A DNA stretch of 64,000 nt, taken from contig NZ_JACHWJ010000002.1 in assembly GCF_014191305.1 (NCBI RefSeq), forward strand, positions 1 to 64,000, in the 5' to 3' direction. Under the pieces are notes generated by a model, which saw nothing but the letters and a program-made list of their open reading frames with translations, did not search any database and was not told the origin of the DNA. The stretch comes from Pseudoclavibacter helvolus. GTDB taxonomy: Bacteria > Actinomycetota > Actinomycetes > Actinomycetales > Microbacteriaceae. The position numbers and the translations under genes are program-made. Of the stretch, positions 1 through 64,000 are shown one piece after another; the first letter of the stretch is position 1; every line of letters begins with the position of its first letter.

Positions 1-165
1 CAGGAAGATGCCAGCAACAGAAAAGAGTAGCCAGATGCCCGCGAAGATGGAGAAGATAGCGGAATAGGCCATGCCACCCGCAAGGACCGAGGCACTCCTC
101 GCCCCGAAATGGGCGAAGACTCGGGCGGGGCGGGTAGCTTGAGCCCAGGCGATCAGCGCTTTCAT
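1..165 (-). CDS. YihY/BrkB-family membrane protein, N-terminal part (runs off the window)
   Basis: Reading the minus strand from an ATG at 165 gives 55 codons open to the window edge. The peptide begins MKALIAWAQATRPARVFAHF and continues through GGMAYSAIFSIFAGIWLLFS, which is the first amphipathic segment and first membrane helix typical of YihY/virulence factor BrkB proteins. The start is supported only by a GGAGG about 17 nt upstream, so a slightly different start is possible. It is divergent from ptsI. A second, complete member of the family is encoded at 7661-8725. Function in actinobacteria is not established; the family name comes from a misassigned RNase and a Bordetella serum-resistance factor. 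Confidence 0.75.
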   Translation of the reverse strand, partial: MKALIAWAQATRPARVFAHFGARSASVLAGGMAYSAIFSIFAGIWLLFSVAGIFL

Positions 166-284
166 GCGCTCGCCGAACGGCGCCTCCGGGGGGAACTTCG
201 GAAACGGCGGCGCGAACGTGGAACTGCGCGAACTCTTAGCTGAGTCTTGCTCGGTCACGGTCGAAGCCTACGTTGCTGTGCCGA

Positions 285-290
285 TACGCT
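285..290 (+). promoter_or_regulatory. possible -10 box of ptsI
   Basis: TACGCT lies 29 nt before the ptsI ATG and matches TANNNT. No convincing -35 hexamer is seen; TTGCTC at 248-253 is too far away. Confidence 0.3.
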
Positions 291-319
291 GTCTGAGTTA
301 CCAGCACGAAGGAGTTGCT

Positions 320-2011
320 ATGAAATACACGGGGTTTGGCGTCGGGACCGGCGTCGCTTTCGGTGAAGTCCTACGCATGCCTGATCCGCTCCCTGAACCT
401 GCCGACGAGCTCGCCACAGGCGACGCCGCGACCGAGTACGAGCGGGCCATCACCGCACTCCGTGAAACCGGCGAGGGTTTGACTGCTCGCGCGGCCACCG
501 TCGACGGCGCCGCGAAGAACGTGCTGGAGTCGCAGGCCATGATGGCCGCAGACCCGTCTCTCGCCGAAAGCATCAAGGCAGCGACCGAGGCGGGCAAGAC
601 CGCCGAGCGTGCGGTCTTCGAGTCCTTCTCCTCCTTCGCCGAGATGCTGAAGAGCCTCGGCGGCTATCTCGCTGAGCGTGCCACCGACCTCGGAGACGTC
701 TCGCAGCGAGTCATCGCCCTACTCCGCGGCGTCCCAGCTCCCGAGGTGCCCTCGAGCGACACCCCGTTCATCCTCGTCGCGCACGACCTCGCGCCGGCCG
801 ACACGGCGAAGCTCGACCTGTCGAAGGTGCTTGCCCTCGTCACGCGCGACGGCAGCCCCAAGGCGCACACGGGCATCCTCGCGGCCGAGAAGGGCCTCCC
901 GGCCGTCGTCGCCGTCAAGGAAGCGGACAGCCTGCTTGACGGCATGACGATCCTCGTCGACGCCGCCAAGGGCCAGGTCATCACCGAGCCCACCGCCGAG
1001 CGCATCGCAGAGGCGCAGGCCGAGATCGACCGCGTCGCGGCGATGAAGGCCGCTCCCGTCGAGCCGGGCGAGCTCGCCGACGGCACGCCGGTCCAGATCC
1101 TCGCGAACATCGGCAAGCCAGCAGATGCCGAGCGTGCAGCTGCGCTCGGAGCCGAGGGTGTTGGCCTCTTCCGCACCGAGTTCCTCTTCCTCGACAGCGA
1201 CACCGCACCGACGGTCGAGAAGCAGACGGCCGACTACACGGCGGCGCTCGCGCACTTCCCAGGCAAGAAGGTTGTCGTGCGTGTGCTCGACGCCGGCGCC
1301 GACAAGCCCCTCGCGTTCCTCACGGAGGCTGACGAGCCGAACCCGGCGCTCGGGCTCCGCGGCATCCGCGTGCTCATGAAGAAGGAGCAGATCCTCCGCG
1401 ACCAGCTCCAGGCGCTTGCCAACGCGCAGGCTGCAACCGAGGCGAAGGTCTGGGTTATGGCCCCGATGGTCTCCGACGCGCACGAGAGTGAGCACTTCAC
1501 ATCGCTCGCCCGCGAGTACGGGCTCATGACGGCGGGAAGCATGATCGAGGTGCCTTCCGCTGCGCTGCTTGCTGAGCAGGTGCTCGAGTCGAGCGACTTC
1601 GTGTCGGTCGGCACCAACGACCTCACGCAGTACACGCTCGCTGCCGACCGCCTCCTCGGAAGCGTCGCGGCATTCCAGGACCCGTGGCACCCCGCCGTGC
1701 TGCGCCTGATCGAGCGCATCGGCGAGGCTGGCGAGCACCACCAGAAGAGCGTCGGCGTATGCGGCGAGGCTGCGGCTGACCCGAACCTCGCGATCGTGCT
1801 TGTCGGACTCGGTGTTCGTTCGCTCTCGATGGCGCCTCCCGCGTTCGTCGAGGTCCGTGCAGCGCTCAAGCGAGTCACCCTCGAGCAGGCGAAGGAGATC
1901 GCACACCTCGCGATCTTCGCGAAGTCGGCCGTCGAGGCCAAGGGCCGCGTCGTGGACGCGCTCGCGACTCGCGGCGTCATCACGACTGCAGTGCCGGTCG
2001 TCGAGGTCTAA
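320..2011 (+). CDS. ptsI: Phosphoenolpyruvate-protein phosphotransferase (PTS Enzyme I)
   Basis: A 563-aa cytoplasmic protein that moves phosphate from PEP to HPr at the top of the sugar PTS. The ATG at 320 is chosen because GAAGGAG sits 6 nt upstream and the protein then begins like other EI proteins; the frame is open further upstream but that extension is not EI-like. The N-terminal swivelling domain carries the phospho-histidine at about residue 183 (SPKAHTGILA). The C-terminal PEP-binding barrel shows LFRTEFLFL and the catalytic cysteine in GVCGEAA near residue 481. Length is close to the usual 570 aa. HPr is not encoded in the window, but two EII partners are: the orphan IIA at 24803 and the broken EIIBCA at 45736-47797. 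A strong hairpin terminator follows. Confidence 0.96.
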   Translation: MKYTGFGVGTGVAFGEVLRMPDPLPEPADELATGDAATEYERAITALRETGEGLTARAATVDGAAKNVLESQAMMAADPSLAESIKAATEAGKTAERAVFESFSSFAEMLKSLGGYLAERATDLGDVSQRVIALLRGVPAPEVPSSDTPFILVAHDLAPADTAKLDLSKVLALVTRDGSPKAHTGILAAEKGLPAVVAVKEADSLLDGMTILVDAAKGQVITEPTAERIAEAQAEIDRVAAMKAAPVEPGELADGTPVQILANIGKPADAERAAALGAEGVGLFRTEFLFLDSDTAPTVEKQTADYTAALAHFPGKKVVVRVLDAGADKPLAFLTEADEPNPALGLRGIRVLMKKEQILRDQLQALANAQAATEAKVWVMAPMVSDAHESEHFTSLAREYGLMTAGSMIEVPSAALLAEQVLESSDFVSVGTNDLTQYTLAADRLLGSVAAFQDPWHPAVLRLIERIGEAGEHHQKSVGVCGEAAADPNLAIVLVGLGVRSLSMAPPAFVEVRAALKRVTLEQAKEIAHLAIFAKSAVEAKGRVVDALATRGVITTAVPVVEV

Positions 2012-2059
2012 CCACACAACCTAAGGCCTGGCGGTTCGCCGCCTGGCCAGTAGATCCCG

Positions 2060-2097
2060 AGCGGGGTGCATCCGGAGCTTTCCGGATGCACCCCGCT
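2060..2097 (+). terminator. ptsI terminator
   Basis: A perfect 17-bp inverted repeat (arms 2060-2076 and 2081-2097, loop GCTT) followed by TTG. The arms contain GTGCATCCGG / CCGGATGCAC. Confidence 0.85.
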
Positions 2098-2188
2098 TTG
2101 CTGTGCGGTCGGCGTCTGCCGTCTGCCGCCCACCGCATATCCCGAGTCACGAGCGGACGCTCGACCGGCACTGCGAGCACGTGACGCG

Positions 2189-2194
2189 TATAGT
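2189..2194 (+). promoter_or_regulatory. possible -10 box of metNIQ
   Basis: TATAGT, 31 nt before the metN ATG. No good -35 is visible. No SAM riboswitch fold is evident in the short leader. Confidence 0.4.
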
Positions 2195-2225
2195 TGTGCA
2201 GAATCCAGAAACGTTCGGAGTGTGC

Positions 2226-2966
2226 ATGCCTGAACCCGGCCCCGTGGCCGCTCTCGAACGCGTCACGGTGCGATACGGAGCGGGGGCGCCAGCGCTCGAC
2301 GGCATCGATCTGGAGATTCAACGCGGCGAGATCATCGGGATCGTTGGGGAGTCGGGCGCGGGCAAGTCGACGCTGCTTCGGCTGCTCGACGCCGACGAGA
2401 CGCCGACGGAGGGGCGGGTGCTCATCCAGGGCACCGACCCGGCTACCATGCGTGAGCGCGACCGGCGAGGGCTTCGCCGACGCATCGGCATGGTGTTCCA
2501 GAGCTTCAACCTGCTCGCGAATCGAACCGCGCGGCAGAACGTCGAACTCCCGCTGCGGCTCCAGCGTCGCCGCGACCCGGCGCTCGTCGGCGAGCTCCTC
2601 GACTACGTGGGGCTCGGTGACCGCGGCGGCGACTACCCGGCGCAGCTCTCAGGAGGGCAGAAGCAGCGGGTCGCAATCGCGCGCGCCCTCGTGACGAGGC
2701 CGCCGCTGTTGCTCTGCGACGAGCCGACGTCAGCGCTCGACGAACGGACGACGAGCGACATCCTTCGCCTGCTCGCCTCGACGCGCGACGACTTCGGCAC
2801 GACCATCGCGCTTGTCACACACGAACTCGCCGCGGTGAAGGCGATCTGCGATCGGGCTGCGATCCTCGACAGAGGCCACCTGCAAGGCATCGTCGCAGTG
2901 GAACACAGCGCTCGTGACGACCGCGGCTCCTACGTCGAGCACGCGAAACGGGTGCTCGGGTCGTGA
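2226..2966 (+). CDS. metN: Methionine-type ABC transporter ATP-binding protein
   Basis: A 246-aa ATPase of an importer. Walker A is GESGAGKST (residues 41-49), the signature is LSGGQ (141-145), and Walker B ends CDEPTSALD (around 164-172). The ATG at 2226 has CGGAG 5 nt upstream; the frame is open 41 codons further up but without ABC-like sequence. Methionine importer ATPases are usually near 340 aa with a C-terminal NIL (ACT-like) domain that binds methionine for trans-inhibition; this one ends soon after the D- and H-loops and lacks that domain. The stop overlaps the next start (GTGA), so it is coupled to the permease. Methionine is assigned from the MetI/MetQ-type partners; other amino acids cannot be excluded. 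Confidence 0.85.
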   Translation: MPEPGPVAALERVTVRYGAGAPALDGIDLEIQRGEIIGIVGESGAGKSTLLRLLDADETPTEGRVLIQGTDPATMRERDRRGLRRRIGMVFQSFNLLANRTARQNVELPLRLQRRRDPALVGELLDYVGLGDRGGDYPAQLSGGQKQRVAIARALVTRPPLLLCDEPTSALDERTTSDILRLLASTRDDFGTTIALVTHELAAVKAICDRAAILDRGHLQGIVAVEHSARDDRGSYVEHAKRVLGS

Positions 2967-3646
2967 TCGAGCTCGTCGACAGCATAGTCACCTCACTCAC
3001 GGCCAACGCCGACGCCATCTGGCAGGCGCTCGCCGAGACCGGCTACATGCTCGTGTTCTCCCTGGTCGCCGCCATTGTGCTCGGGCTGCCACTCGGCGTG
3101 CTGATCTTCCTGACCAGGCCGGGAGGCGTGCGCGAGAACCGGACGCTGTGGCGGGTCGCGAACCTCTACGTCACGGTCGTGCGATCGTTTCCGTTCCTCC
3201 TGTTCGTGGTGTTCCTCATCCCACTCACCCGCCTCGTGTTCGGCACCACGTTCGGCACCCAGGCGGCGACGTTCCCGCTGTGCTTCGTCGGTGTCGCGAT
3301 CTACGCGCGGCTCGTCGAGCAGATACTGCTCGAGGTGCCATCCGGTGTGCTGCACGCGGCGAGGTCGATGGGCGCGGACACGGGGCAGGTGGTCACGCGC
3401 TTCCTGTTCGTGGAGGCGCGCAGCGGACTGGTCTACGCACTCACTTCCGCGGCGATCAGCCTGCTTTCGTACTCGACGGTGCTCGGCGTCGTCGGTGGCG
3501 GAGGGCTTGGCGACTTCGCGCTGCGCTACGGCTACCAGGAGTACGACTACCCGCTCATGTACACGACGATCGTGATCGTCATCGTGTGCGTGCAGCTGCT
3601 CCAGACCGGCGGCCACAGGCTTTCGGTGGCGCTTGACCGCCGGTGA
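2963..3646 (+). CDS. metI: Methionine-type ABC transporter permease
   Basis: A 227-aa integral membrane protein with about five hydrophobic helices, the first in the TGYMLVFSLVAAIVLGLPLG region. The EAA-loop region around RSMGADTGQVVTRFL and the helix SYSTVLGVVGGGGLGDFAL match MetI-type permeases. It starts with GTG at 2963 overlapping the metN stop, so translation is probably coupled. Partners are the ATPase upstream and the lipoprotein 74 nt downstream. Confidence 0.88.
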   Translation: MIELVDSIVTSLTANADAIWQALAETGYMLVFSLVAAIVLGLPLGVLIFLTRPGGVRENRTLWRVANLYVTVVRSFPFLLFVVFLIPLTRLVFGTTFGTQAATFPLCFVGVAIYARLVEQILLEVPSGVLHAARSMGADTGQVVTRFLFVEARSGLVYALTSAAISLLSYSTVLGVVGGGGLGDFALRYGYQEYDYPLMYTTIVIVIVCVQLLQTGGHRLSVALDRR

Positions 3647-3719
3647 CCTTCATCTCAAATTCTTGCTCACCAACATCCACGACCAACTGCATGCACGACC
3701 CGCAAAGGAACCAACAGCC

Positions 3720-4535
3720 ATGACACTTCGACTTCGCACGATCGGGGCAGCGCTGGCCGTCGCATCCCTCGCCCTTCTCACGGCCGGATGCGCCCCGTCG
3801 GCCGGTCAGACGGACGGCGGCGGCGACGTGGTCACGATCAAGGTCGCGGCCACGGTGACCCCCATGACGGACGTCGTGGAGGCGGCGGCCGAGGCGATCG
3901 AGGAGGGTTACGAGATCGAGCTGGTCCCCGTCTCCGACTACGTGCAGCCGAACGTGCTTGTCGAGAACGGTGAGATCGACGCCAACTTCGTGCAGTTCGT
4001 GCCGTTCATGGAGGAGTTCAACACGAAGAACGACGCGTCGCTCGCGGGCGTGAAGCCGATCTACTCGACGGTCGTCGCCTTCTACTCCAAGAGTCTGGGC
4101 TCACTCGACGAGCTGCCGCAGGGTGGCAGCGTCGTCATCCCGAACGACAGCGCCAACGCGGCTCGCGCACTGCAGTTGCTCGCCGACGATGGCGTCATCA
4201 CGCTTGACGAGGGTGTCGAGCGATTCAAAGGCAAGGTTGCTGACATCACTGAGAATCCCCGGGAGCTGACGATCACGCAGGTCGACCTGCTGCAGCTCAA
4301 CACGGCCTACGAGGAGGCGGATGCGGTCTTCAACCTGCCGTCGTTCGCGCGTCAGCTCGGGTTGACGCCCGTCGACAACGGCCTCGCGGTCGAGCAGGAC
4401 CCTCAGTTCGCGGTCACGCTCGTGACGCGCGAGGACAAGCTCGGCACCCCGAAGATCGCTGCGCTCGAGAAGGCGTTCACGAGCGACAAGGTGCGGGAGA
4501 CGCTTGAGTCGCTGGACGTGCCGCCCGCGTTCTAA
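3720..4535 (+). CDS. metQ: NlpA/MetQ-family substrate-binding lipoprotein
   Basis: A 271-aa lipoprotein. The signal peptide MTLRLRTIGAALAVASLALL leads to lipobox LTAGC with Cys24 as the lipidated residue. The mature part (IKVAATVTPMTDVVEAA, VSDYVQPN, NFVQFVPFMEEFN) is typical of the NlpA family that delivers D/L-methionine to MetNI. The ATG at 3720 has AAAGGA about 10 nt upstream; the open frame before it would hide the signal peptide. It is the last gene of metNIQ and is followed by a long hairpin shared with the convergent ketoacyl synthase gene. Confidence 0.9.
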   Translation: MTLRLRTIGAALAVASLALLTAGCAPSAGQTDGGGDVVTIKVAATVTPMTDVVEAAAEAIEEGYEIELVPVSDYVQPNVLVENGEIDANFVQFVPFMEEFNTKNDASLAGVKPIYSTVVAFYSKSLGSLDELPQGGSVVIPNDSANAARALQLLADDGVITLDEGVERFKGKVADITENPRELTITQVDLLQLNTAYEEADAVFNLPSFARQLGLTPVDNGLAVEQDPQFAVTLVTREDKLGTPKIAALEKAFTSDKVRETLESLDVPPAF

Positions 4536-4598
4536 GCCGACGTGCTCGTTGGGAGTGACCGCTGCCGGTCGGTTCACCACCTCGGGCCCATTGAAGTC

Positions 4599-4662
4599 GA
4601 TCGCTGCCCGGCGATTCCCCCTCTGAGTGGGCGCTCAGAGGGGGACTCGCCGGGCAGCGATC
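4599..4662. terminator. Long bidirectional hairpin between convergent genes
   Basis: Arms 4599-4627 and 4634-4662 form a 29-bp stem with a single mismatch (4615/4646) and a 6-nt loop. It lies between metQ and the ketoacyl synthase gene and probably terminates both. Its length is unusual for a simple terminator and there is no long T-run. Confidence 0.75.
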
Positions 4663-4761
4663 AGCTTGTTGAGCTGAGTTCAGCGGAGTTGAGTTGAGCG
4701 GGCCCGGGCCTGGGCTCGGCTGGGAGCGAAGCGAGCTGGCTCGGCGGGGTGGCGCGAGAGG

Positions 4762-6006
4762 TCAGGCGTCGAACTCGCGGAGCAGCAGCGAGGCATTGTG
4801 CCCGCCGAAGCCGAACGAGTTCGAGAGCACGGTGCGGATGCGCGCTGGCCGGGCCTCGCGGGCGACGACGTCCAGTTCTGGGAACTCGGGATCGTCGAGG
4901 TTGAGCGTCGGCGGGATCACCGAGTCGCGCATCGTCAGCAGTGAGATGACGGCTTCGAGAGCCCCGGCGGCGCCCAGCAGGTGACCGGTTGCCGACTTAT
5001 TGGCCGTCACGGGAACCCCGCCGAGACGGGCGCCGAGGAGCTCGCGCAGGGCGGCCGTCTCCATGGCGTCGTTCAGTGGCGTGCTGGTGCCGTGCGCGTT
5101 GACGTGCTCGAGGTCGCCTGCGTCGAGGCGGGCGTCGTCGAGGGCCGCTCGCATGGCGGCGAGGGCGCCGCTGCCGTCGGGTCTCGGAGCTGTCGGGTGG
5201 TAGGCGTCCGACGTCGCGCCGTAGCCGGCGACCTCGCCCAAGATCTCAGCACCACGTGCATGCGCGCCCTCTTCCGACTCCACGAGCAGGGCGGCCGCAC
5301 CGGCCGCCATGACAAACCCGTGGCGCGCGCGGTCGAAGGGCCTGCTGGCCGTCTCCGGTGCGTCCTCGTGTCCGAGTGCTAGGGCGCCGAGGGTCGCGTT
5401 GACGGCCAAGTTGACCCGGTTGAGGCAGTCATCGGCCGCGACGACAAGGACGGCGTCGGCGTACCCGTGCCGGATGGTGCGCATCGCCTCGCCGAGCGCG
5501 ACGGTGCCGCTTGCGCACGTCGCGGAGAGCCCGGCGCTCGCGCCGCGGGCCCCGTAGCGCTCGCTGAGGTAGGCGGCAGCCGCGTCCGGCCCGCCGTAGA
5601 CCACGACGCCTGGCGGCACTCTGCGCGGCCCTGAGGCGTCGAGGATGCGCGCGGCGTCCTGCGTGAGCGAGACGGGGCCGGAGCCGGTCGCGATGGTCAC
5701 GGCGAACCTCGTCGCGTCGAACGGGAGCGAGCCAGGCGCGATGCCGGTCGAGCGCATCGCCTCGTCGGCGGCCGCCACGGCGTAGTGCGCGTGGCGGTCC
5801 AGGCGCGCGACGTCACGCTTCGGCAAGTGGGCCGCGGCGTCGAAGCTGCGCACCTCTCCGGCTACCCGCACGGCGAGGTCGGAGACGTCGACGCTCTCGA
5901 TGAGCCGGATGCCGCTCTGTCCCGCGAGCAGTGACGACCACGTGCTCGTGACGTCGAGCCCGTTGGGGGTGACGGCGCCGACGGCGGTGACGACGGCGCG
6001 CCTCAT
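4762..6006 (-). CDS. Beta-ketoacyl-[ACP] synthase family protein (KAS II/FabF-like)
   Basis: A 414-aa thiolase-fold condensing enzyme. The Cys-His-His triad is present: Cys164 in SATCASGT, His305 in NAHGTSTPLND and His342 in NKSATGHLLG, so it should be able to load an acyl group and do decarboxylative condensation with malonyl-ACP. Start ATG at 6006 overlaps the stop of the upstream ligase gene as ATGA, so the two are translationally coupled. No ACP, ketoreductase or malonyl transferase lies beside it, so this is not the main fatty-acid synthase locus. The natural acyl substrate is unknown; the pairing with an adenylating enzyme suggests a dedicated small acyl product. Confidence 0.88.
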   Translation of the reverse strand: MRRAVVTAVGAVTPNGLDVTSTWSSLLAGQSGIRLIESVDVSDLAVRVAGEVRSFDAAAHLPKRDVARLDRHAHYAVAAADEAMRSTGIAPGSLPFDATRFAVTIATGSGPVSLTQDAARILDASGPRRVPPGVVVYGGPDAAAAYLSERYGARGASAGLSATCASGTVALGEAMRTIRHGYADAVLVVAADDCLNRVNLAVNATLGALALGHEDAPETASRPFDRARHGFVMAAGAAALLVESEEGAHARGAEILGEVAGYGATSDAYHPTAPRPDGSGALAAMRAALDDARLDAGDLEHVNAHGTSTPLNDAMETAALRELLGARLGGVPVTANKSATGHLLGAAGALEAVISLLTMRDSVIPPTLNLDDPEFPELDVVAREARPARIRTVLSNSFGFGGHNASLLLREFDA

Positions 6007-7541
6007 AGCCGCACCGCCTCGCCAGCGGTGACGAGGTCGAGGACTGCAGCACGGCGGATCTTCCCACCGGCCGTGCGCGGGAGGAGCTGCGCACGGTAGA
6101 GGCGGTGGGGCACGAACTGGGGTGCTAGGTGCGCGCGCAGGTGGCCGAGCATCTGCGCCTTGGTGGGGAGTGCATCCGCGTCGCCTTCGACGACAACCGC
6201 GACGATCGAGCCGAGCTTGCTGTCCGGCAGCGCGACGGCGCAGCACGCCTCGCAGCCTGGGAGCGAAGCGAGTGCGCGTTCCACCTGGGGGAGGGACACT
6301 TTGTGCCCGCCGGAGACAGCGACGTCGCCTGCCCGGCCGAGCAGCTGGATGCGCCCGTTCGCGAACGCCGCGAGGTCGTTGACGCTCGCCCAGCCGTCGG
6401 CGTCGGTGATGCGGTCCGCGCTCGTCGCGGAGAGGTAGCGCTCGACTGCCGAGCCCACGCGGATGTGCAGGGTGCCGGTCTCGCCGGCAGGCACCTCAGC
6501 CCCCGCTTCGTCCCGCACGCTCACCTCGACGCCACCGAACGGAGTCAGGTTGGTGCCGTCACCCTCGTCGCTGAAGCCGATGAAGCCGATCTCTGAGGCC
6601 CCGTAGTAGCTGCGCAGGTGCGCCTCGGGAACGGCTTCCTCGAAGCCGCGGCGGATGTGCTCCGGCTGGTTCGCCCCGCCCGTGATGACCTCGACCAGCG
6701 AGTCGAGCGGCAGGTGCCCGCGGCGGGACGCCTGCAGGACGGCAAGCAGCATGGCCGGCACCCCGACGAGGCGCTCCACGTGCTCACCCGCGATCGTGCG
6801 AGCCGCGGCCTGCGCGTCGAAGCCGCTCTGCAGGTAGAGCGAGCCGCCGGTGGCGAGCACCTCGACAAGCGCGTAGAGGGTGAGGCTGTACGAGAGAGGG
6901 CCGGGTGCGATCGTCGAGCGTCCGTCGGTCGTTCCGAGGTACCGGCGGCTGATGTCGACGTTGTGGTCCCAGCTGCCGCGAGTGCGCAGGAAGCCCTTGG
7001 GTAGGTCGGTGGTGCCGGAGGTGAAGAGCAACAGGAAGGGCTCGTCGCGCGGGCGGATCTCTGGGCCCGGGGCCGACGCGCCCCGCTCGGCAAGCGCATC
7101 CGCCGCTGCCAGGTCGAACGCTGCCAACGAGGTGACTGTTCCTCCCCACGACGTGGCGTCGAGTTGGGCCTCGAACTCCGGATCGTCGGTGATGACCAGC
7201 GCGGGCTCAACCCGCCGCAGGATCTCAAGGCGATGCTCGAGCGGCCACAGGGGGTCGAGCACGGCCGCGACGGCGCGGAAGCTGATGACTCCCGTGAGGA
7301 GGCGGGCGGCGTCGATGGCACGCGAGAGGGAGACGGTGACGATTGGCACGCCGCGTGTCTCGGAGGCGGAGGCGCCGCTCGCGATCGGCTCGGAGGAACC
7401 GAGCAGGGCCTCGACGCCGGCCCTGACGGCCGCGCACGAGCGGGCGAGGTCGCCGTAGCTGAGTCGCTCGCCGTCACCGGCAAGCGCGGTGCGCGTGGGT
7501 GAGTGGGCTGCGGTGGTGATGAGCGTGCGAGTGATGGGCAC
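6003..7541 (-). CDS. Class I adenylate-forming (AMP-binding) acyl ligase
   Basis: A 512-aa ANL-superfamily enzyme that activates a carboxylic acid with ATP and passes it to CoA or a carrier thiol. Seen are the P-loop TSGTTDLPKG (around residues 174-183), SYYGASEIGF, GRAGDVAVSGGHKVS at the domain hinge, and the C-terminal catalytic lysine in AGGKIRRA. The GTG start at 7541 has no Shine-Dalgarno; TAGACT ends 6 nt upstream, which fits a leaderless mRNA. It is coupled (ATGA) to the ketoacyl synthase. The acid activated cannot be read from sequence. Confidence 0.85.
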   Translation of the reverse strand: MPITRTLITTAAHSPTRTALAGDGERLSYGDLARSCAAVRAGVEALLGSSEPIASGASASETRGVPIVTVSLSRAIDAARLLTGVISFRAVAAVLDPLWPLEHRLEILRRVEPALVITDDPEFEAQLDATSWGGTVTSLAAFDLAAADALAERGASAPGPEIRPRDEPFLLLFTSGTTDLPKGFLRTRGSWDHNVDISRRYLGTTDGRSTIAPGPLSYSLTLYALVEVLATGGSLYLQSGFDAQAAARTIAGEHVERLVGVPAMLLAVLQASRRGHLPLDSLVEVITGGANQPEHIRRGFEEAVPEAHLRSYYGASEIGFIGFSDEGDGTNLTPFGGVEVSVRDEAGAEVPAGETGTLHIRVGSAVERYLSATSADRITDADGWASVNDLAAFANGRIQLLGRAGDVAVSGGHKVSLPQVERALASLPGCEACCAVALPDSKLGSIVAVVVEGDADALPTKAQMLGHLRAHLAPQFVPHRLYRAQLLPRTAGGKIRRAAVLDLVTAGEAVRL

Positions 7542-7547
7542 CAGGCG

Positions 7548-7553
7548 AGTCTA
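7548..7553 (-). promoter_or_regulatory. -10 box, leaderless start of the acyl ligase
   Basis: TAGACT on the minus strand with 6 nt to the GTG start at 7541. Confidence 0.55.
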
Positions 7554-7660
7554 GAACGTGCACTGGCCCGCGCCTGAGTCTGTGCCGCAGTCGTGTGGAG
7601 TGTCCTCGCTGGCCGCTTCGTTCCCCGGCGCGCGAGTGGCAGCTCTGAGGGTCCAGAACG

Positions 7661-8725
7661 TCAGTCGACGGCACCGTTCCGCAGCTCGCGGCCCTTTGCG
7701 ACGTCCTTCTCGATCTGCTCGAGCCGCTTCGCGCTCGCCTTCGTGTCCCGAGGGGGCAGCTGGATGCTCTGCTCGGCCGGGATACCCCCGCGCAGCTGTC
7801 GCACGCGCTCGATCTCCGCGTCGCACTGCGCACCGAACAGGAGCGCGAGGTTGACGATCCAGAGCCACAGCAAGCCGATGATGACGCCGGCCACGCTGCC
7901 GTAGAGGCGCTCGTAGCTGGTGAAGTTCGCGACGTAGAAGAAGAACCCCGCGCTCGCGACGCCGGTCACGAAGAGCGCGATGAAGGCGCCGAGCGTCATC
8001 CACTTGAACTTCGGCAGCTTCACGTTCGGCGTCCCGTAGAAGAGCACGGCGATCATCACGATCACCACCAGTAGGACGATGGGCCACCGCGCGACGCTCC
8101 ACACGGCGAGTGACGCGTCGCCGAGGCCGATGAGGCCGCCGACCGCGGACGCCACCGGGCCGGAGAGCGCGAGGATTGCGAAGATGACGAGCATCAGCAC
8201 GAGGAGGACGATCGTCCAGAGCATCATGATCGGCCGAAGCTTCCAGAACGGGCGGCCCTCGTCGATCTCGTAAACCGTGTTCATGGCGTGCGAGAAGCAG
8301 TTGACGTAGCCGGACGCCGACCAGAGCGCGCCGAGGAGACCGACCACAAACGCGGTGCCGGCGCCGCTCGACTCGCCAAGCTGCTGCACCGTGTTGCGCA
8401 GCGTCTCTGCGAAGGTCGTGTCGGCCAGGTGGGTCGCCATCTCGTCGATGAACGACACGGCTGTCGCAGTGAGGCCGAAGAGGCCGATGACCGACATGAG
8501 TGCGAGCAGAGCGGGGAAGAGCCCGAGCAGCATGTAGAACGTGAGGGCCGCGGCGAGCACAGTGCTTTTGTCTCGCAGGAACTCGCGGATCGCTCGCATC
8601 AAGATGTACCGCCAGGCGGGTTTCAGGACTGGGCCGAGCCCTTCCGGCTTCCGCGGGTCGCGTGCATCCGGCGCGGTGTGCGCTTTGACGACACTGGTCT
8701 CGTGGGGTGAGCCGGGGGTGGTCAT
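7661..8725 (-). CDS. YihY/BrkB-family membrane protein
   Basis: A 354-aa protein with about six membrane helices (for example AAALTFYMLLGLFPALLALM, GTAFVVGLLGALWSASGY, VLLVVIVMIAVLFYGTPNVK) and hydrophilic ends; the charged C-terminal tail follows LLFGAQCDAEIERVRQLRGG, a conserved family ending. Function is unproven in this family; a role in transport or envelope physiology is a guess. ATG at 8725 is preceded 6 nt upstream by TAGCCT, so it looks leaderless. It is monocistronic. A paralogue begins at the left window edge. Confidence 0.85.
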   Translation of the reverse strand: MTTPGSPHETSVVKAHTAPDARDPRKPEGLGPVLKPAWRYILMRAIREFLRDKSTVLAAALTFYMLLGLFPALLALMSVIGLFGLTATAVSFIDEMATHLADTTFAETLRNTVQQLGESSGAGTAFVVGLLGALWSASGYVNCFSHAMNTVYEIDEGRPFWKLRPIMMLWTIVLLVLMLVIFAILALSGPVASAVGGLIGLGDASLAVWSVARWPIVLLVVIVMIAVLFYGTPNVKLPKFKWMTLGAFIALFVTGVASAGFFFYVANFTSYERLYGSVAGVIIGLLWLWIVNLALLFGAQCDAEIERVRQLRGGIPAEQSIQLPPRDTKASAKRLEQIEKDVAKGRELRNGAVD

Positions 8726-8731
8726 AGACGA

Positions 8732-8737
8732 AGGCTA
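8732..8737 (-). promoter_or_regulatory. -10 box, leaderless start of the YihY/BrkB gene
   Basis: TAGCCT on the minus strand with 6 nt to the ATG at 8725. Confidence 0.55.
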
Positions 8738-8818
8738 GGCGCGGTCGGAGTGCACCGCACGGAGGGCGCGCGCTCAGGCCGCACCTCGAGACGAGACTTG
8801 CTCTCCTGGAGACGAGAA

Positions 8819-8846
8819 AGGGAGCAGCCGAACCCGGCTGCTCCCT
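8819..8846 (-). terminator. sdh operon terminator
   Basis: A perfect 12-bp stem (AGGGAGCAGCCG and its complement) with a 4-nt loop, followed in the direction of sdh transcription by TTTCTCGT. It lies 20 nt after the sdhB stop. Confidence 0.85.
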
Positions 8847-8866
8847 CACTCACGTGCTGCTCTTGG

Positions 8867-9628
8867 CTAGACGCGGCCCTTGAGCATCGCCTGCTTGACC
8901 TCGGCGATCGCCTTCGTGACCTGGATGCCACGCGGGCAGGCCTCGGTGCAGTTGAAGGTCGTGCGGCAGCGCCAGACGCCCTCGCGGTCGTTGAGGATGT
9001 CGAGGCGAACCTTCGCGTCCTCGTCACGGGAGTCGAAGATGAAGCGGTGCGCGTTCACGATCGCGGCCGGACCGAAGTACTGGCCGTCGGTCCAGAACAC
9101 GGGGCACGACGTGGTGCACGCGGCGCACAGGATGCACTTGGTCGTGTCGTCGAAGCGCTCACGGTCGGCGATCGACTGGAAGCGCTCCTTGCCCTTCTCG
9201 GGCTTCGACGTCGTCTGCAGGAACGGTTGGACCTCGCGGAAGGCCTCGAAGAACGGCTCCATGTCGACGATGAGGTCCTTCTCGAGGGGAAGTCCCTTGA
9301 TGGCCTCGACGTAGATGGGCTTCGAGATGTCGAGATCCTTGACGAGCGTCTTGCAGGCGAGGCGGTTACGGCCGTTGATGCGCATGGCGTCGGAGCCGCA
9401 GATGCCGTGCGCGCAGGAGCGACGGAACGCGAGCGAGCCGTCCTGGTCCCACTTGATGCGGTGTAGCGCGTCGAGGATGCGGTCAGTCGGGTACATCTCG
9501 ACGTCGAACGCCTGCCAGTACGGCTCCGTGTCCGTCTCGGGGCTGTAGCGGCGCACGTTGAGCGTCACCGTGAACGGCTTGGGAGCCTCGATGGGCGCCT
9601 CTGGTGCTTCAGTAGTTGCAGCAGTCAT
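8867..9628 (-). CDS. sdhB: Succinate dehydrogenase iron-sulfur subunit
   Basis: A 253-aa electron-transfer subunit of complex II. Cysteine motifs for the three clusters are visible: SCAHGICGSD for [2Fe-2S], then CILCAACTTSCP and CTEACPRG for [4Fe-4S] and [3Fe-4S]. It passes electrons from FAD in SdhA to quinone at SdhCD. Last gene of sdhCDAB, 14 nt after sdhA, with an AGGAAGG Shine-Dalgarno spanning the sdhA stop region. A terminator follows directly. Confidence 0.97.
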   Translation of the reverse strand: MTAATTEAPEAPIEAPKPFTVTLNVRRYSPETDTEPYWQAFDVEMYPTDRILDALHRIKWDQDGSLAFRRSCAHGICGSDAMRINGRNRLACKTLVKDLDISKPIYVEAIKGLPLEKDLIVDMEPFFEAFREVQPFLQTTSKPEKGKERFQSIADRERFDDTTKCILCAACTTSCPVFWTDGQYFGPAAIVNAHRFIFDSRDEDAKVRLDILNDREGVWRCRTTFNCTEACPRGIQVTKAIAEVKQAMLKGRV

Positions 9629-9642
9629 TCGATGCGCCCTTC

Positions 9643-11445
<1,803 letters not shown>

Positions 11446-11500
11446 ATGTCTGTGGCTCTTCTTTCTCAGGTGGTGGAAGTCGTGTGGCCGAACGCTGCGG

Positions 11501-11944
11501 CTAGGCCGAGCAGAAGCTCGGCAGGTTCTCGGCAGCGCCGTTTGCGGGGCACGGGTCGAACGTGTAGATCACGAGGAGGCCGAGGACGATAAGCACCGTC
11601 GTGACGATGAACAGCGTGACCTGGAGTGCGCGACGCGTGGTCGCCTTCGACACGTAGTCGTTGATGATGGTGCGCATGCCGTTGGCGCCGTGGATGAACG
11701 CGAGGACCAGCATGAGCGTGTCCCAGACGACCCAGAACGGGTCGGCCATCTTGCCGGCGACGAACGCGAAGTCGATAGCGGCAACACCCTGTCCGACCAT
11801 GAGGTTCGTGAACAGGTGGCCGAAGATGAGGATGACGAGCAGCACGCCGGAGACGCGCATGAACGCCCAGCCGATGCGCTCCCAGTTGGTGCTGTTCTTG
11901 GCGGCAGCTGCAGCGCGCGGGTACTCGATGGTTTCGATAGTCAT
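11501..11944 (-). CDS. sdhD: Succinate dehydrogenase membrane anchor subunit
   Basis: A 147-aa hydrophobic protein with three membrane helices ([58 protein letters not shown]). It anchors SdhAB and helps form the quinone site; the histidines in GHLFTN and FIHGANG are candidate haem or quinone ligands. ATG at 11944 has AGGAGGGAG upstream; it follows sdhC by 12 nt. Confidence 0.92.
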
Positions 11945-11956
11945 GGCAACTCCCTC

Positions 11957-12391
11957 CTAGTGGCTGAACACGTTGATGAGGTGGCGGGGCGTGAAGCCGA
12001 TCATCGTGACGACGCAGAGGCCGATGACGATCCAGAACATGAGCTTCTGGTACTTCGCGCCGCCAGGCAGGAAGTCGATGAGGATGATGCGGATTCCGTT
12101 GAACGCGTGGTAGCAGATAGCCGCCACGAGCCCGACCTCGCCGATACCCATGATGGGGGTCTGGTACGTGTGGATCGCCGCGTTGTACGCCTCGGGGCTC
12201 ACTCGAACGAGCGACGTGTCGAGCACGTGCACGATCAGGAAGAAGAAGATGGAGACGCCGGTGATGCGGTGGAGAACCCAGGACCACATGCCCTCGTTCC
12301 CCCGGTACAGCGTGCCGCCACGATGCGGCTTCTTCGCTGTGTTCTTCGGGGCTGTCGAGCCCGCCGGAGCTGGTGTCTGTACGGCTGACAC
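11957..12391 (-). CDS. sdhC: Succinate dehydrogenase cytochrome b556 subunit
   Basis: A 144-aa membrane subunit. Helices include WVLHRITGVSIFFFLIVHVL, with the HRxTG motif and the haem-type histidine in LIVHVLD, and FWIVIGLCVVTMIGF. I chose the GTG at 12391 (VSAVQTPAPAG) because AGAAGGG lies 7 nt upstream and the length then fits actinobacterial SdhC; the frame remains open to 12475. First gene of the operon. A TAGTCT box at 12504-12509 and a DtxR-like sequence at 12532-12547 lie upstream. Confidence 0.9.
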   Translation of the reverse strand: MSAVQTPAPAGSTAPKNTAKKPHRGGTLYRGNEGMWSWVLHRITGVSIFFFLIVHVLDTSLVRVSPEAYNAAIHTYQTPIMGIGEVGLVAAICYHAFNGIRIILIDFLPGGAKYQKLMFWIVIGLCVVTMIGFTPRHLINVFSH

Positions 12392-12503
12392 GGGTTTGCC
12401 CTTCTGTCGCGTTGCGTTCTTCCGCTCAGGACTCTTGCGCCGAGGAGGTGAAGATGAGCGGCAGGCCCCAACCACACTGCGTTGGGCATGTTGATACCCG
12501 CCT

Positions 12504-12509
12504 AGACTA
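12504..12509 (-). promoter_or_regulatory. possible -10 box of sdhCDAB
   Basis: TAGTCT on the minus strand, about 112 nt upstream of the sdhC GTG. No clear -35. Confidence 0.35.
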
Positions 12510-12531
12510 CGCCTCCCGCGGTTTTCGGCTG

Positions 12532-12547
12532 GGAAGGTAAGCCTTCC
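12532..12547. promoter_or_regulatory. DtxR/IdeR-like box upstream of sdh
   Basis: GGAAGGTAAGCCTTCC is a perfect dyad. AGGTAAGCCTTCC resembles the left and central part of the iron-box consensus AGGTWAGSCTWACCT with mismatches in the right half. It could alternatively be a weak terminator for the mannosyltransferase on the same strand, but it lies upstream, not downstream, of that gene's stop in transcription order only if read from sdh. Confidence 0.3.
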
Positions 12548-12590
12548 TTCGGCCGGATCGCGAGAGGCGATTCAGCCTGGACCGGGACGC

Positions 12591-13736
12591 TCAGGAGAGA
12601 GGAAGCGTGGTCGGCTGTCGTGCATCCGACATGACCGATGCGTAGTGGCCGAGGAGCTCGTCACAGACGCTCGCCCACGAGCGTGAGAGCACCCTGCGCC
12701 GGCCGGCTTCGCCCATCCTGGCTCGGAGGGCCGGGGAATCGGCGAGGTGCTCAAGCATGCCTCTGAGGTCGAGGTCGCCCGCGCGGTCCGGGTCGAAGTG
12801 GAACCCGTCGACGCCGTGCTCGATGAGGTCGATCGGGCCGCCAGCGTATGGCGCAACGACGGGGAGCCCGCTCGCGTGCGCCTCCTGGATGGTCTGGCCG
12901 AACGTCTCCTCTGTCCCCGTATGTACAAACACGTCGAAGCTCGCGTACGCAAGAGCGAGGTCGCGCCCGCCGAGTCTTCCGGCGAAGTGGGTCGGCACGC
13001 CCTTGAGGGCTCTGCGGATGCTGGGCTCGGAGGGGCCGTCGCCGACCACGACAAGCTGCACGTTGTCGAGGCCGCGCAGGGAGGAGAGGCGCTCGACCTG
13101 CTTCTCCGGTGCCAGTCTGCCGACGTAGCCGACGACTGTGCGCGAGTCGGCTCCCAGTCGGCGGCGGCTGTTCAGGACGGCCGGTTCGTGCTTGTTGCGG
13201 GGGTGGTAGGTCTCGAGGTCGACCCCGCGGCCCCATCTGATGGCGTTCGTGATCTTCGCGCGGCGCAGATCGCCGAGGGCGGCGGTGGACGGCGCGAGTG
13301 TGAGGTCGGCGTTGTTGTGCAGCCAGCGGATGAACCACCAGGCGAAGCCCTCCATAGCGCTGAGCCGGTTGCGCTTCGTGTAGCCGGCCACGTCGGTCTG
13401 GAAGACGGCAACGCTCGGGATGCCTCGGCGCTTCGCGGCGGCGATGGCCTGCGACCCCAAGAAGAGAGGACTCGCGGCGTGGACGACATCCGGGGCGAAC
13501 TCGGCGAGCAGTCGATCAACCCTGGGGGAGGGGAGGCCGACCGGGAACTGCCGGTAGTCGAGCGCAGGCACTTCCACGACCCGGAAGCCCCGGTACTCCC
13601 TCGGCGAGCCCGCCGCCGGGGTGATGACGATGGCCTCGTGCCCACGGAGCGCGAGGTGGTCGAGCACCTTGCACACGCTGTTCGTCACGCCGTTGACAGT
13701 GGGGAGGAAGCTCTCGGTCACAACCGCGATGCGCAT
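12591..13736 (-). CDS. GT4 glycosyltransferase, MgtA-like GDP-mannose-dependent mannosyltransferase
   Basis: A 381-aa two-Rossmann-fold (GT-B) enzyme. It opens with MRIAVVTESFLPTVNGVTNS, a signature of actinobacterial MgtA/PimB-related mannosyltransferases, and has the donor-binding half VGYVGRLAPEKQVERL, followed by GTEETFGQTIQEAHASGLPV with the ExxxxxxxE motif. It probably adds mannose from GDP-mannose to a glycolipid or glycan at the membrane. The ATG at 13736 lies 6 nt after TACGTT, a leaderless arrangement; the 17 codons upstream in frame are not conserved-looking. The divergent neighbour makes GDP-mannose. Confidence 0.85.
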   Translation of the reverse strand: MRIAVVTESFLPTVNGVTNSVCKVLDHLALRGHEAIVITPAAGSPREYRGFRVVEVPALDYRQFPVGLPSPRVDRLLAEFAPDVVHAASPLFLGSQAIAAAKRRGIPSVAVFQTDVAGYTKRNRLSAMEGFAWWFIRWLHNNADLTLAPSTAALGDLRRAKITNAIRWGRGVDLETYHPRNKHEPAVLNSRRRLGADSRTVVGYVGRLAPEKQVERLSSLRGLDNVQLVVVGDGPSEPSIRRALKGVPTHFAGRLGGRDLALAYASFDVFVHTGTEETFGQTIQEAHASGLPVVAPYAGGPIDLIEHGVDGFHFDPDRAGDLDLRGMLEHLADSPALRARMGEAGRRRVLSRSWASVCDELLGHYASVMSDARQPTTLPLS

Positions 13737-13742
13737 AGGGCG

Positions 13743-13748
13743 AACGTA
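13743..13748 (-). promoter_or_regulatory. -10 box, leaderless start of the mannosyltransferase
   Basis: TACGTT on the minus strand, 6 nt before the ATG at 13736. Confidence 0.5.
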
Positions 13749-13799
13749 GGCGCAGGGTGTGGCGGCGAGGTGAACTCCCGGCGACACCTTCTCGACGAG

Positions 13800-13808
13800 T
13801 TATCCACA
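13800..13808 (+). promoter_or_regulatory. Perfect DnaA-box sequence
   Basis: TTATCCACA matches the canonical DnaA box. It lies in the 124-nt divergent promoter region of the mannose genes. A single box is not an origin. Confidence 0.45.
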
Positions 13809-13847
13809 GCTTCGTCATGCCGAAACGGGCCGGTGACGGTGTTCCCC

Positions 13848-13853
13848 TATGGT
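13848..13853 (+). promoter_or_regulatory. -10 box, leaderless start of manC
   Basis: TATGGT, 7 nt before the ATG at 13861. Confidence 0.5.
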
Positions 13854-13860
13854 GTTGCGC

Positions 13861-14973
13861 ATGGCAGATGCGATCGATCGGTTCTATGGCGTGATCCCAG
13901 CGGGAGGCGTCGGCTCACGGCTGTGGCCGCTCTCGCGGGCTGAAGCCCCGAAGTTCCTCCACGACGTCGTCGGAAACGGCTCGACCCTTCTAAGGGCGAC
14001 CTGGGACCGACTTGCGCCTCTGTGCGCGGAAGACAGGCTCCTCGTCGTGACAGGCGAGGCCCACGCCAAGGAGGTGCGTGCCCAGCTCCCGGAGCTCATC
14101 GACGAGAACATCGTGCTCGAGAGCGAGGGGCGAGAGTCCACGGCTGCCATCGGCCTGGCGGCGGCCATCCTGCAGCGTCGCGTTCCAGACGCGATCATCG
14201 GGTCCTTCGCCGCTGACCACCTGATCGGCGCGACCGACCGATTCGCGGCCGCGGTGCGCGAGGCCGTCGAGGCGGCTGACGCCGGCGCGATCGTGACGAT
14301 CGGCATCCAGCCGATCGAGCCTTCAACGGCCTTCGGGTACATCCGCGCGGGCAAGCCGCTCAGCATCCCCGCGGCGCCGAGCGCACGCAAGGTGGATGCG
14401 TTCGTCGAGAAGCCCAAGGAGGCAACCGCCCGTCGCTACCTCGCGTCTGGCGAGTACCTCTGGAACGCAGGCATGTTTTTCGCTCGCGTCGACCGCCTCA
14501 TGGAGGCGCTCGCGGAATCCAACCCGGTGCTGGCTGCCGGTATCAACGAGATCGCGGATGCGTGGGGCACCGATACGCAGGCCGAGGTCACGGCTCGCGT
14601 CTGGCCTGGCCTCGAGAAGATCGCCATCGACTACACGGTCGCGGAGCCAGCGGCCGCACGCGGCGAGCTCGCGGTGATCCCCGGCTACTTCCAGTGGGAC
14701 GACGTGGGTGACTTCGCAGCCGTGAGCCGCCTCCGCAAGAGCACGAACGGCAACGGCGTGACCGTCCACGGCGACGAGAACAACGTCGTCGTTGTCGACG
14801 GCTCCGGCCTCATCGTCAACCACACCGACCGCGTTGTCGCCATCGCCGGCATCAAGGACATCGTCGTGGTCGACACCCCGGATGCGCTGCTCGTGACGAC
14901 GGCCGCAAACGCGCAGAAGGTCAAGCAGCTTGTCGCCGAGATCAAGGCGTCGAAGCGCCCCGAGGTGCTCTAG
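13861..14973 (+). CDS. manC: Mannose-1-phosphate guanylyltransferase
   Basis: A 370-aa nucleotidyltransferase making GDP-mannose from mannose 1-phosphate and GTP. The pyrophosphorylase signature AGGVGSRLWPLSR lies at residues 14-26; FVEKPKEATA and YLWNAGMFFARVD are family motifs, and the PGYFQWDDVGDF segment marks the end of the catalytic part. There is no fused isomerase domain. I prefer the ATG at 13861 to the one at 13849 because TATGGT ends 7 nt before it. It is divergent from the mannosyltransferase that should use its product. A hairpin follows the stop. Confidence 0.93.
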   Translation: MADAIDRFYGVIPAGGVGSRLWPLSRAEAPKFLHDVVGNGSTLLRATWDRLAPLCAEDRLLVVTGEAHAKEVRAQLPELIDENIVLESEGRESTAAIGLAAAILQRRVPDAIIGSFAADHLIGATDRFAAAVREAVEAADAGAIVTIGIQPIEPSTAFGYIRAGKPLSIPAAPSARKVDAFVEKPKEATARRYLASGEYLWNAGMFFARVDRLMEALAESNPVLAAGINEIADAWGTDTQAEVTARVWPGLEKIAIDYTVAEPAAARGELAVIPGYFQWDDVGDFAAVSRLRKSTNGNGVTVHGDENNVVVVDGSGLIVNHTDRVVAIAGIKDIVVVDTPDALLVTTAANAQKVKQLVAEIKASKRPEVL

Positions 14974-14995
14974 GCCTCAGCGCAGAGATAAACGC

Positions 14996-15040
14996 CAGGC
15001 GCGCACGGATCGTAGCTTCACAACGATCGGTGCGCGCCTG
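14996..15040 (+). terminator. manC terminator
   Basis: 18-nt arms (14996-15013 and 15023-15040) with one mismatch and a 9-nt loop, starting 23 nt after the stop; followed by TAG rather than a T-run. Confidence 0.75.
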
Positions 15041-15064
15041 TAGCGGTCCCAGCTCGGCTCCCAC

Positions 15065-15070
15065 TACTCT
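15065..15070 (+). promoter_or_regulatory. -10 box, leaderless start of the first BMP gene
   Basis: TACTCT, 6 nt before the ATG at 15077. Confidence 0.55.
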
Positions 15071-15076
15071 TCCGGC

Positions 15077-16162
15077 ATGTCACGCTCTCGCATCCCAGGC
15101 GCCATCGGCGCCCTCGCTGTCGCAACGCTCGCACTGACCGCCTGCCAGGCACCGCCAGAGGCGCCGAGCTCGACGGGCGAGGCGTCCGCTGGCAGTGACT
15201 ACCTCGCGTGCATGGTCGCCAACAGTGGCAACATCCAGGACCGCTCCTTCAACCAGGCCGTCTTCGAGTCGCTCGAGGCCGCGCAAGCGGAGTACGGCGT
15301 GGAGATGCGCGAGACGGTCTCGCAGTCGCAGGCAGATTACGAGACGAACCTCGAGACGATGGTCGGCGAGGGCTGCGACTACATCGTCACCGTCGGATGG
15401 GAGCTCGCCGACGCGACAAGGGCATCCGCCGAAGCGAACCCGGACATCACCTACTCGATCGTCGACGAGGTCGTCGAGGGGCCGAACGTGGCCTCGATCG
15501 TGCACGACACCGCGCAGGCCGCATTCCTTGCCGGCTATCTCGCGGCGGGCGTCAGCAAGACCGGCGTTGTCGGCACCTTCGGCGGAGGGAACCAGCCGCC
15601 CGTCACGGTGTTCATGGACGGCTTCGCTGCAGGCGTCGAGCAGTACAACACGGCGAAGGGCGCTTCGGTGCGCGTCGTCGGCTGGGACCCGAAGACGCAG
15701 CAGGGGTCGTTCACGGACGACTTCACGAACACCAATGCTGCGCAGACCACGGCGCAGGGGCTCATCTCCCAGGGCGCGGACATCATCATGCCCGTCGCGG
15801 CCCAGGCGGGCGAAGGCGCGGCCGCGGCCGCGCTGGCCGCTGGCGACGTCGGAATCATCTGGGTCGACTCCGACGGCTACGAGCTCCTCGGTGAGGAGTA
15901 CCGCCCCCTGCTCGTCACGACGGTAGAGAAGCGCATGGAGCCCGCCATCCTCGGCGTCATCGGCGCCGACATCGACGGCACCTTCGAGGCGGGCAACAAC
16001 GTCGGCACGCTGGAGAACGACGGTGTCGGCCTCTCCTCCTTCCACGATTGGGACTCGAAGGTTCCTGCAGAGCTGAAGTCGGAGATCGAAGACCTCAAGG
16101 CCAAGATCATCTCGGGGGAGATCGTCGTCGAATCTCCGTCGTCGCCCACGGGCGCGAACTGA
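15077..16162 (+). CDS. BMP-family nucleoside-binding lipoprotein (copy 1)
   Basis: A 361-aa lipoprotein. After the signal helix the lipobox ALTAC places the lipid on Cys23. The mature domain (DRSFNQAVFESLEAAQAEYG, ADATRASAEANPDI, TFGGGNQPPVTVFMDGFAAG) is the Bmp/Med periplasmic-binding fold that captures purine or pyrimidine nucleosides. It has its own leaderless promoter and is separated by 235 nt from a paralogue of identical length, which is the one linked to the transporter genes. Confidence 0.92.
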   Translation: MSRSRIPGAIGALAVATLALTACQAPPEAPSSTGEASAGSDYLACMVANSGNIQDRSFNQAVFESLEAAQAEYGVEMRETVSQSQADYETNLETMVGEGCDYIVTVGWELADATRASAEANPDITYSIVDEVVEGPNVASIVHDTAQAAFLAGYLAAGVSKTGVVGTFGGGNQPPVTVFMDGFAAGVEQYNTAKGASVRVVGWDPKTQQGSFTDDFTNTNAAQTTAQGLISQGADIIMPVAAQAGEGAAAAALAAGDVGIIWVDSDGYELLGEEYRPLLVTTVEKRMEPAILGVIGADIDGTFEAGNNVGTLENDGVGLSSFHDWDSKVPAELKSEIEDLKAKIISGEIVVESPSSPTGAN

Positions 16163-16302
16163 TCCATGAGCGGTGGCATGCGCTCCTCACCGACCGATTG
16201 GCCCGGATTTTTCCGGCCTCGTGAGAATCGCTGGCCGACGCGCCGAGAAACACACCCGTAACTGTGCAACGGTCGGGTTTCGATTCCGAATTCGACCGAA
16301 TT

Positions 16303-16326
16303 TTGACGCCGAGCTACGGCTATGCT
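16303..16326 (+). promoter_or_regulatory. possible promoter of the second BMP gene
   Basis: TTGACG (16303-16308) and TATGCT (16321-16326) both match consensus, but the spacer is only 12 nt, so the -35 may be fortuitous. The rest of the gap 16163-16397 shows no other feature. Confidence 0.35.
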
Positions 16327-16397
16327 CGGGCAATCACCAGCTCCGCCGGAGTCCGCGTTCTGCGGTCCGACGGACATCCAACTCAGGAGGACCGAGA

Positions 16398-17483
16398 GTG
16401 GCTATCTCTTCGAAGCAGCGTTTCGCTGCAATTGGCACGGTGGGCGTCGCAGCTCTCGTGCTCGCCGGTTGTGCACCTGCTCCAGAAGCGGGCGACGCTC
16501 CCGCTGAAGGTGCATCCGACTTCACCGCGTGCATGGTTTCTGACGAGGGCGGGTTCGACGACCGCTCCTTCAACCAGCTCGCACACACTGGACTCGAGAA
16601 CGCGGAGTCCGAGCTCGGTGTCAAGGTACTCGAAGCTGAGTCCGCGACACCTGACGACTACGCGGCGAACCTGACGACCATGGTCGACCAGGGCTGCAGC
16701 ATCATCGTTCCCGTCGGCTTCAAGCTGGCAGACGCGACGGCAGCAGCCGCTGAGGCTAACCCTGAGGTCGACTTCGCGATCGTCGACGTCGAAGGCCTCG
16801 GCATCCCGAACGTCCTCGAGCTCAACTACGACACGGCTCAGGCCGCGTTCCTCGCGGGCTATGCAGCTGCCGCGTACTCGAAGACGGGCACCGTCGCCAC
16901 CTACGGCGGCGCGGCCATCCCGACCGTCACGATCTTCATGGACGGCTTCGCCAACGGCGTCAAGCACTACAACGAGGTCAAGGGCAAGGACGTCAAGGTC
17001 ATCGGCTGGGACGTCGCAGCACAGCAGGGCTCGTTCGTGGACGACTTCACGAACGTCTCCCGCGCCAAGGAGATCTCCACCGGCTTCCTGAGCCAGGGTG
17101 CAGACGTCATCCTCCCCGTCGGCGGCCCCCTCTACCAGGGTGCAGCTGAGGCAATCCGCGAAGGCGGCCAGGATGCAGTCATCCTCGGTGTCGACTCCGA
17201 CCTCGCCGTCGCAGACGAGCAGTACGCGGACATCATCCTCGTGTCGATCATGAAGGGACTCGACGTCACGGTTCTCGACGCGATCTCGCAGAGCCTTGAC
17301 GGCACCTTCGAGGGTGGCACGACCTACACGGGTGTCCTCGAGAACGAGGGTGTTGGCCTCTCCGGCTTCGGTGACTTCGAGTCGAAGCTGCCGGCAGGCA
17401 CGACCGACGAGATCGACGCGCTGAAGCAGGAAGTCATCGACGGAAAGTACCCAGACCTGTCGCCTTCCTCTCCTAAGGTCTAA
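16398..17483 (+). CDS. BMP-family nucleoside-binding lipoprotein (copy 2)
   Basis: A 361-aa lipoprotein, lipobox VLAGC with Cys25. It is a clear paralogue of the gene just upstream (shared DRSFNQ, LADAT, AEANP, DTAQAAFLAGY and FMDGFA segments). The GTG at 16398 is chosen because AGGAGG lies 7 nt upstream; the longer open frame is not signal-like. It heads the transporter operon. A hairpin between it and the ATPase gene may lower downstream expression relative to the binding protein. Confidence 0.93.
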   Translation: MAISSKQRFAAIGTVGVAALVLAGCAPAPEAGDAPAEGASDFTACMVSDEGGFDDRSFNQLAHTGLENAESELGVKVLEAESATPDDYAANLTTMVDQGCSIIVPVGFKLADATAAAAEANPEVDFAIVDVEGLGIPNVLELNYDTAQAAFLAGYAAAAYSKTGTVATYGGAAIPTVTIFMDGFANGVKHYNEVKGKDVKVIGWDVAAQQGSFVDDFTNVSRAKEISTGFLSQGADVILPVGGPLYQGAAEAIREGGQDAVILGVDSDLAVADEQYADIILVSIMKGLDVTVLDAISQSLDGTFEGGTTYTGVLENEGVGLSGFGDFESKLPAGTTDEIDALKQEVIDGKYPDLSPSSPKV

Positions 17484-17526
17484 ACCTCTGCACGTCCGGA
17501 TTGGCCTCCGGGCACAACATGAATGC

Positions 17527-17555
17527 GGGGCCGTCGCGCAACTCGCGGCGGCCCC
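17527..17555 (+). terminator. Intra-operon hairpin (attenuator-like)
   Basis: A 12-bp GC-rich stem (17527-17538 with 17544-17555, one G-T wobble) and a 5-nt loop, with no T-run. It fits partial termination or 3'-end protection after the binding-protein gene. Confidence 0.5.
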
Positions 17556-17667
17556 GTAGCATGCCTACGCATGCATTCCGAGGTGGAGCGGCAACCCGCC
17601 GCCCGCCTCGAGCACGACCGGCCCAACCGGCCGTTTCCCGCACTACCGCACAGCGAAGTGGACCGCT

Positions 17668-19167
17668 ATGAAACTCGAGCTTCGAGGCATCACCAAGCGA
17701 TTTGGTGCCTTCACGGCCAACGACAACATCAACCTCACGATCGAGGGGGGCGAAATTCATGCGCTCCTCGGTGAAAACGGTGCTGGCAAGTCGACCCTTA
17801 TGAACGTGCTCTACGGCCTGTACCAGGCCGATGAGGGCGAGATCCTGCTGGACGACGTCGTCCAGCACTTCTCCGGTCCTGGCGATGCCATGGCCGCGGG
17901 CATCGGCATGGTCCACCAGCACTTCATGCTCATCCCCGTCTTCACCGTCGCGGAGAACCTCATGCTCGGGCACGAGCCGGCGAACGGGGCCGGGGTCCTC
18001 GACATCGACAGCGCGAGGCAGAAGGTGCGCGACCTCTCCGCGCAGTTCGGCTTCAACATCGACCCTGACGCGCTGGTCGAGCACCTGCCCGTCGGCGCGC
18101 AGCAGCGAGTCGAGATCATCAAGGCCCTCTCGCGCGACGCGAAGATCCTCGTGCTGGATGAGCCCACAGCCGTGCTCACGCCGCAGGAGACCGACGAGCT
18201 CATCGTCATCATGGACCAGCTGCGCAAGGCTGGCACCTCGATTGTCTTCATCACGCACAAACTGCGTGAGGTCCGCAAGGTCGCGGACCGCATCACCGTC
18301 ATCCGCCGAGGCAAGGTCGTCGGGACTGCGCTGCCAAGCGAGTCCAACGAGGAGCTCGCTGCGAAGATGGTCGGCCGTGCGGTCGACCTCGACGTCGACA
18401 AGGAGGCACCGAAGCTCGGTGACACGACGTTTGTCGTCTCTGAGCTGACGGTCTTCGACGAGGTGGGGGCCAAGCAGGTCGACGAGCTCAGCTTCGACGT
18501 GCGCGAGGGGGAGATCCTCGTCATCGCCGGCGTGCAGGGCAACGGGCAGACGGAACTCACGGAGGCCATTCTCGGCCTGCACAAGAAGGCCCTCGGTTCG
18601 ATCACGCTCGACGGCAACGAGCTCATCGGGCAGTCGGTCAAGAAGACGCTGGATGCGGGACTCGGCTTCGTGCCGGAGGACCGCACCGAGGACGGCATCG
18701 TCGGTGACTTCACGATCGCCGAGAACCTCGTCCTCGATCGCGCCGACCGTCAGCCATTCTCGAACGGCATCGCGCTCAACCTGCGCGAGATCACGGCCTT
18801 CGCGGAGAAGAACGTCAAGGACTTCGACGTTCGCGCACCCTCCATCGAGACAGCCGTCGGCCGCCTTTCCGGCGGAAACCAGCAGAAGGTCGTCCTCGCG
18901 CGTGAGCTCGGCCGCGACCTGCGGATGTTCATCGCGTCGCAGCCGACCCGCGGACTCGACGTCGGATCAATCGAGTTCGTCCACGAGCAGATCGTGCGCG
19001 TGCGCGACTCGGGCATCCCGGTCATCATCGTCTCGACGGAACTCGACGAAGTTGTGCAATTGGCGGATCGGATCATGGTCATGTACCAGGGCAAGAGCAT
19101 GGGAATCGTTGGACCGGACACGTCTCGCGACGTACTCGGCCAGATGATGGCGGGGGTTGAGGTATGA
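17668..19167 (+). CDS. Nucleoside ABC transporter ATP-binding protein (two ATPase domains)
   Basis: A 499-aa dual ABC ATPase of the sugar/BMP importer type. The first domain has Walker A GENGAGKST and Walker B LDEPTAVLTP. The second keeps FVPEDRTEDGIV and a good signature RLSGGNQQKVVLAREL, while its Walker A (GVQGNGQTE) lacks the canonical lysine, as is usual for this family. The first signature (HLPVGAQQRVEI) is also divergent. So one composite site is probably catalytic. It couples (ATGA) to permease 1. Confidence 0.93.
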   Translation: MKLELRGITKRFGAFTANDNINLTIEGGEIHALLGENGAGKSTLMNVLYGLYQADEGEILLDDVVQHFSGPGDAMAAGIGMVHQHFMLIPVFTVAENLMLGHEPANGAGVLDIDSARQKVRDLSAQFGFNIDPDALVEHLPVGAQQRVEIIKALSRDAKILVLDEPTAVLTPQETDELIVIMDQLRKAGTSIVFITHKLREVRKVADRITVIRRGKVVGTALPSESNEELAAKMVGRAVDLDVDKEAPKLGDTTFVVSELTVFDEVGAKQVDELSFDVREGEILVIAGVQGNGQTELTEAILGLHKKALGSITLDGNELIGQSVKKTLDAGLGFVPEDRTEDGIVGDFTIAENLVLDRADRQPFSNGIALNLREITAFAEKNVKDFDVRAPSIETAVGRLSGGNQQKVVLARELGRDLRMFIASQPTRGLDVGSIEFVHEQIVRVRDSGIPVIIVSTELDEVVQLADRIMVMYQGKSMGIVGPDTSRDVLGQMMAGVEV

Positions 19168-20477
19168 GTCAGCTTCAGAACGTGACGGCAGAGACGCCGC
19201 CGCCACCAGGCACTCAGGTGCCAGTAGCTGCGAGCGAGCAGTCGCCGTGGCACGGCCTCTGGCGAGACATCCTCGGAGGCGGGCCGCTGCGCTCGATCCT
19301 CGCGATCGTGCTCGCACTGCTCATCGGCTCGCTCCTCGTCGTCTTCACGAGCGATGAGGTCCTCGAGACCACCGGCTACTTCTTCTCCCGACCGATGGAC
19401 CTCTTCGCCGCGGCCGGCGGAGTCATCGGCGGCGCGTTCCGCGCGCTGTGGGAAGGCGCGATCTACTCGCCCCGCAACGGCTTCGTACCGCTGACGAACA
19501 CGCTCATGTGGGCGACCCCGCTCATCACTGCTGGCCTCGGCGTCGCATTCGCGTTCCGCGCCGGACTGTTCAACATCGGTGGCCAGGGGCAGATCCTCAT
19601 CGCCGCGCTCTTCACGGGCTTCGTGGGCGCGAGCCTGCAGCTTCCCTTCGTCGTACACGTGCTCGTCGCAACGTTCGCCGGTATCGTCGGCGGCTCGATC
19701 TGGGCTGGCGTCGCCGGCTGGCTGAAGGCGCAGACGGGGGCCCACGAGGTCATCGTCACGATCATGCTCAACTGGATCGCGTTCTGGGGCATCACGTACC
19801 TGCTCAAGACACCGCTCTTCCAGGCTGAGGGCGCTGGTGGAAACGCCAAGGCCAAGCCGATCGTCGAGTCGGCGCAGCTGCCAGACCTCGTGGGTGCCGC
19901 CGACTGGGGCTTCATTCTCGCGATCATCGCCGCCTTCGTCTACTGGTGGATCATGGAGCGCACGACGGTTGGCTTCAAGGTGCGTGCCGTTGGCCTCAAC
20001 CCGAGCGCTGCTCGAACGGCCGGCATCAACGTCGCGTTCATCACCTTCCTCACGATGGCGATCGCGGGTGCCTTCATCGGCCTCGCGGGAGCCACGCAGG
20101 TGCTCGGTCGCGCAACCGCCGGCTACGACCCGGGCGTGCACGCCGGCATCGGATTCGACGCCATCACGGTGGCGCTTCTCGGAGCGGGCCACCCCGTCGG
20201 CATCATCCTCGCGGGCCTCCTCTTCGGAGCGCTCAAGGCGGGCTCGTTCCCGATGCAGGTCGTCGAGGGCATCCCGATCGACATCGTCGCCGTCATCCAG
20301 GGGCTCATCGTTCTCTTCATCGCCGCGCCTCCGCTCATTCGGGCGATCTTCCGCCTGCCGAAGCCATCCGGCATCCGCCTGCTCGACCGCATCCGCGCGT
20401 CGCGCGAGGGTCGGGATGACGCAAGCTCGGGCAAGAAGGACGACAGCCGTGGCAAGAAGAACGAGGTGAACGCATGA
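19164..20477 (+). CDS. Nucleoside ABC transporter permease 1
   Basis: A 437-aa BPD_transp_2-family membrane protein with about ten helices; GLFNIGGQGQILIAALFTGF and GAHEVIVTIMLNWIAFW are conserved segments. The C-terminal tail is unusually charged (GREDDASS-like and Lys-rich) after the last helix. Both ends overlap neighbours by ATGA, so permeases and ATPase are made together. Confidence 0.92.
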   Translation: MSQLQNVTAETPPPPGTQVPVAASEQSPWHGLWRDILGGGPLRSILAIVLALLIGSLLVVFTSDEVLETTGYFFSRPMDLFAAAGGVIGGAFRALWEGAIYSPRNGFVPLTNTLMWATPLITAGLGVAFAFRAGLFNIGGQGQILIAALFTGFVGASLQLPFVVHVLVATFAGIVGGSIWAGVAGWLKAQTGAHEVIVTIMLNWIAFWGITYLLKTPLFQAEGAGGNAKAKPIVESAQLPDLVGAADWGFILAIIAAFVYWWIMERTTVGFKVRAVGLNPSAARTAGINVAFITFLTMAIAGAFIGLAGATQVLGRATAGYDPGVHAGIGFDAITVALLGAGHPVGIILAGLLFGALKAGSFPMQVVEGIPIDIVAVIQGLIVLFIAAPPLIRAIFRLPKPSGIRLLDRIRASREGRDDASSGKKDDSRGKKNEVNA

Positions 20478-21784
20478 CCGCAGTGACGCCAAGCACCGAG
20501 GAGCAGATCCCGGTGGGCGCGAGCACCAAGGCTGAGGTCCGCTCCACGCGCAGCTGGAAGGCGCCCATCGCGTACGCCTTCTTCAGCGCCCTGGTGCTGG
20601 TCGTCTTCGGGCTGCTCGCTCCTGCGGGCGCCTCGAGCACGATCGACCTGAACTCCGACGGCGTGCCGCTCAAGTTCGACCCGCTGGTCCTCCCGACCAT
20701 GGTCACCAACCTCATCATCGGCGTGATCCTCGCCGGCATCACGGTCGTCGCGTTCCTGCGCACTGCAGCCGGCAACAAGCTGCCGATGTGGGTCATGGTC
20801 GTGTTCGGCATCCTCTGGGTGTGGGCGCTCATCGTCTTCATCGGCGCCAACGCCAACGTGCCGCTCACGTGGCTCCTCACGGGAACGCTCGCGATCTCGA
20901 CGCCGCTGATCTTCGGATCCATGGCCGGCCTCGTGTCCGAGCGGGTCGGCGTCGTGAACATCGCCATCGAGGGCCAGCTCCTCGCCGGCGCGTTCACCTC
21001 CGCGCTCATCGGCTCGATGACGGGCAACCCGTTCCTCGGCCTCCTCGGCGCGATCCTCGCGGGCATGCTCGTGTCGCTCATCCTCGCCGTCTTCTCGATT
21101 CGCTACCTGGTCGAACAGGTTGTTGTCGGTGTTGTCATCAACATGCTCGTGATCGGCCTGACGAACTTCCTCTACTCGGGCGTCATGACGCGCGACAGCG
21201 GGTTCCTCAACACGATCGCGCAGAACGAGAAGTACCCGCGCTTCGCGATCCCGTTGTTGAGCGACATCCCTGTCATCGGGCCGCTGCTCTTCGACAACAC
21301 CTTCATCGTGTGCCTGATGTTCCTCACGGTGCCTGCGCTCACCTTCGCGCTGTTCAAGACCCGCTGGGGCCTGCGCCTCCGCGCCGTCGGCGAGCACCCG
21401 AAGGCTGCGGACACGGTTGGCATCAAGGTCAACAAGACGCGCTTCTGGAACGTCCTGCTCTCCGGCGCCATCGCCGGCGCAGGCGGCAGCTTCTTCACGC
21501 TGGGAAGCGTCGGCTCGTTCAGCCAGGAGATGACAAGCGGTCAGGGCTATATCGCCCTCGCAGCCCTCATCTTCGGACGCTGGCACCCGGTCTACGCCAC
21601 CCTCGCCGCGCTGCTCTTCGGCTTCGCCTCGAACCTGAAGACCCTCGTGAGCCAGGTCGGGGCGAACATCCCGCCAGAGTTCATGGCGATGATCCCGTAC
21701 ATCGTGACGATCCTCGCGGTCGCCGGTTTCGTGGGCCAGTCCCGCGGCCCGGCCGCCGCTGGCAAACCCTACGTAAAGGCCTAG
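20474..21784 (+). CDS. Nucleoside ABC transporter permease 2
   Basis: A 436-aa membrane protein of the same family as the gene upstream; RVGVVNIAIEGQLLAGAFTS, LVEQVVVGVVINMLVIGLTN and GFVGQSRGPAAAGKPYVKA at the end are characteristic of the second BMP-system permease. It overlaps permease 1 by ATGA and is followed after 2 nt by cdd. Confidence 0.92.
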   Translation: MTAVTPSTEEQIPVGASTKAEVRSTRSWKAPIAYAFFSALVLVVFGLLAPAGASSTIDLNSDGVPLKFDPLVLPTMVTNLIIGVILAGITVVAFLRTAAGNKLPMWVMVVFGILWVWALIVFIGANANVPLTWLLTGTLAISTPLIFGSMAGLVSERVGVVNIAIEGQLLAGAFTSALIGSMTGNPFLGLLGAILAGMLVSLILAVFSIRYLVEQVVVGVVINMLVIGLTNFLYSGVMTRDSGFLNTIAQNEKYPRFAIPLLSDIPVIGPLLFDNTFIVCLMFLTVPALTFALFKTRWGLRLRAVGEHPKAADTVGIKVNKTRFWNVLLSGAIAGAGGSFFTLGSVGSFSQEMTSGQGYIALAALIFGRWHPVYATLAALLFGFASNLKTLVSQVGANIPPEFMAMIPYIVTILAVAGFVGQSRGPAAAGKPYVKA

Positions 21785-21786
21785 CA

Positions 21787-22206
21787 ATGACGGCAACAGG
21801 AACCGAAGCGCTCGAGCCCGACTGGGCGATCCTCCGCCAGGCGGCGCACGACATCATGACGAAGGCGTACGCGCCCTACTCGAACTACTCGGTCGGGGCG
21901 GCCGCGCTTGTCGACGACGGTCGAATCGTCGTCGGCTGCAACGTCGAGAACGCGAGCTACGGTGTCGGCCTCTGCGCCGAGTGCGGACTCGTGTCCGCCC
22001 TCCAGGCGAGTGGTGGCGGAAAGCTCGTCGCGTTCACCTGCTGCAACGGCGATGGCGACGTCATCATGCCGTGCGGCCGCTGCCGTCAGCTGCTGTACGA
22101 GTTCTCGGCGCCAGGGATGCTCCTGGACACCGTCTCGGGCATCCGCACCATCGATCAGGTACTGCCGGATGCGTTCGGCCCAAGAGATCTCGAAAGGATC
22201 GCATGA
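21787..22206 (+). CDS. cdd: Cytidine deaminase
   Basis: A 139-aa zinc enzyme converting (deoxy)cytidine to (deoxy)uridine. The zinc/catalytic motif is CAE at residues 63-65 (GLCAECG) with the PCGRC pair Cys96 and Cys99; the substrate loop CNVENASYG is intact. Size is that of the tetrameric class. The ATG at 21787 follows the permease stop by 2 nt. The end overlaps deoA (ATGA). Confidence 0.96.
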   Translation: MTATGTEALEPDWAILRQAAHDIMTKAYAPYSNYSVGAAALVDDGRIVVGCNVENASYGVGLCAECGLVSALQASGGGKLVAFTCCNGDGDVIMPCGRCRQLLYEFSAPGMLLDTVSGIRTIDQVLPDAFGPRDLERIA

Positions 22207-23525
22207 GCTCCACCCCCGCCCAGTCCGCAGTCGAGGCGTTCGACGCCGTTGACCTCATCAAGGCGAAGCGCGACGGTCGTTCGCTGTCGACGCCTGAGAT
22301 CGACTGGCTCATCTCCCGCTACGCAAATGGCTACGTGGGCGACGAGCAGATGGCCGCCATGGCGATGGCGATCTTCCTCAACGGTATGGAGCGCACCGAG
22401 ATCCGCGACATGACGTTGGCGATGATCGCCTCTGGCGAGCGGATGAACTTCGACGGGCTTGGCAAGGTCACTGTCGACAAGCACTCCACCGGTGGCGTCG
22501 GTGACAAGATCACCCTCCCGCTCATGCCCCTCGTCGCGTCCTTCGGGGTCGCCGTGCCGCAGCTCTCCGGCCGTGGGCTCGGGCACACGGGCGGAACGCT
22601 CGACAAGCTCGAGGCCATCCCCGGCTGGCGTGCCGAGCTCTCCAACGAGGAGATGTTTACCCTCCTCCAGGAGATCGGTGGCGTCATCTGCGCGGCCGGC
22701 GCAGGCCTCGCTCCTGCCGACAAGAAGCTCTACGCGCTGCGCGACATCACGGGAACCGTCGAGTGCATCCCGCTCATCGCCTCGAGCATCATGTCGAAGA
22801 AGATCGCGGAGGGGACCGACTCGCTGGTGCTCGACGTGAAGTTCGGCTCCGGCTCCTTCATGGGCGACATCGAGCGCTCGCGTGCGCTTGCCGAGACCAT
22901 GGTGGCGCTCGGCGAAGACGCGGGGGTGCGCACCTCGGCGCTCCTCACGAACATGAACGTGCCGCTCGGCCTCGCGATTGGAAACGCCAACGAGGTGCGC
23001 GAATCGGTCGAGGTACTCGCAGGCGGCGGTCCCGCCGACGTCGTGGAGCTCACGGTCGAGCTGGCGCGCGAAATGCTCCGCCTGGCTGGAAAGCCGGACG
23101 CGGACGTCGAGGGCGCGCTCAAGAACGGTGCTGCGATGGATGTGTGGCGCCGCTGGGTCTCCGCGCAGGACGGCGACCCCGACGGTGCGCTGCCCGTTGC
23201 GCGCGAGATGCATGAAGTGCGCGCGGACCGCGACGGCGTGCTGGTCCGCCAGGAAGCGCTGCCCTTCGGTATCGCCGCCTGGCGCCTCGGCGCCGGACGG
23301 GCACGCAAGCAGGACCCGGTCATCCACGCAGCAGGCATCGACCTCGTCGCGAAGCCGGGCGACACCGTGAAAAAGGGCGACGTGCTCTTCACCCTGTCGG
23401 CCGAGGATGCAGCGCGCTTCCCGCGTGCGCTCGACGCCCTCGAAGGAGCGTACGAGATCGGCGACGCCGGCTCGGAGATCCTCACTGGCGGCCCGCTCAT
23501 CGCCGGCCGCGTCGGCGCAGAGTAG
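22203..23525 (+). CDS. deoA: Thymidine (pyrimidine-nucleoside) phosphorylase
   Basis: A 440-aa enzyme splitting thymidine or uridine with phosphate into base and pentose 1-phosphate. The glycine-rich phosphate-binding signature KHSTGGVGDK is at residues 93-102 and the SGRGLGHTGGTLDKLE segment follows. Length is right for the family. It completes a cytidine to uridine to uracil route with cdd. It ends the operon at a perfect hairpin. Confidence 0.96.
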   Translation: MSSTPAQSAVEAFDAVDLIKAKRDGRSLSTPEIDWLISRYANGYVGDEQMAAMAMAIFLNGMERTEIRDMTLAMIASGERMNFDGLGKVTVDKHSTGGVGDKITLPLMPLVASFGVAVPQLSGRGLGHTGGTLDKLEAIPGWRAELSNEEMFTLLQEIGGVICAAGAGLAPADKKLYALRDITGTVECIPLIASSIMSKKIAEGTDSLVLDVKFGSGSFMGDIERSRALAETMVALGEDAGVRTSALLTNMNVPLGLAIGNANEVRESVEVLAGGGPADVVELTVELAREMLRLAGKPDADVEGALKNGAAMDVWRRWVSAQDGDPDGALPVAREMHEVRADRDGVLVRQEALPFGIAAWRLGAGRARKQDPVIHAAGIDLVAKPGDTVKKGDVLFTLSAEDAARFPRALDALEGAYEIGDAGSEILTGGPLIAGRVGAE

Positions 23526-23532
23526 TTGGACG

Positions 23533-23568
23533 GGCGGTGTGGAGAAGGGAAACCTTCTCCACACCGCC
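23533..23568 (+). terminator. Terminator after deoA
   Basis: A perfect 16-bp stem (GGCGGTGTGGAGAAGG and its complement) closed by a GAAA tetraloop, 7 nt after the deoA stop. No T-run. Confidence 0.8.
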
Positions 23569-23601
23569 GCGCCAAGTCGCGCGCGCGTTGCCTCTGCCGG
23601 A

Positions 23602-23607
23602 TAGAAT
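23602..23607 (+). promoter_or_regulatory. possible -10 box of add
   Basis: TAGAAT, 56 nt before the add GTG. No consensus -35 at 16-18 nt. Confidence 0.4.
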
Positions 23608-23663
23608 CATGGCTCTGGACGGCCGCACTTTCTGGATCGCGGCCACATTCGAAGGGGAACACC

Positions 23664-24806
23664 GTGTCTGTGCAGAGCTCCGCGCCATTCGACGAGGGCG
23701 ATTTCACGCTGCGGGACGGCACCAACATCCGTGCGCTGCCGAAGGTCTCGTTGCACGACCACCTCGACGGTGGGCTGCGCGCCCAGACGATCATCGAGCT
23801 TGCCGACGAGATCGGCCTCGAACTTCCAGCGACAAATGCGCCCGAGCTCTCGAACTGGTTCGCCGACCAGTCCGACTCGGGGTCGCTCGTCGAGTACCTG
23901 AAGACCTTCGACGTGACCACAGCAGTCATGCAGACCTCGCACGGCCTGCGTCGCGTCGCCCGCGACTTCGTCAACGACCTCGGCGCCGACGGCGTCGTCT
24001 ACGGCGAAGTCCGTTGGGCTCCAGAGCAGCACCTCAAGCGCGGGTTGAGCCTCGACGACGCGGTCAACGCGGTCCAGGCCGGCATCAACGAGGGTATCGA
24101 CGACGTGCGCTCGCACGGCAAGCGCATCCGCGTCGGCCAGCTCGTGAGCGCCATGCGGCACGCGGGCAACGGGCTCGAGATCGCGAAGCTCGCCGTCCGC
24201 CACCGCGAGCAGGGCGTCGTCGGCTTCGACATCGCGGGCCCTGAAGACGGTTTCCCGCCCACCAACTTGCAAGAGGCGTTCGACTACCTCATGTCGGAGC
24301 GCTTCCCAGCGACCGTCCACGCAGGCGAAGCGGCCGGCCTTGACTCCATCGAGAGCGCCATCTTCGACGCGCATGCCCTCCGCCTCGGCCACGGCGTGCG
24401 CATCGCCGAGGACATCGACCTCGAAGGCGAAGACGAGGACGGCACATACGTCTCTCTCGGTCGGCTCGCGCAGTGGGTGCGCGACCGCCGAATCCCGCTT
24501 GAGCTCAGCCCTTCCTCGAACCTGCAGACCGGCGCCATCACCGCGTGGGGCGAGAACATCGAAGACCATCCCTTCGACCTGCTGTACCAGCTCGGGTTCA
24601 CGGTGACCGTCAATACGGACAACCGACTCATGAGCGCGACGAGCGTCTCGCGAGAGCTGACGTTGCTCGCCGACACCTTCGACTACGACCTCGCTGACCT
24701 CGAGACCTTCCAGCTGAACGCCGCCGAAGGTGCCTTCTTGCCGATTGAAGACCGCGAAGAGCTGGCCGAGATCGTGAGCGAAGGGTTCGACGAGGCGGGA
24801 GCATGA
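23664..24806 (+). CDS. add: Adenosine deaminase
   Basis: A 380-aa zinc hydrolase converting adenosine to inosine. Zinc ligands are His31 and His33 in LHDHLDGG; further motifs are TVHAGEA, LRLGHGVRI, SPSSNLQTG and TVNTDNRLMS. The GTG at 23664 has GAAGGGG upstream; the open frame before it contains the terminator hairpin and is not coding. Its product feeds the purine nucleoside phosphorylase at 29498. It overlaps the IIA gene by ATGA. Confidence 0.95.
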   Translation: MSVQSSAPFDEGDFTLRDGTNIRALPKVSLHDHLDGGLRAQTIIELADEIGLELPATNAPELSNWFADQSDSGSLVEYLKTFDVTTAVMQTSHGLRRVARDFVNDLGADGVVYGEVRWAPEQHLKRGLSLDDAVNAVQAGINEGIDDVRSHGKRIRVGQLVSAMRHAGNGLEIAKLAVRHREQGVVGFDIAGPEDGFPPTNLQEAFDYLMSERFPATVHAGEAAGLDSIESAIFDAHALRLGHGVRIAEDIDLEGEDEDGTYVSLGRLAQWVRDRRIPLELSPSSNLQTGAITAWGENIEDHPFDLLYQLGFTVTVNTDNRLMSATSVSRELTLLADTFDYDLADLETFQLNAAEGAFLPIEDREELAEIVSEGFDEAGA

Positions 24807-25288
24807 ACGCGCAGGCCACTCCTGAGCTGCAGTTCGACTCCACCAGCGTGCGCCTCGCCGAGCATGCCCTCGACTGGCGCCAAGCAGTCGGTCAGATGGG
24901 GGAGCTGCTCGCCGAGCGCGGATTCGCGAAGAGCGGGTACACGAGCAATATGGTTCGTGTCATCGAGCGTTTCGGCCCGTACGTCGTTGTCGGCCCCGGC
25001 GTTGCGCTCGTGCACGCGCGGCCAGGTGAAGAGACGATCGAGAACGGCCTCGCCGTCATCACCTATCCGGAGGGCGTCGGCTTCGGCCACGCGCGCTACG
25101 ACCCCGTAAGAGTTGTTGTCGGTATGACCGCGACGAGTGCATCCGAGCACCTGAAGCTCATCGCGGCGCTCGCCAAGACCTTCGACAACGACGCCGTCCT
25201 CGGCGAGCTCATCGCGGCGGCGTCGCCCGAGTCGCTCGTCGAACTGCTCAAGCCGAGGCTCGTCGCAGCTGGGCTTCTCGTCGCCTGA
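24803..25288 (+). CDS. PTS EIIA type-2 (mannitol/fructose/ascorbate-like) domain protein
   Basis: A 161-aa single-domain protein. The phosphorylation motif is GPGVALVHARPG with His71 as the predicted phospho-acceptor from HPr. No IIB or IIC partner is nearby; it is coupled by ATGA to adenosine deaminase. It could belong to an EII complex encoded elsewhere, or act as a regulatory phospho-protein that links nucleoside salvage to PTS state. The domain call is firm; the role is inference. Confidence 0.88.
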   Translation: MNAQATPELQFDSTSVRLAEHALDWRQAVGQMGELLAERGFAKSGYTSNMVRVIERFGPYVVVGPGVALVHARPGEETIENGLAVITYPEGVGFGHARYDPVRVVVGMTATSASEHLKLIAALAKTFDNDAVLGELIAAASPESLVELLKPRLVAAGLLVA

Positions 25289-25327
25289 GGTTCTTTCGCT
25301 GAGGGACGCTGAGCTGGGCTGACGTGT

Positions 25328-25412
25328 CCTGCCAGCTCGCCACTCGAGCCTGCCAGCGATCGCCCACCGTCGTGTCCGATTTCCGCGAGCGATGGTCGGT
25401 TGAACCTGCCAG
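25328..25412. promoter_or_regulatory. Three direct CCTGCCAG repeats upstream of the ada-alkA gene
   Basis: CCTGCCAG occurs at 25328-25335, 25349-25356 and 25405-25412. The first two are 21 bp apart (two helical turns) and the third overlaps the presumed -10 region. They are candidates for an operator bound by the Ada-type activator encoded just downstream. Confidence 0.35.
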
Positions 25413-25421
25413 ACTCGTCAC

Positions 25422-27035
25422 ATGGCAAGCACCACCCTGACCAGAGAAGACCGGTACCGCGCGATCCTCGCCAAGGACCGCCGCTTCGACGGGCAGTTCA
25501 TCACCGCGGTCGGCTCGACCGGCATCTACTGCCGGCCGAGTTGCCCGGCGCGCACGCCGAAACGTGAAAACGTCACCTTCTACCCGACGAGCGCGGCAGC
25601 GCATGAGGCGGGCTATCGTGCCTGCAAGCGCTGCCTGCCGGACGCTGCTCCCGGTGACCCCGCGTGGAACGTGCGCGGCGACGTCGCGGGCCGCGCCATG
25701 CGGCTCATCGCGGACGGCGTCGTCGAACGGGAGGGCGTCACGGGCCTCGCGGCGCGACTCGGCTTCTCTTCACGCCACCTCGGTCGTGTGCTCGCGGCAG
25801 AGCTCGGCGCGGGCCCGCTGGCCCTCGCGCGTGCGCAGCGGGCGCGGACGGCGGCGGCACTCCTCGGCGCGACCGAGCTGCCGCTCGCGGACGTGGCGTT
25901 CGCGGCAGGCTTCGCCAGCGTGCGGCAGTTCAACGAGACGGTGCAAGAGGTCTTCCAGTTGACCCCGACGCTTGTTCGCGCGAAATCGCGTGGACGGTCG
26001 ACGACAGGCGCAGACCAGCTCGGCGGCGCGAGCGCCTTCGGCAGCGGGCTCGCTCTGGGTGACGGCGCCGTGCCGCTGACCCTTGCCCTCGCCTATCGAG
26101 AGCCGTACGACGCGGCTGGCGTCTTCGCCTGGCTCCGTGAGCGAGCCATCGCCGGCGTCGAAGTCGCGACCGAGAACAGCTACGAACGCAGCCTCAACCT
26201 GCCGGGTGGGCCAGCGTGGTTCGGCGTGGATGCAGCTGGCTCGCAGTCGTCGTCGCTGCGGCTTCGTGCGCGACTCACCGACCTCAGCGACCTGCAGACC
26301 CTCGTCACGCGTGTGCGACGGCTCTTCGACTTGGATGCTGACCCGACGGCCATCGACGGGGCGCTCTCCGTGCATCCCGCCATCGCAGCCCGTGTGCGCC
26401 TGCGCCCCGGCCGCCGCCTCCCTGGCGCCGTGGACCCCGACGAGATGCTCTTCAGGGCGATCATCGGCCAGCAGATCACCGTCTCGGCGGCGCGGACGGC
26501 CCTTGGTCGGCTCGCGGCGCGGGCGGGAACGTCGCTGACGCAGGAGGGCGACGCCGAGGAAACGAGCGCGGACCAAGGCGTGACCCGACTCTTCCCGCGT
26601 GCATCCGCCATCGCGGCGCTCGGCGAAGAGTCGTTCGCGGGTCCGCGGTCGCGATCGGCGACCATCACGAGCATCGCCGAGGCGCTCGCGAGCGGAGAGC
26701 TGCAACTCTCGGCGGGTGATGACATCGCCGAGCAGCATGCAGCGCTCACGGCGTTCAAAGGCATCGGCGACTGGACGGCCGGATACGTGAGCATGCGTGT
26801 CCTCGCCAACCCCGACGTGCTGCTCACGGGTGATGTCGCTCTGCGGAGCGGCGCGAAGGCCCTCGGGTTGCAGTCGGAACCCAAGGCGCTGATCGAGGTC
26901 ACGGAGCAGTTCAGGCCGTGGCGAAGCTACCTCTCGCTCCACCTCTGGGGCGCGACTCCGCCCAGAACGCGGGCAGGCGCCACGAAGAGCGCCGTCGCAC
27001 AGACCACACCTCTCACTACGGAGACACCAGCATGA
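25422..27035 (+). CDS. Ada-AlkA fusion: methylphosphotriester-sensing AraC regulator with 3-methyladenine glycosylase
   Basis: A 537-aa protein. Residues 1-80 form the Ada zinc domain with Cys37, Cys41 (YCRPSCPAR) and Cys68, Cys71 (ACKRC); one cysteine accepts methyl from DNA phosphotriesters. An AraC-type HTH follows (about 85-185, [20 protein letters not shown]). The C-terminal half is AlkA: N-terminal beta domain, [18 protein letters not shown], and HhH motif [15 protein letters not shown] followed by the catalytic aspartate region LLTGDVALR. It should excise alkylated purines and sense damage. ATG at 25422 lies 6 nt after CAGACT, so it may be leaderless. Coupled to ogt. Confidence 0.93.
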
Positions 27036-27571
27036 GCACACAGACCACCCCAAGCGCACCCAGCCAGGACTGCGCCGTCATCGAGACGATCAGCACCCCA
27101 GACGGTCCGTTCACGATCATCGCCAGGGAGAGCGACGGGGCGGTCCTCTCCTCCGGCTGGAGTGACGATGAGCAGCGCGTCGTGGCCCGCATCACACCCA
27201 AGGCCAGGCCTGCTGCCCTTGTGCGCGGCCGCACCGCCGCCTCCGCGGCAGTTCGGGCCTACTACGACGGTCAGCTCGACGCTATCGACGACGTGCTGGT
27301 GGCCCAGTTCGGGGCGGAGTTCCGGATGCAGGGTTGGTTCGGGCTGCGCGACATCGCGGCAGGGCATCCGCTCACCTACACGGAGTTCGCGACGGCGCTT
27401 GGACGTCCGACGGCCGTTCGAGCCGCGGCTAGCGTGTGCGCATCCAACGCCCCGGCGCTCTTCGTGCCGTGCCACCGCGTGCTGCGATCTGACGGCACGC
27501 TCGGCGGCTTCGCCTGGGGCGTCGACGTGAAGCGCTCGCTCTTACAACGGGAGCTCACCCACGCGTCCTGA
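27032..27571 (+). CDS. ogt: Methylated-DNA-protein cysteine methyltransferase
   Basis: A 179-aa suicide enzyme that transfers the O6-alkyl group of guanine to Cys147 in the motif [12 protein letters not shown]. The C-terminal winged-helix part ([20 protein letters not shown]) is well conserved; the N-terminal half is divergent. ATG at 27032 overlaps the ada-alkA stop (ATGA), which makes a two-gene alkylation repair operon. The longer open frame upstream lies inside ada-alkA. Confidence 0.94.
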
Positions 27572-27714
27572 CGCGCGCATCCGCTCGCTACCGTTTTGCC
27601 CGTGCTCGCCCGTGTTCGCAACTGCGCTCCGCCCTGCGCGCGCAACCCAACTCCCGAGACGGCTGCGGGCGCCGGGGCGGGAGCGACAGCGAGGGTTCGA
27701 CGGCAAGAACGGCA

Positions 27715-27756
27715 AGAGCCCCTCGGGGCGGAAAGATCTCCAACCCGAGGGGCTCT
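27715..27756. terminator. Bidirectional terminator between ogt and the phospho-sugar mutase gene
   Basis: A perfect 13-bp stem (AGAGCCCCTCGGG, 27715-27727, with 27744-27756) and a 16-nt loop between converging genes. Confidence 0.75.
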
Positions 27757-27776
27757 GTGGATGCGAAGGGCGCTGC

Positions 27777-29498
27777 CTACGCGCTGGTGAGCGTCACACG
27801 CAGCGCTTCGCCAGCCTGGGCGGCCTTCGCCTCGGCGTCTGCGGCGCGCTCGGCGGGTGAGCCATCCTCGCTGGATGCGTCGACGTAGACCTTGATCTTC
27901 GGCTCGGTCCCCGAGGGGCGCACCATGACGCGGGTGCCGTCGGCGAGCTGGTAGCGCAGCAGGTCGATAGGCACTTCATCACCGGACAGGTCTCCGGTCT
28001 CGACGACGGCAACGCCGCCGACCTCGGTCGGGGTGTGGCTGCGCAGCACCGCCATGACCCTCGGGATCTCGGTGATGTCGTCGAAGCGCACGGACACCTG
28101 CGTCGACACGAACGTGCCGAACCGCTCCGCAAACGCGTCGTCGTGGTCGATGAGCGTGCGCCCCTCGGCCTGCAGACCCATGATGAGCTCGAGGATCGCG
28201 ACGGATGCGGAGATGCCGTCCTTGTCGTGCACCGTCTCGGGGTTCACGAGGTAGCCGAGCGCTTCCTCGTAGCCGTAGAGGATGTTCGGGGCGCGAGAGA
28301 TCCACTTGAATCCGGTTGGGGTCTCGGCGTAGTCGAGCCCGTACTCGTGGGCGATGCGGCCGAGGGCCGGGGCTGAGACGACCGAGGTGGCAAGCGTGCC
28401 GTGCACGCCGTCCGCCTTCGCCTGCTCTGCCGCTCGCCAGCCGAGGATCTTGCCGATGTCGTTGCCACCGAACCGGCGCCACCCGGATGTGTCCTTGACG
28501 GCAACCGCGAGCCTGTCGGCGTCGGGGTCATGCGCGATGACAAGGTCGATGCCGGCAGCATCCGCCGTCTCGTAGGCGAGGTCCAGGGCGCCGGGCTCCT
28601 CCGGGTTGGGGAAGTCGAGCGTTGGGAAGGCGCCGTCCGGTTCCACCTGCTGTGCGACGACGACGGGCTCATGGATGCCGAGCTCGGCCACGACCGCGCG
28701 GAACGTCTCCCAGCCGACGCCGTGCAGCGGCGTGTAGACGAAGCGGATGTCGCTCGGCGTGCCGCGCAGGAGCGCGGCGGTGGCGGAGACGTACTCGCTC
28801 ACGACGGACTCGTCTGCCGTGGCGTAGGCGGGAGAGCGCGGGATCTCGGGCACCGTGGTGCCCGCCGCGACGGCGGCGATGGCCGAAGCGATCTCGAGGT
28901 CGACGGGAGCGACGATCTGCGAGCCGTCGTCGGCGCCGCCGAGGTAGACCTTGTAGCCGTTGTCCCACTTCGGGTTGTGCGAGGCGGTGACCATGACACC
29001 GGCGGATGCACCGAGGCGGCGAACCGCGAAGGCCAGGACGGGTGTCGGCAGCTGCCTCGGCAGGATCGTCGCGGCAACACCAGCGGCCTGCATGATCTCT
29101 GCCGTGTCCTCGGCGAAGCGCTTCGAGTTGTTGCGAGCGTCGTAGCCGATCACGATGGACGGCGAATCCTCGCGCGAAAGCAGGAAGTCGGCGAAGCCGC
29201 GGGCCGCCTGGGCGACGAGGACCCGGTTCATCCGGTTGGGGCCGGCGCCGAGCCTGCCGCGGAGGCCCGCAGTCCCGAAGGCGAGGCGCGCAGAGAAGCG
29301 GTCGTGCAGCTCGCGCCAGGCGTCGGCGCGATCGCTTGTGTCGCTCTCCTCGATGACCGTCAGCTCAGGAGAGACGTCGCCAGCGGCGTCGAGCAGCTGC
29401 TGCAGCTCGGCGCGCGTGACCTCGTCGGGGTCCTGGGACAGCCAGGAGGTCGCGTTGTGGCGCAATGCGACCTGAAGCTGGCGTGCGAGGCCGCTCAT
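27777..29498 (-). CDS. Phosphohexomutase-family enzyme (phosphoglucomutase/phosphopentomutase type)
   Basis: A 573-aa alpha-D-phosphohexomutase. The phospho-serine is Ser173 in TASHNPKWDNGYKVY, the magnesium loop is DPDADR (324-329), and the sugar loop GYEEALGYLV precedes the phosphate-binding C-terminal domain (VRPSGTEPKIKVY). The length and N-terminal FGTAGLRG resemble the PGM2/PgcA group, some members of which interconvert ribose 1- and 5-phosphate. Its ATG overlaps the purine nucleoside phosphorylase stop (TGATG), so I infer a phosphopentomutase role here; no deoB is present in the window. Ordinary phosphoglucomutase activity remains possible. Confidence 0.9.
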   Translation of the reverse strand: MSGLARQLQVALRHNATSWLSQDPDEVTRAELQQLLDAAGDVSPELTVIEESDTSDRADAWRELHDRFSARLAFGTAGLRGRLGAGPNRMNRVLVAQAARGFADFLLSREDSPSIVIGYDARNNSKRFAEDTAEIMQAAGVAATILPRQLPTPVLAFAVRRLGASAGVMVTASHNPKWDNGYKVYLGGADDGSQIVAPVDLEIASAIAAVAAGTTVPEIPRSPAYATADESVVSEYVSATAALLRGTPSDIRFVYTPLHGVGWETFRAVVAELGIHEPVVVAQQVEPDGAFPTLDFPNPEEPGALDLAYETADAAGIDLVIAHDPDADRLAVAVKDTSGWRRFGGNDIGKILGWRAAEQAKADGVHGTLATSVVSAPALGRIAHEYGLDYAETPTGFKWISRAPNILYGYEEALGYLVNPETVHDKDGISASVAILELIMGLQAEGRTLIDHDDAFAERFGTFVSTQVSVRFDDITEIPRVMAVLRSHTPTEVGGVAVVETGDLSGDEVPIDLLRYQLADGTRVMVRPSGTEPKIKVYVDASSEDGSPAERAADAEAKAAQAGEALRVTLTSA

Positions 29499-30328
29499 CA
29501 GAGCTTCACCACGATCTGCGAGAGCAGTTCGGCGAGGTCGGCCTCAGCGGCCTTGCCTGCCTCCAGCACCTCGGTGTGGCTCAGCGGGTTCGGCGAAACG
29601 CCAGCGGCCGGGTTCGTGATGAGCGACATGCCGAGCACCTCCATGCCAGCTTCGCGGGCGGCGATTGCCTCGAGTGCCGTGGACATGCCGACGATGTCGC
29701 CACCGATGGTGCGGGCCATCTTGACCTCGGCTGGCGTCTCGTAGTGTGGGCCGCGGAACTGCACGTAGACGCCCTCATCGAGGTCGCGCACCGTGATCGC
29801 CAGCTCGCGCAGGCGGGCCGAGTACAGGTCGGTCAGGTCGATGAACGTGGCACCTTCGAGGGGTGAGTCGGCCGTGAGGTTGATGTGGTCGGAGATGAGG
29901 ACCGGCGTGCCAGGGCCCCACTCTGGCCGCACCCCGCCTGCCCCGTTCGTGAGGATCATGACGGAGGCGCCGGCAGCTGCCGCGGTGCGGACGGAGTGCA
30001 CGACGCGGCGGACGCCCTTGCCCTCGTAGTAGTGGGTGCGAGCGGCGATGACAAGTGCGTGCTTGCCGTTGGCAAGGCGGATCGAGCGCAGCGTGCCCGA
30101 GTGGCCCGGAATGTCTGACTTCGCGAACCCGGGCACTTCGTCGGCCGGGATGGTCGCGATCGTCTCGCCGAGCATCTCGGCTGTCTGACCCCATCCGCTG
30201 CCGAGGGTGAGCGCGATGTCGTGACGTTCGACACCTGTCTTCTCGGCGATAACCGCGGCGGCTGCCTGCGCGAATTCGAAGGGTGAGGTGGCTGGATCGT
30301 CGATCGACTCTGATACGTGCGTTGACAT
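29498..30328 (-). CDS. punA: Purine-nucleoside phosphorylase
   Basis: A 276-aa trimeric-class enzyme cleaving inosine/guanosine with phosphate. Seen are LTLGSGWGQ, IPGHSGTLRS (phosphate site), ILTNGAGGVRPEWG, the PNP signature around FRGPHYETPAEVKMART and GMSLITNPAAGVS. ATG at 30328 is preceded 7 nt upstream by TACTCT with GGGGAG between, so it may be leaderless or use that short purine run. It is the first gene of the unit with the mutase and uses the inosine made by add. Confidence 0.95.
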   Translation of the reverse strand: MSTHVSESIDDPATSPFEFAQAAAAVIAEKTGVERHDIALTLGSGWGQTAEMLGETIATIPADEVPGFAKSDIPGHSGTLRSIRLANGKHALVIAARTHYYEGKGVRRVVHSVRTAAAAGASVMILTNGAGGVRPEWGPGTPVLISDHINLTADSPLEGATFIDLTDLYSARLRELAITVRDLDEGVYVQFRGPHYETPAEVKMARTIGGDIVGMSTALEAIAAREAGMEVLGMSLITNPAAGVSPNPLSHTEVLEAGKAAEADLAELLSQIVVKL

Positions 30329-30335
30329 GCTCCCC

Positions 30336-30341
30336 AGAGTA
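30336..30341 (-). promoter_or_regulatory. -10 box of punA
   Basis: TACTCT on the minus strand, 7 nt before the ATG at 30328. Confidence 0.5.
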
Positions 30342-30456
30342 GCGACCGGGAAGCGGCGAGCGGGGACCACGAGCGGATGAACGCCAGGGTCGTCAGGAAA
30401 TGGCCCGGATACTCGCCCGGTTTGGCGGGTTCATGCGGGAGGAGGACAATAGCCGC

Positions 30457-31905
30457 ATGGCCACGCCTTTTGATCGTAAGCACCGCATCGTTGTCGTCGG
30501 CGGGGGGCCAGGCGGGTATGAAGCCGCACTCTCGGCAGCCCGCCTCGGCGCAGAAGTCACTCTCATCGAACGTGTTGGGGTCGGCGGCTCCGCCGTCCTC
30601 ACCGACGTCGTCCCTTCCAAGACCCTGATCGCCAGCGCAGAGGCCGCCACCGCGATCCGCGAGTCCGGCGAACTCGGCGTGCAGTTCTTCGCGAAGGGCG
30701 ACACGGGCAAGCCCCTCAAGCCCGAGGTCGCGGTGAACCTCTCGAAGCTCAACAAGCGCCTCCTTCGTCTCGCGCAGAACCAGTCGGATGACATGCAGCG
30801 CACCCTCGAGGAGGCTGGCGTCAACGTCATCCAGGGCGAGGGCAAGCTGGACGGCAACTCGGCGGTCACGGTGGGCACGGGCTCCGGCGGGCAGGACTTC
30901 GATCGCATCGAGTTCGACTCCGCCGTCATCTCGGTGGGTGCTCGCCCGCGCACCCTCGACTCGTGCAAGCCGGACGGCGAGCGCATCCTCACCTGGACCC
31001 AGCTGTACAACCTCAAGGAGATGCCGAGCCATCTCATCGTCGTCGGATCCGGCGTCACGGGCGCCGAGTTCGCCTCGGCGTACTCGGCGTTGGGCGCGAA
31101 GGTCACGCTCGTCTCGAGCCGCGACCGCGTGCTTCCCAACGAGGACGCGGATGCGGCTGACGTGATCGAGGACGTCTTCAAGCGGGGCGGCATGACGGTT
31201 CTGTCCAAGTCTCGCGCGGCGACCGTCGTCCGCGACGGCGACGAGGTCGTGGCGACGCTCGACGACGGGCGAGAGGTGCGCGGCTCGCACTGCCTCATCG
31301 CGGTCGGCTCCATCCCGAACACTTCGGGCATCGGCCTGGAAGGCGCCGGCGTCGAGGTCACGCCCTCCGGTCACATCCGCGTCAACCGCGTCGCCCGCAC
31401 CTCTGTGCCGAATATCTACGCGGCGGGCGACTGCACGGAGTTCTTCCCGCTCGCGTCCGTCGCGTCCACGCAGGGGCGCACGGCGGTCTTCCACGCGCTG
31501 GGTGACGAGGTGCGTCCCATCAACCTCCGAAACGTGGCCTCGAACATCTTCACGTACCCGGAGATCGCGACCGTCGGCTGGCAGCAGCGCTCGATCGAGG
31601 ACGGCACCCGGGAGGGGCGCGTCTACAAGCTGCCGCTGAGCGAGAACCCGCGTGCCAAGATGCAAGGTGTCCGCGACGGCTTCGTGAAGCTCATCGCGGG
31701 CAACGATCTCGGCACGGTCATCGGCGGCGTCATCGTCGCGCCGCGCGCCTCCGAACTCGTGCTGCCACTGTCGATCGCGATCGAGCAGCGCCTCACGGTC
31801 GACCAGGTTGCGCGCGCGTGGGCCGTCTACCCGTCGCTCGCGAGCAGCATCTCGGATGCGGCTCACGCCATGCACGTGCCCTACTCGGAGCAGACGAAGA
31901 GCTAG
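30457..31905 (+). CDS. LpdA-like FAD-dependent NAD(P)H quinone reductase
   Basis: A 482-aa flavoprotein with the pyridine nucleotide-disulfide oxidoreductase fold: FAD motif VVVGGGPGGYEAAL, NAD(P) motif VVGSGVTGAEFASAYSALGA and NIYAAGDCTEFFPLAS. The redox disulfide is missing: where lipoamide dehydrogenases have GGTCLNVGC this protein has GGSAVLTDV, with Ala46 and Val51 at the cysteine positions. The C-terminal His-Glu dyad is also absent. This matches mycobacterial LpdA, which reduces quinones, and rules out a lipoamide dehydrogenase. ATG at 30457 has GGAGGAGG 11 nt upstream. Divergent from punA. Confidence 0.88.
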   Translation: MATPFDRKHRIVVVGGGPGGYEAALSAARLGAEVTLIERVGVGGSAVLTDVVPSKTLIASAEAATAIRESGELGVQFFAKGDTGKPLKPEVAVNLSKLNKRLLRLAQNQSDDMQRTLEEAGVNVIQGEGKLDGNSAVTVGTGSGGQDFDRIEFDSAVISVGARPRTLDSCKPDGERILTWTQLYNLKEMPSHLIVVGSGVTGAEFASAYSALGAKVTLVSSRDRVLPNEDADAADVIEDVFKRGGMTVLSKSRAATVVRDGDEVVATLDDGREVRGSHCLIAVGSIPNTSGIGLEGAGVEVTPSGHIRVNRVARTSVPNIYAAGDCTEFFPLASVASTQGRTAVFHALGDEVRPINLRNVASNIFTYPEIATVGWQQRSIEDGTREGRVYKLPLSENPRAKMQGVRDGFVKLIAGNDLGTVIGGVIVAPRASELVLPLSIAIEQRLTVDQVARAWAVYPSLASSISDAAHAMHVPYSEQTKS

Positions 31906-32050
31906 GCGGCCTCTGCGGGCGCTCGCTGCTAATCCGCATTATCCTTTTCGCGCTCCGCCAGCGTTTTGGCGGGCAGTCCCGTCGAGCGCAGGTATCGTGA
32001 CGATTGGCTGCGCGTTGTGCGTGGCTGGCGGAATCCACGATTGGGGAGCG

Positions 32051-32599
32051 ATGATCGATGTCGAGCAAGTGAATGGAGTCTGGGCGTTCGACCCTGAGCA
32101 CACCCGTATCGGGTTCTCGGCGCGTCACGCCATGATCACCACGGTGCGAGGGGCGTTCAATGACGTCGAGGGCGAGCTTCTGGTCGACGCCGACGCCCCC
32201 TCGAAGTCCGAGGCCACGCTGACGGTGAGAGCGTCGAGCATCGACACCCGGAACGCGAAGCGTGACGAGCATCTGCGCAGCGCGGACTTCTTCGACGTGG
32301 ATCGCTGGCCGGACATCACGTTCGTCAGCAGGAAGATCGAGGAGATCGACGAGGGCTCGTACGCCGTGACCGGAGATCTCACGATCCGCGACGTCACCCA
32401 GGAGGTCATGGTGCCGATCTCGTTGGTCGGGGTCGAGACGGATGCGTTCGGCGTGCTCCGAGCGGGCTTCGAGGGGAGCCGCCGATTGCTGCGGCGCGAC
32501 TTCGGACTCGAATGGAACATGCCGCTGGACTCCGGCGGGGTGCTCGTGTCGGAGCGCATCACGTTGGAGTTCGAGATATCGGTCATCAAGACCGAGTAG
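32051..32599 (+). CDS. YceI-family protein
   Basis: A 182-aa lipocalin-like protein of the YceI family, which binds polyisoprenoid-type lipids. It starts MIDVEQVNGVWAFDPEHTRI, the usual opening, and has FSARHAMITTVRGAFND, ADFFDVDRWPDITFVS and TIRDVTQEVMVPISLVG. No signal peptide is seen, so it is probably cytoplasmic as in other actinobacteria. The ATG at 32051 has GGGGAG 4-5 nt upstream. TATCGT at 31993-31998 is a possible -10. Single gene. Confidence 0.9.
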   Translation: MIDVEQVNGVWAFDPEHTRIGFSARHAMITTVRGAFNDVEGELLVDADAPSKSEATLTVRASSIDTRNAKRDEHLRSADFFDVDRWPDITFVSRKIEEIDEGSYAVTGDLTIRDVTQEVMVPISLVGVETDAFGVLRAGFEGSRRLLRRDFGLEWNMPLDSGGVLVSERITLEFEISVIKTE

Positions 32600-32620
32600 T
32601 CGGGCCCGCACGGAGGCCGA

Positions 32621-32649
32621 CGATCCGCAGCATCCCCCTCTGCGGATCG
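32621..32649. terminator. Hairpin between yceI-like and TauE/SafE genes
   Basis: 10-bp perfect stem CGATCCGCAG / CTGCGGATCG with a 9-nt loop between converging genes. Confidence 0.65.
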
Positions 32650-32657
32650 CGGTGCGC

Positions 32658-33542
32658 TCAGCCGCCGAAGTACTCGTTCCAGATGTCGATGGCGAGCTTG
32701 ACGAAGAGCACGCTCACGACGATGAGGAAGACCCAGCGGATGAGCTTGCTTCCGCCGCGGATGGCGGTGCGCGCGCCGAGGTAGCCGCCGGCGACATTCG
32801 AGATGGCGAGCACGGCGCCGAGCGCCCAGAGGACGTAGCCCTGCGGGGCGAAGAAGAGCAGCGCGCCGAGGTTCGTCCCGAAGTTGACGATCTTCGCCTT
32901 GGCGCTCGCCTGCAGGAACGAGTAGCCGAGCAGCGAGACCAGGGCGATGACGAGGAACGAGCCGGTGCCCGGCCCGAGCACGCCGTCGTAGACGCCGATC
33001 GCGAAGCCGATGAGCCCCGCGACGACGTGGTGCTTGCGCCCCTCGTACTTGAGCTTGTCGAGCTGCCCGACGCTCGGCTTGAACGCCGTGAAGATGCCGA
33101 TGCCGAGGATCGCGATGGCGATGATCGGTTTGAAGGCGGCTGCAGGGATGCTCGACGCGAGGATCGCGCCGCCGTAGGCCCCGAAGAGCGCGATCGCCGC
33201 CATCGGCAGCGCCGTGCGCAGATCCGGCTTCACTCGCCTGAAGTACGTGATCGAGCTGGTCGTAGTCCCGGCGATGCTGCCGAGCTTGTTTGTCGCGAGC
33301 GCCTGCACCGGCGTGACACCGGGCAGCGTGAGGAGCATCGTGAGCTGGATCAGCCCGCCGCCCCCGACCACCGCATCCACCCACCCGGCCGCGAAGCCGC
33401 CCGCGATGACCAGCGCGAGCAACCAGCCGTTGAAGCCCTCGAGGCCGGTGAACGACTCGAGCCAGCTCGGGTCGGTCGCCGCGGTCGTCGCGTGGATCGG
33501 TGGTGAGAGCAGCGCGGGGGTCAGGAAGGAAGCGTCGAGCAC
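32658..33542 (-). CDS. TauE/SafE-family (TSUP) membrane exporter
   Basis: A 294-aa protein with about eight helices. Typical segments are AGWVDAVVGGGGLIQLTMLL near the start and YDGVLGPGTGSFLVIALVSL in the second half, the paired repeats of the TSUP fold. Members export sulfite, sulfoacetate or other organosulfur anions; the substrate here is unknown. The GTG start at 33542 is 9 nt after the carboxylase stop. A TAGCCT box, whose TAG is that stop codon, ends 6 nt before the GTG, so it may have its own leaderless promoter as well as readthrough. Confidence 0.88.
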   Translation of the reverse strand: MLDASFLTPALLSPPIHATTAATDPSWLESFTGLEGFNGWLLALVIAGGFAAGWVDAVVGGGGLIQLTMLLTLPGVTPVQALATNKLGSIAGTTTSSITYFRRVKPDLRTALPMAAIALFGAYGGAILASSIPAAAFKPIIAIAILGIGIFTAFKPSVGQLDKLKYEGRKHHVVAGLIGFAIGVYDGVLGPGTGSFLVIALVSLLGYSFLQASAKAKIVNFGTNLGALLFFAPQGYVLWALGAVLAISNVAGGYLGARTAIRGGSKLIRWVFLIVVSVLFVKLAIDIWNEYFGG

Positions 33543-33548
33543 CTGCTG

Positions 33549-33554
33549 AGGCTA
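33549..33554 (-). promoter_or_regulatory. -10-like box overlapping a stop codon
   Basis: TAGCCT on the minus strand; its first three bases are the stop of the biotin carboxylase gene and the GTG start of the exporter is 6 nt downstream. Confidence 0.4.
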
Positions 33555-35336
33555 CTCGGCGTCGGCGAGCTCGAGCAGCTTCGTGCCGCTCGAGACCGTC
33601 TCGCCTGCCGCGCCCGTGATGGACGCGACGATGCCGTCGCGCGGAGCCTGGATTGGCTGCTCCATCTTCATGGCCTCGAGCACAACGAGGAGGTCGCCCT
33701 TGACGACCTTCTGGCCCTCCTCGACGGCGAACTTCACGATGGTCGCCTGCATGGGCGCAGTGATGTCGCCGCTCGAGTGGGTCTCGACGTTGGTGTGCGA
33801 CCGGCGCTTGGGGGCGTGACCGGCCATGGTGCGGCCGGCGCCGCCGTGGCCCGCGCCGGTGACGGCGAGCAGGCGCTCTGGCAAGGAAACCTCGAGGCGC
33901 TTGTCGTTGACCTCGACGACGACGTTGCGGCGGGCCACTGGCTCGTTGACATCGCCGGCCTCGCCACCCCAGGGCTCGATCGTGTTGTTGTACTCGGTCT
34001 CGATCCAGCTCGTGTACACGCCGAATTCGCCGTTCTCGGCGGTGAAGGCGGGGTCGCGCACCACTGAGCGGTGGAACGGCAGCACGGTTGGCATGCCGTT
34101 CAGCTCGAAGTCCTCGAGCGCACGGCGGGAGCGCTCGAGCGCCTCCTCGCGGGTTGCGCCGGTGACGATGAGCTTCGCGAGCAGCGAGTCGAACGCGCCG
34201 GAGACGACGTCTCCCTCGCGGACGCCGGAGTCGACGCGGACCCCTGGTCCGCCGGGAACGCGGAACGTCGTGACGGTTCCTGGCGCCGGGAAGAATCCGC
34301 GGCCCGGGTCCTCGCCGTTGATACGGAACTCGAAGGAGTGGCCGGTGACCTGGGGGTCGTCGTAGCCGAGCGCTTCGCCCTGTGCGATGCGGAACTGCTC
34401 GCGCACGAGGTCGATGCCCGTCACCTCTTCGGAGACGGGGTGCTCGACCTGGAGGCGGGTGTTGACCTCGAGGAACGCGACGGTGCCGTCGGCGGCGAGC
34501 AGGAACTCGCAGGTCCCGGCGCCCACGTAGCCGACCTCCTTGAGGATGGCCTTGGACGCACGACGCATCTCGGCTTCCTGCTCCGCCGTGATGAACGGGG
34601 CAGGGGCCTCTTCCACTAGCTTCTGGTGGCGGCGCTGCAGCGAGCAGTCGCGAGTCGAGACGACAACGACGTTGCCGTGCGCGTCTGCGAGGCACTGCGT
34701 CTCGACGTGGCGGGGCTTGTCGAGGTATTTCTCGACGAAGCACTCGCCTCGGCCGAAGGCCGTGATGGCCTCGCGAGTGGCAGATTCGAAGAGCTGGGTG
34801 ACCTCGTCGCGTTCGCGTGCGACCTTCAGACCTCGACCGCCGCCGCCGAACGCCGCCTTGATCGCGACGGGCAGGCCGTGGACGTCGATGAAGGCGAGCA
34901 CCTCGTCGGGGCCGTCTACGGGGTTGAGCGTGCCTGGAGCAAGAGGTGCGCCGACCTTCTCCGCGACGTGGCGGGCGGTGACCTTGTCGCCGAGTGCCTC
35001 GATGGCCTCGGGGGACGGCCCGATCCACGTGAGGCCCTGGCCGATGACGGCGCGGGCGAAGTCGGCGTTCTCGGCGAGGAAGCCGTAGCCGGGGTGCACG
35101 GCGTCTGCGCCGGAGCGGCGGGCGATGGAGAGCAGCTTGTCGATCACGAGGTACGTCTCGGCGCTTGTCGTGCCGCGCAGCGCGTAGGCCTCGTCAGCGA
35201 GGCGTACGTGGGGGGCGTCGCGGTCCTGGTCTGCGTACACGGCGACGGAGGAGATACCCGCGTCTCGAGCCGCTCGTGCGATGCGTACGGCGATTTCGCC
35301 ACGGTTGGCGATGAGGAGCTTCGAGATTCGCGACAT
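33552..35336 (-). CDS. Acyl-CoA carboxylase alpha subunit (biotin carboxylase plus biotin carboxyl carrier)
   Basis: A 594-aa AccA3/AccBC-type protein. The N-terminal part ([20 protein letters not shown]) begins the biotin carboxylase, followed by the ATP-grasp region with [12 protein letters not shown] and [17 protein letters not shown]. The biotinyl domain is at the C-terminus with [10 protein letters not shown], Lys557 being the biotin site. It carboxylates biotin for a partner carboxyltransferase; AccD and AccE at 52-54 kb are the likely partners and BirA at 54.7 kb the biotin ligase. The upstream gap holds a 9-bp inverted repeat. Confidence 0.95.
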
Positions 35337-35476
35337 GGTTCCTAAGCCTATTGAGGTCGGGGCGGCCGGATTTGGCTCGATTCGACAAACTTATCCGGAG
35401 AAGGTTGTCAGATGCGCCCGGTTGGAGGTTCTCACCACGCCGAAGCGCTGTCAGGTGGACGACATTGGTCTTGCGG

Positions 35477-35501
35477 CACGTTCCCACAGGGCGGGAACGT
35501 G
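35477..35501. promoter_or_regulatory. Inverted repeat upstream of the carboxylase/exporter genes
   Basis: Perfect 9-bp arms CACGTTCCC and GGGAACGTG around a 7-nt centre. It looks like an operator or a small hairpin; it is far from any gene end, so a terminator role is unlikely. Confidence 0.45.
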
Positions 35502-35640
35502 ATTGCACAGAGTGTTACCTCGTGTTTAGCTACAGGGCTACAGTTTTTAGCCAGCCAGGCACCTAGCCAGTAATGGTCAAGCGTGCCAGGTCCGATCTGG
35601 GCCCACCCCATTGCCGTCCACTCCGCGTCTTCAGTGACGC

Positions 35641-35663
35641 GCATCCACCACGTTAGTGGATGC
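35641..35663. promoter_or_regulatory. Dyad at the 5' end of the ABC exporter operon
   Basis: GCATCCAC (35641-35648) and GTGGATGC (35656-35663) flank a 7-nt centre, 34 nt before the exporter ATG. A candidate operator or 5'-leader hairpin. Confidence 0.4.
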
Positions 35664-35697
35664 GTCGCTCGAGACGCCTCGTCGTTCCGGAGAATCG

Positions 35698-37431
35698 ATG
35701 CTCGGTAAGCTCCTCGCCCGTTACCTACGGAAGTACTGGCCGCTCCTCGCGGGCGTGCTCGTCTTCCAATTTCTACAAGCGCTCGCGTCGCTGTACCTTC
35801 CGCGACTCAACGCCGACATCATCGACAAGGGCGTCGCCAACGCCGACACCGACTACATCTGGTCGACCGGCGCCGTCATGCTCGCCATCTCGCTCGGGCA
35901 GATCACCTGCTCGATCATCGCGACGGTCTTCGCGGCCCGCGCCGCCATGGCGCTTGGCCGTGACATCCGCGCCGATGTCTTCGCCCGCGTGAGCAGCTTC
36001 TCCGAGCGCGAGGTCTCGCGCTTCGGTGCGGGCTCGCTCATCACGCGCAACACGAACGACGTCCAGCAGGTCCAGATGCTCGCGATGATGGGCTCGACGA
36101 TGCTCGTCTCCGCCCCGATGCTCGCGATCGGCGGCATCATCATGGCCCTGCAGCAGGATGTCGGCCTCTCCTGGATCATCGGCGTCGCGGCCCCGGTGCT
36201 GCTTGTCCTCGTCGGCATCATCATCAGCCGCATGGTGCCGCTCTTCCGCCAGTTCCAGGTCAAGCTCGACAACATCAACCGCATCCTGCGCGAGCAGCTC
36301 ACGGGCGTTCGCGTCGTCCGCGCGTTTGTGCGCGAGCCCATCGAGGAGAAGCGCTTCGAGGTCGCGAACAACGACCTCTTCATCCTCGGCAAGCGAGTCG
36401 GTGACCTCTTCGTCACGCTGTTCCCGCTCGCGATGCTCGTCCTCAACATCACGGTCGTCGGCGTCATCTGGTTCGGTGGCATCCAGGTCGACCAGGGCAC
36501 CGTCGAGATCGGCACGCTCTTCGCGTTCATGGCCTACGTCATGCAGATCCTCATGGGTGTGCTCATGGCGAGCTTCATGACGATCATGATCCCGCGCGCG
36601 GCGGTGAGCGCGGATCGTATCTCCGAGGTGCTCGCGACCGAGTCGACGCTCATCATGCCGGCCAACCCGGTGACCGACTTCCCTCAGCCTGGCGTCGTCG
36701 AGTTCGACGACGTCGAGTTCACGTACCCGGGTGCAGAGGAGCCGGTACTCACGGGCATCTCGTTCCGCGCCGCCCCCGGAGAGACGGTCGCCGTCGTCGG
36801 ATCGACGGGTGCGGGCAAGACGACGCTCGTGTCGCTCATCCCGCGCCTGTTCGATGCGACGGGTGGCACCGTCAAGGTCAACGGGGTCGACGTGCGCCAG
36901 GCGGATGCGGAGCTCCTGTGGGACGGCATCGGCCTGGTCCCGCAGCGCCCGTTCCTCTTCACCGGCACGATCGCCTCCAACCTCCGGTACGGCCGCGAGG
37001 CCGCGACGGACGACGACCTCTGGAAGGCGCTCGAGATCGCGCAGGCCACGGCGTTCGTCCAGGAGAAGGACAAGCAGCTCGAGTCGCGCATCGCCCAGGG
37101 CGGCACGAACGTCTCTGGCGGACAGCGCCAGCGACTCGCCATCGCTCGCGCGATCGTGCACGAGCCGCAGGTGTTCGTCTTCGATGACTCCTTCTCGGCG
37201 CTCGACCTCACGACCGACGCCAGACTGCGCCGCGCCCTCTGGGAGAAGCTGCCGCATGTCACGAAGATCGTGGTCGCCCAGCGCCTCTCGACCATCGTCG
37301 ACGCCGACCGCATCGTCGTCCTCGACGACGGGCACATGGTCGGTCTCGGAACGCACGACGAGCTGCTCGAGAGCTGCACGACGTACAAGGAGATCGTGGA
37401 TTCCCAGCTTGCAGTGGAGGCACAGTCATGA
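35698..37431 (+). CDS. Heterodimeric ABC exporter, subunit A (degenerate Walker B)
   Basis: A 577-aa exporter half: six membrane helices (residues about 10-310) then an ATPase. Walker A is GSTGAGKTT (368-376), signature VSGGQ (472-476). Walker B reads FVFDDSFSALD with Asp497 where the catalytic glutamate should be. The start ATG at 35698 has CCGGAG 5 nt upstream. With the next gene, which it overlaps by ATGA, it should form a heterodimer. Such pairs export drugs, lipids or peptides; the cargo is unknown. Confidence 0.9.
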   Translation: MLGKLLARYLRKYWPLLAGVLVFQFLQALASLYLPRLNADIIDKGVANADTDYIWSTGAVMLAISLGQITCSIIATVFAARAAMALGRDIRADVFARVSSFSEREVSRFGAGSLITRNTNDVQQVQMLAMMGSTMLVSAPMLAIGGIIMALQQDVGLSWIIGVAAPVLLVLVGIIISRMVPLFRQFQVKLDNINRILREQLTGVRVVRAFVREPIEEKRFEVANNDLFILGKRVGDLFVTLFPLAMLVLNITVVGVIWFGGIQVDQGTVEIGTLFAFMAYVMQILMGVLMASFMTIMIPRAAVSADRISEVLATESTLIMPANPVTDFPQPGVVEFDDVEFTYPGAEEPVLTGISFRAAPGETVAVVGSTGAGKTTLVSLIPRLFDATGGTVKVNGVDVRQADAELLWDGIGLVPQRPFLFTGTIASNLRYGREAATDDDLWKALEIAQATAFVQEKDKQLESRIAQGGTNVSGGQRQRLAIARAIVHEPQVFVFDDSFSALDLTTDARLRRALWEKLPHVTKIVVAQRLSTIVDADRIVVLDDGHMVGLGTHDELLESCTTYKEIVDSQLAVEAQS

Positions 37432-39500
37432 GCCATGACGCAGAGAACCAGAACCAGGATCCCAAGAGCGCCCGCCGTGGCAGGCGGAAGCCCAAGGAAG
37501 TCGTCGAGAAGGTCCTGACGGAAGAAGAGCAGCTCGAGCTGGAGCTTGCCGAGCAGGCGAGGCAGTCCTCCGGCGACTGGGACAGCGTCGCACCAGGCAA
37601 GGCGAAGAACTTCGGGCAGAGCTTCGGTCGACTCCTCGGTCGCCTCCGCCCGTACCGCGCGGCGCTCATCATCGTGTCGTTCCTCGGCGCCGTCGGCGTC
37701 GTGCTGTCGGTCATCGCGCCGAAGGTGCTCGGCGAGGCCACGAACCTCATCTTCGAGGGTGTCGTCTCAAGCCAGCTGCCTGCTGGCGCGTCCAAGGACC
37801 AGGTCGTCGCGGGCCTGCGCGACTCCGGCCAGACCCAGTTCGCCGACATGGTCGCGGCGATGGACATCACACCAGGCGACGGCGTGAACTTCGAGCGCCT
37901 CGGCACGGTGCTGCTGTCCGTGCTTGCGCTGTACGTCTTCTCCGCGCTGCTCATGTGGCTGCAGGGCTACGTCATCAACATCATCATGATGAAGGCGATG
38001 TTCAAGCTGCGCGAAGACGTGGAGCGCAAGATCAACGCGCTCCCGCTGAGCTACTTCGACCGCGTGCAGCGCGGCGAGCTGCTGAGCCGCGTCACCAACG
38101 ACATCGACAACATCACGCAGACCATGCAGCAGTCGCTGTCGCAGGTCGTCACGAGCGTGCTCACCGTCGTCGGCGTGCTGGTCATGATGTTCTCCATCTC
38201 GTGGCAGCTCGCGCTTGTCGCGCTCATCACGCTGCCGCTCATGGGCGTCATCTTCGGCGTCATTGGGCCGAAGTCGCAGAAGAACTTCGCCGAGCAGTGG
38301 AAGAAGACGGGGCGCCTCAACGCGCGCGTCGAGGAGTCGTTCTCGGGCCACGCCCTTGTGCGCGTCTTCGGCCGTGAGAAGGATGCACGCGAGCAGTTCC
38401 AGGTCGACAACGAGCAGCTCTTCCAGGCCGCATTCAAGGCGCAGTTCTGGGCTGGCGTGATGATGCCGGCGATGATGTTCATCGGCAACCTCTCCTACGT
38501 CGGCATCGCGGTGCTCGGTGGCCTCATGGTCGCGAGCGGCAACCTCCGCCTCGGTGACGTGCAGGCGTTCATCCAGTACTCGCAGCAGTTCACGCAGCCT
38601 CTCGCGGAACTGGGCGGCATGGCCGCTGTGCTGCAGTCGGGTACTGCGTCGGCCGAGCGCGTGTTCGAGCTGCTGGACGAGGAGGAGCAGGAGCCCGATT
38701 CGAAGGATGCGCCCAAGCCGGTGAACGGTGCGGGCGAGATCGTCTTCGACGACGTCACCTTCTCGTACTCGCCGGAGCAGAAGCTCATCGAGAACCTCAA
38801 CTTCTCGGTCGAGCCAGGCCAGACGGTCGCTATCGTCGGGCCGACGGGTGCAGGCAAGTCGACGCTCGTGAACCTCATCATGCGGTTCTACGAACTCGAC
38901 GGTGGCCGCATCCTCCTCGATGGACAGAACATCGCCGAGCTCAGGCGCGACGACGTCCGTAGCCGCACCGGCATGGTGCTGCAGGACCCGTGGCTCTTCG
39001 CGGGATCCATCCGCGAGAACATCCGCTACGGGCGGCAGGACGCGACCGACGAGGAAGTGCTCGCAGCCGCGACCGCCTGCTACGTCGACCGCTTCGTGCA
39101 CTCACTCCCTGAGGGCTACGACACGGTGCTCGACGAGGACGCGTCGAACGTCTCCGCCGGTGAGCGCCAGCTCATCACGATCGCTCGCGCGTTTGTCTCC
39201 GACCCACAGGTTCTCATCCTCGATGAGGCCACGAGCTCGGTCGACACCCGCACGGAGCTGCTGCTGCAGCAGGCGATGGCGGCGCTCCGTCAGGGCCGCA
39301 CGAGCTTCGTCATCGCGCACCGCCTGTCGACGATCCGCGACGCCGACCTGATCCTCGTCATGGAGCACGGCTCCATCGTCGAGCAGGGTACCCACGACGA
39401 ACTCGTGAAGCAGGGCGGCGCGTACGCGAGGCTCTACAACTCGCAGTTCGAGCAGGCCGTCAGCGACCTCGACGCCGAGCAGAGCCAGCTCACCTCGTAG
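37428..39500 (+). CDS. Heterodimeric ABC exporter, subunit B
   Basis: A 690-aa exporter half with a charged N-terminal extension of roughly 60 residues (RRGRRKPKEVVEKVLTEEEQ), six helices including an enlarged first external loop, and an ATPase. Walker A is GPTGAGKST (471-479) and Walker B has the catalytic Glu600 (VLILDEATSS), but the signature is VSAGE (575-579) instead of LSGGQ. Together with Asp497 of subunit A this gives one degenerate and one consensus ATP site, as in heterodimeric exporters. A strong terminator follows. Confidence 0.92.
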   Translation: MSHDAENQNQDPKSARRGRRKPKEVVEKVLTEEEQLELELAEQARQSSGDWDSVAPGKAKNFGQSFGRLLGRLRPYRAALIIVSFLGAVGVVLSVIAPKVLGEATNLIFEGVVSSQLPAGASKDQVVAGLRDSGQTQFADMVAAMDITPGDGVNFERLGTVLLSVLALYVFSALLMWLQGYVINIIMMKAMFKLREDVERKINALPLSYFDRVQRGELLSRVTNDIDNITQTMQQSLSQVVTSVLTVVGVLVMMFSISWQLALVALITLPLMGVIFGVIGPKSQKNFAEQWKKTGRLNARVEESFSGHALVRVFGREKDAREQFQVDNEQLFQAAFKAQFWAGVMMPAMMFIGNLSYVGIAVLGGLMVASGNLRLGDVQAFIQYSQQFTQPLAELGGMAAVLQSGTASAERVFELLDEEEQEPDSKDAPKPVNGAGEIVFDDVTFSYSPEQKLIENLNFSVEPGQTVAIVGPTGAGKSTLVNLIMRFYELDGGRILLDGQNIAELRRDDVRSRTGMVLQDPWLFAGSIRENIRYGRQDATDEEVLAAATACYVDRFVHSLPEGYDTVLDEDASNVSAGERQLITIARAFVSDPQVLILDEATSSVDTRTELLLQQAMAALRQGRTSFVIAHRLSTIRDADLILVMEHGSIVEQGTHDELVKQGGAYARLYNSQFEQAVSDLDAEQSQLTS

Positions 39501-39538
39501 TCCTGATTCGCTGACCGGGCTCGTCCCGGAATCCGGCT

Positions 39539-39578
39539 TGGCCGGGTGCATCCGCTTTCCCGCGGATGCACCCGGCCA
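39539..39578 (+). terminator. ABC exporter operon terminator
   Basis: A perfect 17-bp stem with a 6-nt loop (TTTCCC), followed by TTTGCG. The arms contain GGTGCATCCGC / GCGGATGCACC, the same core as the ptsI terminator. Confidence 0.85.
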
Positions 39579-39692
39579 TTTGCGTTGGTGCCCCGGGTGT
39601 TCGACGCGGCGGCGCCTCGCGCGCGAAACCTGACTCGGACAGGATGGGAAGCAGCTCGTTCCCCGTTCCCCGTTCCCCAACGAAGGGCAGCC

Positions 39693-41439
39693 ATGTACTA
39701 CAGCAAGGGCAACTACGAAGCGTTCGCGCGTCCGAAGAAGCCGGCGGGGGTCGACGAGAAATCGGCCTACCTCGTTGGGGGCGGGCTCGCGTCGCTCGCG
39801 GCGGCGGCGTTCCTCATCCGCGACGGCCAGATGGCCGGCGACCGCATCACGATCCTCGAGGCGTCCAATGCGGATGGCGGGGCCCTCGACGGCGCGGGTG
39901 ATGCCGAGACCGGCTGGCTCATCCGGGGCGGCCGCGAGATGGAGAACCACTTCGAGTGCCTGTGGGACCTCTACCGTTCCATCCCCTCGCTCGAGATCGA
40001 GGGTGCCTCCGTGCTCGACGAGTTCTACTGGCTCGACAAGGAGGACCCGAACCGCTCCCCTCGAGCGCGCAACGGTCAACCAGGGCGAGAGCGCCAACAC
40101 GGGCATGGACTTCACGCTGAACACAAAGGCGACGAAGAACATCATCGACCTCGTGCTCTCGCTGCCTGAGACCCTCTACGACAAGCGCATCAACGAGGTC
40201 ATGAGCAAGGACTTCTTCGAGTCGAACTTCTGGCTCTACTGGCGCACGATGTTCGCCTTCGAGGAATGGCACTCGGCTCTCGAGATGAAGCTCTACGTCG
40301 AGCGCTTCATCCACCACATCGCCGGCCTCCCCGACTTCAGCGCGCTGAAGTTCACGAAGTACAACCAGTACGAGTCGCTTGTGCTGCCGCTCATCACGTG
40401 GCTCTTCGCGCAGGGTGTGACCGTGCAGAACGGCACGCGGGTCGTCAACGTCGAGTTCGACATCACGCCGGAAAAGAAGGTCGCGAAGGCGATCGAGTTG
40501 ATCCGCGACGGCGAGCACGGCGGACTCGACCTCACGGAGAACGACCTCGTGTTCGTCACCAACGGCTCGCTCGTCGAGAACTCCAACTGGGGCGACCACC
40601 ACACGCCCGCGCAGTACAACCCAGAGGTGCTCGAGGGAGGCAGCTGGTACCTGTGGCGCAAGATCGCGGCTCAGGACCCGTCGTTCGGTAACCCCGACAA
40701 GTTCTGCACCACCCCGGAGGAGTCGCAGTGGGAGTCGGCCACCGTGACGACGCTGGATGCTCGCATCCCGGCCTACATCGAGAAGATCGCGAAGCGCCCC
40801 ACGCGTTCCGGGAAGGTCGTGACGGGCGGCATCGTCTCGGCCAAGGACTCGAAGTGGCTCATGAGCTGGACGGTCAACCGCCAGCCGCACTTCTCGCAGC
40901 AGCCTGACGACCAGACCGTCGTGTGGGTGTACGCGCTCTTCACAGACGTGCCTGGCGACTACGTGAAGAAGCCCATGCGCGACTGCACGGGCGAGGAGAT
41001 CACGCGTGAGTGGCTCTACCAGATCGGGGTTCCCGACGGCGAGATCGACGAGCTCGCCGCGACGGGCGCCATCACGAGGCCGTGCATGATGCCCTTCATC
41101 ACGGCGTTCTTCCTGCCGCGCAACGGCACCGACCGCCCGCAGGTCGTGCCGGAGAAGGTCGTGAACTTCGCGTTCATCGGCCAGTTCGCGGAGTCGTCTC
41201 GCGACTGCATCTTCACGACGGAGTACTCTGTGCGCACCGCGATGGAAGCCGTCTACCAGCTCCTCGGCGTAGACCGCGGTGTGCCAGAGGTGTTCGGCTC
41301 GATCTACGACGTGCGTGAGCTCATGAAGTCGACGTCATACCTGCGCGACGGCAAGAAGCTGCCCATCCCGGGCTTCGCGTGCCGGTTCGTCGACAAGACG
41401 ATCAGCGGGCGGATGCTCGAGCAGTACAACGTGATCTAG
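39693..41439 (+). pseudogene. ohyA: Oleate hydratase (myosin-cross-reactive antigen family), frameshifted
   Basis: The family adds water to the cis-9 double bond of unsaturated fatty acids, giving 10-hydroxy acids, in an FAD-dependent enzyme. The first frame gives [19 protein letters not shown], the FAD region [20 protein letters not shown] and [20 protein letters not shown], then fails at about 40060. The second frame resumes at [20 protein letters not shown] and runs through FWLYWRTMFAFEEWHSALEM to the stop at 41439. Removing one C from the CCCC at 40057-40060 restores a single frame of about 581 aa, the normal length. Everything else is intact, so this is either a recent mutation, phase variation or a base-calling error. 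Start ATG has GAAGGG 5 nt upstream. Confidence 0.88.
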
Positions 41440-41510
41440 CGGCGCCGCCCGCCCCGCCGTTTTGGCGCCGATCCTGGCCGTTCGTTTCGCGCAGCTCCCG
41501 GCCGTTCGTC

Positions 41511-41574
41511 TCGGGATGGGTTCCGCACTTCGGGATGGGAAAGAACCCATCCCGAAGTGAGAAACCCATCCCGA
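41511..41574. repeat. 64-nt palindromic element, copy A
   Basis: Four CGGGATGG-type boxes (two direct, two inverted) make 29-nt arms (27/29 paired) around AAAGAA. Same length and box layout as the elements at 60473 and 61718. It lies after the oleate hydratase stop and before the small ORF on the minus strand. Confidence 0.85.
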
Positions 41575-41626
41575 GATTAAGTGGGACGCTCGCGCGCGGG
41601 AGAGCGCGCGAGGGGGAGAGCGAGTG

Positions 41627-41728
41627 CTAGACGAGCATCTCGTAGACGCCGGAGCCGATGAAGATCAACGCGATCACGACGAGGCCGATCCAGAAGAACT
41701 TGCGTGTGCGCGTGACGGGTTTGCTCAT
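41627..41728 (-). CDS. 33-aa predicted single-pass membrane peptide
   Basis: The minus strand encodes MSKPVTRTRKFFWIGLVV followed by IALIFIGSGVYEMLV and a stop. The basic N-terminus and one 18-20 residue hydrophobic helix predict an N-in single-pass protein. No known domain is recognised. Support for translation is the promoter: TAGGCT ends exactly 6 nt before the ATG, the geometry seen at many starts in this window. It is flanked by a palindromic element downstream and the terminator of the SDR gene upstream, so it is a separate unit. Confidence 0.6.
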   Translation of the reverse strand: MSKPVTRTRKFFWIGLVVIALIFIGSGVYEMLV

Positions 41729-41734
41729 GGGGGA

Positions 41735-41740
41735 AGCCTA
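41735..41740 (-). promoter_or_regulatory. -10 box of the small membrane peptide
   Basis: TAGGCT on the minus strand, 6 nt before the ATG at 41728. Confidence 0.5.
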
Positions 41741-41745
41741 CGTGC

Positions 41746-41773
41746 GGAGCGCCCGCCGCGTGGCGGGCGCTCC
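41746..41773 (-). terminator. Terminator after the SDR gene
   Basis: Perfect 12-bp stem GGAGCGCCCGCC / GGCGGGCGCTCC with loop GCGT, 12 nt after the SDR stop in its direction of transcription. Confidence 0.75.
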
Positions 41774-41785
41774 TGCGCGTCCGGG

Positions 41786-42847
41786 CTAGGCGGCCGACCA
41801 GCCGCCGTCCGAGGGCAGGATGACGCCGTTGACGTTGACGCCGTCATCGCTCAGGAGGAAGGTGATGGATGCGGCGAGCGCGGTGCCCGTAGTGGGGGTC
41901 GGCAGGATCGCCATGGCCTGCTGCACGCGCTTCGCGCCGAGCTCCGAGTCGAAGCGCGCCTCGATGTTGGTCGCGACGCCGCAAGGCGCGACGGCGTTGA
42001 TGCGGAGTCCGCTTGGGCCGTACATGAAGGCGCTCGACTTGGTGAGGCCCGCGACGGCGTGCTTGGACGCCGTGTAGGCGGCGCCGGCGGCCGACCCGCG
42101 GAGGGCTGCCTCGGAGGCGACGTTGACGATCGAGCCCTTGCCGGCGGCGAGCATCGCTGGGACGACGGCGCGCATGAGCTTCATCGTTCCGGTCACGTTG
42201 ACGGCGAAGACGCGGTTCCAGATCTCGTCGCTGACCTCGCCGACCGGCGTCATGTTGTCCATGATGCCTGCGATGTTCGCGAGGCCGTCGATCTGTGAGC
42301 CTGCCGCCTCGACGATCTGGGCGACGCCTGCGTCGTCGGTGATGTCGGCAGTGAGGGTGACGATGTCGGCGCCATCGTGCTCCGTGACGAGGGTTGCCAG
42401 GCGCTCAGCGGAGACATCGACGGCGATCACGCGACCGCCCTCGCGCGCGATGCGCGACGCCGTGGCCTTGCCGATGCCGGAACCGGCGCCCGTGACGATG
42501 ACCGTCTTCCCGGCGAAGCGGCCGCCGGTGATCGCTTCCACCCACGCCGCGGCCCGGGGCGCTCGCGGGGCGTCGAGGTCGGTGACGGGGCCGAACGCTC
42601 CTGGCTCAGCGGGGGTGACCTCGCCGCTGTTCACGCGCGCGATCATCGCATCCACCATCTCCTGCGGGAACTTGCCCTGGCTGAGCTCGACGAGCTGCGA
42701 GAGGGGCACGCCCGCGACTGGTGCGAGGGAGGAGGCGTCCTGGCCGCCCTGAGCGAGGATCTCGCGGATGACGACGCCGCCCGTCGGGTCGGTGAGCCAT
42801 TCGCCGATGGTGTTCGCGGAGGTGAGGGGGTACGCGTTCGAGGTCAT
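41786..42847 (-). CDS. SDR-family oxidoreductase with an N-terminal helical extension
   Basis: A 353-aa protein. Residues about 112-353 are a short-chain dehydrogenase: TGAGSGIG at 119-126, NIAG, the catalytic serine region VASEAAL and Tyr258 in YTASKHA. Residues 1-100 (TIGEWLTDPTGGVVIREILA and following) are an extra, probably helical module not normal for SDRs; I recall similar segments at the C-termini of actinobacterial glycosidases, but this is from memory. Substrate unknown. It is divergent from a TetR gene with a perfect palindrome between them, so it is probably induced by its substrate or a related ligand. Confidence 0.85.
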   Translation of the reverse strand: MTSNAYPLTSANTIGEWLTDPTGGVVIREILAQGGQDASSLAPVAGVPLSQLVELSQGKFPQEMVDAMIARVNSGEVTPAEPGAFGPVTDLDAPRAPRAAAWVEAITGGRFAGKTVIVTGAGSGIGKATASRIAREGGRVIAVDVSAERLATLVTEHDGADIVTLTADITDDAGVAQIVEAAGSQIDGLANIAGIMDNMTPVGEVSDEIWNRVFAVNVTGTMKLMRAVVPAMLAAGKGSIVNVASEAALRGSAAGAAYTASKHAVAGLTKSSAFMYGPSGLRINAVAPCGVATNIEARFDSELGAKRVQQAMAILPTPTTGTALAASITFLLSDDGVNVNGVILPSDGGWSAA

Positions 42848-42930
42848 CTGGATGCCAGCTTTCTGCTTGGTCCGCCAGTCAGTGCTCGGGGAGCGCCTTC
42901 TCGGGCGGTGACAGCTTCGGATCGAACGAA

Positions 42931-42948
42931 CCGGACAACACTGTCCGG
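42931..42948. promoter_or_regulatory. TetR operator palindrome
   Basis: CCGGACA-ACAC-TGTCCGG is a perfect dyad ending 2 nt before the TATGCT -10 box of the tetR gene, so binding would block tetR and could also repress the divergent SDR. Confidence 0.7.
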
Positions 42949-42950
42949 AT

Positions 42951-42956
42951 TATGCT
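42951..42956 (+). promoter_or_regulatory. -10 box, leaderless start of tetR
   Basis: TATGCT, 6 nt before the GTG at 42963. Confidence 0.55.
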
Positions 42957-42962
42957 ATCCCG

Positions 42963-43517
42963 GTGTCGACTCCAGCGAAAGCCAATCGGGGACCGAGTGC
43001 GGGGCCCGAGAATCGTCGTGCTCTCATCGAGGCCGCAAGGGTCGTGTTCGCCGAAGGGGGAGTCGACGCGCCGCTCAGCGCGGTCGCCAAACTGGCGGGG
43101 GTCGGCCAGGGGAGCCTCTACCGGCACTTCCCTGACCGGGGAGCGCTTGCCCTCGCGGTGTTCGGGGAGGCGATCGTCGAGCTCGAGGACCTCATGGCGG
43201 CACCTGATTCCGATCTTGCCGAGCTCCTCGAGCTCATCGTGCAGCAGATGCTCGTGTCGGTCGGGCTCATCCAGCTCACGTTGACCGACACGGCAGATGC
43301 GCACGGCGCGAGCGTGCGCGACCGGATGCTCGCCTTGCTTGGTACCGCCCTCGCGCGTGACCGGCCGGCCGGTCGAGTGAGCGATGACATCAGTGCGGAG
43401 GACGTCCTCCTGCTGCTCTCGATGCTCGCCGGCGTGCTGCCTCGCACGCCGCGCGATGAGCGCGAGGGCGTGGCCCGCCGCTCGATCGAGCTGTTCTGGC
43501 GGTCCTTCGCCCCCTGA
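42963..43517 (+). CDS. TetR-family transcriptional regulator
   Basis: A 184-aa regulator. The HTH is at about residues 20-65 (ALIEAARVVFAEGGVDAPLS, then GVGQGSLYRHFPDRGAL); the remaining helices form the ligand/dimer domain. GTG start with leaderless spacing. A palindromic operator overlaps its promoter and faces the divergent SDR gene, so autoregulation and control of the SDR are likely. It converges with, and nearly touches, the marR gene. Confidence 0.9.
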   Translation: MSTPAKANRGPSAGPENRRALIEAARVVFAEGGVDAPLSAVAKLAGVGQGSLYRHFPDRGALALAVFGEAIVELEDLMAAPDSDLAELLELIVQQMLVSVGLIQLTLTDTADAHGASVRDRMLALLGTALARDRPAGRVSDDISAEDVLLLLSMLAGVLPRTPRDEREGVARRSIELFWRSFAP

Positions 43518-43527
43518 GTGAGGTCCG

Positions 43528-43983
43528 TCAGGCGCCTTCCGAGAACTGGCGGAGCACGCGGCGAATGCCGCGGAAGCCGATCACGAGGCCCTGCAGTTCT
43601 TCGTCGCTGAGGTGGGCGGCGAACTCGTCGGTGTCTGTGCGGAGCCCGAGGAAGCGTTCGTGCAGCCGGATGGCCTTGCAGGTGGCGGTGAGGTGTCTGA
43701 TGCGCCGGTCGGGCTTGCCCTCCGTGCGGGTCAGAAGACCGTTCTCGACGAGCTTGTCGATGCTCGCGGATGCTGTGGGCACGGCGACCCCGAGCTGCTC
43801 GGCTGCCTGCGAGACGGTCGTGACGATGCCGGTCGTGACGAGGAACACGGTCTTCAACTGCTGCGCGGTGATGTCGAGCTCCAGGAAGGGTGCCATGTGC
43901 CTCGCGGAGAGCCCTCGCGTGAGCTCGGCCTTGACCTCGTTCAGCTGCGCAAGCAGCTCTTCGCGGGACTCGTGTGCCTGCAT
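43528..43983 (-). CDS. MarR-family transcriptional regulator
   Basis: A 151-aa winged-helix protein: TVSQAAEQLGVAVPTASASI is the recognition helix region and LTRTEGKPDRRIRHLTATCK the wing. I chose the ATG at 43983 since AGGAGG lies 5 nt upstream; the ORF is open to 44091 but that part overlaps the divergent promoter. A perfect 15-bp palindrome sits 25 nt upstream, between it and the divergent Rossmann-like gene. Confidence 0.9.
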   Translation of the reverse strand: MQAHESREELLAQLNEVKAELTRGLSARHMAPFLELDITAQQLKTVFLVTTGIVTTVSQAAEQLGVAVPTASASIDKLVENGLLTRTEGKPDRRIRHLTATCKAIRLHERFLGLRTDTDEFAAHLSDEELQGLVIGFRGIRRVLRQFSEGA

Positions 43984-44008
43984 GGGAACCTCCTGGGATT
44001 GCGAGTCT

Positions 44009-44023
44009 CTCACTAATAGTGAG
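44009..44023. promoter_or_regulatory. MarR operator palindrome
   Basis: CTCACTA-A-TAGTGAG is a perfect 15-bp dyad in the marR / divergent gene interval, partly covering the expected -35 region of the plus-strand promoter (TATAGT at 44036-44041). Confidence 0.7.
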
Positions 44024-44035
44024 GACTTTCCTAAG

Positions 44036-44041
44036 TATAGT
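44036..44041 (+). promoter_or_regulatory. -10 box of the Rossmann-like gene
   Basis: TATAGT, 49 nt before the ATG at 44090 and just downstream of the MarR palindrome. Confidence 0.5.
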
Positions 44042-44089
44042 TCGGAGGGCGGCACCAGAGCTGGTGTTGTGAGGAGAACGGAGCAGACC

Positions 44090-44656
44090 ATGACGAATCA
44101 GACCTGGTGCATCGCCGGCGGCGAGGACGGAGCAGATCGGCAGCTCGCCGATGCGCTGCTCCGCGGCGGAAACACGGTCGCTATCGTCGGCCGTAACGTG
44201 GCGCCCTTCGCCCTGCTCGTCGACGACTACGCCGACGCGGTCATGCCCGTCGAGATCACGGCGACGACCTCTGAGGCTCTCGCCGAGCTCCGGGAGAGCA
44301 TTGAGCTCAACCTCGGCGAGGTGACGCACTTCGGTGTGCTGCTTGGTGGGCTCGGCGAGGGGACGCCCGAGCAGGTGGCCGAGCGCCTCCTTGGCAAGCT
44401 CGACAGGGCGGGCAAGCATCGCGGTGCTCAGCACAGCGATGGCCAGGTCTCGCAGAGCTGGCCGACAGACACGCAACTGATCCTCGTGCGCGGCACAGCC
44501 GAGGGGACCAGCACTGGGAACCGAGCCGCCGAGAATACGGACATCGAAGCTCGCATCCAGCTCGGGGCTGCGCACTCCAGGCAGCCGATGCCGACTGTGC
44601 ACGTGCGCGAGCTGGCAGAGCTCATCCGCGGCGAGTCCGCCGTCGCGCTCAGCTAG
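44090..44656 (+). CDS. Rossmann-like protein, possible truncated SDR, function unknown
   Basis: A 188-aa protein. It opens TWCIAGGEDGADRQLADALL, a degenerate nucleotide-binding loop, then RGGNTVAIVGRN and THFGVLLGG, which look like strands of an SDR Rossmann fold. No YxxxK catalytic pair is present, so dehydrogenase activity is doubtful; a sensor or NAD(P)-binding role is possible. The ATG has GGAG 6 nt upstream. It is divergent from marR and is its most likely target. Confidence 0.7.
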   Translation: MTNQTWCIAGGEDGADRQLADALLRGGNTVAIVGRNVAPFALLVDDYADAVMPVEITATTSEALAELRESIELNLGEVTHFGVLLGGLGEGTPEQVAERLLGKLDRAGKHRGAQHSDGQVSQSWPTDTQLILVRGTAEGTSTGNRAAENTDIEARIQLGAAHSRQPMPTVHVRELAELIRGESAVALS

Positions 44657-44688
44657 CTCGATGCCGGGCCGGCTCGACCTCTGACGGC

Positions 44689-44694
44689 TAGGCT
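44689..44694 (+). promoter_or_regulatory. -10 box, leaderless start of the glycosyltransferase
   Basis: TAGGCT, 6 nt before the GTG at 44701. Confidence 0.55.
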
Positions 44695-44700
44695 GACCGG

Positions 44701-45699
44701 GTGATCTCCCGTGCCAAGAACCTCGTCAGAGCAGTGCGATCGCGCGCGGCGCGCGCCCTCGGCAGCGGCGCGGGGGAACGCCCACTGACGTGGGCCATCA
44801 AGGTGCCGGCCCCGGACTCCCCAGAAGGCGACGTCTGGGGAGACGTGTTCTACGCCGAGGATCTCGCCAAGGCACTGCGCCGCCTCGGTCAGACCGTCTA
44901 TGTCGACCGCTGGGAGACGCGCAATCGGCCCGACCCGAGCATCCCGGACGACGTGGCAGTGCACCTGCGCGGCTTCCACCGGCCAGAGCTCGTCGATGGG
45001 TCCGTCAACATCCTCTGGATCATCAGCCACCCGGACTGGGTGAGTGAGGACGAGCTCGACCTGCCCTTCGACCTGCGACTCGCGGCGAGCGTGCCGTGGG
45101 CAGCCGTCATGTCGCGTCCTGATCGAGAGATCCGGCCGCTGCTGCAGGCGACCAACGCTGACCGGTTCACGCCAGCGCCGCAGCCGGGTGACCTCGAGTC
45201 CGATGTGCTGTTCGTCGGGCGCTCGCGCAACGTCTTCCGGCCGATCGTGCGGGACTCGATCGCCGCGGGCGCCGACCTCGACGTCTACGGCGACCTGTGG
45301 GAGCAGTTCATCGACAAGCGCCACATCAAGTCCGAGTACCTCGACAACGCTGCCGCCCCGGGCGCGTACCGTGGCGCGCGCATCGTGCTCAACGACCACT
45401 GGGACGACATGGCGCGGCACGGCTTCGTCTCCAACCGCCTGTTCGACGCCGTGGCAGCTGGCGCCATCGTCGTCTCCGACGAGATCACGGGTGGCTTCCC
45501 CGTCGAGTTCGGCGACTCCGTGCGCACCTACTCGTCGGTTGACGAGCTCCGTGGCCTGCTCGCTGCGGGAAACCACGGATGGCCAACTGAGGAACAGCGG
45601 GCGGCGACCGCGCGCAAGGTCGCCGAGTTCCACTCCTTCGATGCGCGCGCGATGACGCTGCTCGTCTCGGCGCGCGAACTGCTGGCTGCACGCTCCTGA
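44701..45699 (+). CDS. GT-B glycosyltransferase (CgeB/GT1-like C-terminal domain)
   Basis: A 332-aa protein. The N-terminal half is poorly conserved (WAIKVPAPDSPEGDVWGDVF, LWIISHPDWVSEDELD); the C-terminal half has DVLFVGRSRNVFRPIVRD and VSNRLFDAVAAGAIVVSDEI, the donor-site pattern of CgeB-like/GT4 transferases, with the trailing EFHSFDARAMTLL. No membrane helix. Donor and acceptor unknown. GTG start, leaderless geometry. Ends opposite the PTS gene. Confidence 0.8.
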   Translation: MISRAKNLVRAVRSRAARALGSGAGERPLTWAIKVPAPDSPEGDVWGDVFYAEDLAKALRRLGQTVYVDRWETRNRPDPSIPDDVAVHLRGFHRPELVDGSVNILWIISHPDWVSEDELDLPFDLRLAASVPWAAVMSRPDREIRPLLQATNADRFTPAPQPGDLESDVLFVGRSRNVFRPIVRDSIAAGADLDVYGDLWEQFIDKRHIKSEYLDNAAAPGAYRGARIVLNDHWDDMARHGFVSNRLFDAVAAGAIVVSDEITGGFPVEFGDSVRTYSSVDELRGLLAAGNHGWPTEEQRAATARKVAEFHSFDARAMTLLVSARELLAARS

Positions 45700-45700
45700 C

Positions 45701-45735
45701 CTGCGTCCCCCACCACGCGAGACAAGCCGACGCAG
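45701..45735. terminator. Weak inverted repeat between convergent genes
   Basis: CTGCGTC (45701-45707) and GACGCAG (45729-45735) separated by 21 nt. Marginal as a terminator. Confidence 0.3.
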
Positions 45736-47797
45736 CTAGACCTCGCTGGGGGCCGTCGCCTTGGTCACCGCCTCCAGGATCGGCGTGCCGACCTTGCCGC
45801 TTCCGAGTCCGACCGCCTCGACCGAAGCGAAAGCGGCAGCGTTCAGCACGATGACCGGAGTGATGAGCGAGAAGCCCGCCGCTTCGACGATGTCCCTGTC
45901 GAACTCCACGAGCACCGTCTCCGGGGTGACCTTGTCGCCGACCTTGACCCTCACGTCGAACCCCTTGCCGTCGAGCTCGACCGTGTCGATGCCGACGTGG
46001 ATGAGGATCTCGAGCCCGTTGTCGAGCTGCAGCCCGAAGGCATGCCCCGTCGTTTGGGCAACGGCGACGGTGCCGGTCCCCGGGGCGTAGACGACGCTCC
46101 CGCTCGGCTTGATGGCGGCACCTGGGCCCATGATGCCCTGGCTGAAGACGGCGTCAGGTACCTCCGAGAGCGGAACGATTTCTCCCTCGAGTGGGGGAGA
46201 ACACCTCGACCGTGCGGGGTGCGGACTCGCGCGCGCGGAGCGCGGACGCCGCGATGACGTCTTCAGTGGTCTCGCCCTTCTTCGCCGTCTCCAGGTCGGC
46301 GACAGGCACACGTGCCGCCTCGAACGCGGCCTGCTGCTCCGGGCTGCGGTAGCCGGAGAAGATCACGAGGAACATCGACACGAAGAACGCTGCGCCAACG
46401 GCGGCGGCGTACAGCGGGATGTTGTCGAAGGCCGGGATCGTGAGCAGGGAGGTGAACACGAACGCGCTCGTCTTCACGCCGCCGCCGATTCCGATGATGA
46501 GCCCACCTACGAGGCAGCCGACGAGCATCCGCCCGTAGATGCGCTTGAACCGCAGATGGATGCCGTACAGCGACGGCTCCGAGATGCCGCCGAGGAGGCC
46601 AGCGGCGAGGGCGCCCGTCGAGGTCTGCCTCATCTGCGCGTCCTTCTCGCGGATCGACAGGTACAGCACGCCCGCCGTGGCGCCGAAGCACGCGAAGTTC
46701 CAGGCACCCATCGGGCCCTGGATGTAGTCGTAGCCGAGCGTCTGGATGTTGAGGAGCATGATCGCGTTGATGGGCCAGTGCAGGCCGAGCGGGACCATGA
46801 ACGGGTACGCGAGCGGGATGACAATGGCGAAGATGAGCGGCGAGAAGTCGTTGATGGCGCGCAGCAGGTTGGCGAGCCCGGCCCCCGTGTAGACCCCGAT
46901 CGGGCCGATGAGGAACGCCGTCATCGGGATCATGATGAGCATGCTCAGGAACGGCACGAAGATGAGGTGCAGGTCTTCAGGGATGAGTTTCTTCAGGCCC
47001 TTGTAGAGCGGCCCAAGCAGCGCGGCCATGAGCAGCGGCGGGAACACCTGCGAGCTGTAGTCGAAGACCGTCAGAGGGAGCCCGAAGATCGGTACGACCG
47101 ACACCTGCGAGCCGAAGACCTCGATGGGGTCTATGCCATCCGCGAGCCCCGTGAAGCCCGGCAGCATGACGACGCCCACGATGGCGAAGCCGATCCAGGG
47201 GTCGGCGCCGACCCGCTTCGACGCGTTGTAGGCGATGTAGAGGGGGAGGAAGATGAAGACCGCCTGCCAGCACAGATTGAGGAAGCGCCACGACGGCGGG
47301 AGGTCGGTGCGCGGGTCGGCCCAGTTGGGGATGACACCCAACGTGCTCATGAGGGCCATGAAGGTGATGAACAGGGATGCGCCGAGCAGCGCCCCGAGGA
47401 TCGGCCGGAACGAGTCGGAGAGGAACTCGAAGACGCTGTCGAGCCACGCGAACTTGCCGCGGGGCCCCTTCGCCCTGGCGGCGGCCTTGATGGAGGCTGC
47501 GTCCTCCGGGTCGGCGGGTGCCCCGCCGCCCGCCATCGCTGGGAGCGCCTGGATGTCGTTGTAGACGTTCTGCACGCCGCCGCCGATGACCACCTGGTAG
47601 CGCTCGCCCGACTGCGGGACGACGCCCATCACGCCAGGGATGGCTTCGACCGCCGCCTGATCGATGCCGGATGCGTCGCGCAGCTGGAACCGAAGCCGGG
47701 TTGCGCAGTGCGTGAGGTTCTCGATGTTCCCGGCGCCGCCGAGCTGATCGACGATCGCCCGGGCTGGCCCCGAAGCGCCAGATGGGTCTTGTGGCAT
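45736..47797 (-). pseudogene. PTS beta-glucoside-type transporter EIIBCA, frameshifted between C and A domains
   Basis: The protein imports and phosphorylates a glucoside or related sugar. From ATG 47797 (GGAGGT 6 nt upstream) come IIB with Cys31 in LTHCATRLRF, then the IIC membrane domain (about residues 105-460), then a linker ending VEVFSP. The IIA domain (PLEGEIVPLSEVPDAVFSQG, phospho-His in LIHVGIDTVE) continues in another frame. Removing one C from the CCCCC run (plus-strand GGGGG, 46193-46197) joins VEVFSP to LEGEIV and gives a normal 686-aa EIIBCA. If real, the break leaves an EIIBC needing another IIA. TAGCAT (plus-strand 47844-47849) is a possible -10; no antiterminator hairpin is evident. 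Confidence 0.9.
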
Positions 47798-47959
47798 GGC
47801 TGGACCTCCATCGCGGGGCGTCCTCGTTGACGTCTGGATCGCGATGCTACGCCCGGCCCCCGACATTCACCAGGGGCGAGAGAAGTCTGTGCTCATTTCG
47901 TGTCCGAATACGCGGACTGTCCGATCGATGGGCACCGCGAGCCGCTGAGTTGCGGGGCG

Positions 47960-48610
47960 TCAGGCCCGATTCCAGAGCTCAGGCCAGCCGATCCCGTATC
48001 CGCGCACGAGGCGTCGGAGGGCCGGAAGCGACAGTCCAACGACCGTCGACGGGTCGCCCTCGATGCGCTCGATGAAGGGTGCGCCGAGCGAGTCGATCGT
48101 GAACGCGCCCGCCACGTGCAGCGGCTCGCCAGAGGCGACATACGCATCGATCTCAGCATCGTCCAGGTCGCCCGCGAAACTCACGCTGGCGCTCGCGGTG
48201 CTGCCGACACCGTCCCCCGCGGAAGCGCTGCCACCACGGCGGTCGACGAGCCAGTGCCCCGACCACAGTGTGCCCGTCTGGCCACGCTGCGCGAGCCAAC
48301 GTTCACGGGCGATCTGCGGCTCGTGGGGCTTGCCGAGCATCCGGCCGCCGATCTCGAACATCGAGTCGCCGCCGAGCACAAGTCCATCGAGCGGTTCGCC
48401 CGTCGTCGGGTCGGGAGCATCCGCAACCGCCAGCGCCTTCGCGCGTGCCAGCAACTGGACGTACTCGCTCGGCTCGAGTGGACCCTCCCCAAGGCGCGCC
48501 TCGATCACGGCATCCTCATCCACGCTCGACGGGATGACGATCGGCTCGATGCCTGCCTGGCGGAGCAGCATGAGGCGGGCGGGCGACGTCGAGGCGAGGT
48601 ACAAACGCAT
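47960..48610 (-). CDS. Maf/YceF-family nucleoside triphosphate pyrophosphatase
   Basis: A 216-aa cytoplasmic house-cleaning enzyme that hydrolyses non-canonical or modified dNTP/NTPs. It begins MRLYLASTSPARLMLLRQAG with the SxSPxR phosphate motif, then SSVDEDAV, LVLGGDSMFEIGGRMLGKP (metal-binding aspartate) and FTIDSLGAPFIERIEGDPS. The ATG at 48610 lies 6 nt after TACTCT, so it is a leaderless start; the 48 codons of open frame upstream are not Maf-like. Confidence 0.93.
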   Translation of the reverse strand: MRLYLASTSPARLMLLRQAGIEPIVIPSSVDEDAVIEARLGEGPLEPSEYVQLLARAKALAVADAPDPTTGEPLDGLVLGGDSMFEIGGRMLGKPHEPQIARERWLAQRGQTGTLWSGHWLVDRRGGSASAGDGVGSTASASVSFAGDLDDAEIDAYVASGEPLHVAGAFTIDSLGAPFIERIEGDPSTVVGLSLPALRRLVRGYGIGWPELWNRA

Positions 48611-48616
48611 GAGGCG

Positions 48617-48622
48617 AGAGTA
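48617..48622 (-). promoter_or_regulatory. -10 box, leaderless start of maf
   Basis: TACTCT on the minus strand, 6 nt before the ATG at 48610. Confidence 0.55.
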
Positions 48623-48793
48623 CCGGGGGAGCGGCCACCCCAGAGATCGAGCAGAAATCGAACCGGGGCCGAGTAGGGGCCGAGTCGCGTTCGATCCTGG
48701 GTCGGGCATCTCGGCAGCTGGCACGCATGCGGCAGTCAGGGGGCGGTCAGCCAACGCGCCACCTCCTGCCAGAGTGCGTCAAGGCCGCTTGCA

Positions 48794-48799
48794 TACGAT
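48794..48799 (+). promoter_or_regulatory. -10 box of the leader ORF
   Basis: TACGAT, 7 nt before the ATG at 48807. The stretch 48623-48793 upstream shows no feature. Confidence 0.45.
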
Positions 48800-48806
48800 C
48801 TGTCGC

Positions 48807-48869
48807 ATGCTCATCAGGCTCCTCACATCGGCCACGCGCCCAGATTCCGAAGGGAAGGGCGCTTGGTGA
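48807..48869 (+). CDS. Candidate 20-aa leader peptide
   Basis: ATG at 48807 opens MLIRLLTSATRPDSEGKGAW and stops at 48869. A TANNNT box 7 nt upstream gives the leaderless geometry seen elsewhere in the window. Its TGA overlaps the GTG of the next gene as GTGA, and GAAGGGAAGG lies inside it, so it may couple ribosomes to that gene. No amino-acid run suggests classical attenuation. No homology is recognised. Confidence 0.45.
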   Translation: MLIRLLTSATRPDSEGKGAW

Positions 48870-49522
48870 CCCGCCTCGAGTCGCGGTACCGCGCGCCGAA
48901 GCAAACTAGGTTCTCCCGTTCCTCGGTCGTGTGGGATGCGCCCGGCGTCGAGGCGGTTGCCGCACCCTCCACGCTCGCCTGGGTGGCCGAAGCGACCGGG
49001 TACGTTGAGGCCGCGAGTGTCGTCGAGAACGCCGTCGGCGGGATCACCGCGAACTCTCGAATCTCGGCCCCCGTCTCCGAGAGCACGGACTCGGGCGCGC
49101 AACCGCACCTCGAGTATCTGCTCGAGACGGACCCGGTGCTGCGAACGCGGCTCGTTTCGCTACGCCGCCCTGGCACCGGCGAGACTCTCACTATCACCTC
49201 GAACGGTCGCGGCGACTGGCGCGTCGGCGATCAGGCGGCCCCAGAGCTCAGGGGCGCCCTCGACGTCGACATCCGCGCGACGCCTCTGACCAACACCTTC
49301 CCCATGCGCAGGCTCGGACTCGAAGTCGGAGAACAACGAGAGATCGAGGTCGCCTACATCGACACGGACACGTTCGCGGTCTTCCTCGACCGACAGCGCT
49401 ACCGGCGACTCGGGCGAACTCGCTACCTGTTCCAAGCCGTCGACGGTTCGTTCGAGCGCGAGATCGCGACGGACAAGCAGAGCTTCGTCGTCACCTACCC
49501 TGGCCTGTTCACGCGCCTCTGA
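48866..49522 (+). CDS. Putative glycolipid-binding domain protein
   Basis: A 218-aa protein. The region DVDIRATPLTNTFPMRRLGL followed by VGEQREIEVAYIDTDTF and DRQRYRRLGRTRYLFQAVDG matches what I know of the putative glycolipid-binding family (PF06475). PHLEYLLETDPVLRTRLVSL precedes it. No signal peptide. The GTG at 48866 overlaps the stop of the 20-aa ORF; a TTG one codon earlier is an alternative. Function in the cell is unknown; a lipocalin-like binding role is the family guess. Confidence 0.75.
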   Translation: MTRLESRYRAPKQTRFSRSSVVWDAPGVEAVAAPSTLAWVAEATGYVEAASVVENAVGGITANSRISAPVSESTDSGAQPHLEYLLETDPVLRTRLVSLRRPGTGETLTITSNGRGDWRVGDQAAPELRGALDVDIRATPLTNTFPMRRLGLEVGEQREIEVAYIDTDTFAVFLDRQRYRRLGRTRYLFQAVDGSFEREIATDKQSFVVTYPGLFTRL

Positions 49523-49556
49523 ACCGCAACCGCGAAGATCGGTGGATGCGCACGGC

Positions 49557-49562
49557 TAGGCT
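49557..49562 (+). promoter_or_regulatory. -10 box, leaderless start of the RNA methyltransferase
   Basis: TAGGCT, 7 nt before the ATG at 49570. Confidence 0.5.
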
Positions 49563-49569
49563 CGAGCGC

Positions 49570-50847
49570 ATGACCCAGGACGGCACGACCCAGGACACTC
49601 CGGCGGAGATCAACCCAGGCGACGAGATCGAGCTCGAGGTGGGCGACATCGCGCACGGGGGCATCTTCGTCGCTCGCCACGAGGGCAGAGTCGTGTTCGT
49701 CGCCGATGCCGTGCCCGGCGAGCTTGTCCGCGCCCGCGTCACCGAGGTGCGGAAGTCGTTTGCGAGGGCCGTCGCGACCGACGTGCTGCGTGCATCCGCC
49801 GACCGGCAACCGCACGTCTGGCAGGAAGCCGCCATCGAGCGGGCTCCCGAAGAGCGGGCGGGTGGCGCCGAGCTCGGCCACATCCGACTGGCGCGCCAAC
49901 GGGAGCTGAAGGCGCAGGTGCTCAGCGAGTCAATGGCGCGCTTCGCCGGCCATGAATGGCAGGGCACCGTCGAGCCGCTCCTCGGCGACGACGAGAACGG
50001 TGGCACGCGCTGGCGCACCCGCGTCACGCTGCACGTCGACAAAGACGGCAGGGTCGGCCCATACGCGGCCCGCTCGCACCGGGTCATCGAGACTGAGACG
50101 CTGCCGCTCGCGCACGGAGACATCGAAGAGCTCGCTCCCCTCGGTGAGCGGCTCGCGGGCACCGGACGCATCGAGCTCGTCGCTCCCGCCGAACTCGACA
50201 CACGCATGCGCACGATCCTCGACGGTGCGCACGGCCGTAAGCCAGGTGTGGTCACCGAGGTCGTCAACGGGCGCGAGTACAAGGTCGACGAGGACGGGTT
50301 CTGGCAGGTGCACCGCCTCGCCGCTGAGACGCTTTCCAACGCGGTCGCAGATGCCCTCGACCCCGCGCTCGTCGACCCCGACGCCGTGAACCTCGACCTC
50401 TACGGCGGCGTCGGCCTGCTCGCCGCCGCCTTCGCGCAGGAGGCCGGTCCTGGCGCGTTCATCGAGACCGTCGAATCGAACGCGGCGGCGACGGGCCATG
50501 CGACGGCGAACCTCGCCGAGTGGCGTGGAGCGAGTGCCGTCACGGCACGCGTCGACCAGTACCTCGCGCGCCTCGAACGCGACGCAACGCACCTCGACCG
50601 CGAGGGCGTTCGCCGCGGAACCGTCATCCTCGACCCGCCACGCTCTGGTGCAGGCAAGGATGTCATCGATCGCCTCGCCGGCTTCGGGCCAGCTCAGCTC
50701 GTCTACGTCGCCTGCGACCCGGTCGCCCTGGCTCGAGACACTGGGCTGCTCCTCGCGCACGGCTACTCACTCGAGTGGATGCGCGCCTACGACCTCTTCC
50801 CGAATACGCACCACTTCGAGACTGTGGCGCGCTTCGTGCGGGTCTGA
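49570..50847 (+). CDS. 23S rRNA (uracil-C5)-methyltransferase-like enzyme (RlmCD/TrmA family)
   Basis: A 425-aa protein: an N-terminal TRAM domain (EIELEVGDIAHGGIFVARHE), a middle domain and a SAM-dependent fold with DLYGGVGLLAAAF, TVILDPPRSGAGKD and the nucleophile Cys382 in VYVACDPVALARD; the general-base Glu is in HHFETVARF. The usual motif has N where this has D. Cysteines for the iron-sulfur cluster of RlmD-type enzymes are not seen in the expected region. I start at ATG 49570 because TAGGCT ends 7 nt before it, rather than the ATG at 49546 that lies upstream of that box. Confidence 0.88.
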   Translation: MTQDGTTQDTPAEINPGDEIELEVGDIAHGGIFVARHEGRVVFVADAVPGELVRARVTEVRKSFARAVATDVLRASADRQPHVWQEAAIERAPEERAGGAELGHIRLARQRELKAQVLSESMARFAGHEWQGTVEPLLGDDENGGTRWRTRVTLHVDKDGRVGPYAARSHRVIETETLPLAHGDIEELAPLGERLAGTGRIELVAPAELDTRMRTILDGAHGRKPGVVTEVVNGREYKVDEDGFWQVHRLAAETLSNAVADALDPALVDPDAVNLDLYGGVGLLAAAFAQEAGPGAFIETVESNAAATGHATANLAEWRGASAVTARVDQYLARLERDATHLDREGVRRGTVILDPPRSGAGKDVIDRLAGFGPAQLVYVACDPVALARDTGLLLAHGYSLEWMRAYDLFPNTHHFETVARFVRV

Positions 50848-50891
50848 GCCCGGTCGAGCGGAGCGGGTGCGATCTCGAGCATCCGAAATTG

Positions 50892-50932
50892 AGAACGCCG
50901 GGCACCCGCGAAAGCGAGGTGCCCGGCGTTCT
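50892..50932. terminator. Terminator between the methyltransferase and lipoprotein genes
   Basis: 15-bp perfect stem (50892-50906 with 50918-50932) extended by a 3-bp stem capped with GAAA after a bulged A. It serves converging genes. Confidence 0.8.
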
Positions 50933-50970
50933 GTCGTCTCGGCGGGGCCGAGAGGTGGGATCTTGCCCGT

Positions 50971-51504
50971 CTAGCGCGCTGCGCCGGCGAGCGTGCCCGT
51001 CGTCTGCGTGGCCTGGTCGGTGACGATGCACTGGATCAAGCGGTCGCCTGCGTCATCCCAGCTCTGCTGCGTCGGAGTCAGGTACGAGAAGTACAGCGAG
51101 CTCTGGTCGTAGGGGAGCCCGATGAAGGTGGCGAACTGCGCCGTGCAGTCGGCTTCGGCCTGCGTCGTGATCGCCTCGTCACCGGGGAAGTCTCCTGCCG
51201 GCATTTCGACCTCGTGGTAGACCTCGTAGTCGTGCGGGTCCGAGCACGGCACGACGGGGATCTCGCTGACCATGGTGCTGCCCGCATCGTTGAAGCAGTC
51301 GCCGACGGCGAGCTTGAAGACGTCGAGGTCACCCGACTCCGTGACCTCCTGCGTCTCGCCGTCCCGGACCTCGCTCTCGCCTCCTGAGAGCTCGCCCTCG
51401 ACCGAGTCGACGATCTCCTGAGCAGCGGAGCAGCCGCTGAGGCCGAGTCCGAGCAGGGCGATAGCCCCAATCACGAGTGCAGATTTGACGGTGGTCTTCG
51501 GCAT
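50971..51504 (-). CDS. Septum-formation-domain lipoprotein
   Basis: A 177-aa lipoprotein. The signal peptide ALVIGAIALLGLGLSGC gives the lipobox LSGC; an acidic linker follows. The core LAVGDCFND, VPCSDPHDYEVYHEVEMP, ADCTAQF and LIQCIV fits the septum formation family (PF13845), with cysteines probably disulfide-bonded outside the cell. Exact role is unknown. ATG at 51504 has AGGAGAAAAT directly upstream; TAAAGT further up (minus strand) is a possible -10. Confidence 0.82.
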   Translation of the reverse strand: MPKTTVKSALVIGAIALLGLGLSGCSAAQEIVDSVEGELSGGESEVRDGETQEVTESGDLDVFKLAVGDCFNDAGSTMVSEIPVVPCSDPHDYEVYHEVEMPAGDFPGDEAITTQAEADCTAQFATFIGLPYDQSSLYFSYLTPTQQSWDDAGDRLIQCIVTDQATQTTGTLAGAAR

Positions 51505-51560
51505 ATTTTCTCCTGGGAGTTTGGTGGTTTTCGCTCACTTTAGCGACAAACGCGAAGGTT

Positions 51561-52307
51561 TTAGAGTCGCTTCTCGAGCAGCAGGGTGACGGCGCGCTCC
51601 TTGAACTCGACTGGGCAGTCTCCGAAGTAGGCGGAACTTGGTGTCAGGGCCTGCGTGTAGCACTCAGCGTGCCCTTCGACGGCGGGGACGGCATCGCCGC
51701 CATGGCCGGTGAATTGGCCGTAACCCTCCTCCTCGAGTACGCGGAGCATCTCGTCGGGATTCGGGAAGACATAGGCCTGCTGTGCGTGGCCGAGCTCGTG
51801 GATGAGCACGGCAGCTCCGACGTCGGTGATGACTGGGAACAGGGTTGCGTCGTCTGCTCTCAGATGGATGCTCGCCGTCGGCTGTTCAACCGGGCACCCG
51901 TTGCCCTCGCACCACGACTGCTTCGTGCAGGCCTGCGCCTCTTCTGGGCAGGCCGTCTGCCCGTCGGTCGCCCACGTTGCCGGCACGCCGGTCGCCGCGA
52001 TGAACGCTTCGATGCCGGCGTCCCCCTCCGGCCACGGGCCAACTGGGGCCGCGACGAGGGGCGGGTAGGCCAATGAATCGCTCCTCGCCTCGTCGTCAGG
52101 CACGACGACTGGCTCGAAGCCGCTCTCGGTACCGAAGACGTGCACGCCGAACCACTCGCGGATGCCCTCGGGCCCCCACGGGTCGGCCGCTGTCGAGCCG
52201 CTCCCGTCAGCCTCTGGCAGCCCGGCCGGCGTCGCGAACACGAGCATCACTGCGATCAGCGCCACGACGGCCAGTACGAAGCCGCCCGATGATCGCTCTG
52301 TGCGCAT
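51561..52307 (-). CDS. Membrane-anchored HELGH protein, possible zinc metalloprotease
   Basis: A 248-aa protein with one N-terminal helix (GGFVLAVVALIAVMLVFATP), then an extracellular domain. VLIHELGHAQQAYVFPNPDE contains HExxH, and EGHAECYTQAL some 45 residues later could supply a third zinc ligand. Several cysteines (ACPEEAQACTKQSWCEGNGC) suggest disulfides. I do not recognise the family; peptidase activity is inferred from the motif only. I prefer ATG at 52307, which gives a clean membrane anchor. It follows accE by 10 nt and may be read through from acc. Confidence 0.65.
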   Translation of the reverse strand: MRTERSSGGFVLAVVALIAVMLVFATPAGLPEADGSGSTAADPWGPEGIREWFGVHVFGTESGFEPVVVPDDEARSDSLAYPPLVAAPVGPWPEGDAGIEAFIAATGVPATWATDGQTACPEEAQACTKQSWCEGNGCPVEQPTASIHLRADDATLFPVITDVGAAVLIHELGHAQQAYVFPNPDEMLRVLEEEGYGQFTGHGGDAVPAVEGHAECYTQALTPSSAYFGDCPVEFKERAVTLLLEKRL

Positions 52308-52317
52308 GCGCCGGGAG

Positions 52318-52563
52318 TCAGCTCCGGTAGGAGCCGCCGAACGGGTCACTCGCGGAGCCGCCTCCGCGCATCCCACGCTGTGACAGCTGCCACGCGGTGC
52401 GCCGCTTGACGATGTCGCGGGGGCGATCGAGGTCCTGCGCCGACTCGATCATCGAGGCGAGCACAAGCGTCGCCGCCGCGAGCTCGTCCTCGCTCGGGTT
52501 GCCGCTGACCGTTCGCACGATGTGCTCGAGGCCCACGTGCGACGGAATCTGCTCCTGGCTCAC
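52318..52563 (-). CDS. accE: Acyl-CoA carboxylase epsilon subunit
   Basis: An 81-aa protein. [20 protein letters not shown] followed by [12 protein letters not shown] and the short basic C-terminus is typical of the actinobacterial epsilon subunit that stabilises the alpha-beta complex. GTG at 52563 overlaps the accD stop (GTGA), so it is made with accD. It is hidden inside a longer spurious frame. Confidence 0.88.
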
Positions 52564-54173
52564 AGTGGGATGTTCCCGTGCTTCTTGGGGGGAAGCGATG
52601 CCCGCTTCGTGCGCAGCGTGCGCAGGGCCTTCGTGACGATGACGCGCGTCGAGGCCGGCTCGATGACGGAGTCCAGCTCGCCGCGCTCCGCCGCAAGGAA
52701 CGGCGAGGCGACGTTGTACGTGTACTCGTTTGCGAGACGCGTGCGCACGGCGGCGACGTCCTCGCCTGCCTCTTCCGCCCGCTTGATCTCGCCGCGGTAC
52801 AGGATGTTGACGGCGCCCTGGCCGCCCATGACCGCGATCTCGGCCGTCGGCCAGGCGAAGTTCAGATCTGCGCCGAGCTGCTTCGAGCCCATCACGATGT
52901 ACGCGCCGCCGTAGGCCTTGCGCAGGATGACGGTGACAAGCGGGACGGTCGCCTCCGCGTACGCGTAGAGCAGCTTCGCGCCACGACGGATGACTCCGGA
53001 CCACTCCTGGTCAGTGCCGGGAAGGTAGCCGGGCACATCCACCAGCGTCAGGATCGGGATGGAGAACGCGTCGCAGAACCGCACGAAGCGGGATGCCTTC
53101 TCACCGGCTTCGATGTTCAGGGTGCCTGCCATCGCGTTCGGCTGGTTCGCGACGATGCCAACCGAAGTGCCGTCGACACGAGCGAAGCCGATGATGATGT
53201 TCGGCGCGAACAGCGGCTGCACCTCGAGGAAGTCGCCGTCGTCGACGATGAGCTCGATGACCTGCTTCACGTCGTACGGCTGGTTCGGGGAGTCGGGGAT
53301 GACGGTGTTGAGCTTCTTGTCGAGATCCGTGATCTCGAGCTCGGTGTCGATGTCGTAGCTCGGGAGCTCTGCCTGGTTGTTGTCCGGCAGGAACGAGAGC
53401 AGCTGGCGCGCGTAGTCGAGCGCGTCGTCTTCATCCGCCGCGAGGTAGTGGGAGACGCCGGTCGTGCGGTTGTGGGCGAGCGCGCCGCCCAGCTCCTCGA
53501 ACCCGACCTCTTCACCCGTGACCGTCTTGATGACGTCTGGCCCCGTCACGAACATGTGGCTCGTCTTGTCGACCATGATCACGAAGTCGGTGAGCGCGGG
53601 GGAGTAGACGGCGCCGCCTGCGGCCGGGCCCATGATGATCGAGATCTGCGGGATCACGCCGGAGGCCTGCGTGTTGCGGCGGAAGATCTCGCCGTACTTG
53701 CCAAGCGCGACCACACCCTCCTGGATGCGCGCGCCGCCGGAGTCGAGCATGCCGATGATCGGCACCCCAACCTTCATGGCGTGGTCCATGATCTTGATGA
53801 TCTTCTCGCCGGCAACCTCGCCGAGGGATCCGCCGAACGTCGTGAAGTCCTGCGAGTACACGGCGACGCCACGACCGTGGATCGTGCCGGTGCCCGTGAT
53901 GACGGCGTCACCGTACGGACGTCGCTTGTCCATTCCGAACGCGGTGGTGCGATGGCGCACGAACTCGTCCAGTTCGACGAAGGAGCCGGGATCGAGGAAC
54001 TCGAGGATGCGCTCGCGCGCCGTCTTCTTGCCCTTCGCGTGCTGCTTCTCAGCCGAGATCTCCTCCGCCTGAGTCACCGCTTCCGCGTGCCTCGCCCGAA
54101 GGTCGGCGATCTTTTCGGCCGTCGTCGAGATCGCCGGGGTGGAAGCGGTCGGTTCAAGTGGTGCGGAGTTCAC
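52560..54173 (-). CDS. accD: Acyl-CoA carboxylase beta subunit (carboxyltransferase)
   Basis: A 537-aa carboxyltransferase with two crotonase-like halves. Oxyanion-hole glycines are seen in [17 protein letters not shown] and [17 protein letters not shown] (N-terminal) and in [15 protein letters not shown] and [19 protein letters not shown] (C-terminal). It transfers CO2 from carboxybiotin to acetyl- or propionyl-CoA, giving malonyl- or methylmalonyl-CoA. The GTG at 54173 lies 7 nt after TAAAGT, a leaderless start. Partners are accE downstream and the alpha subunit at 33552. Confidence 0.95.
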
Positions 54174-54180
54174 CCGCGCT

Positions 54181-54186
54181 ACTTTA
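54181..54186 (-). promoter_or_regulatory. -10 box, leaderless start of accD
   Basis: TAAAGT on the minus strand, 7 nt before the GTG at 54173. Confidence 0.5.
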
Positions 54187-54283
54187 CCGGGCAACGGCTC
54201 ACATGCGGCCGTACGGGTTAGCCTGATTCCCTGGTGAAGTGCAAGAGGAACGCACGACGCACGACATTTGAGAGGTTGGCGGT

Positions 54284-54727
54284 ATGACTCAGGGGACTGG
54301 CGCACCGAACGGGGCCGCGCCCCGACCGGGCGCCGAGGTTGTACCGCTGGCACCGGATGCACAGGCGCAGCAGTGCATGTTGCTGTCGAGCGCGCCCGTC
54401 GTCCCTTACGACTCTGGCGTTCGCGGTGCTGCTCCGGCTGCTCCGGAGGAGTCGCGGCGCAGCGTCTGGGGAATGTGGGCGCTCGGCGTCGCCGCCCTCT
54501 CTCTTGTGCTCGCGTTCATCCCGGTTCCAGTTCTCAACATCGCCCTCGCGGTCTCCATCGCGGCCGTCGCATTTGTGCTCGCGATCGTGGCGCTGTGGCA
54601 GAAGCGGCGCTCCAAGGCGCTCGCCATCGCCGCGCTCGTGACCCTCTTCGTCGCCGGCCTCGCCTCCGTCGTCATGACGTTCGTGTACCTGTCCGTCATC
54701 GGCTCGGCGATCGCGGGCGCGCAGTGA
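54284..54727 (+). CDS. Small membrane protein (DUF4190-like)
   Basis: A 147-aa protein: a Pro/Ala-rich cytoplasmic N-terminus of about 60 residues then hydrophobic segments ([60 protein letters not shown]). The pattern resembles DUF4190-type actinobacterial proteins; no function is known. It is divergent from accD and coupled to birA by a GTGA overlap. Confidence 0.75.
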
Positions 54728-55596
54728 GCGCCCCGGCCATCACTCAGCTCCTTCTCGGAGGGCGCGCCGCCGGAACCGAGCTCCGCCTCATCTCCGTGCC
54801 AGAAGCCACCTCCACCAACGACGTGCTCGCCGACATCTGGGAGCGCACCGGCGGGGAAGCGAGCCAGAACCCCGCGCTCAGCACGCTGGTCACGTACGCG
54901 CAGACCGCTGGCGTCGGTCGCCACGGACGCGAGTGGATCTCCCCTCGCGGCAAGTGCCTCGCCGCATCCACGCTCGTGAGGCTCGTCGACGACGAGGCTG
55001 CGCCCCGCATCCTCGGCTGGCTGCCCCTCATCGCCGGCCTCGCGCTCCGCAGCGCGATCCTCGAGCTGTCGCCGCCAGCACCCGGATTCCGGCCGGACGA
55101 GCAGGCCGCCCGGGTCGAGATCAAGTGGCCGAACGACGTCCAGATCGACGGCAGCAAGGTCGCGGGCATCCTCGGGCGGGTCCTTGGCACGCGCGATGGA
55201 GAGCTCTCGTGCGTCGTCGGCACGGGCGTCAACATCACCCTGCAGGCCGACGAGCTCCCGACTCAGCAGGCGACCTCGCTCGCGCTCAGTGGCATGCTCC
55301 CCGCGCGCCAGGCGGAGCTCCTGCCCGCGTACCTCTCCGAGTTCGTGGCTAGGCTCGAAGCGCTCCGCGAAGCCCGCGGCGACGCTGTGGCCAGCGGCGC
55401 GCACGGGGAACTAAGCGACGTCTGCTCGACGCTCCGCGCCCGAGTGGCGGCCACCCTCCCCTCCGGAGAGGTCCTGCACGGCTTCGCGACCGAGCTCACG
55501 CCAGAGGGCCACCTCGTGATCCGAAGCGACGACGGCGAGACCAGGGCCGTCGCGGCGGGCGACGTCGAGCGGGTCCGCCCCGAGAACGGGGTCTGA
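54724..55596 (+). CDS. birA: Biotin-[acetyl-CoA-carboxylase] ligase
   Basis: A 290-aa enzyme that activates biotin with ATP and attaches it to the carrier lysine. Motifs: GVGRHGREWISPRGKCLAAS (the GRGRxW-type loop, here GRHGREW) and EIKWPNDVQIDGSKVAGILG; the C-terminal beta domain follows. No N-terminal HTH, so it is the monofunctional class. The GTG at 54724 overlaps the upstream stop. Its substrate should be Lys557 of the carboxylase alpha subunit at 33552. Coupled (TGATG) to the PH-domain gene. Confidence 0.93.
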   Translation: MSAPAITQLLLGGRAAGTELRLISVPEATSTNDVLADIWERTGGEASQNPALSTLVTYAQTAGVGRHGREWISPRGKCLAASTLVRLVDDEAAPRILGWLPLIAGLALRSAILELSPPAPGFRPDEQAARVEIKWPNDVQIDGSKVAGILGRVLGTRDGELSCVVGTGVNITLQADELPTQQATSLALSGMLPARQAELLPAYLSEFVARLEALREARGDAVASGAHGELSDVCSTLRARVAATLPSGEVLHGFATELTPEGHLVIRSDDGETRAVAAGDVERVRPENGV

Positions 55597-56339
55597 TGCG
55601 CGGCCGTCCACCGCACCCCAGCGACCAGTCCTGGGATCAGATCTTCGGAGCCCCGGCCAGCGCGCAGCAGCCAGGCCAGCAGTACACCGCGCAGCCTCAG
55701 GCCGCCCAGTACCCAAGCCAGCAGGCGCCTTGGCAGCAGGCCGCGCCCGCCCAGTACGGCGATCCCAACCAGCAGCACTACCAGCAGTCGCGTCAGCAGC
55801 ACCCGGGGCAGTCATACGGCGGATACGCGCAGCAGACTGGGGTGCAGCCCGACGGCCACCAACAGCGCCCCTACGAGCCGCTCGGCATGCGCCTCCCCGA
55901 ACAGACGATCATGCGCGTCCGCAAGCACGGTCGGTGCCTTCTCCTGCCGTCTCTCGTGCTCATCGCTGGCTTCGCGGCCGCCGGCTACAACCTCGGAGCG
56001 CTGCAGGAAGCGACCATCGGCACCCGTCACGCCTGGCTGCTGATCTCGCTCGCCGCGATCGTACTGCTCGGCATCGTGCCGATCGTGGTCTGGCTGCAAG
56101 CGCGCAACCGCATCACCACCCACCGAGTTGTGCTCTCGCACGGCACGCTCACGAGCGAGACCCGCGAGATCTACATGAACTCGATCGTCGACGTGACCGT
56201 GCGGCGCAACCTCTGGCAGGCGATGTTCCGCTCAGGAACGATCGTCATCACGTCCGTGTCCGGGCACCGCTTGCGACTCGTGGACGTGCCGAGCGCCAAC
56301 AGCGTTGCCGCGTGCATCCGGGAGCTCAGCGGGCCGTGA
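55596..56339 (+). CDS. Bacterial PH-domain (YdbS-like) membrane protein
   Basis: A 247-aa protein. Residues 1-95 are low-complexity and rich in Gln, Pro and Ala. Two helices follow (LLLPSLVLIAGFAAAGYNLG, AWLLISLAAIVLLGIVPIVV), then the bPH2 domain: ARNRITTHRVVLSHGTLTSE, REIYMNSIVDVTVRRNLWQA, GTIVITSVSGHRLRLVDVP. Function unknown. Its ATG shares the A of the birA stop. Its 3' end overlaps the convergent GtrA gene by 14 nt. Confidence 0.82.
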   Translation: MRGRPPHPSDQSWDQIFGAPASAQQPGQQYTAQPQAAQYPSQQAPWQQAAPAQYGDPNQQHYQQSRQQHPGQSYGGYAQQTGVQPDGHQQRPYEPLGMRLPEQTIMRVRKHGRCLLLPSLVLIAGFAAAGYNLGALQEATIGTRHAWLLISLAAIVLLGIVPIVVWLQARNRITTHRVVLSHGTLTSETREIYMNSIVDVTVRRNLWQAMFRSGTIVITSVSGHRLRLVDVPSANSVAACIRELSGP

Positions 56340-56970
56340 CGTCCGAGTCGTTCTTCTCCTGCATCTCGGCAACGCGCTTGGGGGAGAAGACCCAGAAGCG
56401 GTAGAGGATGAAGCGGAAGATCGCTCCAAGGCCGATGCCAACGAGGTTCGCGATGTTGTAGGCCACGAGCGAGTGGTTGTCGAGCACTGCGTTCGTGAAC
56501 CAGATCGGCAGGAGTCCGATGCCGAGGCCCACGAGACTGACCCCGAAGAACTCGATGGCCTCGCGGAAGTTGTCCTGTCGTTTGTGCTGGCGGAACGTCC
56601 AGATGCGGTTGCCGATCCAGTTCGTCACGATCGCCGCGCAGGTCGAGATGACCTTGGCCCAGAGCGCTCCGTGCGCGACCTCGCTCGGGTTGAGGACCGT
56701 GAGCATCAGGATGTTGAAGAGTCCCGTGTCGACGATGAAGCCGACCCCGCCGACAAGCCCGAAGTTGATGAGCTGAGCCATCATGCCCTTCGACGCGGCG
56801 ATGCGTCTGAAGACATTCGTGACCCGGCCCCAGAGCGTGCGGGACGTGCGCTGTGCAGGAAGATCGAACTCGGCCGTCTCGGCGGCGACGAAGCCGACGA
56901 AATCCTCTGGCTCAGAGTGATGCGGCTCTGCGTGCTTGTGGGAGCGATTGGTCAAGCGCTCGACCTCCAT
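56326..56970 (-). CDS. GtrA-family membrane protein
   Basis: A 214-aa protein with a 65-residue cytoplasmic N-terminus and four helices: LINFGLVGGVGFIVDTGLFN, KVISTCAAIVTNWIGNRIWT, EFFGVSLVGLGIGLLPIWFT and NIANLVGIGLGAIFRFILYR. GtrA proteins are thought to flip or help transfer lipid-linked sugars for envelope polysaccharides. The ATG at 56970 has no clear Shine-Dalgarno; the open frame runs 38 codons further. TATACT in the upstream gap is a possible -10. Divergent from purK. Confidence 0.85.
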   Translation of the reverse strand: MEVERLTNRSHKHAEPHHSEPEDFVGFVAAETAEFDLPAQRTSRTLWGRVTNVFRRIAASKGMMAQLINFGLVGGVGFIVDTGLFNILMLTVLNPSEVAHGALWAKVISTCAAIVTNWIGNRIWTFRQHKRQDNFREAIEFFGVSLVGLGIGLLPIWFTNAVLDNHSLVAYNIANLVGIGLGAIFRFILYRFWVFSPKRVAEMQEKNDSDVTAR

Positions 56971-57182
56971 CGTGGGGCACTTGCGGGGATGAAGTTGCCG
57001 CAAGCAAGATAAAGTGTTGGGGAGTTGTGACCCTCGTCGGAGTATAGACACGTCAGAGCAAAAGGCACGGAACTGCCATAGCAACGCCCTCGGGCAGAAC
57101 TCCCCTGGCGTCGAATTCGATGCGAGCGCACAGACTTCTCACGGCAGCAGACTGCCGGCAGCACTTTCGAACGGAGCGAACC

Positions 57183-58322
57183 ATGGGTCAGGTCGTCGGC
57201 GTCATCGGAGCCGGGCAGCTCGCGCGAATGATGCTCCCACCCGCAATCGAGCTCGACGTTGATCTGCGCGTCTTCGCCGCAGGCCGCGGCGAGAGCGCAG
57301 ACCGGGCGGTCACAGCCGTCGGAGACATGCACGTGCTCGAGGAGGTGCTCGAGTTCGCGCGGGGCGTGGACGTGGTTACGTTCGACCACGAGCACGTGCC
57401 CCAGGACGTGCTGCGCGGACTCGTGGATGCGGGAATCGCCGTGCGCCCAGGGCCGCACGCCCTCCAGTACGCGCAGGACAAGCTCCTCATGCGCCAGCGC
57501 CTCGCTGAACTCGGCATCCCCATCCCCGAGTGGGCCGAGGTCCGCGACGAGACGGAGCTGCAGTCCTTCATCGACGCCAACGGGGGCGTCGCGGTGCTCA
57601 AGACCCCGCGAGGCGGCTACGACGGCAAGGGGGTGCGCATCGTCCGGTCCGGCGCAGAAGGCGCCGACTGGTTCGCGGACGGCAACCCGCTGCTCGTCGA
57701 AGAGCGCGTCGACTTCCGCCGCGAGCTGGCTCAGCTCGTCGCCAGGCGTCCATCAGGCGAGATCGCATTGTGGCCGATTGTCGAGACCGTGCAGCGCGAC
57801 GGTGTCTGCGCAGAGGTGCTCGCCCCGGCCCCAGGTGCGGAAGGCGCGGACGACCGCCTCGGCTACGTCGCCGCGACGATCGCACAGTCTGTCGCCCTCG
57901 GTCTCGACGTGACCGGCGTGCTGGCCGTCGAGCTCTTCGAGACGACCGACCAGCGCATCCTCGTCAACGAGCTCGCGATGCGCCCCCACAACTCGGGGCA
58001 CTGGACGATCGACGGGTCCATGACTAGCCAGTTCGAGCAGCACCTCCGCGCCGTGCTCGACCTCCCGCTTGGCGACACCGGCATGACCGCGCCGCACGCC
58101 GTCATGGTCAACGTGCTCGGCGGCCCTCAGGAGGGAAGCTACGGCGACAGGTACGAGAAGGCGATGCACGAGCATCCCGACGCGAAGATCCATAGCTACG
58201 GCAAGTCCGCGCGGCCCGGGCGGAAGGTCGGCCACGTGACGGTCGCTGGCCAAGACCTCGACGACGTCACCTACCGCGCGCGCGCCGCCGCGGGTGCCTT
58301 CGACGACAACAGCGCCTCCTGA
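57183..58322 (+). CDS. purK: 5-(carboxyamino)imidazole ribonucleotide synthase
   Basis: A 379-aa ATP-grasp enzyme making N5-CAIR from AIR, bicarbonate and ATP in purine synthesis. [20 protein letters not shown] is the opening, followed by [29 protein letters not shown] and the metal-binding [21 protein letters not shown] at 57183 with GGAG 6 nt upstream. purE follows after 106 nt but seems to have its own promoter. Confidence 0.95.
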
Positions 58323-58415
58323 GGCGAACCGGAGGAGCCGGGGAGGCTCAGCGAAGCGCGCTCTCGAGGCGGAACCTCACCGGCCAGCCTCAGCGTTGCC
58401 TGGCGCACGCGCGTC

Positions 58416-58421
58416 TACGCT
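58416..58421 (+). promoter_or_regulatory. -10 box, leaderless start of purE
   Basis: TACGCT, 7 nt before the ATG at 58429. Confidence 0.5.
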
Positions 58422-58428
58422 TGCACCC

Positions 58429-58977
58429 ATGAGCGACCACCCCACCGCATCGCCCGCGCCTGCGCCCGTGGACGCGGCCTCGCCGACCGGGCCGCTCGTC
58501 GGCATCATCATGGGCAGCGACAGCGACTGGCGCGTCATGCACGAGGCCCGGGACGTGCTTGCCGAATTCGGCGTCCCGGTCGAGGTCGAGGTCGTCTCGG
58601 CCCACCGAACCCCCGAGAAGCTCGTCAGCTACAGCCGCGAAGCACGAGACCGCGGCATCCGCGTCATCATCGCCGGAGCCGGAGGGGCCGCACACCTCCC
58701 CGGCATGGTCGCCTCCCTCACGACGCTCCCCGTCGTCGGCGTGCCGGTGCCGCTCAAGTACCTCGACGGCATGGACTCGCTGCTCTCGATCGTGCAGATG
58801 CCTGCAGGCATCCCAGTCGCGACCGTCTCCATCGGCGGAGCCAAGAACGCGGGAATCCTCGCCGCGCGCATCCTCGCCACAGGCGATCAAGCGCTCGCGG
58901 CCAGACTCGCCGACTACAGTGACGGACTGCGCGACGCCGTCGAAGCCAAGAACGACGCCCTCAAGCAGTCGCTCTAG
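58429..58977 (+). CDS. purE: N5-CAIR mutase
   Basis: A 182-aa enzyme converting N5-CAIR to CAIR. Motifs [60 protein letters not shown] and [20 protein letters not shown] are all intact. A Pro/Ala-rich stretch of about 20 residues precedes the fold. The ATG has no Shine-Dalgarno but sits 7 nt after TACGCT. It follows purK functionally and spatially. Confidence 0.95.
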
Positions 58978-59036
58978 CCCGAGAACCCTTCGGCCAGACC
59001 GTCGCAGCTGCCCTTGCTCCTCGACCGCAGGACCCC

Positions 59037-60425
59037 ATGACACTCACCCTCCCGCTCCGGTACCCGGACGCCAGCTCGCCGCAGCTTATGACCAGGCGCG
59101 CCTGGTGGCTGCTCATCGCGAACTTCTTCCTGCCAGGGACCGCGCAGGTGCTCGCCGGGAACCGCAAGCTCGGGCGCTTCATGCTGTCCCTCTGGCTCGG
59201 CGGAATCGCGGCGATCCTCGTCCTGGTGATCCTCGCCTTGGTGCTCCGCGGGCCCCTGCTGTTCGTGTTCTCCACGACGCTCGGCATCACGCTTGTGCAC
59301 CTGGTGCTGCTCTTCTACGTCGCCATGTGGGTCGTCAGCGGTCTTGATGCGCTCCGCCTCGTCCGCATCATCAAGCTCGAGCAGGTTGCGCGCCCGCTTA
59401 TCGCCATCGTCGGCGTGGTGCTCGTCACCGTGCCGCTCGTCTTCGCCGCCGTCACCTCGCAGATCGCCAACCAGGGCAAATCCGCCATCGAAGGCCTGTT
59501 CGGCGGTGCCTCGAACGGCATCCAGCTCCCCGCGGACGGCCAGCTCAACATCATGATGCTCGGCGGTGACCGCGGCGACGACCGAGAGGGCCTCCGCCCC
59601 GACTCCATCAGCGTCATGAGCTTCAACGCGTTCACCGGCAAGCTCACCACCATCGGCCTCCCACGCGCCATGGAGAGCTTCCCGTTCTCCGAGGGCCCCA
59701 TGCAGGACCTCTACCCGAACCTCTACGAGGGCTGCGCCGTCGACGCCTGCTACCTCAACTCCGTCTACACGGAGGCGACGATTTCCGAAGACGGCGGCTA
59801 CGCCGATGCCGCAGAGCATGGCTCAGAGCCAGGCATCGAAGCGATGCGCGACGCCGTCGAAGGCATTACCGGGCTGAGCATCCAGTACTACGTGCTCGTC
59901 GATATGGCCGGGTTCACCGAGCTCATCGACGCCCTCGGCGGCGTCGACATCAACGTCACCGAACGCGTCGGCATCGGCATCAACGATGACGGGTCACCCG
60001 GATGGGCGCCCGCGACGGAGTACATCGAGGTCGGGCAGCAGCACATGGACGGCTCGACGGCGCTCTGGTACGCCAGGTCCCGCTACGAGACCACCGACTT
60101 CGCGCGCATGGAGCGCCAGCGGCAGCTGCAGGAGGCCATGGTCGCGACCATGACCCCGGGCAATCTGCTCGGCAAGATCGGTCCGGTCACGGATGCGCTC
60201 GAGAAGGTCGTCCAGACCGACATTCCCGAGGGCATGATCGGCTACGTCGGCGACCTGCTCCTGAAGTCGCGCAGCGGCAACAGCGTGCGCCTCGACATCG
60301 TGCCGCCCAACTTCGACCAGGGCAACCCCGACATCCCGGGCATCCACGCCGCGGTCCAGGACGCGATCGCCTCCGACCCGCCTGAGACGACCCCGGCCCC
60401 CGAGGAAACCGCCCCCGCCGAGTAG
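59037..60425 (+). CDS. LytR-CpsA-Psr (LCP) family phosphotransferase
   Basis: A 462-aa membrane protein. Three N-terminal helices (about residues 25-45, 55-75, 80-100) and a fourth near 120-140 lead to the extracellular LCP domain: LNIMMLGGDRGDDREGLRPD with the conserved Arg/Asp, ITGLSIQYYVLVDMAGFTEL, LIDALGGVDINV and LWYARSRYETTDFARMERQR. It probably attaches glycopolymers to peptidoglycan, which fits GtrA, GT4 and rmlD nearby. The extra N-terminal helices beyond the usual single one are unusual. A Pro/Glu-rich tail ends the protein. Confidence 0.92.
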   Translation: MTLTLPLRYPDASSPQLMTRRAWWLLIANFFLPGTAQVLAGNRKLGRFMLSLWLGGIAAILVLVILALVLRGPLLFVFSTTLGITLVHLVLLFYVAMWVVSGLDALRLVRIIKLEQVARPLIAIVGVVLVTVPLVFAAVTSQIANQGKSAIEGLFGGASNGIQLPADGQLNIMMLGGDRGDDREGLRPDSISVMSFNAFTGKLTTIGLPRAMESFPFSEGPMQDLYPNLYEGCAVDACYLNSVYTEATISEDGGYADAAEHGSEPGIEAMRDAVEGITGLSIQYYVLVDMAGFTELIDALGGVDINVTERVGIGINDDGSPGWAPATEYIEVGQQHMDGSTALWYARSRYETTDFARMERQRQLQEAMVATMTPGNLLGKIGPVTDALEKVVQTDIPEGMIGYVGDLLLKSRSGNSVRLDIVPPNFDQGNPDIPGIHAAVQDAIASDPPETTPAPEETAPAE

Positions 60426-60472
60426 CGCCGCGCCCGCCCGGCTCGCCGCCCCCCGCGCGCGCCCGCGCAGTC

Positions 60473-60536
60473 TCAGGATGGGTTCGACGCTTCGGGATGG
60501 CTTGCAAGCCATCCCGAAGCTTGCAAGCCATCCCGA
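60473..60536. repeat. 64-nt palindromic element, copy B
   Basis: Same length and box layout as the copy at 61718 (58/64 identical by eye). The inner 32 nt (60489-60520) are a perfect palindrome. The right outer arm repeats TTGCAAGCCATCCCGA instead of matching the left outer arm. It lies after the LCP stop and the 3' end of the DUF559 gene. Confidence 0.85.
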
Positions 60537-60540
60537 GTCG

Positions 60541-60602
60541 AAGCCGCGGGCGACAGCGAAGCGATTTTGGGCGCGAAGCGACTCTGGGCACCAAGCCGCG
60601 GG
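60541..60602. repeat. Short direct repeats next to palindromic copy B
   Basis: A 17-nt unit is present twice in tandem (60556-60572, 60573-60589; 15/17 identical), flanked by a 10-nt direct repeat AAGCCGCGGG (60541-60550 and 60593-60602). Confidence 0.6.
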
Positions 60603-60614
60603 GAAGCCGTTGCA

Positions 60615-61580
60615 TTAGGACGCGCGGCTGCGTCGCAGTGCCGTGCGCAGCTGTGAAAAGAATGCGGTCGGGTTGGCGAGGTCTCGGTTGGTGACGCGGA
60701 TCACCGTCCAACCAGCTTGCTGGAGACGATTGATCCTGGCGAGGTCTTCCATCGCCTGCTTCTTCTCCCAGTGGTACTCGCCGTCATATTCGACCGCGAC
60801 TTTCGCCTCGGGATAGGCGAGATCAACGCGTCCGACGAATGCGCCCCCGTCGAGTACGCGATACCCGACTGCTGGTTCTCGGAAACCTGCATCGAGGATC
60901 AGGAGCCGGGTGAGCGTCTCCATGGGGGATTCGGCTCCGGGGCGGATCAACGTGAGGGCTGCCCGCATCCGGGTCGCGCCGACGGTGCGCCCCCAGGAAT
61001 CGGCCACGGCTTGCAGCTCGACGAGTTCGGCGAGCGGCGGAACGGGGTCGTAGGGATTCTCGGAGACCGTTGGGTCGTATGGCCGGTTGATGCCCCTGTA
61101 GCTGCGGGAGGAGGTCACAAGCGCGTCGCCGACGGTGACGAGCTCTCGAGCCGTCAGCACGCGCGCGAGGAGGGCCCAAGTGAGTGGAGGAGTTGCGAGT
61201 GAGACCCCGAACTCCATCGTTCTGGCCCAGTTCGAAGCCTGGATGCTCCTCGCCCGGATGCCGGCCCCTCGCGGCTTGTTGCGGCCGGACGGAACGACGA
61301 TGTGCACTGTCGTCTCGGCATCGAAGCGACGTGTGAGCGGGAGGCCCCAGAGGCGCGCGGCGGTCGTGTCGCCGAGTGCATGCCAGTCGCGCATTCGTGG
61401 GGAGAAGGCACGGGCGTAGTCGACTGCCGACTCGACTGGACGAGTCGTGAAGACACCGCGGTGTGGCCGCCCGTAGTCGCCGCCGTAGAGTTCGCGCGCA
61501 CTGATGCCGGCGTTCTGGCCGTCGCGTGTCGTGAACGCATGCATTCGTGCATCCGCGCGGTCGTGTTCCTGCGATTCCAT
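60615..61580 (-). CDS. DUF559-type nuclease-like protein with AbiEi-like N-terminal region
   Basis: A 321-aa protein. The C-terminal third (FVGRVDLAYPEAKVAVEYDG, then YHWEKKQAMEDLARINRLQQ and GWTVIRVTNRDL) is a DUF559/Vsr-like PD-(D/E)xK fold with D, E and downstream K/R candidates. The N-terminal part (ISARELYGGDYGRPHRGVFT, DTTAARLWGLPLTRRF) looks like the winged-helix/cupin part of type IV antitoxin-like proteins common in actinobacteria. Nuclease activity is inferred. The ATG at 61580 lies 7 nt after TACTGT, so I prefer it to the GTG at 61589. The gene is bracketed by two palindromic elements. Confidence 0.75.
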   Translation of the reverse strand: MESQEHDRADARMHAFTTRDGQNAGISARELYGGDYGRPHRGVFTTRPVESAVDYARAFSPRMRDWHALGDTTAARLWGLPLTRRFDAETTVHIVVPSGRNKPRGAGIRARSIQASNWARTMEFGVSLATPPLTWALLARVLTARELVTVGDALVTSSRSYRGINRPYDPTVSENPYDPVPPLAELVELQAVADSWGRTVGATRMRAALTLIRPGAESPMETLTRLLILDAGFREPAVGYRVLDGGAFVGRVDLAYPEAKVAVEYDGEYHWEKKQAMEDLARINRLQQAGWTVIRVTNRDLANPTAFFSQLRTALRRSRAS

Positions 61581-61587
61581 GTCCGCC

Positions 61588-61593
61588 ACAGTA
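61588..61593 (-). promoter_or_regulatory. -10 box, leaderless start of the DUF559 gene
   Basis: TACTGT on the minus strand, 7 nt before the ATG at 61580. Confidence 0.45.
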
Positions 61594-61619
61594 GGGATCC
61601 ATGAGTGAGTGACCGGGAC

Positions 61620-61628
61620 TTATCCACA
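61620..61628 (+). promoter_or_regulatory. Perfect DnaA-box sequence
   Basis: TTATCCACA about 40 nt upstream of the DUF559 gene start, in the non-coding stretch 61594-61717 that otherwise shows nothing. Confidence 0.45.
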
Positions 61629-61717
61629 GGTGGCAGGTGCCACGTGTCGAGCGCATGTGCCCGGTCGCAGCATCCGCTAGCGCAACTCGCTGACGGTCGC
61701 CACTCAAGAGCCTGATC

Positions 61718-61781
61718 TCGGGATGGGTTTCACGCTTCGGGATGGCTTGCAAGCCATCCCGAAGCGTGAAACCCATCCCGA
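61718..61781. repeat. 64-nt perfect palindrome, copy C of the element family
   Basis: Arms 61718-61749 and 61750-61781 are exactly complementary over 32 bp with no spacer. The half-site has two CGGGATGG boxes separated by GTTTCACGCTT. It lies between the DUF559 gene start and the 3' end of the next minus-strand gene. Confidence 0.92.
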
Positions 61782-61796
61782 AAAGTCGGGCGGGTG

Positions 61797-61870
61797 GCGG
61801 CGACGCGGAGGGGCGACGCGGAGTGGCGGAGTGGCGGAGGGGCGACATGGAGGGGCGGCGGGCGTCGAGA
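61797..61870. repeat. Purine-rich imperfect tandem repeats
   Basis: Iterated GGCGGAG / GGGGCGAC units on the plus strand between palindrome C and the 3' end of the membrane protein gene. No ORF here looks real. Confidence 0.5.
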
Positions 61871-61885
61871 CGGCGCGCAGCGGCG

Positions 61886-62594
61886 TCAGAGGCCGCGAGG
61901 GGCGAAGAACGCGAGCCAAAGGAAGAGAAGGCCCGCGACGGCGAGCAGGATCGCCAGGGTGCGACGGTAGTCCCACGTGGCGGCCTTGGAGTAGAAGCCG
62001 ACGACGCGCGCCGTGACCGACGGGATCTTCGTCCAGATCCAGGCGAGTGCGAGGAACGGAGCGGCCAACGCGACGAGGAAGACCGCGTAGGCGGCGATGC
62101 GCAGCAGGTCGTCAGGCGTGAGGCCGTGGATGAGACGACCGGTGAGGTACATGATCGGGAGCGTCGTGAAGCCGACGCACGCCCCGAGCCCCAGCAGGAA
62201 ATACGCGGTACCGGATGCGCGGGGCTTCGACGGCGCCTTGGCCTTCTTAGGAAATTCCAGGATGCGCGCACGCCAGACAAGCACCACCGCGGCGGAGACC
62301 AGGAAGATGATGCCGACGACGAGGTCGATCGTCCGGTTGAGGAGCGCCGCGTCGAGGCTCCCGCGGAACCTGGTCACGAGTCGTGGGGTCGAAGCTCCGG
62401 AAGACGAGTAGGAGCGTCGTGGTGCCGACCGCGAGCCCGAGGAGCATCCACGCGAGCCGCTTGGAGACGTCGACGTTGCGGGCGAGCACGTCACCGGTCG
62501 CGGCGTAGAGGGCTGGGTTGAGACCCATGGCGAGGCCGAACCCGCACAGCGTGAGGAGCGAGGTTCCCCAGCGCAGCACTTCGTCCAACGTCAC
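61886..62594 (-). pseudogene. Polytopic membrane protein (GAP/Sap-like), frameshifted
   Basis: The first frame (GTG at 62594) gives LLTLCGFGLAMGLNPALYAA and KRLAWMLLGLAVGTTTLLLV then breaks after RSFDP. The second frame resumes at RLVTRFRGSLDAALLNRTID and continues through further helices to FFAPRGL. Deleting one C from the CCCC run (plus-strand GGGG, 62385-62388) joins them into a roughly 235-aa protein with about six helices. The pattern suggests a GAP/sulfolipid-addressing or LysE-like exporter; this is tentative. It follows the GT4 gene by 36 nt and may share the rmlD operon. Confidence 0.75.
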
Positions 62595-62630
62595 TCCAAG
62601 TCTCGCGCCGGGACAGCCTCGCTGGTGCGC

Positions 62631-63788
62631 CTAGAGGTCGGCGTGGAAGTTCCAGATCTGGTCTGCCGAGATCTCCCACGAGAACATTCCGCCGCGGTCC
62701 TTGCCTGCCAGGCGCAGTCGGCGCTCGAGATCGCTGTCGGCGAGGACTCCCGCGATGGCGCCCGCGAGACGCTCAGGGTAGCCGGCGTCGGCGATGCCGT
62801 CGCCTCGCTCGACGACGAGGGTCGCGTCGAGTCCTACCTCGACAAGCGCCGGGTCGTCGGAGGTGATGACCGGGGTGCCGAACTTGAAGGCCTCGATGAT
62901 GGGCAGGCCGAATCCGGCGCTGAGGCTCGGCACGACGAGGGCGCTGGCGCGCTGCAGTGCGACGGCGAGCTGCTCATCGGTGATGACGCCAACGGCGACG
63001 ACACGTTCGCTTTCGATTCCGGACTCGCTGACCAGTGCGTCGAGGGTGACCTCGCCGCGTTCGGTCGGGCCGACGACGACGAGCTTGACGCCGTCGAGGC
63101 CCTTGTCGCCGAGCGCCTTGAGGAGCTGGGCGAGGCCGTGGCGCTTGTGCAGCGACGCGAGCGTGATGATGTACTCGTCAGGCAGGCCGAGGGACTCTGC
63201 GATGGCGTCCCCTGCCTCCTCTGAACCCGGGAGTTGGATGCTGGCTGCCGCGGCCGGGCTCATGACTCGCACGCGGTCGCCGAAGTCGTAGTGCTCGATG
63301 ACCTGGTCAGCGACGGCATTGGTGGGCACGACGATCCCGCTTGCGTAGCGGAACGCCCGGCGCAGGAGCGCCTTGTGATGCTTGGTCGTGTGCGCGCTGA
63401 CGAGCTCTGGGTGCGTGAACGCCGTCATGTCGTGCCAGGTGACCACGGTCTGGTCGATGCCCTGGCTCAGCGAGATGTCGCGCATCGGCGCGAGCGGCGT
63501 GAAGCTGTGGATGAACCCGCCGCCGACGGAGTTCGTCAGCAGCCCGCGGGACCAAGAGGACTCGAGGCGCTCCGGGCGGAGCGGAGCTTGAACGACGCTG
63601 CTGAGCCCGGGGACGCGCTCCTCGAGGAGGGCGACCTCCTCGCGTGAGCGCTTGGGGATGATCGCCTCCACGTCGCAGCCGCGGGGCGCGCGCGTGATGA
63701 GCTGACGCCCAAGCTCTTCGCTGTAGCGCCTGGTTCCGCCTGGGCGCTCGTCGGCGGCGCGATCGAGCAGGACACGAAGGGTAACCAT
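62631..63788 (-). CDS. GT4 glycosyltransferase
   Basis: A 385-aa GT-B enzyme. The N-terminal domain starts MVTLRVLLDRAADERPGGTR, and the donor half shows ITLASLHKRHGLAQLLKALG, VVPSLSAGFGLPIIEAFKFG (ExxxxxxxE-type region) and VITSDDPALVEVG. Probably builds a cell-surface polysaccharide. Its ATG shares a base with the stop of rmlD (TGATG), so a deoxysugar, possibly rhamnose, is a reasonable donor guess. Confidence 0.85.
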   Translation of the reverse strand: MVTLRVLLDRAADERPGGTRRYSEELGRQLITRAPRGCDVEAIIPKRSREEVALLEERVPGLSSVVQAPLRPERLESSWSRGLLTNSVGGGFIHSFTPLAPMRDISLSQGIDQTVVTWHDMTAFTHPELVSAHTTKHHKALLRRAFRYASGIVVPTNAVADQVIEHYDFGDRVRVMSPAAAASIQLPGSEEAGDAIAESLGLPDEYIITLASLHKRHGLAQLLKALGDKGLDGVKLVVVGPTERGEVTLDALVSESGIESERVVAVGVITDEQLAVALQRASALVVPSLSAGFGLPIIEAFKFGTPVITSDDPALVEVGLDATLVVERGDGIADAGYPERLAGAIAGVLADSDLERRLRLAGKDRGGMFSWEISADQIWNFHADL

Positions 63789-64000
63789 CAGGTGTTGAGG
63801 ACTCCTTGGGCGGCGGCGTCTTCGAGTGCTTCGAGCCAGGGCCGCATGGGTGGAACCCCCGCGTTCGTCCAGGCGTCGTGGCCGAGGACGGAGTACGCGG
63901 GGCGAGGGGCCGGACGCACAAAGGCGGTGCTGTCCGTCTTCTTCACGTTCTCGGGATCGAAACCCGCGAGGCGGAAGATCTCTCGGGCGAAGTCGTACCA
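63788..64000 (-). CDS. rmlD: dTDP-4-dehydrorhamnose reductase, C-terminal part (runs off the window)
   Basis: The minus strand from the window edge reads WYDFAREIFRLAGFDPENVK, then FVRPAPRPAYSVLGHDAW and a final ALEDAAAQGVLNT before the TGA. This is the C-terminus of RmlD, the last enzyme of dTDP-L-rhamnose synthesis: the RPxPRPxYSVLGxxxW segment is highly characteristic. 70 residues are present. It is coupled to the GT4 gene. Confidence 0.88.
   Translation of the reverse strand, partial: WYDFAREIFRLAGFDPENVKKTDSTAFVRPAPRPAYSVLGHDAWTNAGVPPMRPWLEALEDAAAQGVLNT

Follow-up and report, generated by a model that had tools for sequence, protein, structure and literature searches.

A nearly fixed-length four-box palindromic repeat of Pseudoclavibacter with REP-like traits and a bias towards gene 3' ends

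What maintains a perfect 64-bp palindrome between genes of Pseudoclavibacter helvolus, and is it a hairpin of the transcript or a repeat unit of the DNA? The question arises from a stretch of 64,000 nucleotides at the start of contig NZ_JACHWJ010000002.1 (hereafter the window), where an earlier note had described this element and two relatives and had taken them for a mobile or selected REP/MITE-like unit. The features on which the analysis turns are the following.

61718..61781, no strand: perfect 64-bp palindromic element (the reported copy), 92.2 and 91.2 bits on its two strands
61719..61726, + strand: outer box CGGGATGG, forward
61738..61745, + strand: inner box CGGGATGG, forward, 19 nt from the outer box
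61754..61761, - strand: inner box, reverse
61773..61780, - strand: outer box, reverse
60473..60536, no strand: 64-nt family copy with 27/32 pairs and one mismatched box, between convergent genes
41511..41574, no strand: 64-nt family copy with 27/32 pairs, between convergent genes
59037..60425, + strand: LytR-CpsA-Psr gene upstream of the copy at 60473, used as anchor for comparison between species
60615..61589, - strand: DUF559-domain gene (DUF559, 3.4e-07) between the copies at 60473 and 61718, a candidate partner

The anatomy described earlier was borne out. The reported copy is its own reverse complement at 64/64 positions, with 32-bp arms that meet without a loop and four CGGGATGG boxes starting at 61719 and 61738 (forward) and at 61754 and 61773 (reverse), while the two relatives match it in length and box placement, with 5 mismatched pairs each. 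All four boxes are exact in the copy at 41511-41574 and three in that at 60473-60536, the fourth carrying one mismatch (CAGGATGG). With loops of up to 12 nt allowed, no perfect inverted repeat in the window is longer than the reported copy; outside the 64-bp family the arms reach 17 bp at best, and a hand estimate from the base composition of the window puts the chance occurrence of one 32-bp palindrome at ~1e-13 per window. The folding energy of the element is -70.6 kcal/mol for 81 nt (z -14). The description "best copy" holds in that the copy at 61718 is perfect, but it shares this status, with 3/44 scored P. helvolus copies being perfect. Shorter hairpins with 15-17-bp arms also lie in the window, at 2060-2097, 23533-23568, 39539-39578 and 50892-50932.

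The family extends far beyond the window. A covariance model built from 20 P. helvolus copies (alignment A1) detects 45 loci in the 3.84-Mb genome through 89 matches, each of which covers model positions 1-72; the weakest loci include C3:191099, with 21/34 box letters, and C5:397993, at 34 bits. The possibility that only the three window copies exist, which the earlier note had raised against itself, is thereby removed. The same applies to its second reservation, that length might vary freely, since box gaps in this genome are nearly constant even when left free: with spacers of 6-20 allowed, 39/40 box pairs (18 + 22 on the two strands) have a spacer of 11 and one has 13, and with gaps of 4-32 allowed, the 38 forward-to-reverse box matches per strand all show gaps of exactly 8 or 27. 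Across 814 kb from five genomes, composed of loci chosen for holding copies and scanned with at most one mismatch per box, 178 box pairs span 64, compared with 9 in total for all other spans of 55-75. The length is nearly, not wholly, fixed, because some model matches in relatives are at least one base shorter or longer. A second inner type without inner boxes also keeps the length (C5:204382 of P. helvolus and its counterparts in congeners G004 and G007). The five genomes together yield a set of 196 copies, which 44/45 P. helvolus loci entered and which is no census, the relatives' copies having been fetched because they hold matches. The arms are mosaic, with a few recurrent variants, and the element is locally duplicated in tandem at several loci.

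Each copy ends sharply. Moving outward from the 64-mer, the flanks are complementary at positions 1-3 in 103, 105 and 121 of the 196 copies and at positions 4-12 in 45-65, giving the family an edge consensus of GTY-64-RAC. Direct flank repeats of the kind left by target duplication are not in excess in these 196 copies (2-6, 8 and 9 nt; boundaries 0-8 nt outside), and likeness between the flanks of P. helvolus copies is near background (7 versus 5 of 3784 comparisons). These three observations indicate that the copies are discrete units, and the last rejects the copying of larger tracts together with their flanks. No GTAG end tag was found, the outward flanks of 44 P. helvolus copies reading mostly R, A, C and then G/T/C; nor is there a CGTC end tag, as the base adjoining the 64-mer is T or C, the fourth is mixed and CGTC occurs in some copies only. 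Internally, C at spacer positions 14, 16 and 18 is kept in 82, 96 and 90%, beyond what pairing demands.

Of the 45 P. helvolus loci, 24 are flanked by convergent, 16 by tandem and 3 by divergent genes, and the remaining 2 fall within an ORF; neighbour pairs in the DNA around these copies number 187 tandem, 57 convergent and 54 divergent. Expressed per kb of intergenic DNA around copies, this amounts to ~2.9 copies in convergent, 0.7 in tandem and 0.24 in divergent gaps. In all five genomes, 123 of the 196 copies are convergent, 58 tandem, 11 inside genes and 4 divergent, with tandem arrays counted copywise and gene calls taken from a home-made codon-score caller and a simple ORF picker. That all copies lie between genes at 3' ends, as stated earlier, is accurate in the window, where two copies are convergent and one is tandem, and is only a bias for the family as a whole. 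One copy inside a gene is shared by 5/5 genomes, in frame within mazG (PF03819), and the mazG of congener G001 (P. terrae) contains four in-frame tandem 102-bp units (34 codons) with the element (L056:2816-3185, on G001:C1).

Such a distribution, with the highest density in convergent intergenic DNA and 24/45 loci in that setting, would suit bidirectional intrinsic terminators or stabilising 3' hairpins, for which selection would keep an RNA hairpin and the likeness in sequence would be left over from recombinational copying. The strong folding energy and the compensatory changes described below also fit this explanation, which we regard as possible but unlikely. A terminator scan of 58000-63800, covering the copies at 60473 and 61718 (that at 41511 lies outside it), detected two terminator-like sites with T-tracts, neither of them at either copy. 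The nearly exact length, the conservation of the boxes beyond pairing and the in-frame mazG copy in all five genomes are likewise at odds with a terminator. As the whole explanation, an ordinary terminator is rejected on these grounds together with the kind of mismatch found in the stems.

These mismatches were considered alongside the covariation of the arms. At 61 orthologous pairs, which are restricted to single-copy sites and are not independent of one another, 70/93 double changes preserve Watson-Crick pairing; the 93 double changes compare with 36.9 expected for independent arms and stand beside 123 one-sided changes. The arms thus change in a compensatory manner at orthologous sites, and the lack of arm covariation that the earlier note had named as fatal to its proposal is not what we see. 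Among the 20 P. helvolus copies, the covariation score, the paired cells and the double-change cells exceed all 500 shuffles, while pairs that show a double change (9 versus 9.8) and further pair types (22 versus 24.1) are no more numerous than in the shuffles. In Bacillus cereus terminators, G-U is the most frequent intermediate according to passages of PMC5381666. Read in the direction of transcription, the stems of 57 distinct tandem copies from five genomes contain 39 G-T and 48 A-C mismatches; tandem copies within 150 nt of the upstream stop have 22 and 28, and taking one copy per locus (39 loci) gives means of 25.3 and 27.0. Ordinary hairpins at copy-free tandem gene ends of P. helvolus show 12 G-T and 3 A-C (16 hairpins at 103 ends), a ratio that differs from that of the element with a Fisher value of 0.023, which is rough because the copies are related. 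Since convergent copies give 104 to 174 without a defined direction, the cells are over-dispersed, and for this reason too the p-value is rough. In small numbers of mismatches from related copies, the element shows no G-U excess of the kind expected from RNA-level selection, whereas the local control hairpins do show one. The mismatch counts oppose, though not strongly, the idea that pairing is maintained chiefly by selection on the transcript.

Comparison with relatives places the family in one clade. The exact pattern occurs in 5/40 genomes, all of one genus, namely P. helvolus itself and four congeners, with none in five other congeners. In a draw of 299 host-family genomes that did not contain G007, the model matches five: P. 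helvolus, three congeners and, by one weak single match, a member of another genus. Exact-pattern matches in named records amount to 9 stretches from three Pseudoclavibacter strains; viral contigs gave 0 matches for two exact patterns, and plasmids gave no BLAST match to the element. Each of the five clade genomes carries at least one copy at the LytR-CpsA-Psr site (60473). The corresponding stretches of G002, G003, G005, G008 and G009 have no model match, the contig of G005 ending there. In G002, a congener without a pattern match to the 64-bp family, a 59-nt inverted repeat of other sequence with 28-bp arms lies 675-733 nt past the LytR-CpsA-Psr stop (L166).

Six P. helvolus sites were compared with four congeners. 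At site 204382, G004 and G007 each carry a copy, and the ~1-kb gaps of G006 and G001 contain none; site 330421 is matched by four copies in tandem in G007 and by a shortened one in G001, G004 and G006 being without a copy; and site 333185 has no copy in G006 and G004, its flanks lying ~8 kb apart in G001 and G007. At site 334871, G006 has a copy with 16/18 outer letters inside a longer gap, G001 and G004 lack a copy at the place to which the flanks map, and G007 was not bridged, as was the case in all four congeners for the flanks of sites 200295 and 201515. Hence at 4/6 sites one or more congeners lack the copy; none of these is a clean empty site, as the surroundings differ there too. Many sites are common to several species, so many copies are not recent insertions. 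What takes the place of a missing element bears on the terminator explanation from both sides. In G006, an unrelated 25-bp hairpin (25/25 pairs) replaces the element at site 333185 and another hairpin (14/15 pairs) stands at site 330421, as would be expected if a hairpin were needed at these gene ends; but the aligned G004 sequence at 333185 has no good hairpin (best 6 pairs), and a hairpin is therefore not kept at this site.

An enzyme that might have spread the units was sought through the Y1/RAYT transposase domain PF01797, to which the enzyme search was limited. It is absent from the P. helvolus genome (97.2% complete) and from all nine congeners (one of them 83% complete), while a control search was positive in 5/14 known genomes. 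The earlier statement that the window holds no RAYT gene thus extends to ten genomes, and a RAYT-driven REP is rejected as an explanation. A candidate partner of the element is the DUF559-domain gene at 60615-61589, whose protein also matches REase_MTES_1575 below the cut-off; we take DUF559 to belong to a PD-(D/E)XK-like class. It lies between copies in 5/5 genomes (P. helvolus, G001, G004, G006 and G007), with the open frame of the four counterparts 0-65 nt from the nearest copy on each side, and no other gene at the fetched loci was found between two copies in all five genomes. VDLAYP, EYDG and HW are residue for residue the same in 5/5 proteins, although these proteins are 52-79% identical to that of P. 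helvolus and the neighbouring LytR-CpsA-Psr protein is 94-98% identical. Shared descent explains this arrangement as well as a functional link does. As a general partner of such elements DUF559 is rejected: no DUF559 ORF was found with the window protein (phmmer) in the fetched stretches of the more distant array carriers described next, and a short-chain dehydrogenase gene also lies between two P. helvolus copies, 158 and 272 nt away.

Similar arrays occur outside the genus. Model matches were obtained in 12/396 genomes of the order, P. helvolus included, and five of the matching genomes belong to genus g153. There, 14 stretches from four genomes (L249-L262) contain mirrored arrays of a unit near ATCCGGATAGGTTANNNNN, with 2-5 units per arm, steps of 19 in 43/44 forward and 43/43 reverse cases (86/87 on the same strand) and centres of 13 in 21/21. 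Facing spacers in these arrays are complementary at 83/168 positions versus 109 on average in shuffles, which gives the impression that perfect palindromes are avoided. In genome G578, the seven copies seen are each exactly 63 nt long and have TCGGGACGGGTT-type boxes (L264-L268); 6/7 of them lie 26-36 nt past the stop of the picked upstream ORF. Judged by eye, all seven have a G-G or C-C mismatch near the loop and one has a further mismatch. The g153 and G578 arrays clearly resemble the Pseudoclavibacter family in architecture and may be related to it by descent. Two further palindromes came to light: a single perfect one of 64 bp with CGGGGTGG ends in G072, of another genus of the same host family (L098:1506-1569), and a different one in G499 (L246) that has the apex alone in common with the 64-bp family. 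One may speculate, with little confidence, that mirrored 19-nt arrays form a class over several Micrococcales families, each genus with its own box, recognised and propagated by a protein not linked to REPs; in Pseudoclavibacter this protein could be DUF559, in a parallel to the role of RAYT for REPs.

The same arrays invite another explanation, namely that the elements are arrays of sites for a duplex-binding protein (nucleoid, roadblock or insulator), with a mirrored 19-nt operator and the hairpin as a by-product of symmetry. The strict 19-nt module and the non-complementary facing spacers of the g153 arrays agree with it. In P. helvolus, facing spacers are complementary at 338/440 positions versus a shuffled mean of 287 and maximum of 316, and they covary between species, neither of which site arrays would need, and we consider this explanation rather improbable. 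That the repeat is neutral and kept palindromic by template switching between the arms (quasi-palindrome correction) is very improbable, for it accommodates compensation without G-U bias, the mosaic arms and the local tandem duplications but leaves the conserved boxes, the fixed length over divergent inner sequences and the 3'-end bias unexplained.

How does the family relate to known systems? It satisfies a wide-sense, untagged description of REP-like elements, comprising tens of dispersed, mainly extragenic palindromes of common sequence. Uptake-sequence hairpins (DUS/USS) go with many isolated box copies in the genome; among 100 listed of 157 box matches in P. helvolus, all are in or directly beside known copies. 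The same 100 matches bear on the full-length element with identical ends that a MITE would have. Rickettsia palindromic elements insert in protein genes and differ from the 64-bp family in size and sequence. The mazG copies resemble them as palindromic repeats in frame inside a protein gene, but most copies of the 64-bp family are intergenic. These Rickettsia elements are named in a passage of PMC3733652, other passages of which describe REP/BIME and CGTC-tagged repeats as 20-40 bp long, situated mostly between unidirectional and convergent ORFs and in some cases inside genes; the CGTC repeats seem to have no transposase of their own, some REP-like families (M. tuberculosis included) are said to be without conserved terminal motifs, and frequent GT pairing in repeat stems is cited. 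Like REP/BIME and CGTC repeats, the elements described here are short multi-copy palindromes mostly between genes and sometimes inside them; unlike them, they have 64 bp, four boxes, no GTAG or CGTC tag, no GT excess and no Y1 transposase that could be found. With REPINs and REPtrons, as characterised in parts of PMC2817692 and PMC3116915 (for REPtrons also PMC3733652), they share paired inverted units and a gene flanked by repeats on both sides, here DUF559; they differ in that no RAYT was found and in that the flanked gene is of the DUF559 type, its link being positional only. RepRanger lists putative Actinomycetota REPs by counts, Arthrobacter livingstonensis among them, and the elements seen there are palindromic, extragenic and actinobacterial like ours; the Actinomycetota rows consulted in PMC12306157 contain no family of this box or length. 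Bidirectional intrinsic terminators, to judge from the passages of PMC5381666, share with the family the hairpin at convergent gene ends and compensatory change, and are set apart from it by the fixed length, the sequence common to 45 loci, the missing T-run at two copies and the missing G-U excess. Rfam gave 0 matches in the window at gathering score, titles and abstract starts of the Pseudoclavibacter palindrome literature name no such repeat, four 13-nt box strings returned only an unrelated occurrence in the literature, and the sections consulted of PMC2267715 hold nothing on the 64-bp family. "REP-like" is a fair description because of the 45 loci, the near-fixed length and the covarying arms, and this half of the earlier proposal stands. 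The MITE half does not in the strict sense, as neither target duplication nor a linked transposase of the Y1/RAYT kind was found. We class the family among REP-like palindromic repeats, taken in the wide sense, as one without tag or RAYT that is novel in its four-box 19-nt build and near-fixed length.

On balance, we lean towards reading the element as a clade-specific REP-like palindromic repeat, RAYT-less, recognised at the DNA level and tolerated or used at gene 3' ends. It would be a discrete unit of 64 bp, or ~70 bp with its weaker GTY...RAC edges, built from four ~19-nt modules in the order forward-forward-reverse-reverse. An element-specific protein would recognise the module as DNA, either as duplex or as extruded hairpin; we infer this from box and spacer positions that are more constant than pairing requires and from mismatches without G-U bias. 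Dispersal as discrete units, a mobility that we infer from the anatomy, would have been the work of an enzyme that is not Y1/RAYT or is no longer present, followed by vertical retention. Copies would survive mostly at gene 3' ends, where they do least damage, and may there end or separate transcripts from both sides. Against this reading, the sites common to species (the 61 orthologous pairs) would be expected equally of a retained function and of an ancient repeat.

Most knowledge of REP-type repeats comes from Gram-negative bacteria that carry RAYT enzymes. A RAYT-less actinobacterial family of near-fixed length, in which compensation does not look RNA-driven, makes the question of DNA or RNA testable on natural variants and raises that of what copies such palindromes, for which the mazG copies and the DUF559 neighbour are concrete starting places.
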